Shown one piece after another: positions 1-64,000 of a stretch of 64,000 bases of DNA; position 1 is the first letter of the stretch, and every line of letters starts with the position of its first letter. Both the position numbers and the translations under genes were made by a program. The stretch is from Dialister hominis (GTDB taxonomy: Bacteria > Bacillota > Negativicutes > Veillonellales > Dialisteraceae), in contig NZ_AP019697.1 in the NCBI RefSeq assembly GCF_007164725.1, positions 1,461,501 to 1,525,500 of the forward strand. The letters are read 5' to 3'. The notes beneath the pieces are model-generated. The model ran no database searches. It saw only the letters and a program-made list of their open reading frames with translations, and was not told the origin of the DNA.

Positions 1-49
1 GTGCTGCCATCCACAAAGGCTGCAGCCAGAATTTTTTATCTTTAAACAT
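1..49 (-). CDS. N-terminus of an unidentified protein, cut by the window edge
   Basis: A minus-strand ATG at 47-49 follows a good ribosome-binding site (GAGGTGATAGT). Sixteen codons are visible, beginning MFKDKKFWLQPLWMAA, before the sequence runs off the window. This is too little to name a family. It lies downstream of the helicase terminator and has its own start signal. Confidence 0.5.
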   Translation of the reverse strand, partial: MFKDKKFWLQPLWMAA

Positions 50-111
50 ACTATCACCTCAATGGTATTATTGTATCACTAATGGGAAAGCCTGAAAAAG
101 ATCAAACGAAA

Positions 112-151
112 GGAGGGTGCAGCGGCACCTGCCGGATGCATCCTCCTTCAT
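112..151 (-). terminator. Terminator after the DEAD-box helicase
   Basis: The minus strand forms a long imperfect hairpin (GGAGGATGCA paired with TGCACCCTCC) followed by a short T stretch, just after the helicase stop codon. Confidence 0.6.
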
Positions 152-159
152 TGGAGTAT

Positions 160-1443
160 TTACTTTTTCTTTCTTCCCCTTGTGCCCTTCTGCGCAGGCT
201 TGTCCTTTCTCTTCTGGCGCATGTTCTTGCCCTTATGGCCGAGAGCTTTGTGCTCCTTGCTCTTTGTAGGCTTGTACATGCCGGGAATGACGACCTTCTT
301 GGCAGGTTTTCCCTGTCTGACGCGACGGACATTGCCCTTCTCGTCATAACGGGTGATTGTTTCGGAAATGGACTTTTCAAGTTTCCTCAAAAGAAGTCCG
401 TCTTCCGGAGTGGCATAGGTAATAGCGATGCCGGATGTGCCGGCTCTTCCCGTACGTCCGATTCTGTGGACGTAGTATTCCAGATTTCTCGGGATATCAT
501 AATTGAATACGTGCGTGACGCCTTCGACATCAAGACCGCGTGCCGCAATATCTGAAGCGACAAGGACCTGGATCTTTGCCTTTTCAAATTCGCGGATAAC
601 CTGGTTCCTCTGGCTCTGGCTCATGTCGCCATGGATTTCATCGACGACGAAATTCGTTTCTTCCTGCAGCTTCTCAGCGAGCTCATGCGCGCCTTCGCGC
701 GTGTTGCAGAAGACGACTGCCATGTACAAGTTCATTTCATTCAGATGCTTCAGGAGCAGTTTGAACTTGTGCGGTTTCGTCGTTTCATAGACTCTCTGGT
801 CGACGGTGGATGCCGCTGCCTTCTCCGCAACGTCGATGTAGACGGGCTGGTTCATGTACTTCCTTGCGAGGCGCTTTGCGTCATCAGGCATCGTTGCAGA
901 GAAAAGGAGGACCTGACGCTTCTTCGGTGTTTCATCAACAAGCGCTTCGATATCTTCCCTGAATCCATTGGCAAGCATCTGATCTGCTTCATCAAGGATG
1001 ACTGTCTTTACATTGGACAGATCGAGGCTTCTTCTTCTGATATGGTCGAGAAGACGGCCAGGAGTGCCGATAATGACAGCCGGATCGCGTTTCAGCTTGC
1101 GCAGCTGGTTTTCGATCGTGCGTCCGCCGATGATGTCAGCAGCGTCGATATCGAGCTTGATGGCAAAGGGGCGCAGCACATCAAAAATCTGTCTGGAGAG
1201 TTCTCTCGTCGGCGTCATGATGAGGACCTGCGTCGTATTCTTTTCTGTATCCACTCTCTGGATTACAGGCAGCAGGTAGGCAAGCGTCTTGCCCGTACCT
1301 GTCTGGGAACGGCCGATGACATCCTTCCCCTTGAAAATGGAAGGAATGGAAGCCTCCTGGATCGGGGTCGGCTTCACGATCCCCTGCAGTTTCATGATAT
1401 CTGTTAAAGCAGCACTCACGCCGAGTGCGGTAAATGCGTTCAT
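160..1443 (-). CDS. DEAD-box ATP-dependent RNA helicase
   Basis: An RNA-unwinding ATPase of superfamily 2, probably acting in ribosome assembly or mRNA turnover. All core motifs are visible: a Q motif with PTPIQ near residue 25, SQTGTGKT at 46-53, PTRELS near 78, TPGR at 127-130, DEAD at 151-154, SAT at 182-184, and HRIGRTGR in the second RecA lobe. A Lys/Arg-rich tail of about 45 residues, typical of RNA-binding extensions, ends the 427-aa protein. The start is set at the ATG at 1443 because AGGAGG lies 4-5 bases upstream; a longer frame from a TTG would overlap that site. It sits after rplL, where many bacteria have rpoB, with a terminator-like hairpin between. The paralogue (CshA, CshB or RhlE type) cannot be assigned by eye. 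Confidence 0.95.
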   Translation of the reverse strand: MNAFTALGVSAALTDIMKLQGIVKPTPIQEASIPSIFKGKDVIGRSQTGTGKTLAYLLPVIQRVDTEKNTTQVLIMTPTRELSRQIFDVLRPFAIKLDIDAADIIGGRTIENQLRKLKRDPAVIIGTPGRLLDHIRRRSLDLSNVKTVILDEADQMLANGFREDIEALVDETPKKRQVLLFSATMPDDAKRLARKYMNQPVYIDVAEKAAASTVDQRVYETTKPHKFKLLLKHLNEMNLYMAVVFCNTREGAHELAEKLQEETNFVVDEIHGDMSQSQRNQVIREFEKAKIQVLVASDIAARGLDVEGVTHVFNYDIPRNLEYYVHRIGRTGRAGTSGIAITYATPEDGLLLRKLEKSISETITRYDEKGNVRRVRQGKPAKKVVIPGMYKPTKSKEHKALGHKGKNMRQKRKDKPAQKGTRGRKKK

Positions 1444-1573
1444 ATTTCCTCCTGTCAAACAAAGACAAACATTTTATTTATTATACCATAAAGGACTTGT
1501 GACCTGCCTTGCATGGAAAATGCCATCTTTGACAGGAGGCGAGCACCTTCTTCCCTTCATGAAACAAGAAAAG

Positions 1574-1600
1574 GCGAACTCCGATAGAGTCCGCCTTCCC
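1574..1600 (-). terminator. Hairpin terminator after rplL
   Basis: On the minus strand GGCGGACTC pairs with GAGTTCGCC and is followed by TTTTC. It lies 25 bases past the rplL stop and separates the ribosomal-protein operon from the helicase. Confidence 0.75.
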
Positions 1601-1624
1601 CTATAAAGTAATTGTCAGAGACAA

Positions 1625-1993
1625 TTATTTCATTTCTACTGTTGCGCCAGCTTCTTCGAGCTTCTTCTTCATTTCTTCAGCTTCAGCTTTAGCTACGCCA
1701 GTCTTAACTTCCTTCGGAGCGCCGTCTACGATAGCTTTAGCGTCTTTCAGGCCGAGTCCGGTGATTTCACGAACTGCTTTGATAACCTGGATCTTCTGAG
1801 CGCCGACATCCTTCAGGATTACGTCGAATTCAGTCTTTTCTTCTTCAGCTGCTGCTGCTGCCGGAGCTGCTGCTGCAACTGCTACCGGTGCTGCTGCGGA
1901 AACACCGAATTTGTCTTCGATTGCTTTTACGAGTTCGGAAAGTTCGAGTACGGACATTTCGCTAATGGCGTTAAGGATTTCTTCGTTTGTCAT
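1625..1993 (-). CDS. rplL: 50S ribosomal protein L7/L12
   Basis: The flexible stalk protein of the large subunit, which recruits translational GTPases. The 122-aa protein has the N-terminal dimerisation helix, an Ala-rich hinge (residues about 35-53, [20 protein letters not shown]-like) and the conserved C-terminal domain with [16 protein letters not shown]. The ATG at 1993 follows GGAGGAAATTAAA; an upstream in-frame start would sit before this site. It is the last gene of the rplKAJL group, 40 bases after rplJ. Confidence 0.98.
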
Positions 1994-2033
1994 TTTAATT
2001 TCCTCCATGGAATGTTTTATTTATGCGTAGATC

Positions 2034-2582
2034 TTACGCAGATTCTTTCTGTTTACGCACTGCTTCGATAGCATATGCGAATTTCTGGATATTTGCGTTG
2101 AGTGCACGTGCCAGTCCTGCGATAGGAGCCTGGAGTGTTGCTGCAACCATACCCAGCAGCTGTTCTCTGGATGGTAGATCTGCCAGAGCCTGAACGCCTT
2201 TTGCATCGATGACTTTGCCATCGAGAAGGCCAGCTTTTACAACGACTGCTTCGCTCTTGGTTTCAGCCAGGAATTCTTTCAGTGCTGCTGCCGGTGCTAC
2301 CGGATCGTCCTTGCAAACTGCAAGACCGTTCGTGCCCTGAAGCAGATCATCGAGACCTGTGATTCCAAGATCGTTAGCTGCGATGCGGGTCAGTGTGTTT
2401 TTAATGACCTTGTATTCAACACCGTGTGCCAGGAACTTACGGCGCAGCAGCGTCGCGTTCTTAACGTCGAGTCTGTTGAATGTTACAAGTACGACGCCCT
2501 GGTAACCAAGTTTTTCCTTCATTTCTTCAACGACGGTAACCTTTTCAGGACGAACGTTAACTTCATACTTTTCTTCGCTCAT
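2034..2582 (-). CDS. rplJ: 50S ribosomal protein L10
   Basis: The base of the L7/L12 stalk, and in many bacteria the repressor of its own operon. At 182 aa it is slightly longer than the common 165-175. It opens with the typical EKVTVVEEMKEKL helix and keeps the central TRIAANDLGITGLDDLL segment. The ribosome-binding site is AGGAGGTGTACT. A structured leader lies just upstream at 2583-2745. Confidence 0.97.
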   Translation of the reverse strand: MSEEKYEVNVRPEKVTVVEEMKEKLGYQGVVLVTFNRLDVKNATLLRRKFLAHGVEYKVIKNTLTRIAANDLGITGLDDLLQGTNGLAVCKDDPVAPAAALKEFLAETKSEAVVVKAGLLDGKVIDAKGVQALADLPSREQLLGMVAATLQAPIAGLARALNANIQKFAYAIEAVRKQKESA

Positions 2583-2745
2583 AGTACACCTCCTCTGCTA
2601 GTGTGTTTTTATTATTTATCACGTTAGCTAAAACGACCCCGCAAGCCTGCGAGGTCGTGTACCGGTGTTTCCAGTACTCAGCCTCGGGAGGCGGGCATAT
2701 GCCCATTAAAAATTAATTACCGCCGGTCTTAAGCTAAGTGTAAAT
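2583..2745 (-). promoter_or_regulatory. Ribosomal protein L10 leader
   Basis: The 160-base gap between rplA and rplJ is highly structured on the minus strand. It contains CTTAAGACCGGCGG, a CCGAGGC internal loop segment, and a strong hairpin at about 2633-2659 (ACGACCTCGC paired with GCGGGGTCGT) followed by TTTT. Position and these elements match the L10 leader, where L10(L12)4 binding to the mRNA represses rplJL. The terminal hairpin could also act as an attenuator that lowers readthrough from rplA. Confidence 0.75.
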
Positions 2746-2749
2746 AGAC

Positions 2750-3457
2750 TTATTGAGCTTTCGGTGCAGCTACAGCCTGGATGTCCAGGTGGATTCCCGG
2801 GCCCATGGTGGAGCTGATGGTCAGGCTCTTCATGTAGTTACCTTTTACAGAAGCTGGACGAGCCTTCTGAATGGTATTGAAAATAGCGAGCAGGTTCTGT
2901 TTCAGTTTATCTTCGTCGAAGGATACCTTGCCGATGATAACCTGTACGTTGCCGGCTTTATCGGTACGATACTGTACCTTGCCGCCTTTGATTTCGTTGA
3001 CAGCTTTTGTAACGTCCATGGTTACGGTGCCAACCTTCGGGTTTGGCATGAGGCCTTTCGGTCCGAGTACACGGCCCAGACGGCCAACAACAGCCATCAT
3101 GTCCGGTGTAGCTACTACGACATCAAAGTCCATCCATCCCTGCAGGATCTTGTCAGCGAGTTCTTTTCCGCCAACATAGTCTGCGCCTGCTGCCTTAGCT
3201 TCGTCTTCCTTGTGGTCTTTTGCGAACACGAGGACTTTCTTTGTTTTGCCGGTGCCTGCCGGAAGTACGGTAGCGCCGCGGAGCTGCTGGTCAGCATATT
3301 TCGGGTTGATATTCAGGTTGAAAGCAGCTTCAACGGTTTCGTCGAATTTTGCGGATGCTGCTTCTTTTATAAGCTTCACAGCTTCGTCGATGTCATAGAG
3401 TTTATGACTGTCAACGATGGCTGCTGCGGCTTTCTGTTTCTTTGTCAGTTTTGCCAT
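2750..3457 (-). CDS. rplA: 50S ribosomal protein L1
   Basis: The L1-stalk protein that helps release tRNA from the E site. The 235-aa length is typical. Family hallmarks include [20 protein letters not shown] near residue 40, [20 protein letters not shown] near 125, and the C-terminal [11 protein letters not shown]. The ATG at 3457 is preceded by AAAGGAGGAAACA; an upstream in-frame ATG (MTTKEET) has no such site. It is 53 bases downstream of rplK. L1 is known in other bacteria to repress rplKA translation. Confidence 0.98.
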
Positions 3458-3510
3458 TGTTTCCTCCTTTGTGGTCATAAGGGATTTCCCCTGCCACTAA
3501 CGGGTCAGTC

Positions 3511-3936
3511 TTAGTCTACAACTTCGATGCCCATAGAACGGGCTGTGCCTTCTACAAGGCGCATTGCTGCTTCTACTGTATTTGCGTTCAGGTCAGGCAT
3601 CTTTGTTTCAGCGATTTCCTTAACCTGAGCTTTGGTGACCTTGCCAACTTTCTTCTTGTTCGGTTCACCAGAAGCCTTTTCCAGACCAGCTGCCTTCTTC
3701 AGAAGAACTGCTGCCGGAGGAGTCTTACAAATGAATGTAAAGCTTCTATCTTCAAATACTGTAATTTCTACAGGGATAATCAGGCCTGCCTGCTTAGCAG
3801 TACGATCGTTAAAGTCTTTAACGAAAGCCATGATGTTAACGCCTGCCTGGCCGAGGGCCGGGCCTACTGGCGGAGCCGGGGTAGCTTTACCTGCCGGTAC
3901 CTGCAGTTTTACAATTTTAGAAATTTTCTTTGCCAT
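3511..3936 (-). CDS. rplK: 50S ribosomal protein L11
   Basis: Component of the GTPase-associated centre of the large subunit. The 141-aa length is canonical. The N-terminal [20 protein letters not shown] and the C-terminal rRNA-binding segment ending in [14 protein letters not shown] are both clear. The ribosome-binding site is AAGGAGGTGTAACAC. It follows nusG after a 104-base structured gap. Confidence 0.98.
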
Positions 3937-4040
3937 GTGTTACACCTCCTTATCCTTTTAGGAATGTGGTACTTACGGGCTGTAACGGGCCCTCCCACTG
4001 TGAGACGAGCCTAGTTCAAGACAGTCTCACAAACTTATGA
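3937..4040 (-). promoter_or_regulatory. Structured nusG-rplK gap, possible L1-responsive leader
   Basis: On the minus strand TGTGAGAC pairs with GTCTCACA around a 17-base loop, followed by a GGGCCCGTTACAGCCCG stem. Hairpins here could protect the nusG 3' end or mimic the L1 site of 23S rRNA, since L1 represses rplKA in other bacteria. The function is inference only. Confidence 0.35.
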
Positions 4041-4661
4041 TCAAAGCAGATCGAATGAACCCGCTTCGAGCTCGATAGTAGTCGTCGTGCCAAAGTTGCT
4101 GATATCCGCTTTGACTTTGCTCTTGTCATCGGATACTTGCAGCACTACTGCGGTACGATCTTCAAAAGGTCCCTTGGTGATACGGATGCGGTCCCCTGTC
4201 TTGACGTCAGTCGTTGGCTGAGCCTTCTGTCCGTTGCCATTAATGATGCGTTCTGCTTCTTCATCAGAGAGCGGAATCGGCTTCGTAGTTGTTCCGACAA
4301 AACCTGTAACACCAGGCGTGTTTCTTACGACATACCAGCTTCTGTCATTGACTTCCATCTGGATCAGAAGATAGCCAGGGAAAACCTTGCGGGATACAGT
4401 CTTTACCTCTCCATTCTTTTCTTCCTCTTCATCCTGAAGCGGCAGAAGGATCTGAAGGATTGTGTCATCCATTCCCATGGAATGAACTTTTCTGGTCAGC
4501 GTATCCTTGACCTTATTCTCGTATCCGGAGTATGTATGAATTACATACCAGCGGATGTCTTTCTGGGAGCCTTCGGAAGGTTTGCCGATTTCAGTCGGCG
4601 CGCTGACTTCCGGTTGTTCTTCTTTTGAAATATTCTTGTCTTCAGCTTCGATATCCGGCAT
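4041..4661 (-). CDS. nusG: Transcription antitermination/pausing factor NusG
   Basis: Binds RNA polymerase and couples it to Rho or the ribosome. The 206-aa protein has an acidic N-terminal extension of about 30 residues (rich in E, D and K) before the NGN domain, which starts with WYVIHTYSGYENKVKDTL. It continues with KVFPGYLLIQM and NTPGVTGFVG, and ends in a KOW domain (GDRIRITKGPFEDRTAVV). Common NusG proteins are about 175-185 aa, so the extension is the only unusual point. The start has AAAGGAGAGAGACT upstream, and secE ends 13 bases before it. Confidence 0.97.
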   Translation of the reverse strand: MPDIEAEDKNISKEEQPEVSAPTEIGKPSEGSQKDIRWYVIHTYSGYENKVKDTLTRKVHSMGMDDTILQILLPLQDEEEEKNGEVKTVSRKVFPGYLLIQMEVNDRSWYVVRNTPGVTGFVGTTTKPIPLSDEEAERIINGNGQKAQPTTDVKTGDRIRITKGPFEDRTAVVLQVSDDKSKVKADISNFGTTTTIELEAGSFDLL

Positions 4662-4674
4662 AGTCTCTCTCCTT

Positions 4675-4914
4675 TCAGCCCACAGCGTTGACTAATAACT
4701 TGGAGAGGCCCATGAATACGAAGTCTACTGCAACGATCATAATGGATACCAATACCACGGACACAATGACGGCAACGGTATACTGAATCATCTGTTTTCT
4801 AGTCGGCCAGATGACCTTCTTCATTTCCATCTTGGTTTCTTTGAAAAACCTTGTCCAGGACTGATTGGCTTCCTGTGCTTTCGCTGCCGATGTTTGACGC
4901 TTCGCCTTGGCCAT
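4675..4914 (-). CDS. secE: Preprotein translocase subunit SecE
   Basis: Small membrane subunit that clamps SecY. The roughly 79-aa protein has a basic cytoplasmic N-terminus, the amphipathic segment FFKETKMEMKKVIWPTRKQM, and one C-terminal membrane helix (YTVAVIVSVVLVSIMIVAVD). This is the single-helix Firmicutes form. The ATG at 4914 is 5 bases from a GGGGTG ribosome-binding site; a GTG two codons upstream is the alternative. No tRNA-Trp gene lies between rpmG and secE, unlike many genomes. Confidence 0.95.
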   Translation of the reverse strand: MAKAKRQTSAAKAQEANQSWTRFFKETKMEMKKVIWPTRKQMIQYTVAVIVSVVLVSIMIVAVDFVFMGLSKLLVNAVG

Positions 4915-4945
4915 ACTCACACCCCAGTTCTAATGAAAGAAATAA

Positions 4946-5095
4946 TTATTTCGTTTCCTTATGAAGAGTGTGTTTGTGGCACCATTTGCAGTACTTCATC
5001 ATTTCGATACGTTCAGTCGTATTCTTCTTGTTCTTGTTCGTACGATAATTGCGGCGCTTGCATTCTGTGCATGCAAGAGTAATTCCTTCACGCAT
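4946..5095 (-). CDS. rpmG: 50S ribosomal protein L33
   Basis: A 49-aa ribosomal protein, first gene of the operon. The translation starts [17 protein letters not shown] and ends [18 protein letters not shown]. Both CxxC pairs (CTEC and CKWC) are present, so this is the zinc-binding form. The start is preceded by TGAGGTGTAAATA, and secE begins 31 bases after its stop. Confidence 0.95.
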
Positions 5096-5149
5096 TATTT
5101 ACACCTCACTCAATCTTTCTCGGCCCACGGCCAATTAACATGCTTAAAC

Positions 5150-5179
5150 AGTATATCACACGCTTTTCACGTAAGTCAA
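5150..5179 (-). promoter_or_regulatory. Sigma-70-type promoter of rpmG-secE-nusG-rplKAJL
   Basis: On the minus strand TTGACT (5174-5179) and TATACT (5150-5155) are separated by 18 bases, with TGTG just before the -10 box. The transcript would begin about 45-50 bases before rpmG. Confidence 0.75.
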
Positions 5180-5639
5180 TACTGCACTTAAAAAAGCCGG
5201 GCCATCCCAGCGAAACTATTGTAACACATCCCCTCACAAAGTACAATTCTTTATTTTTGATTTTTATCGTCTTTTTTACAAAAGAGTACGAATCTGAAAA
5301 AGCAAGAAAATACCGGAGAAAATCATGCGTCCTCTGCGCAGGCCGGCTCTTTCATTTCCCTCTTATTTCCTTTCTCTTTTATTTTTTCATTATTATAAAG
5401 GGATATTTTCACTGGAAATTTTTTGAAATTTTGATGCGAAAGTTTCATTTTGAAATCATTTTTCCTGGAGATATTACCATTTTCTTTTCTGCTGCTCTGT
5501 TTTTTGCGCAGCAGGAAGAAATTTGATTTGAGCATTTCTTTCTTAAGTGAGGATATAAATATGAAAGAGATACTGCAGATGGAAATGACAAGATGGATTT
5601 TGGGGAGGAGGTTGGGACTATACAATCTCACTTCACGCA
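5180..5639. other. AT-rich gap without a recognisable gene
   Basis: This stretch between the rpmG promoter and the repeat cluster holds only open frames of low-complexity Phe/Lys/Ile composition with no credible ribosome-binding site. I see no gene or RNA here. Confidence 0.5.
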
Positions 5640-6126
5640 AGAGAAAACCTTACAACCAGCCTACGGCTGAAGGAGATGAACCTCCTCAGGCGCATGCGCG
5701 CCAGCTCCCCCTACGGGGCGAGCTCTGACACCCTTAAACCAAGGCTAACGCCTTGAGGAAGATCAAAACCATACAACCGCAGCAAGAGCAATACAAATGA
5801 AAACCATATGACCAGCAGAGCTGTGGGAAGAATCAAAACCTTAAAACCAGCCTGCGGCTGTAAGAACTACAACTCATCCGTCGGCTGCGCCGACACCTTC
5901 CCTGAAGGGCAAGGTTAACCCCCTTAAACCTCACTTCGTTCGAGAATATACTATACAACTCGCTTCGCTCGAGGCAATCAACCCTATCTGCCCGGCCTTT
6001 TTAGAAACTGCACCCCTTTTGCCCTCCGGGCACTTCCCTCCGTTGGGGGCAGCTTGCGATGTGAAATGAAAAAATCGATGATTTTGTTTTGAACTTATAT
6101 AGGCACCTTCCCCGTCTGGGAAGGCA
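5640..6126. repeat. Cluster of dispersed short-hairpin repeats (locus 1)
   Basis: A non-coding mosaic of short palindromes: GCCTACGGC, CTCCCCCTACGGGGCGAG, GTCGGCTGCGCCGAC, CTCGCTTCGCTCGAG, GCCCTCCGGGC and CCTTCCCCGTCTGGGAAGG. They are separated by phrases such as AAACC(T/A)TACAACC and AATCAACCCTATC. Versions of the same modules recur at 53310-53412, 58618-58735 and 62519-62800. No protein frame spans the block. Confidence 0.75.
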
Positions 6127-6163
6127 AGTATTGTGCAGAGACGCATCAATGTTTCCGCACGCA

Positions 6164-6211
6164 AAAAGACCGTGAAGAGTGATTGCTCACTTTTCACGGT
6201 CTTTTATTTCA
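6164..6211 (-). terminator. Terminator of tuf
   Basis: A near-perfect hairpin (AAAGACCGTGAAGAGTGA paired with TCACTTTTCACGGTCTTT) with A/T runs on both sides, 27 bases past the tuf stop. Confidence 0.85.
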
Positions 6212-6237
6212 GATTTCAAATAGTCTCAAAAAAGAGA

Positions 6238-7425
6238 TTATTTTGCGATCTTAGCTACAACGCCTGCGCCAACGGTACGGCCGCCTTCGCGGATAGCGAA
6301 ACGCTGGCCTTCTTCCATAGCGATCGGGGTGATGAGCTTAACGCTCATTTCTACGTTATCGCCTGGCATGCACATTTCGGTGCCTTCCGGAAGGGTGATG
6401 TCGCCGGTTACGTCGGTGGTTCTGAAGAAGAACTGTGGACGATAGCCGTTGAAGAACGGTGTATGACGGCCGCCTTCATCTTTGGTCAGAACGTATACCT
6501 GAGCGGTGAATTCTGTGTGCGGATGAACGCTACCTGGTTTGGAGAGGACCTGGCCTCTTTCGATGTCTTTACGATCAATACCACGGAGCAGAGCGCCGAT
6601 GTTGTCGCCTGCCATAGCCTGGTCGAGGGTCTTTCTGAACATTTCAACGCCGGTTACGACGGTTTCGGTCGGTTTTTCCTGCAGGCCGACGATTTCAGCC
6701 GGGTCGCCGACTTTGACGGTACCACGTTCAACTCTGCCTGTAGCAACTGTGCCACGGCCGGTGATGGTGAATACGTCTTCGACTGGCATCAGGAATGGTT
6801 TATCAGTGTCACGTTCCGGAGTCGGGATGTATTCGTCAACAGCCTTCATCAGGTCACGGATCTTCTGTTCATCTTCCGGGTTGCCGTTCAGAGCGCCGAG
6901 AGCGGAGCCAACGATAATCGGCACTTCATCGCCTGGATAGTCATAGGAAGAGAGGAGGTCTCTGATTTCCATTTCTACGAGGTCGATCAGTTCCGGATCG
7001 TCTACCTGGTCAGCTTTGTTCAGGAATACAACGATAGCCGGTACGCCTACCTGCTTAGCGAGCAGAATGTGTTCGCGGGTCTGCGGCATCGGGCCGTCAG
7101 CTGCGGATACTACGAGGATAGCGCCGTCCATCTGAGCTGCGCCGGTGATCATGTTCTTGACATAGTCAGCGTGCCCTGGGCAGTCTACGTGTGCGTAGTG
7201 GCGGGTTTCGGTTTCGTATTCAACGGTGGAGGTGTTGATTGTAATACCACGAGCTCTTTCTTCCGGTGCTTTATCGATGGAAGCATAGTCGAGGAAGTTT
7301 GCTTTGCCTTCTTCAGCCAGAACTTTGGTGATAGCGGCGGTCAGGGTTGTTTTGCCGTGATCGACGTGGCCAATGGTACCAATGTTAACATGCGGCTTGG
7401 TTCTTTCGTAATGTGCTTTTGCCAT
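6238..7425 (-). CDS. tuf: Translation elongation factor Tu
   Basis: GTPase that delivers aminoacyl-tRNA to the ribosome. The 395-aa protein begins [20 protein letters not shown]. It carries G1 GHVDHGKTT, the switch [21 protein letters not shown] and the base-recognition motif NKAD, where NKCD is more common. The start at 7425 is preceded by AAGGAGAAGAAAGAA; the longer open frame upstream is leader. It has its own promoter and terminator and lies just downstream of a tRNA operon, resembling the thrU-tyrU-glyT-thrT-tufB arrangement of enterobacteria. Confidence 0.98.
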
Positions 7426-7480
7426 TTCTTTCTTCTCCTTATACAAAAAAGAATTTGCAAAATAAATTTGCGCTTCCATT

Positions 7481-7509
7481 ATTATACATGGAAAGTCAAT
7501 GAAGAACAA
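7481..7509 (-). promoter_or_regulatory. Promoter of tuf
   Basis: Minus strand TTGTTC (7504-7509), 17-base spacer, TATAAT (7481-7486), about 55 bases before the tuf start. Confidence 0.65.
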
Positions 7510-7628
7510 GAAAAATCATTGATGCAATCTATTCTGCGGGATAAAAATTTCCTTTTTGGAAAAGATCCCCTGCCCGCTCCAGATCATACAACTGGAAGGA
7601 AACTGTTCCGTTAAGGATTTTTAAATGT

Positions 7629-7660
7629 GAAAAAAGAGCTCCCAAAAAGAGAACTCTTTA
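7629..7660 (-). terminator. Terminator of the five-tRNA operon
   Basis: AAGAGTTCTC pairs with GGGAGCTCTT around a TTTTT loop and is followed by TTTTTTC on the minus strand, just past the last tRNA. Confidence 0.8.
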
Positions 7661-7670
7661 ATCACGGTTT

Positions 7671-7747
7671 TGGTGGCGGCTCAGAGATTTGAACTCCGGA
7701 CACAGCGGGTATGAACCGCTTGCTCTAGCCAACTGAGCTAAGCCGCC
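7671..7747 (-). tRNA. tRNA-Met (CAT), elongator type
   Basis: A full cloverleaf with a 7-bp acceptor stem (GGCGGCT/AGCCGCC), anticodon loop TTCATAC and encoded CCA. The paired position 1 and lack of the GGG anticodon-stem signature favour elongator Met; a tRNA-Ile2 with lysidine also reads CAT and cannot be fully excluded. Confidence 0.93.
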
Positions 7748-7748
7748 A

Positions 7749-7824
7749 TGGAGCTGATAACCAGGATTGAACTGGTGACCTTATCCTTACCAAGGATACG
7801 CTCTACCGACTGAGCTATATCAGC
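7749..7824 (-). tRNA. tRNA-Thr (GGT)
   Basis: Cloverleaf with acceptor GCTGATA/TATCAGC, anticodon loop TTGGTAA and encoded CCA. It is the fourth gene of the tRNA operon, one base from the elongator Met gene. Confidence 0.96.
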
Positions 7825-7849
7825 ATCTATATGAAGAAAATTATTAACA

Positions 7850-7925
<76 letters not shown>

Positions 7926-7929
7926 ATAT

Positions 7930-8014
7930 TGGTGGGTGGAATAGGATTCGAACCTATGAAGGCAAAGCCGGCAGATTTACAGTCTGCTCCCTTTAACCAC
8001 TCGGGAATCCACCC
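7930..8014 (-). tRNA. tRNA-Tyr (GTA)
   Basis: An 85-base class II tRNA with acceptor GGGTGGA/TCCACCC, anticodon loop CTGTAAA, a long variable arm and encoded CCA. Confidence 0.96.
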
Positions 8015-8019
8015 ACATA

Positions 8020-8095
8020 TGGAGCTGGCAATAGGACTTGAACCTACGACCTGCTGATTACAAATCAGCTGCTCTACCAACTGAGCTACGCCAGC
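8020..8095 (-). tRNA. tRNA-Thr (TGT)
   Basis: First tRNA of the operon; acceptor GCTGGCG pairs with TGCCAGC, anticodon loop TTTGTAA, CCA encoded. It begins about 12 bases downstream of the expected transcription start. Confidence 0.96.
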
Positions 8096-8113
8096 ACGCA
8101 AGTGATGGTATTT

Positions 8114-8142
8114 ATTATACACATCTTACTTACTTTTGTCAA
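8114..8142 (-). promoter_or_regulatory. Promoter of the tRNA operon
   Basis: A near-consensus promoter on the minus strand: TTGACA (8137-8142), exactly 17 bases, then TATAAT (8114-8119), with TGTG before the -10 box. Confidence 0.9.
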
Positions 8143-8270
8143 GGACTTTTTTCGCTCACTTGGCGGTTCGTCCTCATCACAGTTACAGATTATAGCATAG
8201 GGATACGTACCTTGCAAGTGTTTTTTTTCAAACTTTTTATAAGAAGCAAACTTCTTATATACAAAGCCCC

Positions 8271-8513
8271 TCAGCCCTCTGTAGACTCTTCCGATCTGGA
8301 GGCCAATGGCGTATCCTGCGTCACATCCCTGTTCAGGACCTTCTTGGCGCCCTTCAGGAATTTCGGCCTTGGAATGAGGACGATATGTCCGCATCCGCAG
8401 CACTTCACGCGCATATCGCTCCCCAGCTGCATGACTTCCCATTCCTGGCTGCCGCAGGGGTGCTTCTTCTTCATCTGGACGATGTCTCCGATGCGAAATT
8501 GAATAAACTTCAT
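8271..8513 (-). CDS. DUF951 family protein
   Basis: A small soluble protein of 80 aa. The core FRIGDIVQMKKKHPCGSQEW with WEVMQLGSDMRVKCCGCGH matches the DUF951 family, found widely in Firmicutes with no firm function. A CxxC (CCGC) and the HPCG cysteine could bind a metal. The ATG at 8513 is chosen because AAAGGATG lies 6 bases upstream; the ATG three codons earlier overlaps that site. Confidence 0.85.
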   Translation of the reverse strand: MKFIQFRIGDIVQMKKKHPCGSQEWEVMQLGSDMRVKCCGCGHIVLIPRPKFLKGAKKVLNRDVTQDTPLASRSEESTEG

Positions 8514-8592
8514 AAGGCTCATCCTTTCTGAATTTCTATTCTTTTCTTGTTTCTTTATTGTATCACAAGGCGTAAGATTCTGAACGTTCCTT

Positions 8593-9720
8593 TTACGATT
8601 CTTTAACAGTATCTGCGGAAAGCGCAGGTTCAGGGACCATCAGGAAGCGGATGGGGAGAAAAGCAGCTCCTGCCGGGATGAAGCGGATAAAAAGATCGCG
8701 TCCCATATCCCAGGTGCCTGCTTCAATGTAATCTCTTTCTGTCCCGTTTCCGAACATGCGGAAGGATCTCTGCCCGTCTGTCCTGTATACGCGGGGAAGG
8801 TTCGGATAATAGCTGATCTGGAAGGTGCCAAGGTAGACACCGCCCTGTGCATTGATGTAGAGCTTGTAGCGCCCGGCTCCCCTGGAATGGAATACCATAT
8901 GGTACGTAATGCCGTAGTCGCCCGTATTTTCGCGGTCGACTTTGCTGAGCTCATCGCGTCCCATCTGGAATGGCAGCGAATTTCCTATGGAAATGGCCGC
9001 ATTTCCTTTTGAGAAATCCCATGGCTTATTTTCCATGTATACATCCATCGGGAATGTGCCGCGCATTTCATGAGAGTCAGGCAGAAGCGGAACTGAAAGA
9101 TCAAGCGCCTTCTTCACATCTTCTTTTGTACCGTCAGGAACGATGGCAACGCCAAGGGAAACCGGTTTCTTCGTCTCGATTTCAACAATGCCGCTCACAA
9201 GGTCTCCACTCCTGATGCCCTTCTTGTCATCTTCAAAAAGGACGGTCCTTTCCTTAGGCAGGAGCTTTACAAGGACAGGATCGCCTGCCTCATTCACAGC
9301 CTCCCTGAAAGAAAGCGTGGCGCCCGTCGGCATGTAATCTGCGCTTGGATCGCCCTTGACCGTTCTGGTCACTGTGATATCCTGCTTTTTATCACTCTTG
9401 GCATACACAAGGACGCGGGCAGGCTTCCCCGTTTCATTGACGTGGTAATAATAGACGCGGCCCTTCCCCTTTTCTACCGTTCCTTCATAAAGGATGCCGT
9501 AGTTATCCGCATATTCAGGACAGTCGGAAAAGATAAGCTTCCCATCTTCTTTCTTGACCAGCATCGGGATCAGATTGTAATCAAGATCCACAGGGGAAAT
9601 GCCCGGCGATACGCTGCCATCCGTTTTGGGAAGGGATGCCGAAGCACCTCCCACAGCACCTGCTGCAAAAAGTGTCGTCAGGATTCCCATCAGCCAACGT
9701 TTCAGTTTCAAATCACGCAC
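8593..9720 (-). CDS. Exported protein of unknown function
   Basis: A 375-aa protein with a signal peptide (basic KLKR, then a hydrophobic stretch to ALA-like GGASASL near residue 29). The mature part is soluble-looking and beta-rich, with many short strands and repeated G-Y-Y/V-Y motifs (RVYYYHVNET, GRYKLYIN). No catalytic motif or named domain is recognised. It lies downstream of whiA with a gap of 120 bases, so it may be a separate transcript. It is probably extracytoplasmic or envelope-associated. Confidence 0.75.
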   Translation of the reverse strand: MRDLKLKRWLMGILTTLFAAGAVGGASASLPKTDGSVSPGISPVDLDYNLIPMLVKKEDGKLIFSDCPEYADNYGILYEGTVEKGKGRVYYYHVNETGKPARVLVYAKSDKKQDITVTRTVKGDPSADYMPTGATLSFREAVNEAGDPVLVKLLPKERTVLFEDDKKGIRSGDLVSGIVEIETKKPVSLGVAIVPDGTKEDVKKALDLSVPLLPDSHEMRGTFPMDVYMENKPWDFSKGNAAISIGNSLPFQMGRDELSKVDRENTGDYGITYHMVFHSRGAGRYKLYINAQGGVYLGTFQISYYPNLPRVYRTDGQRSFRMFGNGTERDYIEAGTWDMGRDLFIRFIPAGAAFLPIRFLMVPEPALSADTVKES

Positions 9721-9842
9721 TGCTTTCTGCGCCCGGAGGCGCTTCTATATTAAATCCTAATATGTATCAAAAATGCCGCGCGCTCCTCCATCAGAGGGAC
9801 GCACGACAATTATAGAATAAAAATCAGGAAGCGGCAAATGGA

Positions 9843-10766
9843 TTATTCTACTCCGCCAAGCTCCGCAACCATCGCTTCCATCTTCTTGAAACGATGTGCC
9901 AGGCCTGACTTCGTGATGCCGCAGATGACAGCCAGCTCGGAAAGGCTGGCATTCGGATGAGCGAGCCGCAGTTCGCAGGCTTCGCGGAGCTTCGGCGGAA
10001 GAGAAGACTCCCCGACCTTGTCCATCAGAGTCTGCGCCAGATGTGACTGCCTGACAGCCGCGTCGACTGTTTTCTGCAGATTTGCCGTCTCGCAATTGAC
10101 CTGACGGTTCACGCGGTTTCTCATGTCCTTCACGACCCTGACGCCTTCAAAGTCCATGTAGCTCTGGGCGGCGCCGACGATCTGAAGAAATCCGGACACT
10201 TCATCGCCATCTTTTATATATACTATATAATCATTTTTCCTGTCCGTCAGTTTGGCATTCATGCGGAAAGCTTTCATCGCCTTCACGATTTCCCCGGCGA
10301 ACTTCTGGGACTGCGTCACCATCTCGAGATGATAATCGCTCTGCGGACGGCTGACAGAGCCGCCGCCAAGGAATGCCCCTGCCAGGTATGCTCTCTTTTC
10401 TTCATCCGTCTTCAGGTTTTCCATATCCTCGACGCCCGCCAGAGGCGAAAGCCCCATCGTATTCAGGAAGGCAAGCCCTTCAGCGGAAGGCTGCACGACA
10501 AGCGTGTAGACATTCTTCTTGCGGAGTCTTCTCCCCTGCCGCACCATCGTGGAAGGCATGAGGCCGAAATCCTTCTTCAGATAAACGAGGACGCGGCGCG
10601 CAACAGCGCTGTTTCCCGTAGAGAATTCCAGTCCCCAGCGGCCATGGCCGCCTGTAATGAACGAGCCGCTCATGCGCAGGAGAGCCAGAAGCTCAGCCAC
10701 GCGGCAGTCCCGGTCATCCCTCTGGATACGGGCAAGCTCATTTTTCACTTGTTCGGTAAATGACAT
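9843..10766 (-). CDS. whiA: DNA-binding protein WhiA
   Basis: A homing-endonuclease-like (LAGLIDADG-derived) protein with a C-terminal helix-turn-helix. In Bacillus it links division and chromosome segregation; in actinomycetes it is a sporulation regulator. The 307-aa length is usual. It begins SFTEQVKNELARI. AYLAGAFLGGGSVSRP (about residues 128-143) is the nuclease-fold core, and the tail NASLSELAVICGITKSGLAHR is the HTH. The start codon overlaps the yvcK stop (TAATG), which suggests coupling. Confidence 0.96.
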   Translation of the reverse strand: MSFTEQVKNELARIQRDDRDCRVAELLALLRMSGSFITGGHGRWGLEFSTGNSAVARRVLVYLKKDFGLMPSTMVRQGRRLRKKNVYTLVVQPSAEGLAFLNTMGLSPLAGVEDMENLKTDEEKRAYLAGAFLGGGSVSRPQSDYHLEMVTQSQKFAGEIVKAMKAFRMNAKLTDRKNDYIVYIKDGDEVSGFLQIVGAAQSYMDFEGVRVVKDMRNRVNRQVNCETANLQKTVDAAVRQSHLAQTLMDKVGESSLPPKLREACELRLAHPNASLSELAVICGITKSGLAHRFKKMEAMVAELGGVE

Positions 10767-12118
10767 TAATGACTCCTTCTCAGGTAAGATTCCAGCGCAT
10801 CAGGCGGAATATTCGCCTTCAGCAGATTATGAATCTGCACAATTTTATTGGCGAGCACATCATTATCCTGTGCTGCGCCTTTTTCAATACCCAGGAGATC
10901 CGCCTCGATGAGGACAGCGCCCAGATCATTGACTTTCGCGCGGTCGATCCTGACGGGGTACGCATGGACCTTGGCATACTGCGCAAGGACTTCCGGTCTT
11001 GGCGTCCCGTTATTGGCAAGGACGAAGTTCACGAAACCGGGCCCCACATGGTCGATGATCGCCTGCAGATGATCGCTGACTGTAAATCCGGTCGTTTCAC
11101 CAGGCTGTGTCATGACATTGCAGATATAAAGCACAGGCGCGCTGCTTTCGCGGATCGCCTGCAAAATTTCAGGAACGAGGAGATTCGGGAGGACCGATGT
11201 ATAAAGGCTTCCCGGCCCCAGTGTAATAAGGTCTGCCTGCTTGATTGCCTGCAGCGCATCCCCGACGGCAATCGGATCATCCGGAATCGTCGAAAGCTTT
11301 TCAATCCGGACCTTCTTTCCTGCCTTCTGCGGATATTCGGAAATTTCCGACTCCCCTTCGACAGAGACCCCGTCCGACATCTTGGCGACGAGGCGCACCC
11401 TTTCAGGCGTTGCCGGGATGACCTGGCCGCGAATGTTCAGGACTTTACTCGCTGCCTCAAGTGCATTCTGAGGATTGCCGAATTCCTTGATCAGGGCAGC
11501 CAGGAAGAGATTGCCAAGGCTGTGTCCTGCCAGCTCCCCTTCCCCGCCGAAGCGGTACTGGAAGAGCTGTTCCAGCACGGATTCCTTGTCAGCCAGAGCG
11601 ACAAGGCAGTTCCTGAGATCGCCCGGGGCAATGATGCCCATTTCCTCACGGAGACGTCCCGAGGAGCCGCCGTCGTCAGCCACCGTTACGATGGCTGAAA
11701 TATTGGATGTCTTGCTCTTAAGACCTCTGAGCAGCATGGAAAGACCATGTCCGCCTCCGATGCACACGATGCGCATCCCTCTGGAAAGCTCGATCTTGGA
11801 AAGAAGCTTCTTGGAGACTTCCTTCTGATCAGGAGCAATCAGCTCGAGGAAACGCTTCACCAGCTTCCTCACAGCCAGAAGCATGATCCAGATGCCTGCA
11901 AGAATCATGATCGTGCCGCAGATGGCAAGGAATGTATAGCTGTAACTCCCCGTGATCTGGTAAGCCAGACGGAGCATATGCTCTTCCATGACGCCGAAAA
12001 TCTGATAGTTCATGATCAAGGTCGCGCCAAAGACGAGGATGATGATGCCCACAGAGAAGAGAAGCATCCACCTCTTGATCGACAGGCCGGGGTACAGCCA
12101 CTGAACGAAATGTTTCAT
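10766..12118 (-). CDS. yvcK: YvcK/CofD-like gluconeogenesis factor
   Basis: A UDP-sugar-binding protein needed for cell-wall homeostasis and gluconeogenic growth in Bacillus. The 450-aa protein has two N-terminal membrane helices (about 18-40 and 62-85) that the shorter Bacillus form lacks. The CofD-like Rossmann domain follows, starting VCIGGGHGLSMLLRGLK near residue 137, then VTVADDGGSSGRLR and PGDLRNCLVALA. It lies between rapZ and whiA, the conserved order in Firmicutes. Confidence 0.93.
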   Translation of the reverse strand: MKHFVQWLYPGLSIKRWMLLFSVGIIILVFGATLIMNYQIFGVMEEHMLRLAYQITGSYSYTFLAICGTIMILAGIWIMLLAVRKLVKRFLELIAPDQKEVSKKLLSKIELSRGMRIVCIGGGHGLSMLLRGLKSKTSNISAIVTVADDGGSSGRLREEMGIIAPGDLRNCLVALADKESVLEQLFQYRFGGEGELAGHSLGNLFLAALIKEFGNPQNALEAASKVLNIRGQVIPATPERVRLVAKMSDGVSVEGESEISEYPQKAGKKVRIEKLSTIPDDPIAVGDALQAIKQADLITLGPGSLYTSVLPNLLVPEILQAIRESSAPVLYICNVMTQPGETTGFTVSDHLQAIIDHVGPGFVNFVLANNGTPRPEVLAQYAKVHAYPVRIDRAKVNDLGAVLIEADLLGIEKGAAQDNDVLANKIVQIHNLLKANIPPDALESYLRRSH

Positions 12119-12121
12119 AGG

Positions 12122-13024
12122 CTAGCCCTCCTGTTCATCGACGGCATCGTGTTCCACGTGATTCCTGTGGAGGTCACGATGTTCAATATTCACGTGGCCA
12201 TACTTCTCCTTCAAATGATTTCCAAGCTTTTCCGTAACGAATACAGAACGGTGCATGCCGCCCGTACATCCTACGGCGATTGTAAACTGCGTCTTGCCGG
12301 ATTCCTTGAACTGCTCGACCATGAAATCCATGAAATCATAGAGCTTCGTCAGGAATTCTCCCGTGACAGGCGCCGCGCTGATGTAGTCTCCGACTTCCTT
12401 CACGCGTCCTGTCCAGTACTTGTACTTCTCCACATAGAAAGGATTCGGCAGGAAACGGACATCAAGCACCGTGTCCGCATCAATCGGAATCCCGTATTTG
12501 AAACCGAAGGAAAAAACAGTAATCTGCATTTCCTTCTTGTGATTGTCGATGCCGAAGCGGTTGTTCAGATGTTCCTTCAGATCTTCTGTCTTCATCGTCG
12601 TCGTATCGATGATGATATCTGCCTGCGCGCGGACGCCCGCCAGAATTTTCCTTTCCTGCTCGATGCCGTCCTGGATACGCATCGTCTTGGCAAGCGGATG
12701 CTGCCGGCGCGTTTCCATGTAGCGGCGCACAAGCGCTTCATCCGAAGCTTCGAGGAATACCACCTCATGCGGGATGCCGCGTTTTTCCAGTTCCTTGAGA
12801 GCCTGCGGCAGCGCATCGAAGAACGACCCGCCGCGGATGTCCGTCACGACAGCCACATGGCGCGTATTCGACGTGCTCTTCCAGCAGAGATCAGCAAACC
12901 TTGCTATCAGAATCGGAGGGAGATTATCCACGCAGTAATAGCCCATATCTTCCAGCTTCTGCATGAAATTCGTTTTTCCCGCCCCGCTCATTCCTGTAAT
13001 AATGACAAAACGAAAATCATCCAT
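12122..13024 (-). CDS. rapZ: RNase adapter / nucleotide-binding protein RapZ (YvcJ)
   Basis: A P-loop protein that in E. coli feeds the sRNA GlmZ to RNase E; in Firmicutes YvcJ hydrolyses GTP. The 300-aa protein has Walker A GMSGAGKT near residues 10-17, then MGYYCVDNLPP. It keeps the C-terminal GCTGGMHRSVFVTEKL signature. Its ATG overlaps the stop of the upstream HAD gene by one base, and yvcK begins three bases after its stop. Confidence 0.96.
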   Translation of the reverse strand: MDDFRFVIITGMSGAGKTNFMQKLEDMGYYCVDNLPPILIARFADLCWKSTSNTRHVAVVTDIRGGSFFDALPQALKELEKRGIPHEVVFLEASDEALVRRYMETRRQHPLAKTMRIQDGIEQERKILAGVRAQADIIIDTTTMKTEDLKEHLNNRFGIDNHKKEMQITVFSFGFKYGIPIDADTVLDVRFLPNPFYVEKYKYWTGRVKEVGDYISAAPVTGEFLTKLYDFMDFMVEQFKESGKTQFTIAVGCTGGMHRSVFVTEKLGNHLKEKYGHVNIEHRDLHRNHVEHDAVDEQEG

Positions 13025-13836
13025 TATCTCGCCTCCAGTACATACCGGGCAATGGCCTTAGCCACCCCGTCCTCATTATTGGAATCCGTCAGTCCCTTTG
13101 CCGCTTCCTTGGCAGAAGGAGAAGCATTCGCTACCGCAAAAGAAGACCCTGCCATACGGAGCATCGAAGCATCATTATTGCCATTGCCGAAAGCCATGAT
13201 CTCCGATGGCTCGATGCCGTACGTCTCAGCCAGCGCCTTCACTGCATTTCCCTTCGAACATTCCTTATTATTCATTTCGAAGAAGAAAGGCTTCGACTTC
13301 ACCTGCCCCACCTTGTCCGCATAACCGGTGCGGAGCACGGATTCGATTTCCTTCATCACTTCCATATCATAATCGCAGACGAGAATCTTCGTCGGTGCCT
13401 TCTTGGGCGTATAGAAATCATCGCCTGCCACATGCGCCTTCACGCCGCACTGCTTTTCATACGCATCCGTTCTTTCATCACGGAACGGCACATACAATTC
13501 ATCGTCAATATATGTATGCGCGTACCATCCATGCTCGCGGATCACAGAAAGGATTTCCAGTGCCAGATCGTAATCGATCCGCACATCACGGAGCACCTTC
13601 CCTCTTTCGCAAAGCCCCGTCATGGAGCCCGTATAACAGATCATCGGCACATCGCCAAGACCGATCGCCTGTCCCCACGGACGCGCAGCCTGGAACATGC
13701 GGCCTGTCGCAATGACGATCTTCACGCCCTTATCCATCGCGCTTTTCAGGACCTTCTTTGTGTAGTCCGAAACAGAAATATCATCATGAAGCAGTGTATC
13801 ATCCAAATCAATCGCTATTAATTTGATCGCAGACAT
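13024..13836 (-). CDS. Cof-type HAD-superfamily phosphatase
   Basis: A sugar-phosphate or flavin-phosphate phosphatase of the HAD IIB group. The 270-aa protein has motif I AIDLDDTLLHDD, motif II VIATGRM, a C2 cap domain, a conserved Lys region (KGNAVKAL) and motif IV MAFGNGNNDASML. The start at 13836 follows GAGGTACTT; the open frame upstream lacks a site. It is the first gene of the rapZ-yvcK-whiA unit, an association whose meaning is unclear. Confidence 0.92.
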   Translation of the reverse strand: MSAIKLIAIDLDDTLLHDDISVSDYTKKVLKSAMDKGVKIVIATGRMFQAARPWGQAIGLGDVPMICYTGSMTGLCERGKVLRDVRIDYDLALEILSVIREHGWYAHTYIDDELYVPFRDERTDAYEKQCGVKAHVAGDDFYTPKKAPTKILVCDYDMEVMKEIESVLRTGYADKVGQVKSKPFFFEMNNKECSKGNAVKALAETYGIEPSEIMAFGNGNNDASMLRMAGSSFAVANASPSAKEAAKGLTDSNNEDGVAKAIARYVLEAR

Positions 13837-13987
13837 AAGTACCTCTTGTGTAAAATACAAAATCATAATTTCATGGAAATCTTTGATTCACCCTCCGTGA
13901 ATCTTTTCATGTTTCCTATTATATCACAAAAGGAAACGCCCGAAGACGTGTAAATGAAATTTCAAAATTTTGTTTCTATTTTGAAAA

Positions 13988-14020
13988 AAGAAAGAGCCAC
14001 CCGCGTACGGATGACTTTTC
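13988..14020 (-). terminator. Terminator of the flavodoxin gene
   Basis: On the minus strand AGTCATCC pairs with GGGTGGCT (with wobble pairs) and is followed by CTTTCTTTTTTC, 10 bases past the flavodoxin stop. Confidence 0.6.
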
Positions 14021-14029
14021 ACCTATTTC

Positions 14030-14626
14030 TTACTTCTTCAAAAGGCCGAGACTGTTCAGCCACTGGTTCATTTCCTTGTCATTGCCATCATAACGGAAGC
14101 CCTGTGCAAAGGAGGCGCCCTTTACGACCGTCTTCATATGCTCAATGCTCTTGTCAATGGAAGATCCGCCGCTGGTGCAGAAAGGAACGATCGTCTTTCC
14201 GGAGAAATCTCCGCTTTCAAGGAATGTGTCGATGATCATCGGTTCCTGGTACCACCAGATCGGATAACCGACCATGATGACATCATACTTGGAAAGGTCT
14301 GCCTTGCCTGCGATAGCCGGACGTGCATTGTCCTTCTGTTCCTGCTTAGCGCGGTCCGTCGTGGCATCGTACTCACCCGGATACGGATCAGCCGCTTCGA
14401 TACGGTAAATATCTCCGCCCGTCAGTCCCTGAATCTTTTCAGCAGCTGCCTTCGTATTTCCCGACCAGGAGAAATAAGCAATCAGTACCTTCTTGCCGGA
14501 AAGACTAGCCTGCTGCTGCGCCGTCGATTTTGCAGGCGTCGGAGATGCAGCGCTTCCGCCGCAGCCTGCCGCCAGACCGAGGCCTAAAATCATGAAAATG
14601 ACCATTAAAATCTTTTTGAAATTCAT
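14030..14626 (-). CDS. Flavodoxin-like lipoprotein
   Basis: A 198-aa lipid-anchored flavodoxin. The signal peptide ends in the lipobox LAAGC (Cys near 23), followed by a Ser/Ala/Pro/Gln linker. The flavodoxin fold starts KKVLIAYFSWSGNTK, the phosphate-binding loop for FMN, and includes VGYPIWWYQEP. Related genes in gut Firmicutes are annotated as flavodoxin or NAD(P)H-dependent oxidoreductase; the redox partner is unknown. The ATG at 14626 has GGAGGGTGGAAC upstream. Confidence 0.9.
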   Translation of the reverse strand: MNFKKILMVIFMILGLGLAAGCGGSAASPTPAKSTAQQQASLSGKKVLIAYFSWSGNTKAAAEKIQGLTGGDIYRIEAADPYPGEYDATTDRAKQEQKDNARPAIAGKADLSKYDVIMVGYPIWWYQEPMIIDTFLESGDFSGKTIVPFCTSGGSSIDKSIEHMKTVVKGASFAQGFRYDGNDKEMNQWLNSLGLLKK

Positions 14627-14771
14627 GTTCCACCCTCCCATGCTAAAAATAAAATCTTGTTATCTTCAATGTAATCCTGCATGGAAATGATGTCAAATAC
14701 CCATCATTTATTGCCTGTCATGCCTTAAGTGTATGGATGAAAAATCATCCTCTTTATATATTACCGGATAT

Positions 14772-14808
14772 GAAAAAGCCCCTCAGATCTCTCAAAAGGG
14801 GACTTTTT
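14772..14808. terminator. Bidirectional terminator-like hairpin
   Basis: AAAAAGCCCC and GGGGACTTTTT pair around a 15-base loop, with T/A runs on both strands. It marks the edge between core genes and the accessory island. Confidence 0.6.
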
Positions 14809-14843
14809 ATTAAAATAACCCGAAAAGATTGATAGCAGTTAAA

Positions 14844-14918
14844 TCAACCGCATTTCTTTTGCGTACACAGATTATACAGTTGCAGCGTCTCCTTAAATCC
14901 GTTATTGTCCGAATTCAT
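14844..14918 (-). CDS. Putative 24-aa Cys-containing peptide
   Basis: A short frame (starts MNSDNNGFKETL, ends CTQKKCG) that overlaps the 3' end of the frameshifted small gene upstream. No ribosome-binding site is convincing (GGAGCTTACCT is possible). It may be a remnant. Confidence 0.25.
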   Translation of the reverse strand: MNSDNNGFKETLQLYNLCTQKKCG

Positions 14919-15077
14919 AGGTAAGCTCCATCTCTAATTTTTTATACTCAATCCACAACTCTTTTATCTCTTCCGAGGTCTCTGGTTTAAATGCCCCTCT
15001 CCATCAACTAAGGCGCGCCATGGTTTTATTTTCTCCCACATTTTGTCTAATTTGGATTTTGTTTCTTCATAATTCAT
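14902..15077 (-). pseudogene. Small frameshifted hypothetical gene
   Basis: The start ATG at 15077 has a strong site (AAAGGGGGGTAAAGAAGCC). The frame reads MNYEETKSKLDKMWEKIKPW, then shifts at a short T run near 14990-14995. Adding one T would give a continuous 58-aa charged helical protein ending LEMELTYEFGQ. I do not recognise the family. It sits beside the toxin remnant and a possible immunity gene and may belong to that cassette. Confidence 0.5.
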
Positions 15078-15220
15078 GGCTTCTTTACCCCCCTTTAAGA
15101 TGAACATTTACCATATACTCAGCTTCCCATTCAGAAAATCCATAGAATCATATTTGCCAAAAGTTTATAAAATCAATATCCACTGATTTTATAATCATTT
15201 AGGCCCTTCTTATCGCAAAG

Positions 15221-15460
15221 TTAATACCACGCTAAAATCACAGATTTCTTATAATCTCCCTGCTTCGCATGTTCCATCAAATACGGTATAACATGGCCTA
15301 TGTAAAAGCCAGTTCCACAATCATCTTTTTTCTCAATGGTGATTTCACCTGTTTTTCTGTTAATTGTGACAATTCCATCTCCCCATTCTTGATTGTTCTC
15401 AGGGAAATAAGAGCAACTAGCAATATCATCTGTCAACTTTATCAGGTCTATTCTTACCAT
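15221..15460 (-). CDS. Putative immunity protein of a polymorphic-toxin cassette
   Basis: A 79-aa acidic protein starting MVRIDLIKLTDDIASCSYF and ending YKKSVILAWY. It overlaps the 3' end of the toxin remnant by about 35 bases in another frame, the usual order of toxin then immunity gene. It appears intact and is AT-rich compared with flanking core genes. Function is inferred from position and size only; no family is recognised. Confidence 0.5.
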   Translation of the reverse strand: MVRIDLIKLTDDIASCSYFPENNQEWGDGIVTINRKTGEITIEKKDDCGTGFYIGHVIPYLMEHAKQGDYKKSVILAWY

Positions 15461-15955
15461 TAAGATTCACCGCCTTCGAATAATTATATTTCCGTTCAGT
15501 TATTCTATGAGCCTCATCATAATAGTATTTATATCGATTCATTAATTCATACTCAAGGCGTTCATGCTTTATTAGTATTATATCACATTCATATAACTTT
15601 CCCGCCAAGAAGCCTTTGGAACGATCCTGCCATATCATACATACCATATCATACATAAAATGAGTAAACACTATGATGCCCGTCAGCTAAATCATATTCA
15701 TTAATAAGCACGTGCTCATAAACTTTTTTAGCTGACTTTATATTTATTCTGACAGCCTCACTCAATTTCTTAATAATTATTTCTCGGTTTGAGTTTATTA
15801 TTTCTTCATAATACAGTTTTGCATGTTTACTTCGTTTTATGTAATCTGGATCACTTTCATTATTTAATGCTCCTTTTTGCCTATTTGTGAAATGTTTTTT
15901 ACCTTCTACTTGTCTCTCATTCTACTCATCTAACATCACAGACTTATCCACACAA
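15426..15955 (-). pseudogene. Decayed C-terminal domain of a polymorphic toxin
   Basis: Read across frames, the minus strand encodes KHFTNRQKGALNNESDPDYI, then AKLYYEEIINSNREIIIKKL, then YDMAGSFQRLL, and ends in KHERLEYELMN with YYYDEAHRITERKYNYSKA. This series resembles a toxin C-terminus I associate with LXG/MuF-type proteins (recollection, not a search). At least three lesions break it: an extra base near the GHH motif, a 14-bp tandem duplication at 15630-15657, and a further indel after the QRLL segment. The IS256 element at 15956 removes everything upstream. Confidence 0.6.
15630..15657. repeat. Two tandem copies of a 14-bp unit inside the toxin remnant
   Basis: The unit CCATATCATACATA occurs twice head to tail. 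Fourteen is not a multiple of three, so the duplication shifts the frame. Confidence 0.9.
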
Positions 15956-17323
15956 GGGAGTGTAAAATAGTTTGTGTAAATCGGTATTGCATGAATCTAC
16001 TTTATGCCCCATACTGGGGTAAACAAAGATAAGGACGGTAACAGAATGGCAAACTGTAAAACTCCACCAACTACCCCAGGCGAGCAGATTGCTCAGCAAA
16101 TCCTCAACAACTACGACATCAAGAGCGCGGAAGACGTACAGGACGTCCTGAAGCAGATTTTTGGCCCCATTTTTGAGTCCATGCTCAAAGGTGAGATGGA
16201 AAATCATCTCGGCCATAAGAAGCATGAGCGCTCCGAAGACGGTGACAATGTCCGGAACGGCTATTCATCCAAGACGCTCAAGACCTCTCTGGGCGAGGTT
16301 CCTATCCGCGTCCCTAGGGATCGCCAGAGTACGTTTGAACCGCAGATCATCAAGAAGCACCAGCGCGACGTTTCGTCCATCGAGGGCAAGGTACTGGCGA
16401 TGTATGCCCGTGGCATGAGCCAACGCGACATCGCTGCAACCATCGAAGACATCTACGGCTTCCAGATGTCACATGAACAGATCTCCACCATCACAGGCTG
16501 CGTCATGGAAGAGGTCGAGGCATGGCGGAATCGTCCGCTCCAGTCGTTCTATCCATTTGCTTTCGTCGACTGCATCTACGTATCGCTGCGCACGGAGTAT
16601 GGCGTCCAGCAGGTGGCCGTCTATGTCATGCTTGCCTATGACGTCAACGGCTGCAAGGATGTCCTTGGCCTCTGGATCAACGAGACGGAGAGCAAGCATG
16701 CCTGGATGCAGATCTCCGACGAGCTGCGGGCTCGCGGCGTTAAGGATCTTGGCATCCTGTCCATGGATGGCGTGAGCGGATTGGAGGAAGGCGCCAAGGC
16801 TGTATTCCCGCATGCCACGGTTCAGCGCTGCATCGTACACCTCATCCGCAATTCCATCCGCTACATCCCACGCAAGCAGTGGAGTGCATTCACGAAGCAG
16901 CTGAAGCTCATCTATGGTGCCATCAACGTCAAGCAGGCCCGTCAGGAATTCGAGAAGTTCAAGACCGACTGGCAGGCTTATCCAGGCGCGGTCAGCGTAA
17001 GGGAAAACAATTTCTCACACGTCGAGCAGCTCTATAACTATGGCAGTGCTGTGCGCAAGATCATGTACACGACTAATGCCATCGAGAGCGTCAACTCTAG
17101 CTTCCGCAAGGTGACCAAGAAAGGCGCTTTCCCCAACGAGGATGCAGTCTTCAAGATTTTCTACCTACGCATCCAAGAGCTCTATAAAAAATGGAAGGGT
17201 CGTCACGTCGCAAACTGGGCGATGGTCCGGAACCAGCTGCTCATGGACGACAGGATGTCTCAGCTTATGCAGCAATACGATGTTGCTTATTGAATCGATT
17301 TACACAAAACTCTTGACACACCC
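15956..17323 (+). mobile_element. IS256-family insertion sequence, copy 1
   Basis: A 1,368-bp element bounded by 28-bp imperfect inverted repeats: left GGGAGTGTAAAATAGTTTGT..., right (reverse complement) GGGTGTGTCAAGAGTTTTGT..., both ending GTGTAAATCG. The flanking octamers (CCACACAA and CTTGTTTC) do not match, so the target duplication is missing. It carries one transposase gene. Confidence 0.92.
16046..17293 (+). CDS. IS256-family (mutator-type) transposase, copy 1
   Basis: A DDE transposase of 415 aa. It has the LKGEMENHLGHKKHE opening typical of the group, a FVDCIYVSL segment with the first Asp, ILSMDGVSGLEEGAKAVFP with the second, and the C-terminal YTTNAIESVNSSFRK with the catalytic Glu. 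The ATG at 16046 follows AAGGACGG at 7 bases; an upstream in-frame ATG at 16004 lacks a site. It differs from copy 2 at five residues. Confidence 0.93.
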   Translation: MANCKTPPTTPGEQIAQQILNNYDIKSAEDVQDVLKQIFGPIFESMLKGEMENHLGHKKHERSEDGDNVRNGYSSKTLKTSLGEVPIRVPRDRQSTFEPQIIKKHQRDVSSIEGKVLAMYARGMSQRDIAATIEDIYGFQMSHEQISTITGCVMEEVEAWRNRPLQSFYPFAFVDCIYVSLRTEYGVQQVAVYVMLAYDVNGCKDVLGLWINETESKHAWMQISDELRARGVKDLGILSMDGVSGLEEGAKAVFPHATVQRCIVHLIRNSIRYIPRKQWSAFTKQLKLIYGAINVKQARQEFEKFKTDWQAYPGAVSVRENNFSHVEQLYNYGSAVRKIMYTTNAIESVNSSFRKVTKKGAFPNEDAVFKIFYLRIQELYKKWKGRHVANWAMVRNQLLMDDRMSQLMQQYDVAY

Positions 17324-18107
17324 CTTGTTTCAGTGAAAGGGAAATGATTGCTTCCGTAAATTGTAGAATGAAATTGAACACTAAAACTAAATAAAAAGAT
17401 CCATAGGATTGCATCAATGGTAAAATTAAGTTACGACACAAAATTAACCGGAGGCAATCACTATGGACTACCTAAATAATACCATTAATACCCTACCTCG
17501 CGAAAGAGGACAACACTTAAGATTTGAAGATCGATGCGAAATCAAAGCGCTCCATAAGCAAGGTTACTCTTATCGCCAGATTGCAAAAGCACTTAATTGC
17601 TCACCTAGTACTGTGGGCTACGAATTAAAACGTGGCACTGCAACTAAGACGACACATCGAGGCAGACCAACAGAGTATGTACCTAGTCGAGGTCAAGCCG
17701 TTTACTATGAAAACAGAAAACGTTCTGGTCGTAAACAGCGCATTACGTCTGAAAGTCCATTTGCTATTTGGGTTGCAGCGCAAGTTAAAAAAGCTAACTG
17801 GTCATTAGACGTATGTGCTGGCTATGCTAAGAAGCATAATCTGTTTACTGAAGAGGAACTTGTATGTGCTAAAACGCTGTATAACGCCCTTAATCAATCA
17901 CGCCTACCATTATCCCTATTCGATGTACCAGAACTGCTTAGTCGTAAAAAGTCAAAGCCTAAACAAGCAAAGAACGTACGCATCTTTGGCCGAAGTATTG
18001 ATGAACGACCAGATATCGTTAAGCTACATCTTGAGATTGGTCATTGGGAAATAGATACTATCGTTGGTAAGCGTAAAGGTAAAGAGGCTGTGGTACTAAC
18101 TTTAGTA

Positions 18108-19475
18108 GGGAGTGTAAAATAGTTTGTGTAAATCGGTATTGCATGAATCTACTTTATGCCCCATACTGGGGTAAACAAAGATAAGGACGGTAACAGAATG
18201 GCAAAGTGTAAAACTCCACCAACTACCCCAGGCGAGCAGATTGCTCAGCAAATCCTCAACAACTACGACATCAAGAGCGCGGAAGACGTACAGGACGTCC
18301 TGAAGCAGATTTTTGGCCCCATTTTTGAGTCCATGCTCAAAGGTGAGATGGAAAATCATCTCGGCCATAAGAAGCATGAGCGCTCCGAAGACGGTGACAA
18401 TGTCCGGAACGGCTATTCATCCAAGACGCTCAAGACCTCTCTGGGCGAGGTTCCTATCCGCGTCCCTAGGGATCGCCAGAGTACGTTTGAACCGCAGATC
18501 ATCAAGAAGCACCAGCGCGACGTTTCGTCCATCGAGGGCAAGGTACTGGCGATGTATGCCCGTGGCATGAGCCAACGCGACATCGCTGCAACCATCGAAG
18601 ACATCTACGGCTTCCAGATGTCACATGAACAGATCTCCACCATCACAGGCTGCGTCATGGAAGAGGTCGAGGCATGGCGGAATCGTCCGCTCCAGTCGTT
18701 CTATCCATTTGCTTTCGTCGACTGCATCTACGTATCGCTGCGCACGGAGTATGGCGTCCAGCAGGTGGCCGTCTATGTCATGCTTGCCTATGACGTCAAC
18801 GGCTGCAAGGATGTCCTTGGCCTCTGGATCAACGAGACGGAGAGCAAGCATGACTGGATGCAGATCTTCGACGAGCTGCGGGCTCGCGGCGTTAAGGATC
18901 TTGGCATCCTGTCCATGGATGGCGTGAGCGGATTGGAGGAAGGCGCCAAGGCTGTATTCCCGCATGCCACGGTTCAGCGCTGCATCGTACACCTCATCCG
19001 CAATTCCATCCGCTACATCCCACGCAAGCAGTGGAGTGCATTCACGAAGCAGCTGAAGCTCATCTATGGTGCCATCAACGTCAAGCAGGCCCGTCAGGAA
19101 TTCGAGAAGTTCAAGACCGACTGGCAGGCTTATCCAGGCGCGGTCAGCGTATGGGAAAACAATTTCTCACACGTCGAGCAGCTCTATAACTATGGCAGTG
19201 CCGTGCGCAAGATCATGTACACGACCAATGCCATCGAGAGCGTCAACTCTAGCTTCCGCAAGGTGACCAAGAAAGGCGCTTTCCCCAACGAGGATGCAGT
19301 CTTCAAGATTTTCTACCTACGCATCCAAGAGCTCTATAAAAAATGGAAAGGTCGTCACGTCGCAAGCTGGGCGATGGTCCGGAACCAGCTGCTCATGGAC
19401 GACAGGATGTCTCAGCTTATGCAGCAATACGATGTTGCTTATTGAATCGATTTACACAAAACTCTTGACACACCC
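18108..19475 (+). mobile_element. IS256-family insertion sequence, copy 2
   Basis: Same 1,368-bp length and ends as copy 1. It has an intact 8-bp target duplication, CTTTAGTA, at 18100-18107 and 19476-19483, which fixes both boundaries exactly. Confidence 0.96.
18198..19445 (+). CDS. IS256-family transposase, copy 2
   Basis: A 415-aa transposase nearly identical to copy 1. The five differences are N/K at residue 3, A/D and S/F in the SKHxWMQIxDE segment, R/W in AVSVxENNF, and N/S in GRHVAxWAM. Catalytic segments are intact, so it could be active and could act on both elements. Confidence 0.94.
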   Translation: MAKCKTPPTTPGEQIAQQILNNYDIKSAEDVQDVLKQIFGPIFESMLKGEMENHLGHKKHERSEDGDNVRNGYSSKTLKTSLGEVPIRVPRDRQSTFEPQIIKKHQRDVSSIEGKVLAMYARGMSQRDIAATIEDIYGFQMSHEQISTITGCVMEEVEAWRNRPLQSFYPFAFVDCIYVSLRTEYGVQQVAVYVMLAYDVNGCKDVLGLWINETESKHDWMQIFDELRARGVKDLGILSMDGVSGLEEGAKAVFPHATVQRCIVHLIRNSIRYIPRKQWSAFTKQLKLIYGAINVKQARQEFEKFKTDWQAYPGAVSVWENNFSHVEQLYNYGSAVRKIMYTTNAIESVNSSFRKVTKKGAFPNEDAVFKIFYLRIQELYKKWKGRHVASWAMVRNQLLMDDRMSQLMQQYDVAY

Positions 19476-19678
19476 CTTTAGTAGAGAAAGTAACGCATAA
19501 ATTCATTGCTATTAAGATTCGACGTAAAGATGTAGCATCTGTAAAAGCTGCTTTACGTAGTCTCAAAATATATTATGGATCACAATTTGCTACTGTATTT
19601 AAAACAATTACAGCAGACAACGGAACTGAGTTTGCGGAATTATCTCAGTTAGAACGATATGGTATAATGGTATATTTT

Positions 19679-19720
19679 GCTCATCCATATAGCTCTTATG
19701 AGAGAGCTATATGGATGAGC
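19679..19720. repeat. Perfect 18-bp inverted repeat inside the IS30 transposase
   Basis: GCTCATCCATATAGCTCT and its exact reverse complement flank the 6-base loop TATGAG. IS30 proteins usually read SSYERGTNERHNR here. The right arm replaces the codons for GTN and changes the frame, consistent with a copy of the left arm made by template switching. Confidence 0.85.
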
Positions 19721-19976
19721 GTCACAATCGCATTTTCAGAAAGTACGTACCTAAAGGAAAGTCTATCGAAAACTACTCTGCTGAGCAGATTCTCTGGTTT
19801 GCAGAGGATATGAATTCATTACCTAGAAAGTCCCTTGGGTATGATACGCCTGATGATTTATTCGAAGCTTATTTAGATACCGTCTATGCAGCTTAAATTA
19901 TTTGGTTAAAGGTGTTCAATTTGAACTTGCAATTTTAGAAATGATTGCTTCTACTGAGACATTAAAAAATGGCAAG

Positions 19977-20004
19977 GAAAAAGGACCTGTCCTCAGACAG
20001 ATCC
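19977..20004 (-). terminator. Terminator of tRNA-Ser (GGA)
   Basis: On the minus strand GGATCTGTC and GACAGGTCC pair around TGAG, followed by TTTTTCC. Confidence 0.8.
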
Positions 20005-20009
20005 TCATT

Positions 20010-20101
20010 TGGCGGAGAGAGGGGGATTCGAACCCCCGTGACGGTATTCGCCGTCAACATGATTTCCAATCATGCACCTTAAACCGCTCGGACACCTCTC
20101 C
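20010..20101 (-). tRNA. tRNA-Ser (GGA)
   Basis: A 92-base class II tRNA with acceptor GGAGAGG/CTCTCTCC, anticodon loop TTGGAAA, a long variable arm and encoded CCA. The IS30 element sits about 60 bases beyond its 3' end. Confidence 0.96.
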
Positions 20102-20187
20102 ATGCTGCTTTTCCCTGACCTTTCGGCCAGCCTGTATGAGCCGTGGTTTTCGGCTTTTTGGGCTCGTCAGTAACAACTGACTTAATC

Positions 20188-20216
20188 ATTATACACATCA
20201 AAGCAGCATGTGTCAA
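20188..20216 (-). promoter_or_regulatory. Promoter of tRNA-Ser (GGA)
   Basis: TTGACA (20211-20216), 17-base spacer and TATAAT (20188-20193) with TGTG before the -10 box. The first transcribed stretch of about 80 bases before the tRNA holds small GC hairpins. Confidence 0.88.
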
Positions 20217-20224
20217 CGGAAAAT

Positions 20225-21205
20225 TTACATTTTTTCAAAAATTTCCTGAAGTCTTTCGTTTTCGTTTGTTTCACCAAGGGCAAGGACGAGGAGAAGGCGG
20301 GCTTTCCAGCCGGAGAGGTCTCCGCCCAGGATGATGCCGCTTTCTTTCATGGAGAGGGCGCTTCCTTCGTAGCTGTATTCCTGCATGACGCTTCCAGAGG
20401 GGACGCGGGTGGTGAGGACTACGGGGATGCCCTGCTTGCGGAGGGCAAGGATTTCTTTTCTGCAGAGGGGCGGTACGTTGCCGCAGCCCAGGCCGTCTAT
20501 GACGACACCTTTGACGCCTGCTTTTCCTGCGCATTTGACGATTTCTCCATCCATACCGGACCATGCGGAGATGAGCCAGACGTTTGGTTCGATGGTTTCC
20601 GGATGAAGTCTTGCATGGGGCATAGGTCTTCTTCCATAAATGATTTCCTTGCCATAGACAGCACCAAGGGGTCCGTAGTTCAGATCGCGGAAGGTGTCCG
20701 GATTGGTCGTATGGGATTTTGTGACGTCTTTGGCTGCGTAAATGCGGTCCTGCAGGCAGACGAGGACGCCCATGCCTTTGGACATGTCGTCAGCAGCAGT
20801 GCGGACGGCGGAGAGGATATTTTCCGGGCCGTCAGCAGAGAGTTCGGAAGCTCCTCTCATGGCGCCTGTGACGCAGACTGGTTTTTCTGTTTTCAGGGAC
20901 ATGTCGAGGAAGAATGCGGTTTCTTCCAGGGTATCGGTCCCATGGGTGACGACGAAGCCGTCTGCTTTCCCCTCTTCAGATAGTTTGTCGATCAGATGAG
21001 AGAGGTCGAACATTTTCTCTGCGCTCATCCAGCCGCTCGGCACGTTGGAGAATTCGACGACGGAAACGTCTGCCCAGTCAGAAAGTCCGGGAACGGCAGC
21101 TGCCAGATCTTCTCCAGATACAGCAGGAACGAGGCCGCCGGTTTCCGGGTCTTTTTTCATGGCAATGGTGCCGCCGGTTGTAATGACGATGATATGTTTT
21201 TTCAT
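20225..21205 (-). CDS. ansA: L-asparaginase
   Basis: Hydrolyses asparagine to aspartate and ammonia. The 326-aa protein has both catalytic Thr signatures, ITTGGTIAM near residues 8-16 and VTHGTDTLEETA near 85-96, plus the GAMRGASELSADGPENI segment. No signal peptide is visible, so the cytoplasmic type I form is likely. The start follows AAAGGATGAAATC. It is a stand-alone gene. Confidence 0.94.
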   Translation of the reverse strand: MKKHIIVITTGGTIAMKKDPETGGLVPAVSGEDLAAAVPGLSDWADVSVVEFSNVPSGWMSAEKMFDLSHLIDKLSEEGKADGFVVTHGTDTLEETAFFLDMSLKTEKPVCVTGAMRGASELSADGPENILSAVRTAADDMSKGMGVLVCLQDRIYAAKDVTKSHTTNPDTFRDLNYGPLGAVYGKEIIYGRRPMPHARLHPETIEPNVWLISAWSGMDGEIVKCAGKAGVKGVVIDGLGCGNVPPLCRKEILALRKQGIPVVLTTRVPSGSVMQEYSYEGSALSMKESGIILGGDLSGWKARLLLVLALGETNENERLQEIFEKM

Positions 21206-21271
21206 GATTTCATCCTTTCAATCGTTATCGGTTTTTATTATTGTATCACCGCCATACAGAGTCATCGCATG

Positions 21272-21297
21272 AGAAAAGGAGCGGATTTCTCCGCTCC
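21272..21297 (-). terminator. Terminator of livHMGF
   Basis: GGAGCGGA and TCCGCTCC pair around GAAA-type loop bases and are followed by TTTTCTC on the minus strand. Confidence 0.8.
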
Positions 21298-21340
21298 CTT
21301 CCTCTGGATCGTGTTGCAACCTGTGAGGGTTGATATATGG

Positions 21341-22060
21341 CTACTGTTTTTTCTTTCCGCCCAGATAGGCCGCCATGACATCCGGGTTGCTAGCCACTTC
21401 CTGCGCAGGCCCCTCCATGACGATTTTGCCCGTCTCCATGACGTAAGCGTAATCGGCAATCTGGAGCGCTTTGCGGGCGTTCTGCTCAACCAAAAGAACA
21501 GTAGTACCCATTTTGTTAATGTCTTTGATTACATCAAAGATCTGCTGTACGACCAAAGGCGCAAGGCCCATGGAGGGTTCATCAAGAAGCATGACTTCCG
21601 GTCTGGCCATCATGGCGCGGCCGATGGCGAGCATCTGCTGTTCGCCGCCGGAGAGTGTGCCTCCGAACTGGTTTTGTCTTTCAAAAAGTCTGGGGAAGCG
21701 TTCGAATACCTTAGAGAGGTCTTCGCTGATTCCCGCTTTGTCTTTTCTCTGGAAAGCGCCGAGCTCCAGATTTTCACGGACGGACATGTTCTGGAGGATC
21801 TGGCGTCCTTCCGGTACGAGCACGACGCCGCCTCTGACGATTTCGAAGGGCTTCTTGCCGACGATGGATTCGCCTTTGAAGAGGACGTCGCCTGCGACTG
21901 GCTTCATGACGCCCATGATCGTTTTCATGGTCGTGGACTTGCCGGCGCCGTTGGCACCGATGAGTGTGACGATTTTTCCTTCCGGTACGGAGAGGTTGAC
22001 GCCTTTCAGCGCTTTAATGTTCCCGTAGGAAGATTCAATGTTTTTCAGTTCAAGCAGCAT
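21341..22060 (-). CDS. livF: Branched-chain amino-acid ABC transporter ATPase LivF
   Basis: One of two ATPases that power HAAT-family uptake of Leu, Ile and Val. The 239-aa protein has Walker A GANGAGKST near residues 34-42, signature LSGGEQQMLAIGRAMM, Walker B MLLDEPSMGL and a switch His region (LLVEQN). Start and livG stop overlap by one base. Confidence 0.95.
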   Translation of the reverse strand: MLLELKNIESSYGNIKALKGVNLSVPEGKIVTLIGANGAGKSTTMKTIMGVMKPVAGDVLFKGESIVGKKPFEIVRGGVVLVPEGRQILQNMSVRENLELGAFQRKDKAGISEDLSKVFERFPRLFERQNQFGGTLSGGEQQMLAIGRAMMARPEVMLLDEPSMGLAPLVVQQIFDVIKDINKMGTTVLLVEQNARKALQIADYAYVMETGKIVMEGPAQEVASNPDVMAAYLGGKKKQ

Positions 22061-22827
22061 CAGTTGTCATCCTCCTTCCCGAGGTATGCTTCAATAACCT
22101 GCGGATTGTTCTGCACTTCATCCGGCACGCCTTCAGCGAGTTTCTTGCCGAAGTTGACGACCATGACGCGGTCGCACAGGCTCATGACGAGCTGCATGTC
22201 GTGTTCGATCAGGACGATCGTGATGCCGAACTTTTCGCGGATATTTCTGATCAGTTCTGTCAGGGCAGCTGTTTCGCTGTCGTTCATGCCGGCTGCCGGT
22301 TCATCGAGGAGGATGAGTTTCGGCTTTGTTGCCATGGCGCGGGCGATTTCCAGCTTTCTCTGCTTGCCGTATGGAAGCTCGGTAGCCAGGCGGTCCGCAT
22401 CTTTATCCAGGCCGACAAAAGCAAGGAGTTTCATTGCTTCTTCGCAGGCTTCTTTTTCTTCCTTCTGCTGGGAAGCGGTATGGATGATGCTGGCCAGGAG
22501 GCCGGATTTCATGCGGTCATGGACACCGACCAGGATATTTTCCAGTACGGTCATACCGGTGAAAAGGCGGATGTTCTGGAATGTACGGGCAATGCCCAGG
22601 TTGATGATCTGGTAAGGCTTCTTCCCTTCAATGGACTGGCCGTTGAAGATGACGTCGCCTTCGGTGACCTGGTAGACGCCTGTGATCAGGTTGAAAATGG
22701 TGGTCTTGCCGGCGCCGTTTGGTCCGATGACGCCATAGATTTCTCCTTCATCGACATGGAAGGACATATTGGAAACGGCTGTCAGGCCGCCGAACTGTTT
22801 AACGACATCTTTCATTTCGAGCAGCAT
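22060..22827 (-). CDS. livG: Branched-chain amino-acid ABC transporter ATPase LivG
   Basis: The partner ATPase, 255 aa. It has Walker A GPNGAGKTT, NLGIARTFQNIRLF, the LivG-type insertion after VGVHDRM, the signature LPYGKQRKLEIARAMA (YGKQR in place of SGGQ, usual for LivG), and Walker B LILLDEPAAGMN. It overlaps livM by one base. Confidence 0.95.
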   Translation of the reverse strand: MLLEMKDVVKQFGGLTAVSNMSFHVDEGEIYGVIGPNGAGKTTIFNLITGVYQVTEGDVIFNGQSIEGKKPYQIINLGIARTFQNIRLFTGMTVLENILVGVHDRMKSGLLASIIHTASQQKEEKEACEEAMKLLAFVGLDKDADRLATELPYGKQRKLEIARAMATKPKLILLDEPAAGMNDSETAALTELIRNIREKFGITIVLIEHDMQLVMSLCDRVMVVNFGKKLAEGVPDEVQNNPQVIEAYLGKEDDN

Positions 22828-23792
22828 TAGTCATCTCCTCCTTCCACTTTGACTGGTTTTGCTTTTCTGGAAAATTTAGAGGAAATCCATTTCATAGCAT
22901 CATAGGACAGGATGCCGTCCGGGCGGAAGCCCATCAGGACGACGAGCATGATGCCGTAGATCATGTCTCTGTATTCAGAAAGAGCACGGAGGGATTCCGG
23001 AACGATGGTAAGGATGGCAGCGCCCAGGACAGAGCCCCAGAGAACGTTGCTGCCGCCGAATACGGTGTAAAGAAGGATGTCGACGACTTTGTGCCAGTCG
23101 AAATCGGTCGGTGTGATGAAGAATGTGGCATGTGCATAGAGTGCGCCGGCTACGCCTGCGAAGAATGCGCTGAAGAGGAATGCCATCATTTTGTAGTAAA
23201 CGACATTGATGCCTGTCAGGGATGCTGCGTATTCATCCGCTTTGACAGCTGCCATCGCGCGGCCCACGCGGGAGTGTTCCAGTCTGTACCAGAAGGTGAC
23301 GATGGCGATGACGATGAGGAGAAGGACGATGCACATCAGGAACTGGCCGCCTGTCTGGGAGTCCATTTCCAGAGCATCGAGAAGGCCCCAGTCGCTGGCA
23401 TAGTCAGAAAGCGTGGATGCCATGGACGGAATGCCGGAGAAACCAAGCGCGCCGTGCGTGATGGTCAGGTTTAATGCGATAACGCGGACGACTTCGCCAA
23501 AGCCCAGTGTCGCGATGGCCAGGTACAAGCCGCGCAGGCGGATGGTCGGAAGGCCGATGATCATGGCTACGAAAGCTGCCATGAGGCCGCCGCAGAAGAT
23601 GCCAAGAGGCATCGGGAAACCGTAATCAGCCGTCAGGATGGCTGAAGTGTAAGCGCCGAAGCTCATGAGACCTGCATTGCCCAGGGAAAGAATGCCTGTG
23701 CAGAGGGTCATGTAAATCGTCAATGCAAGTATAATGTTGATGCAGACGAAAGTGAAGACCTGCAGGAAATACCCGTTCAATAACTCTTCCAT
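22827..23792 (-). CDS. livM: Branched-chain amino-acid ABC transporter permease LivM
   Basis: A membrane permease of 321 aa with about eight to ten helices. It contains LSLGNAGLMSFGAYTSAIL and RGLYLAIATLGFGEVVRVI, both hallmarks of LivM, and the EYAASLTGINVVYYKMMAF cytoplasmic loop that contacts the ATPase. The gene overlaps livH by one base. Confidence 0.95.
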   Translation of the reverse strand: MEELLNGYFLQVFTFVCINIILALTIYMTLCTGILSLGNAGLMSFGAYTSAILTADYGFPMPLGIFCGGLMAAFVAMIIGLPTIRLRGLYLAIATLGFGEVVRVIALNLTITHGALGFSGIPSMASTLSDYASDWGLLDALEMDSQTGGQFLMCIVLLLIVIAIVTFWYRLEHSRVGRAMAAVKADEYAASLTGINVVYYKMMAFLFSAFFAGVAGALYAHATFFITPTDFDWHKVVDILLYTVFGGSNVLWGSVLGAAILTIVPESLRALSEYRDMIYGIMLVVLMGFRPDGILSYDAMKWISSKFSRKAKPVKVEGGDD

Positions 23793-24673
23793 TACGGTCT
23801 GCCTCCTTTCCCCGCTTTGGAGAATAACCCTTCAGGACGAAGGAACAGAATCAGGATGATCATGCCGAATGCGACAGCGTCCCTGTAGGAGGATGCGCCG
23901 TATGCGACGGTGAATACTTCTGCAATGCCCAGAATGAAACCGCCGGCCATTGCGCCTTCTACGTTGCCGAGACCGCCCATGATGAGGACTGCCAGGCCCT
24001 TGAGGCCCATAGCCGTGCCCATTGTCGGTTCGATGGCGTTGAAGGAAAGTCCGATCAGCACGCCAGCGGCTGCGCCCAGTGCGGATGCCAGCATGACGGT
24101 GAAGGTGATGATGCGGCCTGTGTTTATGCCAAGCAGGCCTGCTGTTTCAGCGTTTTCAGAAGTCGCTCTGACTGCTTTGCCGACTTTTGTACGGTCAAGT
24201 AGCAGTGTCAGGAGAACCATCAGGACAACGGCCGTGCCGAGGCTGATGATCTGGATGCCTGAAATCTTGAAGAGGCCCATATCCATCAGGCTGTTGTCGA
24301 ATGTGGCCGGGAAAGACCGCGTCTGCGGACCCCAGACCATGAGCGCCACGCTTTCAAGGAACGTGGATACGCCGATTGTACTGATTAAAGGCGCAAGATG
24401 GGTGACCTTGCGGCGGCGGAGAGGACGGAGAGCAAAGATTTCCAGTCCGTAGCCCAGTACGGCTCCGCCGATCATAGCACCGATAAGTGCAGGAAAAATT
24501 CCAAATCCTGCTTCTGTGACAAGAAGCAGTCCGATGTAAGCGCCCATCATGAAGATGCCGCCATGTGCCATGTTGACGATATTGAGTACGCCGAATACCA
24601 GCGTATAGCCGATGGCAATGACCGCATAGGCGCTTCCCAGCGTTAACCCGTTGACAAGCTGTTGAAAGAACAC
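23792..24673 (-). CDS. livH: Branched-chain amino-acid ABC transporter permease LivH
   Basis: A 293-aa permease. The GTG at 24673 is preferred, giving the usual LivH opening FFQQLVNGLTLGSAYAVIAI; AAGGGGATAG lies upstream. A longer frame would start inside the leader. GYTLVFGVLNIVNMAHGGIF and TSENAETAGLLGINTGRI are family hallmarks. It is the first gene after the T-box leader. No periplasmic-binding protein (livK) is present in the operon. Confidence 0.94.
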   Translation of the reverse strand: MFFQQLVNGLTLGSAYAVIAIGYTLVFGVLNIVNMAHGGIFMMGAYIGLLLVTEAGFGIFPALIGAMIGGAVLGYGLEIFALRPLRRRKVTHLAPLISTIGVSTFLESVALMVWGPQTRSFPATFDNSLMDMGLFKISGIQIISLGTAVVLMVLLTLLLDRTKVGKAVRATSENAETAGLLGINTGRIITFTVMLASALGAAAGVLIGLSFNAIEPTMGTAMGLKGLAVLIMGGLGNVEGAMAGGFILGIAEVFTVAYGASSYRDAVAFGMIILILFLRPEGLFSKAGKGGRP

Positions 24674-24738
24674 GATCTCTATCCCCTTTCTCAAATAGAA
24701 GGCAAGCCTTCTTCTCTTAACAGAACGAATGGTACAAA

Positions 24739-25110
24739 AAAGCCCCTGCTGCAATCTGGCGTCATTGCAACAGGGGCGAAAGGATTCGCGGTACCACCCT
24801 ACATTATACTCAAGTGTTTTCATCCGTAACGTGGACAGACGCCTTCATCTACTTATTTCGGCAAAGGAGCTCACGGGTGATATTAAATCCTGGAATGCAC
24901 CGGTTTGCACCATACACCGGCTCTCTGAGGCATGGACCACAATTTACTTTGTCCCATTCATCGCTTTTCATATGCCTGTAACGCCGGCCGCGTCGAAAGC
25001 TAATCTGTTCACTTTCGAGAACTCCCGGGTGAGCTCGCATTGTGATGTCTGCACCGGCTTTCACCATCCGCCGGTTCTCTGGAGCATATTATCAGAATGC
25101 TTATCCCGAT
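24739..25110 (-). promoter_or_regulatory. T-box leader controlling livHMGF
   Basis: The minus strand carries AGGGTGGTACCGCG, the conserved T-box antiterminator sequence, followed by a terminator hairpin (GCCCCTGTTGCAAT paired with ATTGCAGCAGGGGC, then TTTTTT). The Stem I apical part AGAGAACCGGCGG with TGGTGAAAGCCGG fits the AG bulge and distal loop. The specifier loop is probably at 25044-25046, reading AUC (isoleucine), bounded by GCATT/AATGC pairing. Uncharged tRNA would stabilise the antiterminator and switch on the transporter. Confidence 0.88.
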
Positions 25111-25141
25111 CCTTGCCATTCGTTCTGTCGTTATTGTTGAT

Positions 25142-25169
25142 ATTATACCCTTGCCAAATGAAATGTCAA
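25142..25169 (-). promoter_or_regulatory. Promoter of the T-box/livHMGF transcript
   Basis: Minus strand TTGACA (25164-25169), 16-base spacer, TATAAT (25142-25147). Confidence 0.85.
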
Positions 25170-25352
25170 TAGATTTCTTTCGAATTCTGAAAAATCATTT
25201 CAACAGAGCTGCCTTATCAATAAATCGTATCTTTTCGTACCGCTTTTCCTTTTCTATGATACAATACAATTATCAATCAGGAGGCAATCCGCATTCCGCC
25301 GTACTTTTTTTCAAAAAAGGAACCGACGGGCTCTTTCAAAGGGGGAATTTCT

Positions 25353-25766
25353 ATGCTGCAGCAGATCTCCATCTTCACTGCCAACCAGAAAGGCGCGCTG
25401 AGCAAGATCACAGCCATTCTGGAAAAGAACAATATCAACATTTACACGATGTTGGCAACCGACAGCGCCGAATTCGGTATCGTACGCCTCATCACGGACG
25501 ACGCTGAAAAATCAGAGAAAGCGCTGAAGGACGCAGGATACCAGTGCCGCCTCGACTGCATCATTGCCGTCGACATGGCATCGGACAAGCCTGGCACATT
25601 GAATCACATCCTCGCCGATCTCAATGATGCCAATGTCATGATCCGCTATCTCTACATTTCCTTTGACCGCCAGACCGGCACGCCGATCGCTGTCTTCAAT
25701 ACGAATGATTCCGAAACGGAGACATTCCTTCGCGGCAAGGGCTACAAACTGCTCGACACGCTGTAA
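25353..25766 (+). CDS. Tandem ACT-domain protein
   Basis: A 137-aa protein built of two ACT modules, usually amino-acid-binding regulatory folds. The first starts MLQQISIFTANQKGALSKIT (about 1-65), and the second reads IIAVDMASDKPGTLNHILAD (about 71-137). The start has AAGGGGGAATTTCT upstream. Free-standing ACT proteins of this kind lack a catalytic domain. It is divergent from the T-box/liv promoter, which fits a role in amino-acid sensing, but this is inference. Confidence 0.9.
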   Translation: MLQQISIFTANQKGALSKITAILEKNNINIYTMLATDSAEFGIVRLITDDAEKSEKALKDAGYQCRLDCIIAVDMASDKPGTLNHILADLNDANVMIRYLYISFDRQTGTPIAVFNTNDSETETFLRGKGYKLLDTL

Positions 25767-25782
25767 GACATGCATTCAAAAG

Positions 25783-25813
25783 TCCGGCCGCTTTCGCAGT
25801 GCCGGATTTTTTT
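25783..25813 (+). terminator. Terminator of the ACT-domain gene
   Basis: TCCGGC and GCCGGA pair, followed by seven Ts. Confidence 0.8.
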
Positions 25814-25862
25814 CAGGGCCCATGGTATATAGAAGCATACCATGTATCATATTTTTGCGTAC

Positions 25863-25891
25863 TTGGAATCCATTTTCACTCTGACTATAAT
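25863..25891 (+). promoter_or_regulatory. Promoter of the thioesterase gene pair
   Basis: TTGGAA (25863-25868), 17 bases, TATAAT (25886-25891), about 33 bases before the start codon. Confidence 0.75.
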
Positions 25892-25923
25892 GAAAACAGG
25901 AAATGGAAATGAAAGGAGTCATG

Positions 25924-26433
25924 ATGACAAAGGATATCGATGAGAACACGCTCGGCCTTTCGGAAAAGGAAAAAGCATTCCTGAAGGCCGAGGAAGAACG
26001 GATGGGCATGAAGCTCAAGGAGCTCGTGAGCCCTCCTGTTTACAATATGTGCTTCGCCTGCGGATCGGCGAATCCGATCGGGCTGCACCTTCATTTCTTT
26101 GCCATCCCTGACGGATGCATTTCCTTTTTCACGCCCAGAAGAGAACACCAGAGCTACAATGACCGCATGCACGGCGGGCTCATCATGACGCTGATGGATG
26201 AAGTCATGGGCAATTACTTATTTCTGACCGGCGGCGTCCCCGCTTATACCGGCAAGATGGAATCCCGTTTCCGCTCCCCTATCCTCATCGGAGAGACGGT
26301 CGAGATCCGCTGCCATGAAGAAAAGCGCAGGGGACAGCTCGTCATTATGACGGCCAAGATCATCAAGGAAGACGGCACGGAAGCTGCCGAGGCTGTATCC
26401 CACATGATGCTTGAACCGCCTTCGAAAGGATGA
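25924..26433 (+). CDS. PaaI-family hotdog-fold thioesterase
   Basis: A predicted acyl-CoA thioesterase of 169 aa. The hotdog core carries NDRMHGGLIMTLMDEVMGNY, the HGG...LxDE catalytic pattern. A preceding CFACGSANPIGLHLHF segment is common in the 4HBT/PaaI group. Two adjacent ATGs exist; the second, at 25924, is five bases from AGGAG. It forms a unit with the next gene, 6 bases apart. The substrate is unknown. Confidence 0.88.
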   Translation: MTKDIDENTLGLSEKEKAFLKAEEERMGMKLKELVSPPVYNMCFACGSANPIGLHLHFFAIPDGCISFFTPRREHQSYNDRMHGGLIMTLMDEVMGNYLFLTGGVPAYTGKMESRFRSPILIGETVEIRCHEEKRRGQLVIMTAKIIKEDGTEAAEAVSHMMLEPPSKG

Positions 26434-26439
26434 TGCATA

Positions 26440-26784
26440 ATGGCAAAGGAAGAAATTATTCAGAAGGTCAAGGAAACAATGGAAGCACCGAGCTGCTTTG
26501 CAGGATTAAAAGCAGTCTGCCAGGAATACCTGGAGGCTCAGGGAACTGGCAAGGAAAAGGAAGCTGCTGAAAAGCTCTCCGCTGCTTTGAAGGACTGCGT
26601 CCAGTCCATCGACACTGTCATTCCCTTCTTCAAATCCGAAGCTGGCGTGAAGTACTTCGGCAAGGAAACTGCCGCAGCTCTTGCAAAGGCTGCTGATGAA
26701 GCCAAGGAAAAGGGCTCGAAGTACTGCATCTGCCCGGCGTGCACTGCCGGCGGATACCTGCTCGACCATATCCATGAACTGTAA
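26440..26784 (+). CDS. Conserved hypothetical protein with a C-terminal CxxC
   Basis: A 114-aa, Lys/Glu/Ala-rich helical protein (starts MAKEEIIQKVKETMEAPSCF) ending with KYCICPACTAGGYLLDH. Four cysteines (two as CPAC) could bind a metal or act in redox. It follows the thioesterase by 6 bases and is probably co-transcribed. I do not recognise a characterised family. Confidence 0.75.
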   Translation: MAKEEIIQKVKETMEAPSCFAGLKAVCQEYLEAQGTGKEKEAAEKLSAALKDCVQSIDTVIPFFKSEAGVKYFGKETAAALAKAADEAKEKGSKYCICPACTAGGYLLDHIHEL

Positions 26785-26803
26785 TCCATTGAAAAATGCA
26801 TTG

Positions 26804-26845
26804 AAAAGAGGCTGTGAATCCGGTGATCCGGTTCACAGCCTCTTT
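26804..26845. terminator. Bidirectional terminator between convergent genes
   Basis: AAAAGAGGCTGTGAATCCGG pairs with CCGGTTCACAGCCTCTTTTT around TGAT. The outer GGCTGTGA/TCACAGCC arms are shared with the hairpin family described for this window. Confidence 0.85.
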
Positions 26846-26867
26846 TTATGCCCTCGCCGCAAGGGCC

Positions 26868-28876
26868 TTACCTGCTGTTATCCGAAAGGGTTGCGGCGAA
26901 TACACTTCCATATCTTTCCGTCTCTTCGTAAGCCCTTTCGCTTGGAGTAAACACTTCCCTTTTCTCTTCCTTCAGACTGTACTTCTTCAGGAAATCCTGC
27001 ATGCTGACGGGCTTTGAATAATAGAAGCCCTGGAAATAATCACAGCCCATCCTTTTCAGACCGTCAACCATCTCCTTCGTCTCGACGCCTTCCGCCACGA
27101 CCTTGAATCCCATGCGGTGCATGCTCTGGATCAGGTTTGGCAGGTACGAATCCGGATGCGCGAAGTGGCCGCGTACGAGGGACACGTCGATTTTGATTTC
27201 TTCAAAAGGAATGTCCTTCATGCGGGACGCGTTCGAAAATCCCGTACCATAATCATCGAGAGCAAGATCAAATCCCATATTTTTCAGAAGGCCCACCTGC
27301 TTGAATCCGGCGGAATTCAAGGCGCCCTGTTCCGTGAGTTCGAGGCGGACTGTCGATACCGGCACGCCGTAGTTTTCACGGATGTCATTCAGGCGTTCTG
27401 CCAGACAACGGCGCAGACACTGCACTGGCCCACATTGACGTGCACCCACTTCATGCCGCATGCTTCGAGGCCGCCGTCACGGATGAATTCGCATACCTTG
27501 GCGAAAACCTGCTCGCCCAGGATGCTGACCGCACCCGTTGCGGAAGCCATATCGATGAACTCGGCAGGTCCCACGATGGACCCGTCCTTGTCCTTCATGC
27601 GCACAAGTGCTTCAGCGCCTTCCACACGACCGGAGGACGCTTCCACAAGCGGCTGCAGGAACACTTCCAGAGAATTTCCCGCAAGAGATTCTTCAAGAAG
27701 TCCGCGTACATGAAACTGGCGTTTCACGCGTTCCTGGTACCCTTTGTCAATGATGACGTCTTCATGCTTCGGAGAATCGGCTGTTTCAAAAGCGATGCCG
27801 ATGCACTGCTTCAGCTCATCCACGCTGCTGAAGACAAGCGTATCATCCAGAATGCAGCAGTTGATGTCGAAGTAAGCGATCTTGCCATCCCTTCCCCAGG
27901 GCTTTCTGAATCGCTCATGCACCTTGCTGACTTCCGCTTCCAGATCCATGGGCAGCGTCGAAACGATGAAGAAACGGCCGCCTCCCATGTAGAAGAGGTA
28001 CTGCTTTGAAAACTCCTGCCTGAGATACTTCCCGAAATATCCCAGGAAACCGTCTACGAATGCACCGCCGTAGGCCATGCGGCATTCATCATAATCACGA
28101 ATGACGAAGCCGAATCCTTCGAAGTCGTTCTTCTCCAGAAGCTGCCTCATGATCATGCGGAAAGCTTCTCTCGTCATAAGTTCCGTCTTATGGTCGAGGA
28201 AGAGGTCCGGATTTCTGACCGTCAGGTAAATGACTGCGATGCCCATCGTGAAGCTGAAGGACAGAAACAGTTCCTGCCAGTAATATCCTTCCAGAAGGAT
28301 ACCGGCCATGATGAATGCGCCTGCAGTGAGGATTCCTTCCACCTGTCCCTCATTGTCCTCCGTACGGAAAACAAGCGCCGTAGCAAGGCAGAGCACCAGA
28401 TAGAAAATAAGGAATCCATAGAAAAGAGGATACAAGCTTCCTTGATGGATACCTGTCTCAGGATCGACACTGATCATCGAGCCGAAGAACTGGGACACAA
28501 AGATCACAAGCGCCATCGGCAGAACAGGGACCGCGGCAAGCCTCATCCACTTCGGATTGATGCGGTCGCCTGCATGAAGTGTTTCCATCACATAGCGGAA
28601 ACCATTATAAGCCGCCAGAAGAACGAAGAGATGGTAACCCACGTTCAAGCCATATATGACCGGAACCGGAGTCGTTTCCCATCCTGCACACGCGGCTGCC
28701 GAAAGAATACCTGCAATCATTGCTGCCAGATTGAAGTACATCAGGTTCGTGAAGTACATGGTGTCTTTCAGTGGAAGCTTTCTCTTCCGCATGTAATAAA
28801 CCAGGAACAAAACCTGGACCGGAATAGCAGCCAGATAGAAGTCCATATCGTAGCTGCCACGAAGGAAATCGATCAT
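26868..28876 (-). pseudogene. Membrane-anchored degenerate GGDEF-EAL protein, frameshifted
   Basis: Reading through one frameshift, this is a roughly 669-aa protein. The N-terminus has about seven membrane helices. A degenerate GGDEF domain follows (YMGGGRFFIVS in place of GGDEF), then an EAL domain with AEALVRM, RLELTEQ, LALDDYGTGFS and VVAEGVETKEM, the residues of active c-di-GMP phosphodiesterases. The frame breaks at about 27428-27432, in the HVNVG|PVQCLRRCLAERL region, where one missing base would restore it. The start at 28876 follows AAAGGGGACTTTATT. It could be a recent loss or a sequencing error. Confidence 0.85.
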
Positions 28877-29100
28877 AATAAAGTCCCCTTTATATAAATA
28901 CGAAGAATCATGCGGATCCATCGTCAAGATTTAAAGCGGGATGCCCGTACTTCTAAATATATGCTTGTTTCTATATCCAATTTTACTACTTTCCCCAGTA
29001 CTTATCCATGATTATTATAATTGTTTGCTTTTATGTGATAAGCTTTACCCATTATATATTTATATAGCGGAAATATTTCGAAATGGAGAATTTACACGCA

Positions 29101-29150
29101 AAAGGGGCCGTGGCAAAATGATTGCACATTTTGTCACAGCCCCTTTTTTA
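29101..29150 (-). terminator. Long hairpin terminator after guaA (CTGTGACAAAATG family)
   Basis: A 20-bp stem (AAAGGGGCCGTGGCAAAATG paired with CATTTTGTCACAGCCCCTTT) with loop ATTGCA, 13 bases past the guaA stop and with T/A tails on both strands. Confidence 0.88.
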
Positions 29151-29162
29151 TTACGTATTATA

Positions 29163-30701
29163 TTATTCCCATTCGATGGTGCTCGGCGGCTTGGAGGTGA
29201 CGTCGTAAACGACGCGGTTGACTCCTGCCACTTCGTTGCAGATTCTTCTGGACATTTCGTCGAGGACTTCCCACGGGAAGCGGAAGTAATCAGCAGTCAT
29301 GCCATCAGAGCTTGTTACAGCGCGGATGCCTACGGTGTAGTCATAGGTTCTTTCGTCGCCCTGTACGCCTACGGAGCGGATAGCTGCCGGCAGTACAGCG
29401 AAGGACTGCCAGATATCATTGTAGAGGCCATGCTGTTTGATGACGTCTCTGACGATGAAATCAGCTCTGCGGAGGATGTCGAGTCTTTCCGGGGTGATTT
29501 CGCCGATGATGCGGATAGCAAGACCTGGTCCCGGGAACGGCTGGCGGTTGATGACTTCTTCAGGAAGTCCGAGTTCGCGGCCGAGCTGGCGGACTTCATC
29601 CTTGAAGAGTTCGCGCAGCGGTTCGATGAGTTCGAACTTCATGTCCTTCGGAAGGCCGCCTACGTTGTGGTGGGATTTGATGGTCGCAGCGGTGGCTGTG
29701 CCGGATTCCACGACGTCAGGATAGAGTGTGCCCTGGACGAGGAATTTCACGTCATCAAGCTTATTGGCTTCTTCCTGGAAGGTATGAATGAATTCAGCGC
29801 CGATGGTCTTTCTCTTCTTTTCAGGTTCTGTTACGCCTGCAAGAAGGTCCATGAAATGCTTGGATGCATCGATGTGGACGAGTTTCATGTTGAATTTGTT
29901 TGTGAAGGTGTCGACGACCTGTTCAGCTTCGCCAAGACGGAGGAAACCGTGATCGACGAAAACGCAGGTCAGCTGATCGCCGATAGCCTTGTGGACAAGG
30001 ACAGCGGCAACGGAGGAATCAACGCCGCCGGACAGTGCGCAGATGACGTTGTGATTTCCTACTTTTTCACGGATGCTTTCTACAGCAATATTGATGTAGT
30101 TGCCCATGGACCATCCGCCTTCACATTCGCAGATCTTGAAGAGGAAGTTCTTCAGCATGGTGGTGCCTTCCGGAGTATGAACAACTTCCGGATGGAACTG
30201 TACGCCGAAGAAGCGTCTTGCTTCATCTGCCATAGCTGCGGTCGGTGTCAGGGCTGTATGACCGGTCAGGCCAAAGCCTGCAGGCATGTCTGTAACGGAG
30301 TCGCCGTGGCTCATCCATACGGCTGTCTTTTCAGAAACGCCTTCAAAGAGTGCGGAGCTGCCGTCACGGAAGAATTCAGTATGGCCGTATTCATGCGCTT
30401 CTGGCTTTACGACTTCGCCGCCCAGGGTCTTTGCCATGAGCTGCATGCCGTAGCAGATGCCTAAAATCGGCACGCCTGCCTTGAAAACGTCCGGATCAAT
30501 CTGCGGTGCATTTTCCGCATTGACGCTGGACGGGCCGCCGGAGAAAATAATCCCTTTCAGGTTGGGGACCAGAATCTCACTGGCTGGCTTGTTGTACGGC
30601 AGGATTTCGCAGTATACGCCGCATTCGCGCACACGGCGCGCAATGAGCTGGGCATACTGTCCGCCGAAGTCAACAATGATGACTATTTCCTGATGCTTCA
30701 T
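29163..30701 (-). CDS. guaA: GMP synthase (glutamine-hydrolysing)
   Basis: Converts XMP to GMP with ATP and glutamine. The 512-aa protein has the class I amidotransferase domain first ([23 protein letters not shown] with the catalytic Cys, VQFHPEV with the His), then the ATP pyrophosphatase P-loop [10 protein letters not shown] near residue 225, and a C-terminal dimerisation domain ending [11 protein letters not shown] promoter lies just upstream. guaB is elsewhere in this window. Confidence 0.97.
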
Positions 30702-30754
30702 CTGTTTCCTCCTATGGGAACCTAATCGGTCAAAAGATACAATTCGTATCGTTT

Positions 30755-30796
30755 ATTATATCACATCCGGGAAGCAGATTCACCGCTTCCCGGATG
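30755..30796 (-). promoter_or_regulatory. guaA extended -10 promoter abutting a GC hairpin
   Basis: On the minus strand TGATATAAT (30755-30763) is an extended -10 box. It directly follows a hairpin, CATCCGGGAAGC paired with GCTTCCCGGATG (30764-30796), that lacks a T run. The hairpin may end the upstream phosphoribosyltransferase transcript and also holds the -35 region. Confidence 0.55.
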
Positions 30797-30805
30797 TTAA
30801 AAGAA

Positions 30806-31357
30806 TTATTCGTGTTCAAAAAGAGGGAGTTTTTCAAGGAAAATGATGTCGTCTCTCTTTGCTGCATTTCCTTCTGCAAGGATGGCAGCTTCGCCAATGA
30901 CATGAGCGCCTGCTTTTTCAGCAAGGGCCTTCATGGCTTTCATGGATCCGCCTGTGCTGATGACATCATCAAGAAGGAGGACGTTTTTGCCGTGGAGCAT
31001 TTCCACATCCGTGTCCATGAGGTAAAGGCGCTGCTTGCCCTTCGTCGTGATGGATTCATCTTCCACCCAGATCGGGTTCTGCATATACGCTTTGACAGAC
31101 TTTCTTGCAACGATGTAGCGCTTCATGCCAAGGACACGCGCCAGTTCAGCTGCAAGGGGAATGCCCTTCGTTTCAGCGGTCATTATGATATCTGTGTCTT
31201 TCGGAACCCTGGCAGCTAGTTCTTCGGATGCCCTGGTAACGATCTCCGTATCCCCGAGGATAACGAAGCCTGCAATCGACAATGTGTCGCTGACTGGAAG
31301 GATTGGAAGCTGTCTTGTGCAGCCTGCCACATGTAATTCATAGTAGTTCTTTGCCAT
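30806..31357 (-). CDS. Adenine/xanthine-type phosphoribosyltransferase
   Basis: A purine salvage enzyme of 183 aa that would join a base to PRPP. The PRPP motif VLLLDDVISTGGSM lies near residues 125-138, preceded by MTAETKGIPLAAELARVLG and RYIVARKSVKAY, both usual in the apt/xpt group. The start follows GAGGAGTATC. It sits directly upstream of guaA in the same orientation, so a purine context is clear; the exact base preference is not. Confidence 0.85.
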   Translation of the reverse strand: MAKNYYELHVAGCTRQLPILPVSDTLSIAGFVILGDTEIVTRASEELAARVPKDTDIIMTAETKGIPLAAELARVLGMKRYIVARKSVKAYMQNPIWVEDESITTKGKQRLYLMDTDVEMLHGKNVLLLDDVISTGGSMKAMKALAEKAGAHVIGEAAILAEGNAAKRDDIIFLEKLPLFEHE

Positions 31358-31396
31358 GATACTCCTCTTTCTTATCGATTATCGTTCGCCCTTCTC

Positions 31397-32191
31397 TTAA
31401 TTCCCATTCGGGGAAGGTGGAGCGGGTGTGATGTCCACCTGTACAGGCGGTGTCTTGACGATTTCGACTTTCGGCGCTTCGGTGATGGTCACCTTGACGT
31501 CGGAAATATCGTCTTGTTTCTTTGCTGCATCTGGATTTTCCGAAGGCTTTTCGTTCTTTCCAGCACTGCCTTCCTTCTTTGAAGGTCCCTTAGAGGAATC
31601 TTCTGCAGCAGGCGTATTCTTTTGGGAAACGTCAGTGGAAGATGATTTTACGACTTCTCCCTTTCGCTTGACGCCGCCGTCAGCGGCAGGAAGCTTTGCA
31701 TCATCAGAAGGTGCTGTTTTCCCCAGCGCCTCCTTCTTGGATGCCATGATTTTAGAAATCTGTGATGTAAGGACGCTCCTTCTCGCATCGTCGCCCATTT
31801 CTTCACGGACAAACATGACGGCAAGCGCAGCAGGATCGTCGAAATTTTTGGAAACTTCGCTCCATTTCCCATCCGTTCTCTGTGCCCATACCCTGCCATC
31901 TACGTCAAAACGGACATGAACCCATGCCTCCCCTGTTTCCTTATTGGAGACAAGATTCATGAGCTTGACCCTGGCTGCAAGGCCGTCCTCGAAGACATCC
32001 TCGATCGTCACGGTGGACAGATCCAGGAAAAGTCCCGTGGTGCCGTCATTGTAAATGCCGCCTGTATTCTGGATCATGGGATAGTTCTTATCCCCGTTCA
32101 GGTAGTAAGGGTCGCTCGCAGCTGCCTCGGAAAAACTGCACACGGCCAGGCAGAAGCCCAGCGTCATCAGGCAAGTCCTGAATTTTCTCAT
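31397..32191 (-). CDS. Exported protein with a low-complexity C-terminal half
   Basis: A 264-aa protein with a signal peptide (LMTLGFCLAVCSFSEAAA, cleavage near residue 25). Residues 26-150 form a soluble domain (YYLNGDKNYPMIQNTGGIYN) that I do not recognise. From about 155 on it is a disordered Lys/Ser/Asp/Pro stretch that ends in PPVQVDITPAPPSPNGN. The start follows GAGGAGGATACCT. Probably cell-envelope; function unknown. Confidence 0.72.
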   Translation of the reverse strand: MRKFRTCLMTLGFCLAVCSFSEAAASDPYYLNGDKNYPMIQNTGGIYNDGTTGLFLDLSTVTIEDVFEDGLAARVKLMNLVSNKETGEAWVHVRFDVDGRVWAQRTDGKWSEVSKNFDDPAALAVMFVREEMGDDARRSVLTSQISKIMASKKEALGKTAPSDDAKLPAADGGVKRKGEVVKSSSTDVSQKNTPAAEDSSKGPSKKEGSAGKNEKPSENPDAAKKQDDISDVKVTITEAPKVEIVKTPPVQVDITPAPPSPNGN

Positions 32192-32314
32192 AGGTATCCT
32201 CCTCTGGCAGAGATATCCGTTTCACCTCTGCTATTGTACTATAAACAGGCAAGAATTAGTACCTTTTATGGCATGGAAAAAGCAGCGGTCCTGCCGCTGC
32301 TTTCCTATTACTGA

Positions 32315-33133
32315 CTAAGCGCCGAGTTCATCAAGGAGTTCTTCGGATGCTTCCAGAGCCTCGCGGATTTCCGGACGAAGGTCTGCGCCGTCTGTCAGGA
32401 AACGGACTTCCGAGAGTGCGCGGATCAGGCGGGCAATCTGTGCAGTACGGCCGATCAGGATCTTCTGAGCAGGTGTGTACTTCTTCCAGTCATTGCCGGA
32501 AGTAGACTGGATGCGGCGGATATCTTCAATACCGTCTTCAAAGTAATCGGAGAGGTCAAGAAGCGCATCTTCTGCCTGACGGGCTTCGCGGCGGATTTCC
32601 TGCATGCGGGTGCAGAGTCTCTTCACTTCCTGCTGGAATGCCTGCAGACGGATGCCCATTTCACGAAGGGCTGCCGTATCATGCTTTTCAGCGGCTGCAA
32701 TGTCAAGGCCTTTGATCTGCGGAACGATGGCGAAGGTATCGAGGACGCCTGCGCCGAAGCCTACAGCGTCCATAGCACCGGTCAGAGTGACGACGCTCAT
32801 AGCCTTGGCAGACAGGTTTTCCAGTTCCTTCCAGTTCTTTCTTTCCTTATTGAAATGATCAAGTCCGGTCAGATTTTCGCAGTCATGGAAATCTACATTC
32901 TCGAGCTGGGAGAACAGGTTCGTGAATTTCTTCATGTCGCCGGACATCAGTGTGATCCTGACGCGGTCGAGTTCCCCGAGCTCATCCTGAGCGCGCACCT
33001 TAGCTCTGTTGATTCTTTTCGTAGCTCTGCGTCTGGCTCTTTCGACTTCGCCATTGATGCTCTCTGGTTTTGCCGAAGAAGAATTTCCGCTGACGGCGGA
33101 GGAAATCATGCGCAGAATAAATGAAATAGACAT
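32315..33133 (-). CDS. Hypothetical helical protein
   Basis: A 272-aa protein, highly charged and helical, with coiled-coil-like segments (about 30-55 and 165-200, e.g. EVKRLCTRMQEIRREARQAE). A short glycine/alanine-rich hydrophobic region (MSVVTLTGAMDAVGFGAGVLD, about 108-128) might touch a membrane. The start has AAGGGGGCCAAGTT. No family is recognised, and it stands alone. Confidence 0.7.
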   Translation of the reverse strand: MSISFILRMISSAVSGNSSSAKPESINGEVERARRRATKRINRAKVRAQDELGELDRVRITLMSGDMKKFTNLFSQLENVDFHDCENLTGLDHFNKERKNWKELENLSAKAMSVVTLTGAMDAVGFGAGVLDTFAIVPQIKGLDIAAAEKHDTAALREMGIRLQAFQQEVKRLCTRMQEIRREARQAEDALLDLSDYFEDGIEDIRRIQSTSGNDWKKYTPAQKILIGRTAQIARLIRALSEVRFLTDGADLRPEIREALEASEELLDELGA

Positions 33134-33245
33134 AACTTGGCCCCCTTCGAAATATGATGTTCTGGTATCGTTTCACTTCTATAAATTATAACATATTTCT
33201 AAGGAATCATACAGTTCGAATCATATCGTTATATACTTTTTACAA

Positions 33246-33275
33246 TTAAAAAACGCCAACCTCGGTTGACGTTTT
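33246..33275 (-). terminator. Terminator of tRNA-Ser (GCT)
   Basis: ACGTCAAC and GTTGGCGT pair around CGAG, followed by TTTTTAATT on the minus strand. Confidence 0.8.
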
Positions 33276-33279
33276 ATTG

Positions 33280-33369
33280 TGGCGGAGCGAGGGAGATTCG
33301 AACTCCCGCACCGGAAACCGGTCTAACGATTTAGCAAACCGTCCTCTTCAGCCACTTGAGTATCGCTCC
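33280..33369 (-). tRNA. tRNA-Ser (GCT)
   Basis: A 90-base class II tRNA with acceptor GGAGCGA/TCGCTCC, anticodon loop TTGCTAA, a long variable arm and encoded CCA. Confidence 0.96.
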
Positions 33370-33387
33370 ATATAACTGACTTTAAAT

Positions 33388-33417
33388 ACTTTACACTATA
33401 TGAGGCGATATTGTCAA
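33388..33417 (-). promoter_or_regulatory. Promoter of tRNA-Ser (GCT)
   Basis: TTGACA (33412-33417) and TAAAGT (33388-33393) are 18 bases apart on the minus strand. A TATAGT just upstream of the -10 is a less well spaced alternative. Confidence 0.6.
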
Positions 33418-33514
33418 GTGAAAATTAACCGGTTCTTATAAGACAGATGCTATTCCATCATTTTTGTTCTTCATTCCGCTAAGGAACCACGCTGATGTAA
33501 AGAGAAAGATATCC

Positions 33515-34522
33515 TTATTTCGAGTATTTTTCAGCAGCTTCCCTGACCCATTCAAAGCGCACGGGGTCGATATCCTTGGGGACGGTGCAGTCAGCGCCTA
33601 AGATGACGCCCTTCGTTCCCGCCTTGTCCAGGATCTTCTTCGTTTCTGCTTCGACCTCTTCCCTGCTTCCGCTGTAGAGGACGCCCTCAGGATTGTTGTC
33701 GAATCCTCCGATCACGCAGCGGTGATCAAAGATTTCCTCTCCCTTTTCAAGCGGCACGCCTTCAAAAGCGACAGCCCAGTTGACGGCCTTGAACGGATAG
33801 TCCTTATACCATGTCAGATCATTGTGGCATCCCATGTAGCCGCAGATATGAAGAAGGTTGTAATCAGATGATTCATTGGCCGCTTCGAGGACCGCCTTCT
33901 CGGAAGGCGTGATGAATTCGCGGTACTTTTCCTTCGTCATGTCCGGATGCGGGATATTCTGTACGGAAAGGTAGATGCTGTCTGCATGGCCTTCTGTGAT
34001 GACAGCGCGGGCCAGTGTTGCGATATCTTCCGTCAGTACGGCCATGACTTCCTTCAGGGCTTCCGGATCTTCCTTCATGAAACGGGTGATGACTGTCTTC
34101 GCATCGCTTCCTGTCTGCTGGAATTCAATGCATCTTGTCGGCGCGAAAAGATTGTAGAAAACCATGACGTCTTTCCCGTACCGCTCTGTCAGGATGCCGC
34201 AGAGCTCTACCTGCTTCTGGACCCATTCCGAATCCCTGCCAAGCGGTCTGATGCCGGCAGCATCCCTGATCGATTTCAGGTCATGAAGCTGCTGGTGCGG
34301 ATAGAGGAAAAATCCATCCGTCATGACTTTCATGAAATCCGGATGCCATGACTGGTAAAACGATTCATGGCCCGCCAGATTGTCCTTCCATGCCGAAGGA
34401 TCGGCCAGTGCGTCTGCGTGTCTCTGATCTGCCAGGAAATGATGCCAGAAACCTACCGGCACGCGGTCTGCCGGTCTGCAGTCAAGAGCTGCCTTTACGA
34501 GTTCTCTCTTAGTCTGTGCCAT
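33515..34522 (-). CDS. Uroporphyrinogen decarboxylase (URO-D) family protein
   Basis: A 335-aa TIM-barrel protein that begins AQTKRELVKAALDCRPADRV. The C-terminal VILGADCTVPKDIDPVRFEW, with its conserved Cys, and the mid HICGYMGCH resemble MtaA/CmuA-like corrinoid methyltransferases more than heme HemE. It may therefore act in methyl transfer rather than heme synthesis. No heme genes are nearby. The start follows AAAGGAGTTTCAT. The substrate is unknown. Confidence 0.85.
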   Translation of the reverse strand: MAQTKRELVKAALDCRPADRVPVGFWHHFLADQRHADALADPSAWKDNLAGHESFYQSWHPDFMKVMTDGFFLYPHQQLHDLKSIRDAAGIRPLGRDSEWVQKQVELCGILTERYGKDVMVFYNLFAPTRCIEFQQTGSDAKTVITRFMKEDPEALKEVMAVLTEDIATLARAVITEGHADSIYLSVQNIPHPDMTKEKYREFITPSEKAVLEAANESSDYNLLHICGYMGCHNDLTWYKDYPFKAVNWAVAFEGVPLEKGEEIFDHRCVIGGFDNNPEGVLYSGSREEVEAETKKILDKAGTKGVILGADCTVPKDIDPVRFEWVREAAEKYSK

Positions 34523-34657
34523 ATGAAACTCCTTTCAAAAACAGGAAACATCCTTCCCGGCTGCTTCCATTCCTGCCGTATTTCAGCTTCTCTCTATATT
34601 ACGCCGCGGCGCGTCCTGCCGCAAATGAAATATGGCATCGGAGAAGATTTCCATAAT

Positions 34658-34698
34658 AAAAGAGGCCGCAGTAATGATTACATCTCTGCAGCCCCTTT
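34658..34698 (-). terminator. Terminator after the DUF3006 gene
   Basis: Imperfect stem (AAAGGGGCTGCAGAGATG with CATTACTGCGGCCTCTTT on the minus strand) with a GTAAT loop and T tail. The outer GGGGCTG arm resembles the hairpin family of this window. Confidence 0.6.
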
Positions 34699-34709
34699 AT
34701 GATTATTGA

Positions 34710-34931
34710 TTATTCAATTCCGTTCATTTTCTTGATATCTGCCAGAAGGTCTTCGGCGGATTCCATGGATTCCTTTTCCCTTTCAGGATTTTCGGTGAAT
34801 TCCATGTCGATGGCCATGCCTTCATGCATATCGTCGAACCAGGCAGCAGGAATATGGATTTCCTCTTCGTCGTCTGTCAGGAGAACGGCAACTTTCCCTT
34901 CAATGCGGTCTACAATGGCTTCTTTTTTCAT
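34710..34931 (-). CDS. DUF3006 family protein
   Basis: A 73-aa acidic protein (starts MKKEAIVDRIEGKVAVLLTD). This small beta-fold family often neighbours ComEC-like metallo-hydrolases, as here: the start is one base after the stop of the next gene upstream, so the two are surely co-translated. The longer open frame that extends into that gene is not needed. Function unknown; perhaps an accessory of the hydrolase. Confidence 0.85.
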   Translation of the reverse strand: MKKEAIVDRIEGKVAVLLTDDEEEIHIPAAWFDDMHEGMAIDMEFTENPEREKESMESAEDLLADIKKMNGIE

Positions 34932-34932
34932 G

Positions 34933-35862
34933 TTAGTGCTCCTTTGCAATCTGGTACGTGCTTCCGTCCGTCGTGAGTGTGACAGTGCCGTCGCGGTCCG
35001 TGCGGAAAATGTGGATGCCTGCATTTTCAAGCTTCGTCATCGTTTCCTTGTGCGGATGGCCGTAATCATTGCCCTGTCCGCAGGAAATGAATGCTTCCTT
35101 GGGAGCGACTGCTTTCAGGAAGGAAGGCGTCGTGCCTGTGCGGCTGCCGTGATGGCCGACCTTGAGGACATCACTCTTCAGACCAAAGCCGCTCTTGAGG
35201 ATGGCAGACTCTTCTTCCTTCTCTGCGTCCCCTGTAAAGAGCATGGAGAAATCTCCGTATGTCAGCTTTCCTACGATGGAATTATTATTGAGATCCGGGC
35301 GGCCCTTCTGGTCCGTGATTTCACTGACCGGTCCTGCTACGTGGAAATCAACGCCGTCAAAGAGAGCAATCGTTTCGCCGGCCTTCGGAATATGGAACGG
35401 GATGTTCTTTGTCTTGATATTCTTCAGGTAAGTCTTGTACGTATTCGTATTTGTCGGAACGCCGTCGTCATAAATGTTGTCGACTTTGATATTGTCGAAG
35501 ACAGCCTTCATGCCGCCCATGTGATCGGCATGCGGATGCGTGATGATGACATTGGATAATTCCTTGACGCCGTATTCATGAAGGTACTTCACGAGTGCCT
35601 CTCTGTATTCGACATCGCCTGTATCGATCATGGCAAACTTGCCGTCCTTTTCAAGAAGGAAAGCATCGCCCTGCCCGATATCGAGCATGCGGATAATGAG
35701 CTTGTCTCCCGGTTTGGCCGGCGTCTTTGCAGCGCCTGCTGCCGGCGCTTTCGCTGAGCTTGATGATGCGCCGCTTCCCCCGCAGCCTGCCAGTGCAAAG
35801 CCTGTGACAGCTGCCAGAAGGATGATCATGAATGCTTTTGCTAACTTTTTGAATAAATGCAT
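34933..35862 (-). CDS. ComEC/Rec2-like metallo-beta-lactamase-fold lipoprotein
   Basis: A 309-aa lipoprotein: lipobox LAGC near residue 27, Ser/Ala/Pro linker, then an MBL fold. Metal-binding motifs are HPHADHMGG (about 109-117), FTGDAEKEE and VGHHGSRTG. It resembles the extracytoplasmic MBL domain of the competence channel ComEC but lacks its membrane part. Such proteins may degrade extracellular nucleic acid or phosphodiesters; substrate untested. Forms a pair with DUF3006. Confidence 0.9.
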   Translation of the reverse strand: MHLFKKLAKAFMIILLAAVTGFALAGCGGSGASSSSAKAPAAGAAKTPAKPGDKLIIRMLDIGQGDAFLLEKDGKFAMIDTGDVEYREALVKYLHEYGVKELSNVIITHPHADHMGGMKAVFDNIKVDNIYDDGVPTNTNTYKTYLKNIKTKNIPFHIPKAGETIALFDGVDFHVAGPVSEITDQKGRPDLNNNSIVGKLTYGDFSMLFTGDAEKEEESAILKSGFGLKSDVLKVGHHGSRTGTTPSFLKAVAPKEAFISCGQGNDYGHPHKETMTKLENAGIHIFRTDRDGTVTLTTDGSTYQIAKEH

Positions 35863-35893
35863 AAAATCCCCCAGTCTTTAATACCCCCAACTA

Positions 35894-37426
35894 CTATTCA
35901 TCCATTTCAGTGATCTGCGCCCTTGCCTTTGGAAGGAGGCGTGCCAGATCGGTCACGCGGTAACCCACCGGCGTCGTTTCTGCCGCCAGATCTCCGGCAA
36001 GGCCGTGAAGATAGACGCCGACCGCTGCCGAGGAAGACGGGCTCATGCCCTGCGCCGCCATCGCGCCGATGACACCTGTCAGCGTATCTCCCATGCCGCC
36101 TGTCGCCATGCCTGGATTTCCCGTCGTATTGACGTAGGAGCGGCCGTCAGGAAGGCCGATGACCGTAGGCGCGCCCTTAAGGACAAGGACGAGACGGTTC
36201 TTCTTCGAGAAATCGGACGCAGCATCAATCCTCTTCTCCTCGATTTCGGAAGCAGAAAGGCCTGTCAGCCTTGCGAACTCTCCCACATGAGGCGTCAGGA
36301 TCAACCGGCCCGGGCAGGACTTGAAATCGATCTTCGCCTCGGCGGCCGCGTAGAGCCCGTCCGCATCAAGGATGATCGTCTTCTCAAAGTTTTCGACCAT
36401 TTTCTTCACGAACTTCACCGTTTCCTCATCCCTGCCGATGCCGGGCCCGATGGCGATGACGTCATACGCCTTGGCCTTCTCAAGGGCAGCTTCCGCCATG
36501 TCTTCCGTGAAGTGCGGACCGTTTCCGATGGAGGAAACCATGATTTCAGGGAACTTTCCTGCCATGATGGGTGCAGCATCGCCTGTCGTGATGATGGCTG
36601 TCTTGCCGGCCCCTGCATAGAGGGCGCCCTGCCCCGCAAGGAGGGCTGCGCCTTCCATACCGGACGACCCTGCAAAAATGCCAAGGAATCCGTTCTTTCC
36701 TTTATGGGAAATCTGATTCCTTACAGGAAGAAGAGGCGCGATGTCTTCCCTGAAAAGAAGGCGGACAGGGAAATCCTCGGATGCTTCCTCAGGAATGCCA
36801 ATCGGCGAAAAGAGAAGACGGCCCGTATGCTCGCTTCCCGGATAAAGGACATGCCCGCGCTTCACCGAACCCAGAGCGACGGTGAAATCCGCATTGACAG
36901 CCGTCCCTGCCGGTCTTCCCGTATCCGTCACAAGGCCGCTTGGAATGTCGGTCGAAACGACGAGCGCATCCGTGTCATTGATGATATCGATGAGCGCTGC
37001 CTTCTCGCCCTTCACTTTGCTTGCAAGGCCCGTTCCAATCAAAGAATCGATGATGATATCCGCATCATAGAGGTAGGGAACCGCTTCTTCTGCTTCCATC
37101 ACCTCAATGACAGGAATCCCCATCTTCTCAGCCGTCTTCCGGTACATCTTTGCCGACTCTCCCATGTGGGACGGATCCCCCATGAGGATGACCAGGACCC
37201 TGGCGCCTGCGCCTCTTGCATAGCGGGCGCTGACAAATCCATCCCCGCCATTATTGCCCGTGCCGCAGACAATGACAGTGAATGCGCCTTCCCAGTCCGT
37301 AAACTCTCTCATGCGGCTGACGACAGCGCGTCCTGCATTTTCCATCAGGACAGCTTCCGGCAGTCCGTACTCTGTCATAGCGATCTTGTCCAGCAGCCTG
37401 GACTCCGCCGTACTTGTCAGAATCAT
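35894..37426 (-). CDS. nnr: Bifunctional NAD(P)HX epimerase / ADP- or ATP-dependent dehydratase
   Basis: Repairs hydrated NADH and NADPH. The 510-aa protein has the N-terminal epimerase half (residues about 1-215, VCGTGNNGGDGFVSARYA) and the C-terminal carbohydrate-kinase-like dehydratase half. The latter contains AIGPGIGRDEETVKFVK, LTPHVGEFARL and the NPGMATGGMGDTLTGVIGAM nucleotide site. The fused form is usual in bacteria. Its start overlaps the acpS stop by four bases (ATGA). Confidence 0.96.
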   Translation of the reverse strand: MILTSTAESRLLDKIAMTEYGLPEAVLMENAGRAVVSRMREFTDWEGAFTVIVCGTGNNGGDGFVSARYARGAGARVLVILMGDPSHMGESAKMYRKTAEKMGIPVIEVMEAEEAVPYLYDADIIIDSLIGTGLASKVKGEKAALIDIINDTDALVVSTDIPSGLVTDTGRPAGTAVNADFTVALGSVKRGHVLYPGSEHTGRLLFSPIGIPEEASEDFPVRLLFREDIAPLLPVRNQISHKGKNGFLGIFAGSSGMEGAALLAGQGALYAGAGKTAIITTGDAAPIMAGKFPEIMVSSIGNGPHFTEDMAEAALEKAKAYDVIAIGPGIGRDEETVKFVKKMVENFEKTIILDADGLYAAAEAKIDFKSCPGRLILTPHVGEFARLTGLSASEIEEKRIDAASDFSKKNRLVLVLKGAPTVIGLPDGRSYVNTTGNPGMATGGMGDTLTGVIGAMAAQGMSPSSSAAVGVYLHGLAGDLAAETTPVGYRVTDLARLLPKARAQITEMDE

Positions 37427-37803
37427 GATTTGCCTCCTGCCATCACGACCACCGCGATGGACATATGATCTTCATGCGAAATGGAAATCGACATTTCCGT
37501 GACGCCAAGCTCCCTGGCCCGCTTTTCAAACGTGCCCTTCAGATGAAGCTCCGGTGCTCCCCACTTGGACCATGTGACATAGGCATCCTGCCAGGCCGAT
37601 CCGAAGATGCCGATTCCCAGCGCTTTGCCGGCCGCTTCCCTGGCTCCCCAGAGAGCCGCATAGGACTCAGCCCGCTTCTTTCCTTTCTTTTCGCAATGGG
37701 CAATTTCATCCGGCGTGAAAATTTTCTCTGCCCTGGCAGGAAATTTCTCCAGAATCCGTTCCCAGCGTTCTATCTTGACGAGATCTACTCCGACGAATAG
37801 CAT
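37423..37803 (-). CDS. acpS: Holo-[acyl-carrier-protein] synthase
   Basis: Adds 4'-phosphopantetheine to ACP. The 126-aa length is standard. It starts MLFVGVDLVKIERWERIL and has WGAREAAGKALGIGI, both with the Mg-binding Asp and Glu. The ATG at 37803 follows AAGGAGACCTT; the open frame extends upstream into non-coding sequence. The acpS-nnr order is common in Firmicutes. Confidence 0.96.
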   Translation of the reverse strand: MLFVGVDLVKIERWERILEKFPARAEKIFTPDEIAHCEKKGKKRAESYAALWGAREAAGKALGIGIFGSAWQDAYVTWSKWGAPELHLKGTFEKRARELGVTEMSISISHEDHMSIAVVVMAGGKS

Positions 37804-37952
37804 AAGGTCTCCTTCCGAACCGGAACCTCCGGCTCTTACATTTCTATTGTACAAAAAGACATACTTCGATTCAAACAAAATTCTCCTGTTCGCCCTGACT
37901 TTTCCCGTCTTTTCCGCAAAACATCGTACCTTTTGAATTTTCAGAAAATTTC

Positions 37953-37981
37953 TTGCCTTGATTGATGAAATATGATAGAAT
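37953..37981 (+). promoter_or_regulatory. Promoter of rpsT
   Basis: TTGCCT (37953-37958), 17 bases, TAGAAT (37976-37981) with TGA before it, about 37 bases before the start codon. Confidence 0.7.
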
Positions 37982-38018
37982 GTCATGGTATGAATAATGC
38001 AGACGGGAGGTGAAATCA

Positions 38019-38366
38019 TTGCCACAGATTAAATCCAATATGAAAAGCATGAGACAGGACGCTGCAAAGAAGGCTGCAAATTCTGCTATTAAATCCAGAA
38101 TCCACAGCTCCGTTAAGAAAGCTGTCGCTGCTGCTGCTACGGAAAACCAGGACGAAGCTATCCGTGCTGCTGTAAGCGTTATCGATAGCGCTGCTCAGAA
38201 AGGCGTCATTCACAAGAATGCCGCAGCTCGTAAGAAATCCCGTCTGAACGCGAATGTACAGGCTGCTGTTGCTAAAATCCAGGCTGAAAAAGCTAAATTA
38301 GCTGAAGAAGAAGCTAAGGAAGAAGCAAAGGAAGCTTACAAAGAAGCAATGGAAGAAAAGGCTTAA
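38019..38366 (+). CDS. rpsT: 30S ribosomal protein S20, with an acidic tail
   Basis: Binds 16S rRNA. The core starts PQIKSNMKSMRQDAAKKAAN and includes KKGVIHKNAAARKKSRLN-like sequence. I choose the TTG at 38019 because GGGAGGTGAAATCA lies upstream; S20 proteins normally begin M-PQIKS. The protein is 115 aa where 85-90 is common. About 25 extra residues at the C-terminus are Glu/Lys/Ala-rich (KLAEEEAKEEAKEAYKEAME) and should form a charged helix. Confidence 0.94.
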   Translation: MPQIKSNMKSMRQDAAKKAANSAIKSRIHSSVKKAVAAAATENQDEAIRAAVSVIDSAAQKGVIHKNAAARKKSRLNANVQAAVAKIQAEKAKLAEEEAKEEAKEAYKEAMEEKA

Positions 38367-38380
38367 TTCTTTTCCGAAGA

Positions 38381-38413
38381 AAAACCGTAGTGATGGCGCT
38401 GCGGTTTTTTTAT
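38381..38413 (+). terminator. Terminator of rpsT
   Basis: AAAACCG and CGGTTTT pair with inner AGTGATGGCGCT and are followed by a T run. Confidence 0.8.
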
Positions 38414-38440
38414 TGCCTGAAATTGATACTGTTCACGAAA

Positions 38441-38485
38441 AAAGGACTGTGACAAAATGATTGCACATTTTATCATAGTCCCTTT
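38441..38485 (-). terminator. Long hairpin terminator (CTGTGACAAAATG family)
   Basis: AAAGGACTGTGACAAAATG pairs with CATTTTATCATAGTCCCTTT around ATTGCA, 10 bases past the stop of the HdeD-like gene. Confidence 0.85.
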
Positions 38486-38495
38486 ACAATTGCTT

Positions 38496-39035
38496 TTATG
38501 ATTCAGAATCGTCAGCTGCTTCGCTCTGTCTCCAGATCATGAATGTCGAGATGCCGGTCCAGATGAGTGCCAGTGCTACGCAGTACATGAAGATGATGCT
38601 TGCTGCATCCGGTCTCAAAACAAGGGCTGCGCCGATCAGGATTTCAATGATAGCTACAGGCATGTAAAGCGAAGAGTGCTTCATTTCCTTTTCTTTCTTC
38701 TTCCGGAGTACGATCATCAGGATGCCGCGGAGCAGGATGTAGATGGCAAACATAAGCGGAAGCATGTAGGCAACCAGCGTGAATACCATGCTGACAAGCA
38801 TCCAGATGCCGAATACTACGTCGAGCAGGGCAATAAGCAGATGCCAGAAGGAACGGTAGCCCGGATCAATCTGGAAAAAGCGGATTATCTGGAGCGCGCC
38901 GCCCAGGACGAGTACGAATCCGATATACCAACCAACGATCAGAAGCGAGATCTCCGGCTGCAGGATGCAGAATATGCCTGCGCCAATGAAGAGCAGACTC
39001 CCGAGTATCAATACAATTGAACTTAACATGATCAT
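38496..39035 (-). CDS. HdeD/DUF308-like membrane protein
   Basis: A 179-aa integral membrane protein of six short helices arranged in pairs with GxxxxxxxP/G motifs (SSIVLILGSLLFIGAGIFCI; PVAIIEILIGAALVLRP). This pattern matches the HdeD/DUF308 family, linked to acid resistance in enterobacteria; the role in this lineage is unknown. Two Mets two codons apart could each be the start. Confidence 0.85.
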   Translation of the reverse strand: MIMLSSIVLILGSLLFIGAGIFCILQPEISLLIVGWYIGFVLVLGGALQIIRFFQIDPGYRSFWHLLIALLDVVFGIWMLVSMVFTLVAYMLPLMFAIYILLRGILMIVLRKKKEKEMKHSSLYMPVAIIEILIGAALVLRPDAASIIFMYCVALALIWTGISTFMIWRQSEAADDSES

Positions 39036-39120
39036 CGCCTTCTTCTTTCCGAAACCATTTCTTTATCTATCTATATTATAGGACTTTATCGAAGGCGTTT
39101 CCATAGAAAAGAACAAAAAA

Positions 39121-39165
39121 ATAAAGCCTCCATAAATAATCTATAAATTACGGGAGGCTTTATTT
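39121..39165. terminator. Terminator of the M20 hydrolase gene
   Basis: AATAAAGCCTCC and GGGAGGCTTTATT pair around an AT-rich loop with T/A runs on both strands. Confidence 0.8.
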
Positions 39166-39173
39166 TTTATTGA

Positions 39174-40421
39174 TCAGGTTAATTTCAGCATGCTTTCAAG
39201 GTCCGTCGGATGGAAGAACGGTGTTTCGGGCTTTTCTGCCAGAGCTCTTGTGACATAGGCAAGAGCGGCGGCAACGCCTGTGACGAGGCCGTCTTCTGCA
39301 ATGTCGAATTTCGGTGTGTGGTGCGGGCTTCCGCTTCCGACTTCCGGATCATTGATGCCGGTGAAGAAGAAGACGCCCGGATATGTCGATTCCGTAATGG
39401 AGAAGGTTTCCGTGGCCATCCACATCGGGCAGTCCGGATCAAGCGCATCGCTTCCAAGGGCTTCAGTGACAGATTTTCTGGCAAGATCGACGCATTCCTT
39501 CGTATTGACGGTAACCGGGAAGTACTGGTCTTCGACGATTTCTGCCGTCAGGCCGTGGAGCTCGGCAATGCCTTTCGTCACTTTGAGGAAGGTATCGCGG
39601 AAAGCAAGGCCGTCGTCATTCTTTGTGCAGCGGGCGGTGCCTGCAAACATCAATTCATCCGGAATGATATTCGGTTCATGGCCTGCCTGCACGCATCCGA
39701 AGGAGTATGTCAGGCTGTCGGACGGATCGACGGCACGCATGCGGTAGGAACGAAGTTCGCTCGCAATGGAAATGAAGCATTCGATCGGGCTTTGTGCCAT
39801 GTCCGGACGGGATCCGTGGCCGCTCTTCCCGTGAAGCTTCACGCGGAAGAAGTAAGCTCCGGCCAGTGCACTTCCGTAAAGGATGCTGACCTTTCCTGCC
39901 GGAAGATTCCACATGACATGGGTGCCGAAGCAGGTATCGATATGGATTTTGTTATCGCGGAGGTAGCGGAGAAGCGGCGCAATGCCTCTTTCCCCCATTT
40001 CCTCAGCCTCTTCGAACATGAAGACGATCTTTCCTTCCCATTCATCCTTGTGCTGGGCAAGGATTTTGGCTTCGGTAAGGAGCATCGCCATATGGCCGTC
40101 ATGGCCGCAGGCATGCATGATGCCTTCATTTTCTGAAATGCAGACTCTTTCCTTTGCCATATTGACGGGGTCTTCCTTGATGGGAAGCGCATCAATGTCT
40201 GCTCTCATGAGCATCGTCCAACCCGGTTTCCCGCTGTCCAGGAAGCCGAATACGCCGCCGTGCGGCACTCTGACTGTTTCTATGCCATACTTGTGCAGGA
40301 ATTCCTCGATGGTATCCATCGTCTTGAATTCTTTCTGCGATAATTCCGGATTTTCATGGAAATGACGGCGAAGGCTGACTACCGTCTCTTTTTCCTGCCA
40401 TGCTAATGTTTTTACATCCAA
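39174..40421 (-). CDS. M20-family amidohydrolase
   Basis: A 415-aa zinc amidohydrolase of the N-acyl-L-amino-acid / aminobenzoyl-glutamate hydrolase group. It has RRHFHENPELSQKEFKT near the start, LMRADIDALPI, the metal site MHACGHDGHMAM near residues 105-115, and the catalytic FEEAEEMGERG pair of Glu. It begins GDVKTLAWQEKET-like sequence with a typical ribosome site (AAGGAGGGATTTCTTTTGG). Predicted cytoplasmic; substrate not assignable. Confidence 0.9.
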   Translation of the reverse strand: MDVKTLAWQEKETVVSLRRHFHENPELSQKEFKTMDTIEEFLHKYGIETVRVPHGGVFGFLDSGKPGWTMLMRADIDALPIKEDPVNMAKERVCISENEGIMHACGHDGHMAMLLTEAKILAQHKDEWEGKIVFMFEEAEEMGERGIAPLLRYLRDNKIHIDTCFGTHVMWNLPAGKVSILYGSALAGAYFFRVKLHGKSGHGSRPDMAQSPIECFISIASELRSYRMRAVDPSDSLTYSFGCVQAGHEPNIIPDELMFAGTARCTKNDDGLAFRDTFLKVTKGIAELHGLTAEIVEDQYFPVTVNTKECVDLARKSVTEALGSDALDPDCPMWMATETFSITESTYPGVFFFTGINDPEVGSGSPHHTPKFDIAEDGLVTGVAAALAYVTRALAEKPETPFFHPTDLESMLKLT

Positions 40422-40472
40422 AAGAAATCCCTCCTTAGGGCCAGGCCCTTCTTCTATGGGGCAGCGCCCCTC

Positions 40473-40619
40473 CTACCTTCTTCTCCATAAATGGAGACAG
40501 GAAAGCGAAAATGCGGCAACGACGATGGCCGTTGCGCAAAGTGTCAGAAAATCATAATTTTCATGCAGCCGATACAGGCTGAAGAGAGCCAGAAGGCCCA
40601 GAAGCAGTAATTTGAACAT
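40473..40619 (-). CDS. Small membrane protein (48 aa)
   Basis: A short frame starting MFKLLLLGLLALFSLYRLHE and ending LSCLHLWRRR. Two hydrophobic helices are separated by a short loop, with a basic C-terminus. The ribosome site GAGATGG is weak. It lies 50 bases upstream of the M20 gene, in the same orientation. The hydrophobic/basic order supports coding, but no homologue is recognised. Confidence 0.5.
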   Translation of the reverse strand: MFKLLLLGLLALFSLYRLHENYDFLTLCATAIVVAAFSLSCLHLWRRR

Positions 40620-40718
40620 ATGACCATCTCATTTCTTTTTCGGCTAATATACACTATCATAGCACGCTGATGAAGTGATGAAAATAAAAAGGTCAAAATG
40701 AATCGTTTTCAATGACCA

Positions 40719-40748
40719 TTGACGAATCTTCCAGTCATATGCTAAAAT
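40719..40748 (+). promoter_or_regulatory. Promoter of tRNA-Leu
   Basis: TTGACG (40719-40724), 18 bases, TAAAAT (40743-40748) preceded by TGC as an extended -10. Confidence 0.75.
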
Positions 40749-40763
40749 AACTCTTGTTGATAT

Positions 40764-40849
40764 GCCGGAGTGGCGGAATGGCAGACGCACCAGACTCAAA
40801 ATCTGGCGATGGCAACATCGTGCGGGTTCAAGTCCCGCCTCCGGCACCA
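40764..40849 (+). tRNA. tRNA-Leu (CAA)
   Basis: An 86-base class II tRNA with acceptor GCCGGAG/CTCCGGC, anticodon loop CTCAAAA, variable arm CGATGGCAACATCG and encoded CCA. Confidence 0.97.
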
Positions 40850-40855
40850 CAGAGA

Positions 40856-40880
40856 AGATCCCAATGCGGGATCTTTTTTA
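40856..40880 (+). terminator. Terminator of tRNA-Leu
   Basis: AGATCCC and GGGATCT pair around AATGC, followed by six Ts. Confidence 0.85.
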
Positions 40881-40961
40881 TTGCCTTCCCAGCTTCTATT
40901 ACCGCTGAAAATGAAAAAGAGGATGCAGAGCCTTCCAGCCCGCATCCTCTTTCTGCTTTTC

Positions 40962-41174
40962 TTACTTTTCGATGCCGACGAACTTGTAGTCCTTGTCTTC
41001 GACGGCCTTCTGGATATCAGCGTCTGCGACTGCCTTGCTCACGGAGAGGACGGCAGTACCCTTTTCGTGGGATACCTCAGCGCTGTCTACACCGTCCAAT
41101 GCTTCGAGAGCTTTCTTGACGGTGGCTTCGCAATGATTGCACATCATGCCTTCAATCTTAACTGTTTCTTTCAT
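40962..41174 (-). CDS. copZ: Nested copper chaperone CopZ in the copA reading frame
   Basis: An in-frame ATG (41172-41174) inside copA follows AAAGGAGG by eight bases (spacer AAAACAAG), the strongest internal start in the gene. The product would be 70 aa, beginning MKETVKIEGMMCNHCEATVK, a full HMA domain of CopZ length. It may be made both as the tail of CopA and as a free chaperone. Alternatively it is a former separate copZ that lost the upstream stop codon and kept its initiation site. Confidence 0.65.
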   Translation of the reverse strand: MKETVKIEGMMCNHCEATVKKALEALDGVDSAEVSHEKGTAVLSVSKAVADADIQKAVEDKDYKFVGIEK

Positions 41175-43994
41175 CTTGTTTTCCTCCTTTGGGAATTCTA
41201 TTCCCTGATATTCATAATCCGCTTTGGAAATGACATCTTTCATCTCTTCCTCTACGGGTTGTGAGCTGTAAGTAATGGCCACACGCCCGGTCGTATGATC
41301 GGCACTGGCGCTTTCGATGAACGGCAGAGATTCGAGTGCTTTCTTCACATGCTTCTCGCAGTTTTCGCACATCATCCCGCCTACGAGGACTGTCGCCTTT
41401 CCTTCAGTGGAAGGTTCGTCTTTCAATGTATATCCTGCTTTGGAAATGGCATCTTCCATCGCTTTTCTGTCCGGCTCCCCGTCGGAGGTAATATCTACCG
41501 TGCCTTTCACATGATCGGCCTTTGCGCTTTCTATAAACGGCAGCGCTTCTAAAGCTTCCTTCACATGACGTTCACAGTTTTCGCACATCATGCCTTCGAC
41601 ATGGAGCACTTCCTTCTTGAGATTATCTTTGGAAGGAGCGCTTGCTGTTTTCGGTGCTTCTTTCTTAAAAACAGGAGCTTCCTTTACAGGAGCATTTCCC
41701 TTCGTAGCTTCCCCGCTCTCTTCCCCATCCTTCATCTTGAAGAAATTCAGACGGAGCGCGTTCATACAGACAGTGAAGCTTGAAAGGGACATGGCAGCCG
41801 CGCCCCACATCGGGCTCATGTGGATACCTGGGTAAAGGCCGGCTGCAACCGGAATCAGGATGACGTTGTAGGCAAATGCCCAGAACAGGTTTTCATAAAT
41901 ATTCTTCAGCGTCTTTCTGGAAAGGCGGATAGCTGCCGCCACATCCGTCAGGCGCGAATTGATAAGTACGATACCGGCAGAATCGATAGCTACATCCGTG
42001 CCTGCACCGATAGCTATGCCTGTATCAGCACGGGTCAGGGCCGGCGCATCATTGATGCCGTCGCCTACCATGGCAACCCTGCCGCGTTTCTGCAGCTCGC
42101 GGATGACTTCTTCCTTACCAGAAGGAAGGACGCCCGCAATGACGCGGTCAACGCCTGCCTTTTTGGCAATCGTTTTCGCTGTCTTTTCATTATCGCCGGT
42201 CACCATGACGGTTTCGATGCCCATATCATGGAGCATACGGATGGCTCTTGCAGAGTCTTCCTTGATCGCATCGGCGACAGCGATCATGCCGAGGAGTTTC
42301 TTTCCTTTTTCAAAGAAGAGAGGCGTCTTTCCTTCATCGGCAAGCGCTTCTGCCTTTTCTTTGAGACTGCCAAGGCTTACATAGGAGGAAATATAATCAA
42401 GGGATCCGCCGTGAACAGAAACGCCTTCATCGCTGGCAAGAAGCCCGCTTCCTGAAACGATGCGGAAGTTATCCATAGCATGTGCTTTAAGGTTTCTCTT
42501 CTCCCCTTCTTCGACGATGGCGCGGGCCAGAGGATGCTCGGATTTTCCTTCCAGAGAGTAAGCAGTCGTAAGGAGTTCTTCCTCGCTGACGCCTTCGGCC
42601 GGAACGATGTCCGTCACTTCAGGACGGCCGGTCGTAATCGTGCCTGTCTTATCCAGGGCAACAATCTTGACCTTGCCTGCGTTTTCAAGATCCTCGCTCG
42701 TCTTAAAAAGGATGCCGTTCTTGGCGCCCATGCCGTTTCCGACCATGATGGCAACCGGTGTTGCCAGGCCCAGTGCGCAGGGGCAGGAAATGACGAGTAC
42801 GCAGATTGCGTATTCAAGAGCAGTCGCCGTATCAGCACCGAGGAATTTCCAGATGATGAATACGACGATGGCAACCCCGATGACGGCTGGAACAAAGACA
42901 GCGGATACTTTATCTGCAATGCGCGCAATCGGCGCTTTCGTAGCAGCTGCATCGCTCACCATGTGGACGATCTGGGAGAATGTCGTATCTTCACCGACAC
43001 GCGTTGCTTTGACGCGGATGAAGCCTGTCGTATTGATTGTTGCGGTGCTGACAGTATCGCCTGCTCCCTTGTCGACAGGAACGGATTCGCCGGTCAGGGC
43101 AGATGCATCGACGGCCGTCTCGCCTTCTATGATTTTCCCGTCGACCGGAATGGATTCGCCCGGTTTGACGACGAAGATATCGCCAGGCTTGACCTCGCTG
43201 ATACCGACAGTCACGACCATGCCGTCCCGCTCGATATTCGCCGTCTCCGGCGCAAGTTTCATAAGCCCCTTCAAAGCATCGGTCGTACGTCCCTTGGAGA
43301 GCGATTCCAGAAGCTTTCCGACGGTAATCAGGGCCGGAATCATGGCCGCAGACTCAAAGTAAAGCTGCCCGCGGTAAAGCATATCAATCGATTCCCCCTG
43401 CATCGCAAAGTACGTCATCTTGTAGAGGACGGAGAGCGACCACAGGAAGGAAACGCCCGAGCCGAGAGCGACAAGCGCATCCATATTCGGTGCTCCCTGG
43501 AAGAGGGAACGGAAACCGGACGTGAAGAATGCACGGTTCACGAACATGACAATCAGCGCAAGAATCATCTGCGTGATGCCAAGCCCGATGTAATTTCCAT
43601 CCAGAAAGGACGGAACAGGAAATCCCAGCATATTGTGTCCCATGGAAAGGTACATGAGGACGGCCAGGAATACGAGCGAGAGGATAAGTCTCTTCTTCAG
43701 CTTCGGCGTCTCCCTGTCCTTCAGCGCTTCTTCCTCGGCTGCGAGCGATCCTGAAGTAGATCCTCTCTTGACCTCACTATCCATGGGTTTGGCCCCATAG
43801 CCTGCCGCTTCGACAGCAGCAACGACGGAATCAGCACTGGCCGATCCTTCGACAGACATGGAATTCATCAGAAGGGAGACCGTCACTTTATCGACGCCCG
43901 GCACTTTGCTGACGGCTTTTTCCACATGAGCCTGGCAGGCTGCACAGGTCATGCCCGTCACCATGTACTGGCATTTATTTTCTTTCTCACTCAC
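40962..43994 (-). CDS. copA: Copper-translocating P-type ATPase with one N-terminal and three C-terminal HMA domains
   Basis: Exports Cu(I). The 1,010-aa protein is longer than usual (700-850). It has HMA1 MVTGMTCAACQAH near residue 12, the TGES loop (ALTGESVPVD), the metal site SCPCALGLATP, DKTGTITTGRP, SEHPLARA and GDGINDAPAL. After the last membrane helix come three more HMA domains (MMCENCERH near 800, MMCENCEKH near 870, MMCNHCEAT near 949). GTG at 43994 is preferred, with AAGGGGTGA 5-6 bases upstream. It is transcribed with csoR. The last HMA has its own ribosome-binding site and is listed separately. Confidence 0.95.
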   Translation of the reverse strand: MSEKENKCQYMVTGMTCAACQAHVEKAVSKVPGVDKVTVSLLMNSMSVEGSASADSVVAAVEAAGYGAKPMDSEVKRGSTSGSLAAEEEALKDRETPKLKKRLILSLVFLAVLMYLSMGHNMLGFPVPSFLDGNYIGLGITQMILALIVMFVNRAFFTSGFRSLFQGAPNMDALVALGSGVSFLWSLSVLYKMTYFAMQGESIDMLYRGQLYFESAAMIPALITVGKLLESLSKGRTTDALKGLMKLAPETANIERDGMVVTVGISEVKPGDIFVVKPGESIPVDGKIIEGETAVDASALTGESVPVDKGAGDTVSTATINTTGFIRVKATRVGEDTTFSQIVHMVSDAAATKAPIARIADKVSAVFVPAVIGVAIVVFIIWKFLGADTATALEYAICVLVISCPCALGLATPVAIMVGNGMGAKNGILFKTSEDLENAGKVKIVALDKTGTITTGRPEVTDIVPAEGVSEEELLTTAYSLEGKSEHPLARAIVEEGEKRNLKAHAMDNFRIVSGSGLLASDEGVSVHGGSLDYISSYVSLGSLKEKAEALADEGKTPLFFEKGKKLLGMIAVADAIKEDSARAIRMLHDMGIETVMVTGDNEKTAKTIAKKAGVDRVIAGVLPSGKEEVIRELQKRGRVAMVGDGINDAPALTRADTGIAIGAGTDVAIDSAGIVLINSRLTDVAAAIRLSRKTLKNIYENLFWAFAYNVILIPVAAGLYPGIHMSPMWGAAAMSLSSFTVCMNALRLNFFKMKDGEESGEATKGNAPVKEAPVFKKEAPKTASAPSKDNLKKEVLHVEGMMCENCERHVKEALEALPFIESAKADHVKGTVDITSDGEPDRKAMEDAISKAGYTLKDEPSTEGKATVLVGGMMCENCEKHVKKALESLPFIESASADHTTGRVAITYSSQPVEEEMKDVISKADYEYQGIEFPKEENKMKETVKIEGMMCNHCEATVKKALEALDGVDSAEVSHEKGTAVLSVSKAVADADIQKAVEDKDYKFVGIEK

Positions 43995-44042
43995 TTGAAT
44001 CACCCCTTCATAGCGGCAAGGCCGCTGTATTTGGACCAGAAA

Positions 44043-44363
44043 TCACTTCATCAGTTTCTGCAGCATGGTGCAAAGTTCATCGACCTTGTCATCCTTGCCT
44101 TCCTTGATGTCTTCCGTCACGCAGCCGTGGATGTGGGCCGCGAGAAGAAGTTTGTTGAAACTGTTCAATGCATTGGAAACGGCGGAAACCTGCATCACAA
44201 TATCCGGGCAGTACGCGTCATTCTCGACCATCTTCTCAATGCCGCGGATCTGTCCCTCAATCGTGCGAAGCCTCTTCATCAGATTGCTTCTTTCTCTTTC
44301 CGTACGTTCCGTATGGCGGCAGCCTTCGCATGCCATTTCTTTATCTTCTGCCATTTGCATCAC
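44043..44363 (-). CDS. csoR: CsoR-family copper-sensing repressor
   Basis: A four-helix DUF156 repressor of about 106 aa that releases DNA on binding Cu(I). The Cu ligands fit the C-H-C pattern: Cys in AYCPDIVMQ, then His and Cys in AAHIHGCV. An extra CEGCRH near the N-terminus is unusual. The body reads RLRTIEGQIRGIEKMVE. It is upstream of copA in one transcript. A matching operator sits in its promoter. Confidence 0.93.
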   Translation of the reverse strand: MMQMAEDKEMACEGCRHTERTERERSNLMKRLRTIEGQIRGIEKMVENDAYCPDIVMQVSAVSNALNSFNKLLLAAHIHGCVTEDIKEGKDDKVDELCTMLQKLMK

Positions 44364-44397
44364 CGATCTTTCTGAAATCCTTACTTCTTACGGCTAT

Positions 44398-44426
44398 ATA
44401 CTACACCCCCCTGGGGTGTTAGTCAA
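44398..44426 (-). promoter_or_regulatory. csoR-copA promoter with CsoR operator in the spacer
   Basis: On the minus strand TTGACT (44421-44426), 17 bases and TAGTAT (44398-44403). The spacer is filled by a palindrome, ACACCCC-AGG-GGGGTGT at 44403-44419, typical of CsoR operators. A bound repressor would block polymerase. Confidence 0.82.
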
Positions 44427-44461
44427 TAGAAAAATTTAGAAATATGGACATTTGGCAATGC

Positions 44462-44499
44462 AAAAGAGCTGTGGAAATGCCGCCATTCCTACAGCCCTT
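44462..44499 (-). terminator. Terminator of surE
   Basis: AAGGGCTGTAGGAATGG and CATTTCCACAGCTCTTTTG pair on the minus strand around a short loop; the outer GGGCTGT arm again resembles the hairpin family of this window. Confidence 0.7.
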
Positions 44500-44520
44500 C
44501 TTGAATTCTTGTTTCGATTC

Positions 44521-45288
44521 TTATTTTTCTGTATCAGCGATTTCCTTGACTTCTGCCAGTCTATCTGTGTCTGTCATGTTCCATGTGAGCGCTGTCAGTG
44601 TCGGGTATCCCCTGTGGATCCAGAATACATCTGTATCCGGAACGGCATCAGGAAGCATCGTGCCGGAAAGCCAGAAGCCCAGATGGCCGGACGGATCCTT
44701 CATTTCACGGATCGCATTGTCATAGCGCTGGATGCCGAGCTTTGTAATTTTCAGATCCTTCCATCCGATATGTTCCTCTTCTTTCGGGATGTTGAGGGAA
44801 AGGATGCCCTTGTAGCTGGAGTCGACGAAATATTTCTTCACGACTTCGAAAGCAAAGTCTGCGGCCTTGGCCAGGTATTCCGGTTTCTTGACCGTTTCTG
44901 CGGAAAGCGCAATCGCAGGGATACCAAGGAAAATGCTTTCCATGGCGCCTGCGATGGTACCGCTGTAAAGGCAGTCGCTGCCGTTATTGAGTCCGTTGTT
45001 CATGCCGGAAACGATGAGATCCGGCTTGTCATTACGGAGCCAGTGTTCCAGCCCCAGCTTGCAGCAGTCTGCTGTCGTGCCGTTGCAGGACAATACCGTA
45101 ATATTTTCTCCATAGCTTTCCTTCTTCCACATGCGCAGGTACGTCTGGAGAGAAAGGGAACTGGAGCAGGAGCTTCTCCCGCGGTTCGGTGCAATGACCG
45201 TCACCCTGCCCAGCCTGGCAAGTCTCTTTGCCATTTCAATAATACCGGGAGATTCAAAGCCGTCGTCATTTGTCATGAATATATGCAT
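44521..45288 (-). CDS. surE: 5'-nucleotidase SurE
   Basis: A nucleoside-monophosphate phosphatase of 255 aa. It begins MHIFMTNDDGFESPGI with the metal-binding DD, has VIAPNRGRSSCSSSL and VSGMNNGLNNGSDCLYSGTI (the Asn/Gly site), all SurE hallmarks. The start follows AGGTGGACT. Confidence 0.93.
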   Translation of the reverse strand: MHIFMTNDDGFESPGIIEMAKRLARLGRVTVIAPNRGRSSCSSSLSLQTYLRMWKKESYGENITVLSCNGTTADCCKLGLEHWLRNDKPDLIVSGMNNGLNNGSDCLYSGTIAGAMESIFLGIPAIALSAETVKKPEYLAKAADFAFEVVKKYFVDSSYKGILSLNIPKEEEHIGWKDLKITKLGIQRYDNAIREMKDPSGHLGFWLSGTMLPDAVPDTDVFWIHRGYPTLTALTWNMTDTDRLAEVKEIADTEK

Positions 45289-45450
45289 AGTCCACCTGTC
45301 ACTTCTAAAAAAAGCCTCAAAGGCTGTACTTTGTTTCGTATCTATTTTAACAAAAACATGGAAAAGATTCTATACAATTTCGGTCAAGAGTTGATAGAAG
45401 CATGTAAAAAGAGCCGACCAAATGAATGAATCACTTGACCGGCCCTGCCA

Positions 45451-46710
45451 TTACTGCCCTATTTCTTTCTTTCGTGTCAGACTTGCCTGTTCAAAATGCA
45501 TGCTTCTGGTATGAATGGTATGAACCCATCCTTTTTTATGTCTGTCCTTCCATCCAAGGAGTGTGACAGGAATCCAGGAGTACATGAAGATCGGGTAGAT
45601 CAGCCAGTAAAGATAAATCTTAGGCGGAACTTCGATCTGCAGAAGAACGATGAGTGGGACGATGGACTGAATGAATCCGATGACGGCCCAGAACTGCTTC
45701 GGCACGAGCACATCGTTGTAGAGGATGACTGTGAAGCAGGGATAGAACATATTGATATATGTCATCACCAGGTAGAACGTGGAGAGGACGAGGAAATAGT
45801 TCTGCAAAAGCTGCATGATGCCATCTAAGATGACGATGCTGTGTCTCTTGATGCCTTCTTTGAAAAGGATCGGGATGTAACGCTCGGAGCAGTCGAACTG
45901 GCCCTGCGCCCATCTCTTTCTCTGACGGCAGGATGCCATGAATCCGAGCGGCTTTTCATCATAGATGATAGCGTCATGGACCCAGCAGGTGCGGATGCCG
46001 TGAGAGAGGCACTTCATGGAGAATTCCATGTCTTCTGTCAGGCAGTCGCAGCCCCAGCCGTATTTCTTGACGATGTCGGCGGAAATGCACATGCCTGTGC
46101 CGCCAAGGCAGGAGGACAGTCCCATATTGTACTTGCCCAGATGCCAGAGGTGGTTGATCGTCCAGAAGGCAATGGCAAATGTGCCGGATACCCATGTATC
46201 TGTCGGATTTTTGGCAGACAGGTATCCCTGAAGGACTTTCTGGCCTTTGAGAAGACGGTTGTTCATGACGGCAAGGAAATCCAGGTGAACAAGGTTATCC
46301 GAATCGAAGACGCAGAACGCATCGTAATTCTTATTCAATGCGAAGATCTTCGGGAATACCCAGTCCATGGCATAGCCTTTGCCGACGAGTTCCTTATTGG
46401 TTCTTTCAAAGACGAAAGCTCCGTGCTCGCGGGCGATGTCTGCCGTATTGTCCGTGCAGTTGTCCGCGATGACGTAGACGTCATAGAGTTCCTTCGGGTA
46501 CTTCAGGAGCTTCAGGTTTTCCAGAAGGTCCGACAGTACGGCCGATTCATTGTGCGCTGGTATGACGATCGCAAATTTGCTGGCGGGATCCGCCAGATTT
46601 CTTTCTTTTCGATGCCACATGCCGAATACAGCGATGACCGTGTAGTAAATCGTGAAGAAGGCCACGATCAGCTGTATAGGGAACATGATTATATCGAGGT
46701 AATGGTTCAT
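45451..46710 (-). CDS. Membrane glycosyltransferase, family 2
   Basis: A processive-type GT2 of 419 aa. It has one N-terminal membrane helix, the GT-A fold with VIPAHNESAVLSDLLENL, CVFDSDNLV (DxD), LTEDMEFS (TED base), CRQRKRWAQGQ (the QxxRW motif), then three to four C-terminal membrane helices. QxxRW enzymes synthesise or export polysaccharides, or glycosylate lipids. Its start overlaps the pssA stop by four bases, which puts it at the end of the guaB operon and hints at a lipid acceptor (inference). Confidence 0.9.
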   Translation of the reverse strand: MNHYLDIIMFPIQLIVAFFTIYYTVIAVFGMWHRKERNLADPASKFAIVIPAHNESAVLSDLLENLKLLKYPKELYDVYVIADNCTDNTADIAREHGAFVFERTNKELVGKGYAMDWVFPKIFALNKNYDAFCVFDSDNLVHLDFLAVMNNRLLKGQKVLQGYLSAKNPTDTWVSGTFAIAFWTINHLWHLGKYNMGLSSCLGGTGMCISADIVKKYGWGCDCLTEDMEFSMKCLSHGIRTCWVHDAIIYDEKPLGFMASCRQRKRWAQGQFDCSERYIPILFKEGIKRHSIVILDGIMQLLQNYFLVLSTFYLVMTYINMFYPCFTVILYNDVLVPKQFWAVIGFIQSIVPLIVLLQIEVPPKIYLYWLIYPIFMYSWIPVTLLGWKDRHKKGWVHTIHTRSMHFEQASLTRKKEIGQ

Positions 46711-47453
46711 TGTACGTTTCCTTCAGCGTCTCCGTTTTGAGCCTGCGCCCTGCGTTTCATTCTCAGACGGCGCTGTTTTCTCTTAGCCTTGCGACGGTTG
46801 AGGTATGTATTGACAATACCGAAAATAATGTAAGCTGCGCAGAGAACGGCTGCCCATGCAGGCCAGTAAATAATCGTGCAGATCAAGAAGAATGCCAGGC
46901 ATCCAAGAAGAGCCGGCAGGTGAAGCTGATCGGCGCTTGCGCCTTTGTTGTCCGGATAGTGGATTTCGCTGACCATCAGGAATGCGAGTGCGAGGACGCA
47001 GAGCATGGCGAGCCAGTTCCAGATCTTGATGCCGGAAAGGACATAAGCAGCCACGATGACGCCTGTCGTCGGACATGGCAGTCCTTCGAAGTAGCCGTGT
47101 ACAGCGCTGACCTTCACATTGAAGCGTGCCAGGCGGAAAGCGCAGAATGTGCCGAGAAGCGCACAAGGAATGAATCCCAGAGCTCCCAGATCTTTCAGCT
47201 GGTATGCATACATCAGTGTTCCTGCGGCAATGCCGAAGGAAATATCATCGGACAGGGAATCGAGCTCAACGCCCATCGGTCCTGCCGTATGCAGAGCGCG
47301 GGCTACGCGCCCGTCCAAAGCATCTGCCACCATGGCAATCAGTATGAATACAGCTGCCAGCTGGTAATGTCCTGATACGGACATCATAATGGACAATCCG
47401 CCGAACAGCGCATTCGTTGCTGTCACGGCATTGGCAATCCAAGATTTATTCAC
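46707..47453 (-). CDS. pssA: CDP-diacylglycerol--serine O-phosphatidyltransferase
   Basis: Makes phosphatidylserine. The 248-aa membrane protein carries the CDP-alcohol phosphotransferase motif exactly, DALDGRVARALHTAGPMGVE followed by LDSLSD, near residues 43-68, and several membrane helices. The tail is a Lys/Arg cluster (RRKAKRKQRRLRMKRRA). It starts with GTG immediately after the psd stop, with GGGAGG inside psd. It supplies the substrate for Psd next door. Confidence 0.95.
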   Translation of the reverse strand: MNKSWIANAVTATNALFGGLSIMMSVSGHYQLAAVFILIAMVADALDGRVARALHTAGPMGVELDSLSDDISFGIAAGTLMYAYQLKDLGALGFIPCALLGTFCAFRLARFNVKVSAVHGYFEGLPCPTTGVIVAAYVLSGIKIWNWLAMLCVLALAFLMVSEIHYPDNKGASADQLHLPALLGCLAFFLICTIIYWPAWAAVLCAAYIIFGIVNTYLNRRKAKRKQRRLRMKRRAQAQNGDAEGNVQ

Positions 47454-48101
47454 TTATTTCAGCCTCCCTACTACTGTCAGTCCGCCCTTGACTTTGTCTC
47501 CCTTTTTCACACAGATCTCACACTCTCCCGGTATGTATAATTCTGTGCATGAGCCGAACTTGATCATCCCGTACAATTCTCCTTTTTTCAGGGTATCGCC
47601 CAGGTTCTTCCAGGTAACGACCCTGCGGGCAAGGATACCCGCGATCAGAATGACCAGGATGGAGCGGTCGCGTCCTTCTATGCCGATCGCGCCTCTCTCG
47701 TTTTCAAAGCCGACTCCGTCCTTATAGGCAGGAATGAAGCGGCCCTGAACATACGACTGGTACTTGATTTCCCCTGCCATCGGCGAGCGGTTGCAGTGCA
47801 CGTCGAAGATTGAGAGGAAAATCGTGATCTTATGGCATTTTTCTCCCAGGTATGTGTACTCATAGACATCATCAGACACGTCGACGACGGTACCGTCGGC
47901 CGGAGAAACGAGCACATCGTCTCCGGGCGGGATTTTCCCGTTGCGCGGCGGGCATCTGAAGAAATAGGTGAAATACACTGAGATCACGAGGGGGATCACC
48001 GCCAGGTAATACCATTTCATCCAGAAGAAGAAGCAGGCCAGAGCCATCGTCGCCAGGATGAACGGAAACCCCTCAGGCAAAATGAGTGGTTTTTTAAGCA
48101 T
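47454..48101 (-). CDS. psd: Phosphatidylserine decarboxylase
   Basis: Makes phosphatidylethanolamine. The 215-aa proenzyme is the short (archaeal-type) form. Self-cleavage would occur in MIKFGSCTELYIP between Gly and Ser, giving a pyruvoyl group. Two N-terminal membrane helices and a FLSIFDVHCNRSPM segment are usual. The ATG at 48101 overlaps the upstream stop by one base, with AAGGGAGAAAATA before it. Confidence 0.94.
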   Translation of the reverse strand: MLKKPLILPEGFPFILATMALACFFFWMKWYYLAVIPLVISVYFTYFFRCPPRNGKIPPGDDVLVSPADGTVVDVSDDVYEYTYLGEKCHKITIFLSIFDVHCNRSPMAGEIKYQSYVQGRFIPAYKDGVGFENERGAIGIEGRDRSILVILIAGILARRVVTWKNLGDTLKKGELYGMIKFGSCTELYIPGECEICVKKGDKVKGGLTVVGRLK

Positions 48102-48853
48102 TATTTTCTCCCTTGTTCCTTTTTCCATTTTTTGACAGCTCTCATGAATTTAGGAAGAGCCGTCATTCTTCCGATCCGGCTGGGCTGCAGATACAAGCGG
48201 TAAGCCCATTCCAGCCGGTGGTTTCGCATCCACATCGGTGCGCGCGGCAGTGTGCCGCTCATGACATCGAAGACGCCGCCGATGCCCATGGAGACCGGTA
48301 CGCCCAGTTCATCCATGTGATCGCGGATCCATTTCTCCTGCTTTGGCACGCCCAGACCGGCCAGAAGGAGTTTGGCTCCGCTTTTCTTGATGTCTTTTAT
48401 AATCTTTTTCTCTTCTTCGCTATCGAAGTAGCCTTCATGGCATCCTGCGAGCTTGAAGGGAACGTGAAGTTCCATGAAACGGGCTGCGGCTCTCTGGGCA
48501 ATGCCCGGCGCGCCTCCCAGGAAATATACCGGCCACTCTTTTTCCGAGGCAATCTTCAGAAGTTCTTCAGCAAGGTCTGCGCCCGCCACCCTTTCCGGGA
48601 ACGGCGTGCCAAGCTTTTCGCCTGCCCAGAGCACCCCGGCTCCGTCCGGAACGACCAGGTCGCACGTATTCAGGATTTCCTTAAGCTCGGGATCCTTCTG
48701 CGCAATCATGATCATTTCCGCATTCGCCGTAGCAATCATGCGGGGCTTTCCTTCAAGAACAGCTTCCTTTGCCCACTCGAGAGCGTCCTCCATGGTGACC
48801 GCATGCACGCGGACATCCATGACAATCTGCTGCTTTTTACTGATATCTGTCAT
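48101..48853 (-). CDS. WecG/TagA/CpsF-family glycosyltransferase
   Basis: A 250-aa GT26 enzyme that adds a sugar to a lipid-linked acceptor (N-acetylmannosaminyl transfer in teichoic-acid or enterobacterial-antigen synthesis). It shows IATANAEMIMIAQKDPELKE, VVPDGAGVLWAGEKLG and the YFLGGAPGIAQRAA segment of the family. The final tail is basic. It overlaps guaB by four bases upstream and psd by one base downstream. The true acceptor is unknown. Confidence 0.93.
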   Translation of the reverse strand: MTDISKKQQIVMDVRVHAVTMEDALEWAKEAVLEGKPRMIATANAEMIMIAQKDPELKEILNTCDLVVPDGAGVLWAGEKLGTPFPERVAGADLAEELLKIASEKEWPVYFLGGAPGIAQRAAARFMELHVPFKLAGCHEGYFDSEEEKKIIKDIKKSGAKLLLAGLGVPKQEKWIRDHMDELGVPVSMGIGGVFDVMSGTLPRAPMWMRNHRLEWAYRLYLQPSRIGRMTALPKFMRAVKKWKKEQGRK

Positions 48854-50307
48854 TTGGCACTGTAGTTAGGCGCTTCTTTGGTGATCATCACATCATGCGG
48901 ATGGCTTTCATCAAGGCTTGCGCTCGTAATCTGAATAAACTGCGCCTCTTCCCTCATAGCTGCGATGTCTTTGGCGCCGCAGTAGCTCATGGCTGCCTTG
49001 AGGCCGCCAGAGAGCTGGAAGAGCACGTCTGAAACATGACCCTTGTAAGGAACTCTTCCCTCAATGCCTTCGGGAGCTGTCTTTTCAAGGACGCCGCCGA
49101 AGAAACGGCCGCTGCCTGCTGCCCTGAAGGCGCCGGCAGAATCCATGCCGCGGTAGAGTTTATAATTTCTTCCCTGGAAAATCACCATCTCGCCGGGGCA
49201 TTCATCTGTCCCTGCCAGAAGGTTTCCAAGCATGACGCAGGAAGCACCGGCTCCGATTGCCTTGGCAATATCGCCGGAATAACGCATGCCGCCGTCGGCA
49301 ATGACGGGGATGCCCGCTTCTTCGCAGGCTCTTGCGCAGTCATAAATAGCTGTCACCTGCGGAACGCCTACGCCTGCAATGACGCTCGTCGTTCCCACCG
49401 ATCCCGGTCCTACTCCGACCTTCACATCCGAAGCGCCGGCTTCAATGAGAGCCTTTGCCGCATCATAGGTCGCAGCATTTCCTGCAACGATTTCTGCATC
49501 AGGAGCGGATTTCCTGAGATTTCTTACGATTTCAAGCGTCCTCTTAGCGCCTCCGTGGAGAGCTTCCACGAAGAGCACGTCAGCGCCTGCTTTAAGGAGT
49601 GCTCTTCCGCGTTCTTCTGCATCATCGGAAGATCCGGTCGATGCACCGACGAGAAGGCGTCCTTCCTTATCCTTCACTGCATTCGGGTATTTCTTTGTCT
49701 TTTCGATATCACCGATTGTGATCAAACCCTTCAGGTAACCCTTGCTGTCAACGAGAGGCAGCTTTTCAATGCGGTGTGCCTGCAGGATCTTCTTCGCATC
49801 ACGAAGCGATGTATGTTCCGGAGCCGTTACAAGGCCTTCCGAAGTCATGACTTCGCTGATCGGTTTTGAAAGATTTGTCTCGAAACGCATATCACGGATC
49901 GTGATGATGCCTACGAGCTTTCCGTCTTCCGTAATCGGAACGCCGGAAATATGGTACTTGTTCATGAGATCATCTGCATCAGACAGCATATCATCGGGGG
50001 AGAGGCAGACCGGATCCACGACGACGCCGTGTTCGGACCGCTTCACCAGCTGGACTTCGCGGCATTCCTCGCCGATGCTCATGTTGCTGTGAATGACGCC
50101 TAAGCCGCCTTCACGAGCCATGGCAACGGCCATTGCCGTCTCAGTCACTGTATCCATGCCTGCGCTGATGACCGGAATATTGAGAGAAATATTCTTTGTC
50201 AGACGGGTCGTCACATCGACCTGTCCGGGGAGCACTTCGGAATATGCAGGGACCAGCAGTACATCACTGAAGGTCAGTCCCTTCCTGCCAAACTTGTCTG
50301 CTCTCAT
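48850..50307 (-). CDS. guaB: IMP dehydrogenase with Gly at the catalytic Cys position
   Basis: The family oxidises IMP to XMP. The 485-aa protein has [16 protein letters not shown] at the N-terminus, two CBS domains (about 90-205, e.g. [20 protein letters not shown]), [20 protein letters not shown], and the C-terminal [20 protein letters not shown]. The loop that normally reads GPGSICTTR reads GPGSVGTTS; the GGA codon at 49393-49395 encodes residue 305, matching E. coli Cys305. The flap is AGSGRFFGG. The start at 50307 follows GGAGGCTGTG. It may be inactive, altered in chemistry or regulatory. Confidence 0.9.
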
Positions 50308-50372
50308 CACAGCCTCCATTCCGGAAACAAAGTTTCCAATGTTGCCATTCCTAATTATCTGTCAATTTAATT

Positions 50373-50402
50373 ATTATAGCATAATGCAAGTATACTTGTC
50401 AT
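50373..50402 (-). promoter_or_regulatory. Promoter of the guaB-tagA-psd-pssA-GT2 operon
   Basis: ATGACA (50397-50402), 18 bases and TATAAT (50373-50378) with TGC before it (extended -10). The remaining gap to recG (50403-50611) holds no gene that I can see. Confidence 0.72.
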
Positions 50403-50611
50403 GGAACTTGCCCGCCCGCTGTCAAATCCGGCAGGATCTGCATTCCAGCGTGATTTTGGCTTATAAAAAATAAATTCAGCATGACCGAAACCTTGACCGG
50501 AAATTGACTTCCTTTTACAAATTCCGGGGCCGGTCTCCTTCTCTCAATATATGCTGTTTTCCCTTCACATGCAACACGAATTCAAATGCAGCATGCGATT
50601 CTAATGAAACA

Positions 50612-50635
50612 ATAAAAAGCGCTCCGAAGAGCGCC
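50612..50635 (-). terminator. Terminator of recG
   Basis: GGCGCTC and GAGCGC pair around TTCG, followed by TTTTTATT on the minus strand. Confidence 0.85.
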
Positions 50636-50668
50636 TTATAAAAAAGTTAAATAAAATATTCAAACTCC

Positions 50669-52717
50669 TTATTCCTTCTCTGCTTCTTCCATTTTCTTGA
50701 AGAAGGCACCTCCGAAGCGGTGGCGGAGTTCTTCGGTGAAGTCCATGCCCTTATCGACGGCTTTGGCGGCTTCTCTTCTTGCTTCTTCAAGAAGGGGCAG
50801 GTCGCGGATGATGTCGGCGGCTTTCAGGTCCGGCATACCGTGCTGATGATAGCCGAAGAATTCACCGGAGCCTCTTAAGAGGAGATCCTTTTCTGAAAGG
50901 AGGAAACCATCGGAGATTTCGCACATGAGGCGCATGCGGAGCTGCGTGACTTCGTTCCTGTTATCCGTATAGAGGATGCAGTAGGACTGGCTGCTGCCGC
51001 GGCCGACGCGGCCTCTCAGCTGATGGAGCTGGGAAAGGCCGAAGCGGTCTGCGCCATAAACGAACATGATTGTCGCATTCGGTACGTTGATGCCGACTTC
51101 GATGACGGATGTCGCCGCCAGAAGTTTGATTTTCCCGTCCTTGAAGTCATTCATGACCTGGTCTTTTTCTGCGCCCTTCATGCGTCCGTGGACGAGGCCC
51201 ACTTTGAAATCAGGAAATACTTTGTCCCGGAGTTCTTCATAGACGGCAACGGCCGAAGCCAGGTCCTGCTTCTCGCTCTTTTCAACGAGTGGGCAGACGA
51301 CGTAGATCTGGTGGCCTGCCTGCATTTCCTTTCTCATGAAGTTGAAGACGCGCTTCAGGTACGAGCCGTCAATGGCATACGTTTTGACCGGATGGCGTCC
51401 GGGCGGCATGCCGCGGATGGCGGACACGTCGAGGTCCCCATAGACGGAAAGCGCCATGGTGCGCGGAATCGGCGTCGCTGTCATGACAAGGATGTGCGGA
51501 GACTCGCCCTTGCTTTCAAGCGCTTTTCTCTGCTTGACGCCGAAGCGGTGCTGCTCATCCATGATGACAAGACCGAGGTGCGCAAAGATGACGTCCTTTT
51601 CAATCAGGGCATGCGTGCCGATCAGGACGTCGATTTCCCCTTTCGCCAGTTTCTCAAGGATTTCATTTCTTTCGGATGTCTTCGTCTGTCCGGAAAGGTA
51701 AGCGACGCGGATGGGAAGGCCTTTATAGAATTGCTGGAATGTTTCATAATGCTGCCCGGCAAGGACTTCCGTCGGCACCATGAGCGCTCCCTGATAGCCG
51801 TTTTCGACGATCTTGGCAAGGGCAAGCGCCGCAACGGCCGTCTTGCCGCTTCCGACATCGCCCTGCACGAGACGCTGCATGGGGACGAGCCCTTCCATAT
51901 CATCCTCGATATCACGGAAGGCGAGCTTCTGCCCGTCAGTCAGCTCGAAGGGGAAATTCTTAAGGACAGCGCGGACGAGCTTTCCCGAAGGCGCGCACTT
52001 GACCGAGGACGCTCCCTTTTCCCTCTTCCTTTTAAGGAGCAGGAGGCCTGCCTGCATGAAGAAGAGTTCTTCGAATGCCATTCTCTTCCTTGCCGCCTGC
52101 CGCATCGTTTCATTTTCAGGATTGTGCATGACGCGGATGGCTTCGGCGCGTTCCATGAGATGTTCTTTTCTCACCGTTTCGAGCGGAAGATTTTCGTCAA
52201 GGTCCTCCACGCGGTCGAGCGCTTCCTGGATCATCTGCCTCATGCGGTTGATCTTGATTCCTTCTGTCAGAGGATAGATCGGGACAAGCTTCTGGAAAGA
52301 CGGCAGCTCTTCAGGTGTAACGGCTTCCGTTTCCGCATTGCCCATCTGTATTTTCCCATAGCCATATTCTGCCCTTCCGTAGGCAAGGACGTTCAGCCCA
52401 CGGGAGAATTCATCCTTCTTCCATGGCTGGTTGAAGTAAGTGAGCGTCACGGCGCCCGTCCCGTCCGTCATGGTGACGTTCAGAATGGAAAGGCCCCTTC
52501 TTGGATGGATTTCCTTCACATCAAGGATTCTTCCGTAAATGACGGACTCTTCCCCGCTCACAAGGTCTTCCATCTTCGTGATCTGCGTCCAGTCCTGATA
52601 TCTTCTCGGGTAAAAGGAAATGAGGTCTTCCACAGTGCGGATGCCAAGGTGTTCCAACCTTTCCGCCATTTTCGGGCCTACCCCTTTGACATATTTAACG
52701 GAATCTGATAATTTCAT
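50669..52717 (-). CDS. recG: ATP-dependent DNA helicase RecG
   Basis: Remodels stalled forks and Holliday junctions. The 682-aa protein has the N-terminal wedge OB domain (YGRILDVKEIHPRRGLSILN), Walker A GDVGSGKTAV near residue 288, Walker B LVIMDEQHRFGVKQR, MTATPIPRTMALSVYGDLD, and the C-terminal QLRGRVGRGSSQSYC. The start follows AAGGAGATACT. It stands alone. Confidence 0.96.
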   Translation of the reverse strand: MKLSDSVKYVKGVGPKMAERLEHLGIRTVEDLISFYPRRYQDWTQITKMEDLVSGEESVIYGRILDVKEIHPRRGLSILNVTMTDGTGAVTLTYFNQPWKKDEFSRGLNVLAYGRAEYGYGKIQMGNAETEAVTPEELPSFQKLVPIYPLTEGIKINRMRQMIQEALDRVEDLDENLPLETVRKEHLMERAEAIRVMHNPENETMRQAARKRMAFEELFFMQAGLLLLKRKREKGASSVKCAPSGKLVRAVLKNFPFELTDGQKLAFRDIEDDMEGLVPMQRLVQGDVGSGKTAVAALALAKIVENGYQGALMVPTEVLAGQHYETFQQFYKGLPIRVAYLSGQTKTSERNEILEKLAKGEIDVLIGTHALIEKDVIFAHLGLVIMDEQHRFGVKQRKALESKGESPHILVMTATPIPRTMALSVYGDLDVSAIRGMPPGRHPVKTYAIDGSYLKRVFNFMRKEMQAGHQIYVVCPLVEKSEKQDLASAVAVYEELRDKVFPDFKVGLVHGRMKGAEKDQVMNDFKDGKIKLLAATSVIEVGINVPNATIMFVYGADRFGLSQLHQLRGRVGRGSSQSYCILYTDNRNEVTQLRMRLMCEISDGFLLSEKDLLLRGSGEFFGYHQHGMPDLKAADIIRDLPLLEEARREAAKAVDKGMDFTEELRHRFGGAFFKKMEEAEKE

Positions 52718-52875
52718 AGTATCTCCTTCTTGCCGGCGGAGGAACGCGCCGGCGGAAAGCGAATTAAGTCCGGAAACCAGAGCCGGTTTTCCGCTGACGG
52801 CGGATGGTACGGCATAGAGAGATCCAGAGCTTTATTTTTTTATTATAATTCTCTCTATATACTAATGTAAAATAC

Positions 52876-52904
52876 TTGATTAAAAAAATGAATTGTGATA
52901 TATT
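52876..52904 (+). promoter_or_regulatory. Promoter of rpmB
   Basis: TTGATT (52876-52881), 17 bases, TATATT (52899-52904), about 40 bases before the start codon. Confidence 0.75.
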
Positions 52905-52944
52905 ATGAATGTTGCAATCACGGAAGTGCAAGGAGGTGTGGCAC

Positions 52945-53136
52945 ATGGCTAATTATTGTGAAGTTTGCGGAAAGAAAACCGCTACAGGATTCAACGTATC
53001 CCATTCCCATTTGAAAACAAAAAGAACCTGGAAACCAAATATCCAGAGAGTGCGCGTACTGGTGGACGGACAGGTCAAGAGAATGAATGTCTGCACTCGT
53101 TGCCTTCGTTCTCATAAGGTAAACAGGGACATCTGA
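52945..53136 (+). CDS. rpmB: 50S ribosomal protein L28
   Basis: A 63-aa ribosomal protein, starting MANYCEVCGKKTATGFNVSH. Two CxxC pairs (CEVC and CTRC) mark the zinc-binding form. AAGGAGGTGTGGCAC precedes the ATG; the longer open frame includes the ribosome site itself. Confidence 0.96.
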   Translation: MANYCEVCGKKTATGFNVSHSHLKTKRTWKPNIQRVRVLVDGQVKRMNVCTRCLRSHKVNRDI

Positions 53137-53149
53137 TTTCTGCATGATC

Positions 53150-53175
53150 GGCCGGCAGCGGAGCCGGCCTTTTTT
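53150..53175 (+). terminator. Terminator of rpmB
   Basis: GGCCGGC and GCCGGCC pair around AGCGGA, followed by TTTTTT. Confidence 0.88.
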
Positions 53176-53202
53176 GCGCCTTGACGAGCGAAGAACAATA
53201 AG

Positions 53203-53248
53203 AATGGGGCTGTGACAAAATGGTTAATCATTTTGTTGCAGCCCCATT
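53203..53248. terminator. Long hairpin (CTGTGACAAAATG family)
   Basis: AATGGGGCTGTGACAAAATG pairs with CATTTTGTTGCAGCCCCATT around GTTAAT. It lies between the rpmB terminator and a repeat block. Confidence 0.8.
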
Positions 53249-53309
53249 TTTGCGTGAGTATATTTGATTAGTGGATTATCCAACACATTTATATATTTTT
53301 GTTATCTGA

Positions 53310-53412
53310 AAACCTCGCTGCGCTCGAAGGAAATGAACCTCCTCAGGCGCTTCCAGCACCAGCTCCCCCTACAGGGCGAGCTCTGACACCCTTAAACCGA
53401 ACTTCGTTCGAG
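53310..53412. repeat. Dispersed short-hairpin repeat (locus 2)
   Basis: Contains ACCTCGCTGCGCTCGAAGG, GAAATGAACCTCCTCAGGCG, CAGCTCCCCCTACAGGGCGA and CTGACACCCTTAAACCGA. About 70 bases are nearly identical to 5669-5742 in locus 1. Confidence 0.75.
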
Positions 53413-53436
53413 AAAAGAGAAAGCAGTGCTTTAGCG

Positions 53437-53460
53437 AATTTTGTCACAGCCCCTTTTTAT
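53437..53460 (-). terminator. Half copy of the long-hairpin family
   Basis: On the minus strand GGGGCTGTGACAAAATTCGC lies just past the TIGR03943 stop but lacks a nearby partner arm; the next complementary arm is about 200 bases away, on the far side of the repeat. Confidence 0.55.
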
Positions 53461-53468
53461 TTCCCCTG

Positions 53469-54176
53469 CTACGGATAAATGAACCCGAGCACAGGAGGCG
53501 CTTTCGTGATGGCCACAGGATGGACGTCGGGCAGAAGCTGTCCGTGGGAAGTCATCGTGCCAAGCGTTCCTTTGACGCGCACCCAGCTTCCCATCGGAAG
53601 CTTTCCATGATCGCTATAGGCAGCAATGCCGAATCTTGATGTATCGGCAATGCAGCAGGTCATGGCGACTCGCCCCACTGTCACGACGCCTTCAGGAAGC
53701 GAACGGTCGTCGCGGCTGACTTCGCCGGTCAGCAGGATCGTCCAGCCTTCATATTTCTTCGGGTCTTTGGAGATTTCAAGGATCGTCTTGTAGAAATTAT
53801 CCGAGGACAGCTTGATCGTCTTGTTCCATTCATCGACGCTCCCCTCTTCCTCAACGGGCGCCTGCACGGCTCCCGGTTCAGGCGACTTTGCCTTGACGGC
53901 AGGAGGCGGAAGGAAGGGCGACGCAGCAAGGAGAAGGATGAGCGTCAGCGGTGCAAAGAGCGCGTGGTAATTTCTTTTATACGACCTTCTTCTCCATTCC
54001 CTGATAGCCAGAAAAAGCCAGGCAGCAAGGGCGAAAAGAGAGGCAAAAAGCGCATATCGTACGTAAGGCACCACATAATTCTGATACCCCTTTGCTGCGA
54101 AAAGTGCGAGAAGCGCAATCAGGAGAAAGGAAATGAAGACGCCTGCCATTCCCCTTTTATTAGAAAACAGTCCCAT
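53469..54176 (-). CDS. TIGR03943/DUF1980-like protein
   Basis: About 235 aa: two or three N-terminal membrane helices (VFISFLLIALLALFAAKGYQ, ALFASLFALAAWLFLAI, FAPLTLILLLAA), then a soluble domain with WTILLTGEVSRDD and CCIADTSRFG. This family is usually encoded next to a DUF318 permease, as here (B. subtilis YcgQ with YcgR). The ATG at 54176 is six bases from AGGAGGGG; one codon upstream also works. The frame upstream of it belongs to the permease gene. Likely an extracytoplasmic partner of the permease. Confidence 0.85.
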   Translation of the reverse strand: MGLFSNKRGMAGVFISFLLIALLALFAAKGYQNYVVPYVRYALFASLFALAAWLFLAIREWRRRSYKRNYHALFAPLTLILLLAASPFLPPPAVKAKSPEPGAVQAPVEEEGSVDEWNKTIKLSSDNFYKTILEISKDPKKYEGWTILLTGEVSRDDRSLPEGVVTVGRVAMTCCIADTSRFGIAAYSDHGKLPMGSWVRVKGTLGTMTSHGQLLPDVHPVAITKAPPVLGFIYP

Positions 54177-55717
54177 CATACCCCTCCTTTCAGGAATACG
54201 AAGAGCATCGAGCAGGCAAATGTCGTAAGGATCGTTACCAGTGCCCAGCGGATGACGAAGGATTTCCTGCACATGGAAGACATGAGAAGGACATTCCTGA
54301 GATCCATGACAGGACCTAAGAGAAGGAAGCCCATGACGGATGACGGTGCCATGGAGAGCGAAAGGCTCTTTCCGATCATGGCATCCGATGTCGCACAAAG
54401 CGAGAGGCAGAACGCGATCAGCATCATGCAGAGGACGGATGAAACACCGGACGTAAGGCCTGCGCCTTCGAGAATCGGTCGTATGGATACCTGGAATATG
54501 GCGGCGAGCCAGGCGCCCATGATGACATAGCGGAAGGTGTACCAGAATTCATATCGGCTGTGGAGAAGAAAGAGCGAGGCCTTCGAATCTTTTTCTGAAG
54601 GAATCAGCTCTTCTGTCCCCTGCGGCCCTGAAAAAGCCTTCAGCGGATTCTTCTTGTAGAAGGCAAAGGTAGCGCCGACGAGGACGGCATTCAGCCATCC
54701 AAGAAGAAGCCTTCCTCCCACCATCGAAAGGTCGCCGCCAAATGCATACCATGTGCTAACGAGGACGACCGGATTCGTCAGAGGGCCTGCCATGAGGAAT
54801 ATCATGGTAATCGCAACGGGCACGCCCCTTTTGCAGAAGCCCCTGAAAAGCGGCGTCAGCGCGCAGTCGCAGAAGGGAAAGAAGAACCCTCCGATGAGCG
54901 CAAGCGGCACAGAGAGAACCGGGTGCTTCCTGAGATAGATTTCCCACGGCGGACGCGAGCTGTACAGCTGCATGCCCGTCGAAAGGAGCACGCCGATCAG
55001 GACAAAAGGCAGTGTCTGCAGCGTGATGCCGACCGCCAGAAGAGAAATACGGAGAAGATTTTCCCCCCTCGTAAGAAGCGCTGCTGCCAGGAAAAGAAAT
55101 GACCACAACAGGATAAAAATATCCAGCCTTCTCTGCCAGAGTCCTTTGAAATGGTCTGTGAACCTTCCGGACCTGACATACAAATTTCCGGCAGACTTCG
55201 GTGTCACGATGCGGAAAGAGGCGGAAGGATTCCATGCGGAAAGCTTTTTCCCGGCTTCCTTCACACCTTTTCCCTTTTCGTCATTGGCAAAGAAAAGAAT
55301 CTCATCGGCAGATTCCAGCTGCGTTAAGATGGCTGTCCCCGTCTTTCCCAGAAAGAAATTCACAAAATTTTCATCGGCGGAAAAGTAAACGCGTTTCGGC
55401 TCCATCAGGCGGGAAAGATGCGTCTCATAGATAAGGTGCTCCCAGTCGGAGAAGGGACGCATGCCGTTCCATTCCCACCAGATTTCTCCGATCCAGTGGT
55501 CACGGATGATGCGGCCTGCTTTTTCAACAAGCTCTTCATCCGAAAGGGAACTCGCATCAAGGACGATCTTGTCCTCTGTCGAAACGTCCTTCCTCCCCTT
55601 TTCCGAAAGGATGACCAGACATTTTCTGTACCGCCTCTGGGCAAGGATATCGTTCAGCCGATGGCTCTTTCCGCTCCCCAGAAATCCCGTCATCACATAG
55701 ACGGGAATCCTATCCAT
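54176..55717 (-). CDS. Fusion of a CobW-like P-loop domain to a DUF318-type permease
   Basis: A 513-aa protein. Residues 1 to about 195 look like a degenerate G3E/COG0523 GTPase: YVMTGFLGSGKSHRLNDIL is the P-loop, but the CxCC metal motif and NKxD are missing. Residues 200-513 are a permease of about eight helices with GGFFFPFCDCALTPLFRGFC, whose two Cys and Asp resemble the DUF318 transporter core. The two are normally separate proteins. Start and stop overlap its neighbours by 8 and 1-4 bases. A metal permease with a fused ATP/GTP-binding domain is the simplest reading. Confidence 0.82.
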   Translation of the reverse strand: MDRIPVYVMTGFLGSGKSHRLNDILAQRRYRKCLVILSEKGRKDVSTEDKIVLDASSLSDEELVEKAGRIIRDHWIGEIWWEWNGMRPFSDWEHLIYETHLSRLMEPKRVYFSADENFVNFFLGKTGTAILTQLESADEILFFANDEKGKGVKEAGKKLSAWNPSASFRIVTPKSAGNLYVRSGRFTDHFKGLWQRRLDIFILLWSFLFLAAALLTRGENLLRISLLAVGITLQTLPFVLIGVLLSTGMQLYSSRPPWEIYLRKHPVLSVPLALIGGFFFPFCDCALTPLFRGFCKRGVPVAITMIFLMAGPLTNPVVLVSTWYAFGGDLSMVGGRLLLGWLNAVLVGATFAFYKKNPLKAFSGPQGTEELIPSEKDSKASLFLLHSRYEFWYTFRYVIMGAWLAAIFQVSIRPILEGAGLTSGVSSVLCMMLIAFCLSLCATSDAMIGKSLSLSMAPSSVMGFLLLGPVMDLRNVLLMSSMCRKSFVIRWALVTILTTFACSMLFVFLKGGV

Positions 55718-56693
55718 GAGAAGCTCCTGAAAGTTCTCCGGCCGCCTCCTCTGTCTTTTCGCTTCCGATAAGGACGAGTCCGGTCGGTTCCTTATCCGTA
55801 CCTTTGATCAGGAGACTTCCCGGCGTCCCCTGTAAAAGAACCGGCTTTCCGCCAATGCGTATGATGCCCTTGGCGCGGATGAGTGAATAGCGGACCATAA
55901 GGCCCCTCAGTTTTCTCTTGAAAGATTCCACGGATTCATCCGGGAAATCGACCGTCACGATGGACTGCTGCAGCACTTCCTCTTCATGGTCATGGTCGTG
56001 TTCATGCTCGTGGTCGTGATCGTGCTCGTGTTCATGCTCATGGTCTGCTGTAACGGATCCAAGGTACTGGAAGGTCTGGTCTTCCTCAACTGATCCTTCC
56101 CCGATGAATCCTTTGACCCAGGCAGAAACTTCTTTTTCGTCCCAGTCCTTCATGAAGAATTCTGCTTTCTTTGCATGTTCAGCAAGAAGTTTCTGCAAGA
56201 AGGATTCCTGTCCTTCCGGGCAGCTCCTGACAAAAACGGCATCGGCTTCCTTGAGCTGGTCTTTGTAGAACATCCAGAAATTATGGATGTACATGGGAGC
56301 CGCTTCTCCGTCGACAAGCGTCACGACGCCTTTGACTTCACAGAGCCCTGCTTCTTCCGGTTCCTTCAAAGCGGACAGGACATCGGATGCCATAGCGACG
56401 CCGGACGGCTCGATCAGGAGCAGTTCAGGCGATGCAGCGGCGGCGACAGCCCTTACCGCATCCCTGAAATTTCCGCGAAGACTGCAGCAGATGCATCCTG
56501 CCGTCAGTTCATACAGAGAAAGCGGTTCGCCTTCCATCAAAGCACCGTCCACATTGACCTCGCCGAAATCATTCTCGATCAGTGCCAGTTTCCCCCGCAC
56601 CGGATTGTGATCAATCAGCATTTTGATCCACGTCGTCTTGCCGGCTCCGAGGAACCCGCTGACGACTAAGACTTTCATTTTTCCAGTACTCAT
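55710..56693 (-). CDS. CobW-family (COG0523) GTPase with a His-rich loop
   Basis: A G3E GTPase of 327 aa, a metallochaperone class often linked to zinc. Motifs: VSGFLGAGKTTWIKML near residues 10-25, AGCICCSLRGNF (the CxCC site), and LLIEPSGVA. Between residues about 220 and 245 lies a His/Asp/Glu repeat (HEHEHEHDHDHEHEHDHDHE), likely a metal store. The CobW C-terminal domain follows. The start follows AAAGGGGGTTATC. It is the first gene of the permease operon. Confidence 0.92.
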   Translation of the reverse strand: MSTGKMKVLVVSGFLGAGKTTWIKMLIDHNPVRGKLALIENDFGEVNVDGALMEGEPLSLYELTAGCICCSLRGNFRDAVRAVAAAASPELLLIEPSGVAMASDVLSALKEPEEAGLCEVKGVVTLVDGEAAPMYIHNFWMFYKDQLKEADAVFVRSCPEGQESFLQKLLAEHAKKAEFFMKDWDEKEVSAWVKGFIGEGSVEEDQTFQYLGSVTADHEHEHEHDHDHEHEHDHDHEEEVLQQSIVTVDFPDESVESFKRKLRGLMVRYSLIRAKGIIRIGGKPVLLQGTPGSLLIKGTDKEPTGLVLIGSEKTEEAAGELSGASHG

Positions 56694-56732
56694 GATAACC
56701 CCCTTTATCATTTTTCTTGATGATAGCACATG

Positions 56733-56749
56733 ATGGAAATGATTTCCAT
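56733..56749. promoter_or_regulatory. Fur/Zur-type operator upstream of the CobW-permease operon
   Basis: A perfect 17-base palindrome, ATGGAAATGATTTCCAT, resembling the AATGATT core of Fur-family boxes. It overlaps the likely -35 region of a promoter with TATCAT as -10, about 40 bases before the CobW start. Confidence 0.65.
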
Positions 56750-56835
56750 TTTCTAAATAAACGATACTATTGGCCGATTTTCCCGTATTGTCCTCTTCTA
56801 AATTCTTGTCAATTCTTCGTATTTTCCGCGTAAAA

Positions 56836-56879
56836 AAGGGGCTGTGACAAAATTATTACACATGTTGTCACAGCCCCTT
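56836..56879 (-). terminator. Long hairpin (CTGTGACAAAATG family)
   Basis: AAGGGGCTGTGACAAAATT pairs with ATGTTGTCACAGCCCCTT around TTACAC, just past the nitroreductase remnant. Confidence 0.82.
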
Positions 56880-56884
56880 CGTAT

Positions 56885-57222
56885 TTATTTCCTGATCGTT
56901 ACTGCTTTTTCACAGGACTTTCTGGGACGCATGCGCGGTGATTCGTCCGCATACCCGATGGCAAGCGCGGCATAAAGCTCGCCGTCTCCGCCCTGCCAGT
57001 CCCTGAGGCGCTTTAAGGCAAAGCAAATGTCTCAGATTCAGAGGCTTCCAAGCCCCAAAGCTGTCGCCATGAGGGCCATGTGCTCTACGGCGGAACCGAT
57101 GGAAAGCGCATTGCAGATTTCCGACTCTCTTTCATCAATGGCAAGTTTCTCTTCCAGCACCTTCCCCAGCTTGTTTCGGATGAGGATGATGACAGGCGCT
57201 TCCTTCATGGCTGAATCATATT
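56885..57222 (-). pseudogene. C-terminal remnant of a nitroreductase-family gene
   Basis: The minus strand reads DSAMKEAPVIILIRNKLGKV, then SIGSAVEHMALMATALGLGS, with ALAIGYADESPRMRPRKS near the end, the usual C-terminal half of a nitroreductase. Two in-frame TGA codons interrupt LGSL*I*DICFALKRL, where family members usually read W and a polar residue. The N-terminal half is gone; the IS3 remnant abuts it at about 57222. Confidence 0.85.
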
Positions 57223-58053
57223 AAGAGCGGCTGTGAACTGCTGAGAGAAAAGGTCGCACAGGAGGTCGTGAAAATCCATCAGGAATATCCGGATATGGGA
57301 TACCGCCGGATGAACGATTGGATCAAGAAGTATAGCGAGAGCCACCTTATGGTAAGTGACAGTCTGGTTCTTCGTGTCAGGCGGATACTTAATATTAAGT
57401 CCGTGATCAAATACAAGACCGATGGCTGCACTCGTAACGCAAAGGATCCAAAGTACATTTTTGAAAACCTGCTGAACCGTGATTTCGATGCAGGCGTATC
57501 CAATGCAAGATGGATGACGGATGTCACCGAATTCAAATACACAACGGCTGATGGAGTTTTGCATAAGTTATATTTAAGCGCCATTATTGATGGCCATGAC
57601 CGTCGGATTGTCTCTTATGTCATCGGCGACAGAAACAATACTGCACTGGCTTTTGAGACAATGGAAAAGGCGCTTAAAGAGAATCCAGGAGCACATCCAA
57701 TGATTCATACTGACCGCGGATTCCAGTATACAAGCAACGGATTCCATAAGATCGTTGAAAAAGCAGGACTGGTTCACAGCATGTCCCGCGTAGGCTGCTG
57801 TGCAGACAACGGTCTGATGGAAGGGTTCTGGGGAATGCTGAAGCGCGAACGTTACTACACACGTAAATTCACCAGCCGCAAAGCAGTGGTAAGCATGATC
57901 AACGGCTACATCTACTTCTACAACAACAAACGCATTCAGCGCAAATTACATCTTTTAGCCCCAATGGAAGTATTCAACGCAGCTCCAATGGCTGCATGAT
58001 TAAGATTAAGGTACGATTAGATTTTTTATGATATTTATTTGTCTGTATTAACA
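57222..58053 (+). mobile_element. Truncated IS3-family element
   Basis: Only the orfB part and the right end remain. The orfA gene and left end are missing, cut at the junction with the nitroreductase remnant. The element seems to end near TCTGTATTAACA at 58053. Confidence 0.7.
57268..57999 (+). CDS. IS3-family transposase OrfB, 5'-truncated
   Basis: A 243-aa frame; in-frame codons back to about 57222 (LLREKVAQEVVKIHQEYPDM) show that the true N-terminus has been lost. The rve catalytic triad is visible: WMTDVTEF, HTDRGFQYTS and GLMEGFWGMLK. The GTG at 57268 is only a nominal start. Without OrfA and the left end it is unlikely to transpose. Confidence 0.85.
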   Translation: MKIHQEYPDMGYRRMNDWIKKYSESHLMVSDSLVLRVRRILNIKSVIKYKTDGCTRNAKDPKYIFENLLNRDFDAGVSNARWMTDVTEFKYTTADGVLHKLYLSAIIDGHDRRIVSYVIGDRNNTALAFETMEKALKENPGAHPMIHTDRGFQYTSNGFHKIVEKAGLVHSMSRVGCCADNGLMEGFWGMLKRERYYTRKFTSRKAVVSMINGYIYFYNNKRIQRKLHLLAPMEVFNAAPMAA

Positions 58054-58613
58054 AATCCGCACCAGAAGCAGAAGCATTAAAGGAATATACGAAAGAAACT
58101 AATAATCCAGAGCTCCAGAAGATGGCCAGGGAAAAGAGCCATGAAGAAAGGAAGCTTTATACCGAATTAAAGAAATCCCGATGGATACTGTTAAAGAAGG
58201 ACGACCACCTGAATGAAAGGCAGAAAACTCATCTGTTGGATATCCTGAGCGAGCATAGGGATTTGGCGATTTGTTATGCCATGAAGCAGGAGATGACTCG
58301 TCTGTTCACATTGACTGACTATGAAGAAGCTCTCGCCGGATGGACAAAATGGATTCAGGCTGGACTGGAGAGCGGGATTCCTGCCCTGGTAAAGTTTGCC
58401 CGGCAAAAGCAGAAGCGAATCAAGGGACTGGCTGCTCATGCCCTGTATCCTATCAATACGGGGAAGCTTGAAGGATTCAATAATAAGATCAAGGTACTAA
58501 AAAGAATCGGATATGGGTACCGAAACATGGATTATTTCTTTACCCTTATCCGATTCCATTCTTTACCTAAAAATTATTCATCCCCCCAAATTTCCGTGAA
58601 GAGCCAAACCTAA
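58054..58613 (+). pseudogene. C-terminal fragment of an ISL3-family transposase
   Basis: About 185 codons remain, starting KSAPEAEALKEYTKET and containing HTLLDILSEHRDL-like sequence. It ends with the family signature KLEGFNNKIKVLKRIGYGYR and FFTLIRFHSLP. No N-terminal zinc-finger or first Asp remains. It abuts the IS3 remnant, which may have inserted into it. Confidence 0.8.
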
Positions 58614-58617
58614 CGCT

Positions 58618-58735
58618 GCTCGACGGAAATGAATCATTAAGAACCGTATAACCGGACTTCGTCCGTCAGTAATCAACCCTATCCGCCCTTCGGGCACCTT
58701 CCCCGTCTGGGAAGGCGAGTTTGACTTCCGCTGGG
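58618..58735. repeat. Dispersed short-hairpin repeat (locus 3)
   Basis: Holds CCGGACTTCGTCCG, CAATCAACCCTATC-type phrase, CGCCCTTCGGGC and CACCTTCCCCGTCTGGGAAGG, close matches to modules at 5960-6126 in locus 1. Confidence 0.72.
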
Positions 58736-58770
58736 ACTTTTCCTGACTGGCGTTAATTTCCTGCAGCAAA

Positions 58771-58812
58771 AAAGCCGTGACAAAATGCAGGATCATTTCG
58801 TCACAGCTCTTT
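58771..58812 (-). terminator. Long hairpin (CTGTGACAAAATG family)
   Basis: AAAGCCGTGACAAAATG pairs with CATTTCGTCACAGCTCTTT around CAGGAT, about 12 bases past the stop of the acidic TPR-like gene. Confidence 0.8.
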
Positions 58813-58823
58813 GTGATTCTTAT

Positions 58824-60707
58824 TTATTTTTTGCCTTTTCTGAATGGAATGATTTTGGCTGGTTCAGCTTTTTTGGGTTCTTTGATATAGAATCCGTCCA
58901 CGTTTTGAGAGAAGGGGTTCAGGATTACTTCCGGAAGGTCGCTGTTCTGAAGGGCGGGGATGATAGCCTCAAGTGCTTTTCTGATATCCCAGAGGATGAG
59001 GTCGATGTAGATGTGGTGAAGGCCTGTGGCCACGCCCATGACTGTGCCGTTCTTACCTATGAGGTCCTCAATGGTTTCTCTGACGTTGAAGAGTGTATCG
59101 GGTACGAGGTCTTCTTGTATGTCTTTTGTGGGTATGCAGAGGAAAACTGGTGCTACAGGGAGGTCCAACAAGTCGTCCAGGTTGCCGTCTTCACCAAATT
59201 CGTAGGATGTGACCAATTCTTTGCAGCGTGCTGTGCCTGCAAAGATGTCGCCTCTCCATCCGTCTTCATCATTGATGTCTGGTTCTCGTGTATAGGGGCG
59301 CTCTTCCCTCAGTTCCTCTTCCGGGTCGACATCAATTTCTTTTCCTTCTTTTCGGAGAAAGTCCGGAAGATCTGCCAGAGTCATGCGGATTCCTTTTTCG
59401 GGAAGTTTCTGAAATGAAAAGCTGTTGATATTTTCCTCAAAGGCATAATCTCCTATGGCTCTCATAAGGGCATCTACAGCCAGATCCGGTGCGTCATTTT
59501 TGACCACGTTTTCCAATTTATTATCAATTGTGATGTCGTAGTAGGTATTATTGTCAGGAAGCTGCATCTCTTCTACAGAAATATTGATTTCATTCCACGG
59601 TACATGAACTGTCCCGTCATCAATGGCTCCGTCTTTTTCTATTTTCCTGCCGACATGGATATTCCATTTCTTTGTGACCGATTTTGGTGCATGGTCTTTG
59701 ATGCATTTCATTGCGTAGAGAATGTAAGGTCTGCCGAATAAGCGCAGGTAGAGATCATACTTCTTGCCCTTCCCATTTACGCTTTTACCGACGTTGATTC
59801 TGGGGAGGAAACCCAGTTCCCATGATGCATCCCTGACGTTTTCCATGGCTTTTAACCCCGGGAATTCACCGGTTCCGACCGGCCCTTTTTCTATTGCGTC
59901 AATAATTGCATTTTCATTTTTCTTGAATACTTTCCAGAAATCCTCTGCGCGCTTAACGAAGGAGTCATTGATATCAATTAAATCGTCATCATCATCGTAA
60001 TCTTCGTCATCATCATCGAGACTGCCAGAGTCGTCAGAGCTATAGGGATCAGGCATCGCAGATAATCCTGCTGATATTCCTTCATATGTTTTCCGTATTT
60101 CTTCATATGTCAGACTGCCGAGGTCGGTGAATGGCTTTTCCTCAGGATCATCCTCGAAATCGTATTCGCCGATATCTCCGATGTCTTCTCCCATTTTGAG
60201 CAGCTTTATATTCAATTTCGAACCTTTGATCATTTCACGGATATCACTCTTAGATATAGTATCTCCGCCTTTCGGGTAAAGCTTCAGTGCCTGATTCAGA
60301 TAGGGAAGTGCTTTCTCATCCTGGAAGGTAAGGGCGTAGAGGTGCCCCATGAAAAGATTCCAATCATAATCCTTTTTCATTTCATCCGCATGGCGCTGCA
60401 TGATTGTGATGGCCCTTTTGCGGAATTTCGGATGATCGGGATTATCAAAGCTTCCAATTTGACTGTAAATTTTTGCCAAAAGCAGATCTATCTCTCCGGT
60501 ATGAAGGCTTGGCGGAAGATATTCCAGTTCGGCCATGGCAGGTTTCAAATCTCCATTTTCCTGCATCTCGCCGGCAGCATCAAGAATTGCCTCCGTACAC
60601 ATCTGCTGCATCACTGGAGGAATCGCCTCATAGAAGTTCCTAATATGTTTGATAAGATTTACAGCGGCTTCCAGGTCCCTATCCTGTTCTTCATTATTTT
60701 TCTTCAT
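58824..60707 (-). CDS. Large acidic protein with TPR-like N-terminus
   Basis: A 627-aa cytoplasmic protein. Residues about 30-150 look like TPR helices (e.g. WNLFMGHLYALTFQDEKALP). Residues 215-245 are a run of Asp/Glu (DDSGSLDDDDEDYDDDDD). The rest is a mixed alpha/beta region with no recognised motif (VHVPWNEINISVEEMQL, PVAPVFLCIPTKDIQEDLV), ending in a basic tail. It starts 11 bases after the stop of the DUF2185 gene, so they form one transcript. Function is unknown. Confidence 0.75.
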   Translation of the reverse strand: MKKNNEEQDRDLEAAVNLIKHIRNFYEAIPPVMQQMCTEAILDAAGEMQENGDLKPAMAELEYLPPSLHTGEIDLLLAKIYSQIGSFDNPDHPKFRKRAITIMQRHADEMKKDYDWNLFMGHLYALTFQDEKALPYLNQALKLYPKGGDTISKSDIREMIKGSKLNIKLLKMGEDIGDIGEYDFEDDPEEKPFTDLGSLTYEEIRKTYEGISAGLSAMPDPYSSDDSGSLDDDDEDYDDDDDLIDINDSFVKRAEDFWKVFKKNENAIIDAIEKGPVGTGEFPGLKAMENVRDASWELGFLPRINVGKSVNGKGKKYDLYLRLFGRPYILYAMKCIKDHAPKSVTKKWNIHVGRKIEKDGAIDDGTVHVPWNEINISVEEMQLPDNNTYYDITIDNKLENVVKNDAPDLAVDALMRAIGDYAFEENINSFSFQKLPEKGIRMTLADLPDFLRKEGKEIDVDPEEELREERPYTREPDINDEDGWRGDIFAGTARCKELVTSYEFGEDGNLDDLLDLPVAPVFLCIPTKDIQEDLVPDTLFNVRETIEDLIGKNGTVMGVATGLHHIYIDLILWDIRKALEAIIPALQNSDLPEVILNPFSQNVDGFYIKEPKKAEPAKIIPFRKGKK

Positions 60708-60718
60708 GATCTTCCTCT

Positions 60719-61111
60719 TTATTCCAAATGCCAGTCGTCAACTTGATGAAATATGCCTTTTTCGTCACGCTCGAAGGCAGAGCCGCAGGGGGCTTTCAGG
60801 AGCGGGAGGACGTCGGGATCGATGGAAACGATGGTGATGAGTTTGTAGATGCCGGAGTTTTCCGGTTTGTCCATGTACTCATGGCTTTCATCGCCTGCCA
60901 TGAAGCGCCAGCCGCTGTCCCATTCTCCGGCGGGTTTCGTGCGATAGCAGAAGCCTACCTGCATCTTTTCCACAGCGACACGCTTTGTGGAAATACAGCC
61001 GTCGGGCCCTTCCCATTCTGTAAGCTGGATTTTTCTGTCCTCCATGAAAACAGCCATTTTCATTCTGGATTCATTCAGGATCACGCCTTCTCTATATTTG
61101 CCACAGCGCAT
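60719..61111 (-). CDS. DUF2185 (Imm33-like) protein
   Basis: A 130-aa protein. The C-terminal segment GWRFMAGDESHEYMDKPENS followed by GIYKLITIVSIDPDVLPLLK and GSAFERDE matches DUF2185, also called Imm33, a family of predicted immunity proteins. The start follows AAGGAGGACTCAGTC. No toxin is visible beside it; the larger gene downstream is its only clear partner. Confidence 0.85.
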   Translation of the reverse strand: MRCGKYREGVILNESRMKMAVFMEDRKIQLTEWEGPDGCISTKRVAVEKMQVGFCYRTKPAGEWDSGWRFMAGDESHEYMDKPENSGIYKLITIVSIDPDVLPLLKAPCGSAFERDEKGIFHQVDDWHLE

Positions 61112-61193
61112 GACTGAGTCCTCCTTGTTCCCAGGATTGTTATCCTGTATATATTCATTCTATCAGATGAAAGCCCCCTCGTCATTGATTTCC

Positions 61194-61241
61194 ATCGTTT
61201 TTGTTCATGATGATTCTATCGTTTTTGTTCATGATGATTCT
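61194..61241. repeat. Two tandem 24-bp repeats upstream of the DUF2185 gene
   Basis: ATCGTTTTTGTTCATGATGA plus TTCT occurs twice without change, between the DUF2185 promoter region and the NADAR terminator. Confidence 0.9.
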
Positions 61242-61281
61242 ATCGCTCTGGCAGCAGAGGCATTCTTTACCATTGGATAAG

Positions 61282-61317
61282 AAAAGCCGGGCAGCGTATT
61301 CAGTTTGCCCGGCTTTT
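61282..61317 (-). terminator. Terminator of the NADAR gene
   Basis: AAAAGCCGGGCA and TGCCCGGCTTTT pair around an A/C/T loop. It separates NADAR from the DUF2185 unit. Confidence 0.8.
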
Positions 61318-61332
61318 AAAGTTCATATGAAA

Positions 61333-62241
61333 TTAGCTGTTCTTTCCCGGGGATTTCTTTTTGGCATAGGTCCAGTCGCAGGAGCTTTCGCAGCGGTAGA
61401 CTCGGCGGAGTTCATCCCTGACTTCCATCAGTGCAAAGCCGAGCATGTTCTCGCCTTTCCAGTCGCGCGGATCTCTTGCTTCTTCGTCGTAGGCGGATGC
61501 GCCGATGCCCCAGATGGTGTCATACGGGCTTGCTTCCACGATGATGTTCTCTCCTGTGGAAAGGAGAAAATCACGCAGTTTCTTGTTCTGTGTGAATTTG
61601 CGCCAGTTGCCGTTGACGACAATCGAGTGCTTGAATTCGTCCCAGACGTCCTGTTTCAGGTAAATGACAGTGCGGCCGAGGGCCTGAATGACAGCCGGGT
61701 CGTCGCTTTCAAATATCTTTTCCCTGACTTTTTCATCGCTGAAAAGGTCTGCTTTTTCGGCCATCATGTACTGCTCCATGCAGTTGTATTGATAGATGCC
61801 GACGGAAAATTTGGACGGATACCACTGGCTGAGGCAGGACTGCGTCAGCGTGCCGTCTTTTTCATCATGGTCCCAGAAGTAACAGAAAGGCCGCCTGTTT
61901 CCTTCTTCCCATTCTTTGATGAGCTGCGCCCTGGTGTACTTGGGCTTGCCGCCTTCGCGCCATGCGCAGGTCGAGTAATTCTTGTAACGCAGAAGTTCGG
62001 TTTTATCTTCTCCGTCCCACCAGCCTTTCCAGGTGATGCGTTCCGGGAACATTTCCCGATAGACTTTCTTTTCCTTTGGCGTCATCATTTTGAGCCATGT
62101 CTGGAACTTTTCTGCATAAGCTCCGCCGAAGCCTGTCCTCCAGCCGACGGATGAGCGTCGGATATATGGGCAGACCATCCAGGGCGGAGGCATGATCCTC
62201 CTGCCTTGGAATTCGTTATCCCCCGTAATATTCACTTTCAT
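61333..62241 (-). CDS. NADAR/YbiA-family protein
   Basis: A 302-aa protein. The C-terminal 190 residues show the NADAR (DUF1768) fold: YNCMEQYMMAEKADLF, VVNGNWRKFTQNKKLRDFLL, ENIIVEASPYDTIWGIG and WKGENMLGFALMEVRDEL. Residues 1-100 are an extension with many Trp and Tyr (WKGWWDGEDKTELLRYKNYS). Some NADAR proteins remove ADP-ribose from guanine in nucleic acid, others are riboflavin-pathway N-glycosidases; this one is unassigned. The start follows GGAGGAAATGATCT. Confidence 0.88.
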   Translation of the reverse strand: MKVNITGDNEFQGRRIMPPPWMVCPYIRRSSVGWRTGFGGAYAEKFQTWLKMMTPKEKKVYREMFPERITWKGWWDGEDKTELLRYKNYSTCAWREGGKPKYTRAQLIKEWEEGNRRPFCYFWDHDEKDGTLTQSCLSQWYPSKFSVGIYQYNCMEQYMMAEKADLFSDEKVREKIFESDDPAVIQALGRTVIYLKQDVWDEFKHSIVVNGNWRKFTQNKKLRDFLLSTGENIIVEASPYDTIWGIGASAYDEEARDPRDWKGENMLGFALMEVRDELRRVYRCESSCDWTYAKKKSPGKNS

Positions 62242-62358
62242 AGATCATTTCCTCCAGATTTAAAAATTCTCTTCCAAGATTTTCCCCCGAAAATCCGAAG
62301 AGGCATGACCTTATACGCTTATTTTATCAAAAATATACATGCACGTCATTATTATGAC

Positions 62359-62384
62359 GATTTATTTAAATTTTTAAATAAATC
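62359..62384. promoter_or_regulatory. Perfect AT-rich palindrome upstream of the NADAR gene
   Basis: GATTTATTTAAA and TTTAAATAAATC flank TT, a 12-bp perfect inverted repeat about 120 bases before the NADAR start. It could be an operator or a terminator arm. Confidence 0.45.
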
Positions 62385-62518
62385 TGCACAAAAAGCAGGT
62401 TCTTCCGTATAAGCATAGGAGCAAAAACGCACCGTATCTTGCAGTGTGTAGGTTTGTGGACGGAGGAATGAGGAAATAGAAAGTGGAGACTTTAAAAACT
62501 CACAAAAGAAGTATTGAT

Positions 62519-62800
62519 GGATAAAACCGTACAACCAGCCTGCGGCTGATGGTAATTAACCCCTTTCTGCGTGAGAGGAATGGCTTTACTTAAAACTGCA
62601 CCCCTTTCGGCCATTATGGAAATAACACAAACATTTCTGTGATTTCATATGTAATCATTGGTATAATGGCCACTTCCCCCGAAGGAGGCAGACTCGCAAG
62701 GAATAAAAGAAAGAATTCAACTCTTATTTGTTTGGAACCTTATGTAACCCCATCCCTACATACTCCTTCCCCTAACGGGGACAGCTAAATCTCGCCGCCC
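62519..62800. repeat. Dispersed short-hairpin repeat (locus 4)
   Basis: Shows AAAACCGTACAACCAGCCTG, GCCTGCGGC, TTAAAACTGCACCCCTTT, CTTCCCCCGAAGGAGG and CTTCCCCTAACGGGGACAG, the same phrases as locus 1 in a new order. No gene is seen in 62242-62823. Confidence 0.7.
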
Positions 62801-62823
62801 TCGCTTTTCCCCAATTTCCCAAT

Positions 62824-62862
62824 GAAAAAAAGCGTCTTTCCATTTCTGGAAAGAACGCTTTT
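62824..62862 (-). terminator. Terminator of lysS
   Basis: AAAAAGCGTTCTTTCC and GGAAAGACGCTTTTT pair around AGAAAT, with T runs on both sides, 11 bases past the lysS stop. Confidence 0.88.
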
Positions 62863-62872
62863 TCATTGTTGA

Positions 62873-64000
62873 TTAGTAGAGTTTTGCGCCTGCCGGGATG
62901 TGGTTGTCGACCATGAGGAGGTGGAGTTTTTCTTCGCCTTCTTCTTCATGGATGGCAGAGAGGAGCATGCCGCAGGAGTCGATGCCCATCATAGCTCTCG
63001 GTGGCAGGTTGACAATCGCGATGAGGGTCTTGCCAACGAGTTCTTCCGGTTCATAGAATGCATGGATGCCGGAGAGGATGATGCGGTCGGTGCCTGTGCC
63101 GTCGTCGAGAACGAATTTCAGGAGTTTCTTGGATTTCTTGACGGCTTCGCAGCTCTTGACTTTGACTGCTCTGAAGTCAGATTTGCTGAATGTATCGAAG
63201 TCTACATAGTCTGTGAAGAGTGGTTCTACTTTGGCTTTGGAGAAGTCGATTTCGCTGTTCGGCTTGAAAAATCCATCGTTGCCTGTTTCTGCCATGGCAG
63301 CTTCTTCAGCAGCTTTCGCGTTTGCTTTTTCCTGTGCGGTTTCCGGTTTCATAGCCGGGAAGAGGATGATGTCGCGGATGCTGGAGGAGTCGGTCATGAG
63401 CATGAAGAGACGATCAAGGCCGATGCCGAGGCCGCCTGTAGGAGGCATGCCGTATTCGAGGGCGGTGAGGAAGTCTTCATCGATCGGATGAGCTTCGTCG
63501 TCGCCGTGTGCTCTTTCTTCTACCTGCATTTCGAAACGTTTTCTCTGATCGATCGGGTCGTTTAATTCGGAGAAGCCGTTTGCGAGTTCGCGGCCGTAGA
63601 TATAGGATTCGAAGCGGATGGTGTATCTCGGGTCCTTCGGATCGAGTTTGGAAAGCGGGGATACTTCGATCGGGTGTTCAGTAATGTGAACTGGCTGGAT
63701 CAGTTTTGCTTCTACGTATTCATCGAAGCAAGCGGAGAGGATCTTGCCGAATCCGTCGAATTCGCCGTATTCTACATGGAGTTTGTCAGCAATCTTGCGA
63801 GCGTCTTCGATGGTTTCGCATGCATCGAAGTCTTCACCTGTGTATTTCTTGACAGCGCCAGCCATGGTGAGTCTTGGCCACGGGCCTTTGACGTCGATTT
63901 CGGTGCCTTCATAGGTGACTTTGGTTGTGCCGTAGGATGCGAGTGCGCAGGCTTCGACGATTTCTTCTGTCTGTTTAATGACGTCTTCGATGTCGCCGTA
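62873..64000 (-). CDS. lysS: Lysyl-tRNA synthetase (class II) with a C-terminal tRNA-binding domain, partial
   Basis: The C-terminal 375 residues are visible; the frame continues past 64000. Motif 2/3 regions of class II LysRS are clear: [20 protein letters not shown] and the motif 3 [17 protein letters not shown]. After a linker ([20 protein letters not shown]) comes an OB-fold tRNA-binding (MetG C-terminal/Trbp111) domain of about 110 residues: [20 protein letters not shown], and [20 protein letters not shown]. Most bacterial LysRS lack this domain. [17 protein letters not shown] follows the window edge. Confidence 0.95.

Follow-up and report, generated by a model that had tools for sequence, protein, structure and literature searches.

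A permease-fused G3E domain lacking CxCC, encoded beside a COG0523 GTPase in a putative zinc-handling operon of Dialister hominis

Introduction

COG0523/G3E GTPases such as YjiA, YciC, ZigA, Zng1 and CobW share their fold, a P-loop and the ExG strand region with the fused protein described here. The nickel metallochaperones HypB and UreG are also G3E GTPases. They form GTP-dependent homodimers that hold metal between the two subunits, each of which contributes ligands.

The permease half of the fused protein belongs to a family that is already familiar from ArsP_1/DUF318 and TIGR03943 pairs, such as Bacillus subtilis YcgR/YcgQ, Streptococcus pyogenes ScfA/ScfB, Streptococcus mutans SMU.746/747 and the Bacillus anthracis pair that includes BAS1632. 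S. pyogenes requires ScfAB, which are homologous to YcgR/YcgQ, for fitness during infection; the function of the pair is unknown (PMC5584981). In B. anthracis, the unfused ArsP_1 permease BAS1632 adjoins yciC (BAS1633), and the upstream region binds Zur (PMC6336718).

We analyzed a 64,000-nucleotide stretch of the D. hominis genome (NZ_AP019697.1, positions 1,461,501 to 1,525,500; hereafter the window), in which a permease of this family is fused to a G3E-like domain. An earlier, sequence-only reading of this DNA knew of no description of the fused form. We likewise found no description of the fusion or of the GTPase pairing discussed below in open-licence PMC papers, and Haas et al. (2009) mention neither the permease nor the fusion.

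The operon and its fused protein

Three genes on the minus strand, with overlaps of 8 and 4 bases, encode a His-rich COG0523 GTPase, the fusion and a TIGR03943 protein. The end-to-end arrangement described in the sequence-only reading was thus confirmed, with the following coordinates and Pfam or NCBIfam matches:

56733-56749, minus strand: perfect 8-1-8 palindrome ATGGAAATCATTTCCAT, operator candidate, overlapping a promoter-like -35 hexamer
55710-56693, minus strand: canonical COG0523 (CobW-type) G3E GTPase, 327 aa (Pfam cobW, 9.5e-33)
54176-55717, minus strand: fused protein, 513 aa (Pfam cobW and ArsP_1 within one ORF; 79 homologous fused ORFs)
55157-55717, minus strand: N-terminal G3E-like domain of the fused protein, no CxCC (profile against PDB, Foldseek, motif counts over 80 proteins)
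53469-54179, minus strand: TIGR03943 putative permease subunit, 236 aa (NCBIfam TIGR03943 and Pfam DUF1980_C)

The GTPase gene starts with ATG at 56693, with GTG at 56729 as a longer alternative. Its product contains the Walker A motif GFLGAGKT, the metal motif CICC, EPSG and a His-rich loop, which places the His-rich stretch noted earlier in the free GTPase. We propose that this protein is a zinc metallochaperone. In the fused protein, a COG0523-like G domain (approximately residues 1-187) precedes an ArsP_1/DUF318 permease (approximately residues 198-513). Pfam cobW matches residues 5-52 above its gathering cut-off (E 4.6e-5), and ArsP_1 (PF03773) matches residues 224-506 (E 1.1e-47) over its full length (163 bits against a cut-off of 32.3; profile positions 5-292 of 294). 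Hydropathy predicts 8 transmembrane segments in the permease half and 3 in the TIGR03943 protein. The latter scores 90.1 bits with the TIGR03943 profile (cut-off 88.8) and carries a C-terminal DUF1980_C domain (Pfam, E 2.9e-19) with a CC motif, TCCIAD. Because the second loop is positively charged, this domain is predicted to lie outside the cell.

The first half of the fusion had been read as G3E-like. When we modeled the N-domain alone (mean pLDDT 91), Foldseek returned YjiA first (E 1.3e-9, TMq 0.75), followed by HypB, the Ffh/FtsY dimer GTPases and UreG. VIA with the full-length model gave Z of 14.9 for HypB and 14.4 for YjiA, and a profile of 63 domains, run against the PDB, matched YjiA entries only (E 1.7e-13 and 8.9e-14). 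Since the model, Foldseek, VIA and the PDB profile agree, we conclude that residues 1-187 form a G3E domain, for which Escherichia coli YjiA is the best match by both profile and fold.

This domain had also been described as a degenerate P-loop domain. The P-loop is in fact intact, as GxxxxGK[ST] is kept in 80/80 fused G domains (GFLGSGKS in the window protein); what has degenerated lies elsewhere. CxCC is present in 0/80, and all 80 keep ExG and carry EWNG or a close variant in place of the E-x-S/T-G Walker B region (in the window protein, E39-x-G41 and W80-x-E-W-N-G85). In contrast, CxCC and E-x-S/T-G occur in 69/69 of the partner GTPases, of which 66 also fit the strict P-loop pattern. Because CxCC is absent, we regard the fused domain as COG0523-like rather than as a full member; it further differs from COG0523 proteins in having no CobW_C domain and in being anchored to a permease. 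Across the 63 domains of the profile, G11, G16, K17, E39, G41, W80, E82, N84 and G85 are invariant. In the profile alignment, E39 corresponds to E37 of YjiA, which is mutated together with C66 and C67 in the zinc-bound YjiA structure 4ixn. A simple NKxD pattern was found in only 2/69 canonical partners, and since it is missing from most of them, we dropped the guanine-specificity motif as a criterion.

Distribution and origin of the fusion

A single-sequence search with the window protein across one-per-species genomes gave no match. Searching these genomes with an alignment of the N-domain yielded 88 relatives, and in the 80 loci of these that were read, practically every complete ORF was a full-length fusion. 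Homologous fused ORFs number 79. Holders include Veillonella, Megasphaera, many Clostridia, Synergistaceae (Synergistota) and Anaerolineaceae (Chloroflexota). Within the order Veillonellales the fusion is carried by 26/61 genomes, and within the family of the window genome by that genome only (1/12). As relatives across the order and in other phyla carry the same fusion, we rejected the possibility that it is unique to this genome or arose recently: the fusion is old and widespread, which the earlier reading had overlooked. The single occurrence in the family could reflect either horizontal origin of the operon or loss elsewhere; the GC content of the operon resembles that of its surroundings, and the window protein sits on a long branch.

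The neighbors are also retained. A CxCC COG0523 gene lies ≤400 bp upstream of 68/79 fused ORFs, and TIGR03943 lies downstream of 76/79. Permease family, partner and gene order are the same as in the described ArsP_1/TIGR03943 pairs. Of the 11 fused ORFs without the upstream GTPase, two are at contig ends, one has the GTPase downstream and the other eight have no adjoining CxCC GTPase gene and no contig end that would account for this. Six of these exception genomes were searched: all six have other COG0523 genes, and in four a second fused copy adjoins a canonical COG0523 gene. Elsewhere in the phylum the permease stands alone (approximately 300-390 aa, without a G domain), with TIGR03943 beside 13/13 high-scoring examples and COG0523 beside 4. 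The two forms also differ in a permease motif, which is CDC in 80/80 fused proteins and CEC in 12/13 unfused ones.

In a quick tree, a well-supported branch has the unfused permeases together on the same side, and a single fusion event may therefore lie behind the fused proteins. The branch that leads to the window protein is long (2.04 changes per column), so the function of this protein could have shifted.

The degenerate G domain beyond the permease

Weak matches to the N-domain in other genomes, with a P-loop, E-x-N-G or a close variant and no CxCC, occur in two further settings. The first consists of soluble proteins of approximately 320 aa that end in DUF1980_C, the domain of TIGR03943 (6 loci, E 4e-19 to 1e-12). 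The second consists of proteins of approximately 210 aa that contain the G domain only, mostly with EVNG (5 loci):

DUF1980_C fusions: L167:2638-3600, L168:3178-4134, L169:1854-2816, L170:3335-4288, L184:1538-2500, L185:1225-2187
Stand-alone G domains: L171:2894-3517, L186:3030-3653, L187:3354-3977, L188:3127-3750, L189:1692-2321

In 11/11 loci read, a CxCC COG0523 gene is directly beside the degenerate-domain gene, and the genes for stand-alone G domains overlap its end. (L173-L182 and L190, which hold a separate COG0523 type with E-x-S-G and no CxCC match, were left out of this pair count.) The partners at the 11 loci score approximately 240-260 bits with a profile of the window partner family, compared to 39-160 for other COG0523 proteins there. 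As the degenerate domain adjoins a CxCC COG0523 gene also where there is no permease, its constant companion is the GTPase and not the permease. We interpret these loci as a single partner family that has its own degenerate companion, to which different domains are attached. One point of conflict is DUF1980_C, which is predicted to be outside the cell in the TIGR03943 protein and is presumably cytosolic in the soluble fusions.

Our central finding is the permease-attached form of this domain. The recurrence of the pair where no permease is attached suggests that certain COG0523 proteins function as unequal dimers, a directly testable idea. Extending this, we tentatively suggest, at somewhat less than even odds, a two-part class of metal GTPases in which an intact CxCC COG0523 protein would have an obligate E-x-N-G partner without CxCC. 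The destination of the metal would depend on what this partner carries, be it no further domain, DUF1980_C or the ArsP_1 permease, and the permease form would allow GTP-dependent docking and direct handover.

Proposed mechanism

The model that we prefer for the operon, to which we give a probability of about 0.5, is a zinc-handling membrane machine in which the degenerate G domain docks the CxCC metallochaperone on the permease as a GTP-dependent heterodimer. The free COG0523 GTPase would serve as the soluble zinc metallochaperone, and the N-domain of the fusion, a probable diverged paralogue that kept the P-loop and fold and lost the metal-binding cysteines, would be the membrane-anchored half of the pair. 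Docking would allow metal to be handed between the permease, with its conserved CDC and C-x-x-x-D motifs, and the CxCC site. TIGR03943 would act as an accessory subunit of the permease, and GTP hydrolysis would separate the pair. We infer heterodimer formation, metal handover and, in this organism, zinc as the cargo.

The arrangement would be comparable to FtsY receiving Ffh in the SRP system, a heterodimer of the same SIMIBI class of GTPases, in that a soluble carrier would pair with a G domain on the membrane side. The comparison is functional: the pairing is a proposal here, and the sequences show no relationship beyond a shared fold class. Both SRP GTPases are active, while one half of the window pair has an altered motif. 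HypB and UreG differ in another respect, in that the window pair includes a G domain that lacks CxCC and is joined to a transporter.

The fused G domain could instead be a regulatory gate, with GTP opening or closing the permease alone and the free COG0523 protein serving zinc enzymes and being merely co-regulated. Retention of the P-loop and fold in all 80 fused proteins would suit such a gate, as would the eight fused copies without an adjoining COG0523 gene. However, the same degenerate domain adjoins a CxCC COG0523 gene in the 11 loci that have no permease, and we consider the gate unlikely, although it is the alternative that fares best beside the docking model.

Linkage to zinc acquisition genes

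The docking model takes zinc as its cargo from the genomic context of the fusion. Among the 54 non-Veillonellales loci that have upstream ORFs, the nearest four contain znuA or znuB in 28 (confirmed with Pfam) and a Fur-family gene in 16. The znu-linked loci often have znuC and a Fur-family gene too, and one locus (L172) has the order znuA-znuC-znuB-COG0523-fusion-TIGR03943-COG0523. The same scan found znu neighbors in 0/20 Veillonellales loci, and the window operon likewise has no znu gene beside it. The znu genes of the window genome are near 1843112-1847319, far from the operon, where they follow a larger ORF that, judged by eye, resembles the nickel-cofactor protein LarC.

Together, the gene neighborhoods strongly link the fusion family to zinc acquisition. 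Since many relatives sit in znuACB/Fur-family clusters, the metal is most likely zinc. The metal-related function, with the free GTPase as metallochaperone, that the sequence-only reading had put forward is supported. With znuACB and a Fur-family gene as neighbors, the permease-tied form suggests that the transporter is a possible source of metal, and gives the ArsP_1/TIGR03943 pair (YcgRQ, ScfAB) a concrete hypothesis, namely zinc handling.

The operon might also encode an exporter for zinc or copper that resembles SO_0444 or ArsP, which the GTPases would load with metal from the cytosol. The permease half does weakly resemble the SO_0444 Cu/Zn efflux family (NCBIfam NF033936, 35.2 bits) and SaoE (33 bits), but these scores are far under the equivalog cut-offs (300 and 325), and the clusters with znuACB and Fur-family genes belong to the uptake side of zinc homeostasis. 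Because of this linkage to zinc-acquisition genes, we favor uptake or allocation in zinc shortage over detoxifying export, which we judge improbable. Least probable of all is that, on leaving the zinc cluster, the operons of Veillonellales switched to another metal, for example cobalt or nickel in the window organism: the missing znu neighbors in this order and the absence of the upstream palindrome from the genome's own znu genes would fit, but genes, motifs and order are the same as in the znu-linked clusters and no cobalt or nickel genes were seen beside the operon.

Upstream palindrome and flanking elements

The sequence-only reading placed a Fur/Zur-like palindrome in front of the operon. 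The palindrome is real and perfect, and the 2.4-Mb genome contains only two exact copies of its 15-base core, this one and one inside a coding sequence. A Fur/Zur operator was not supported. The palindrome is not conserved in the promoters of 66 relatives, in which none of several consensus forms for Zur, Fur and AdcR was clearly enriched. The znu genes of the window genome do not carry it either, and no obvious metal genes are marked by its other near-exact copies. Two Fur-family proteins are encoded in this genome, at genome positions 890043-890411 and 1651965-1652321. These results give no clear support to Zur regulation through the palindrome; from its form and position, the palindrome is plausibly an operator.

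A short way upstream of the operon are two transposase genes. The one at 57268-57999 is an rve integrase-core (IS3-like) ORF, and the one at 58122-58613 is an ISL3-type DDE ORF whose match covers only part of the profile. The window also contains hairpins built on GGGGCTGTGACAAAAT, a REP- or MITE-like family, at 53204-53247, 53438-53453, 56838-56877 and 29104-29143. The window has 8 GGGGCTGTGACAAAAT sites at ≤2 mismatches (0.06 expected), the genome has 130 at ≤1 mismatch, and members of the hairpin family flank the operon on both sides.
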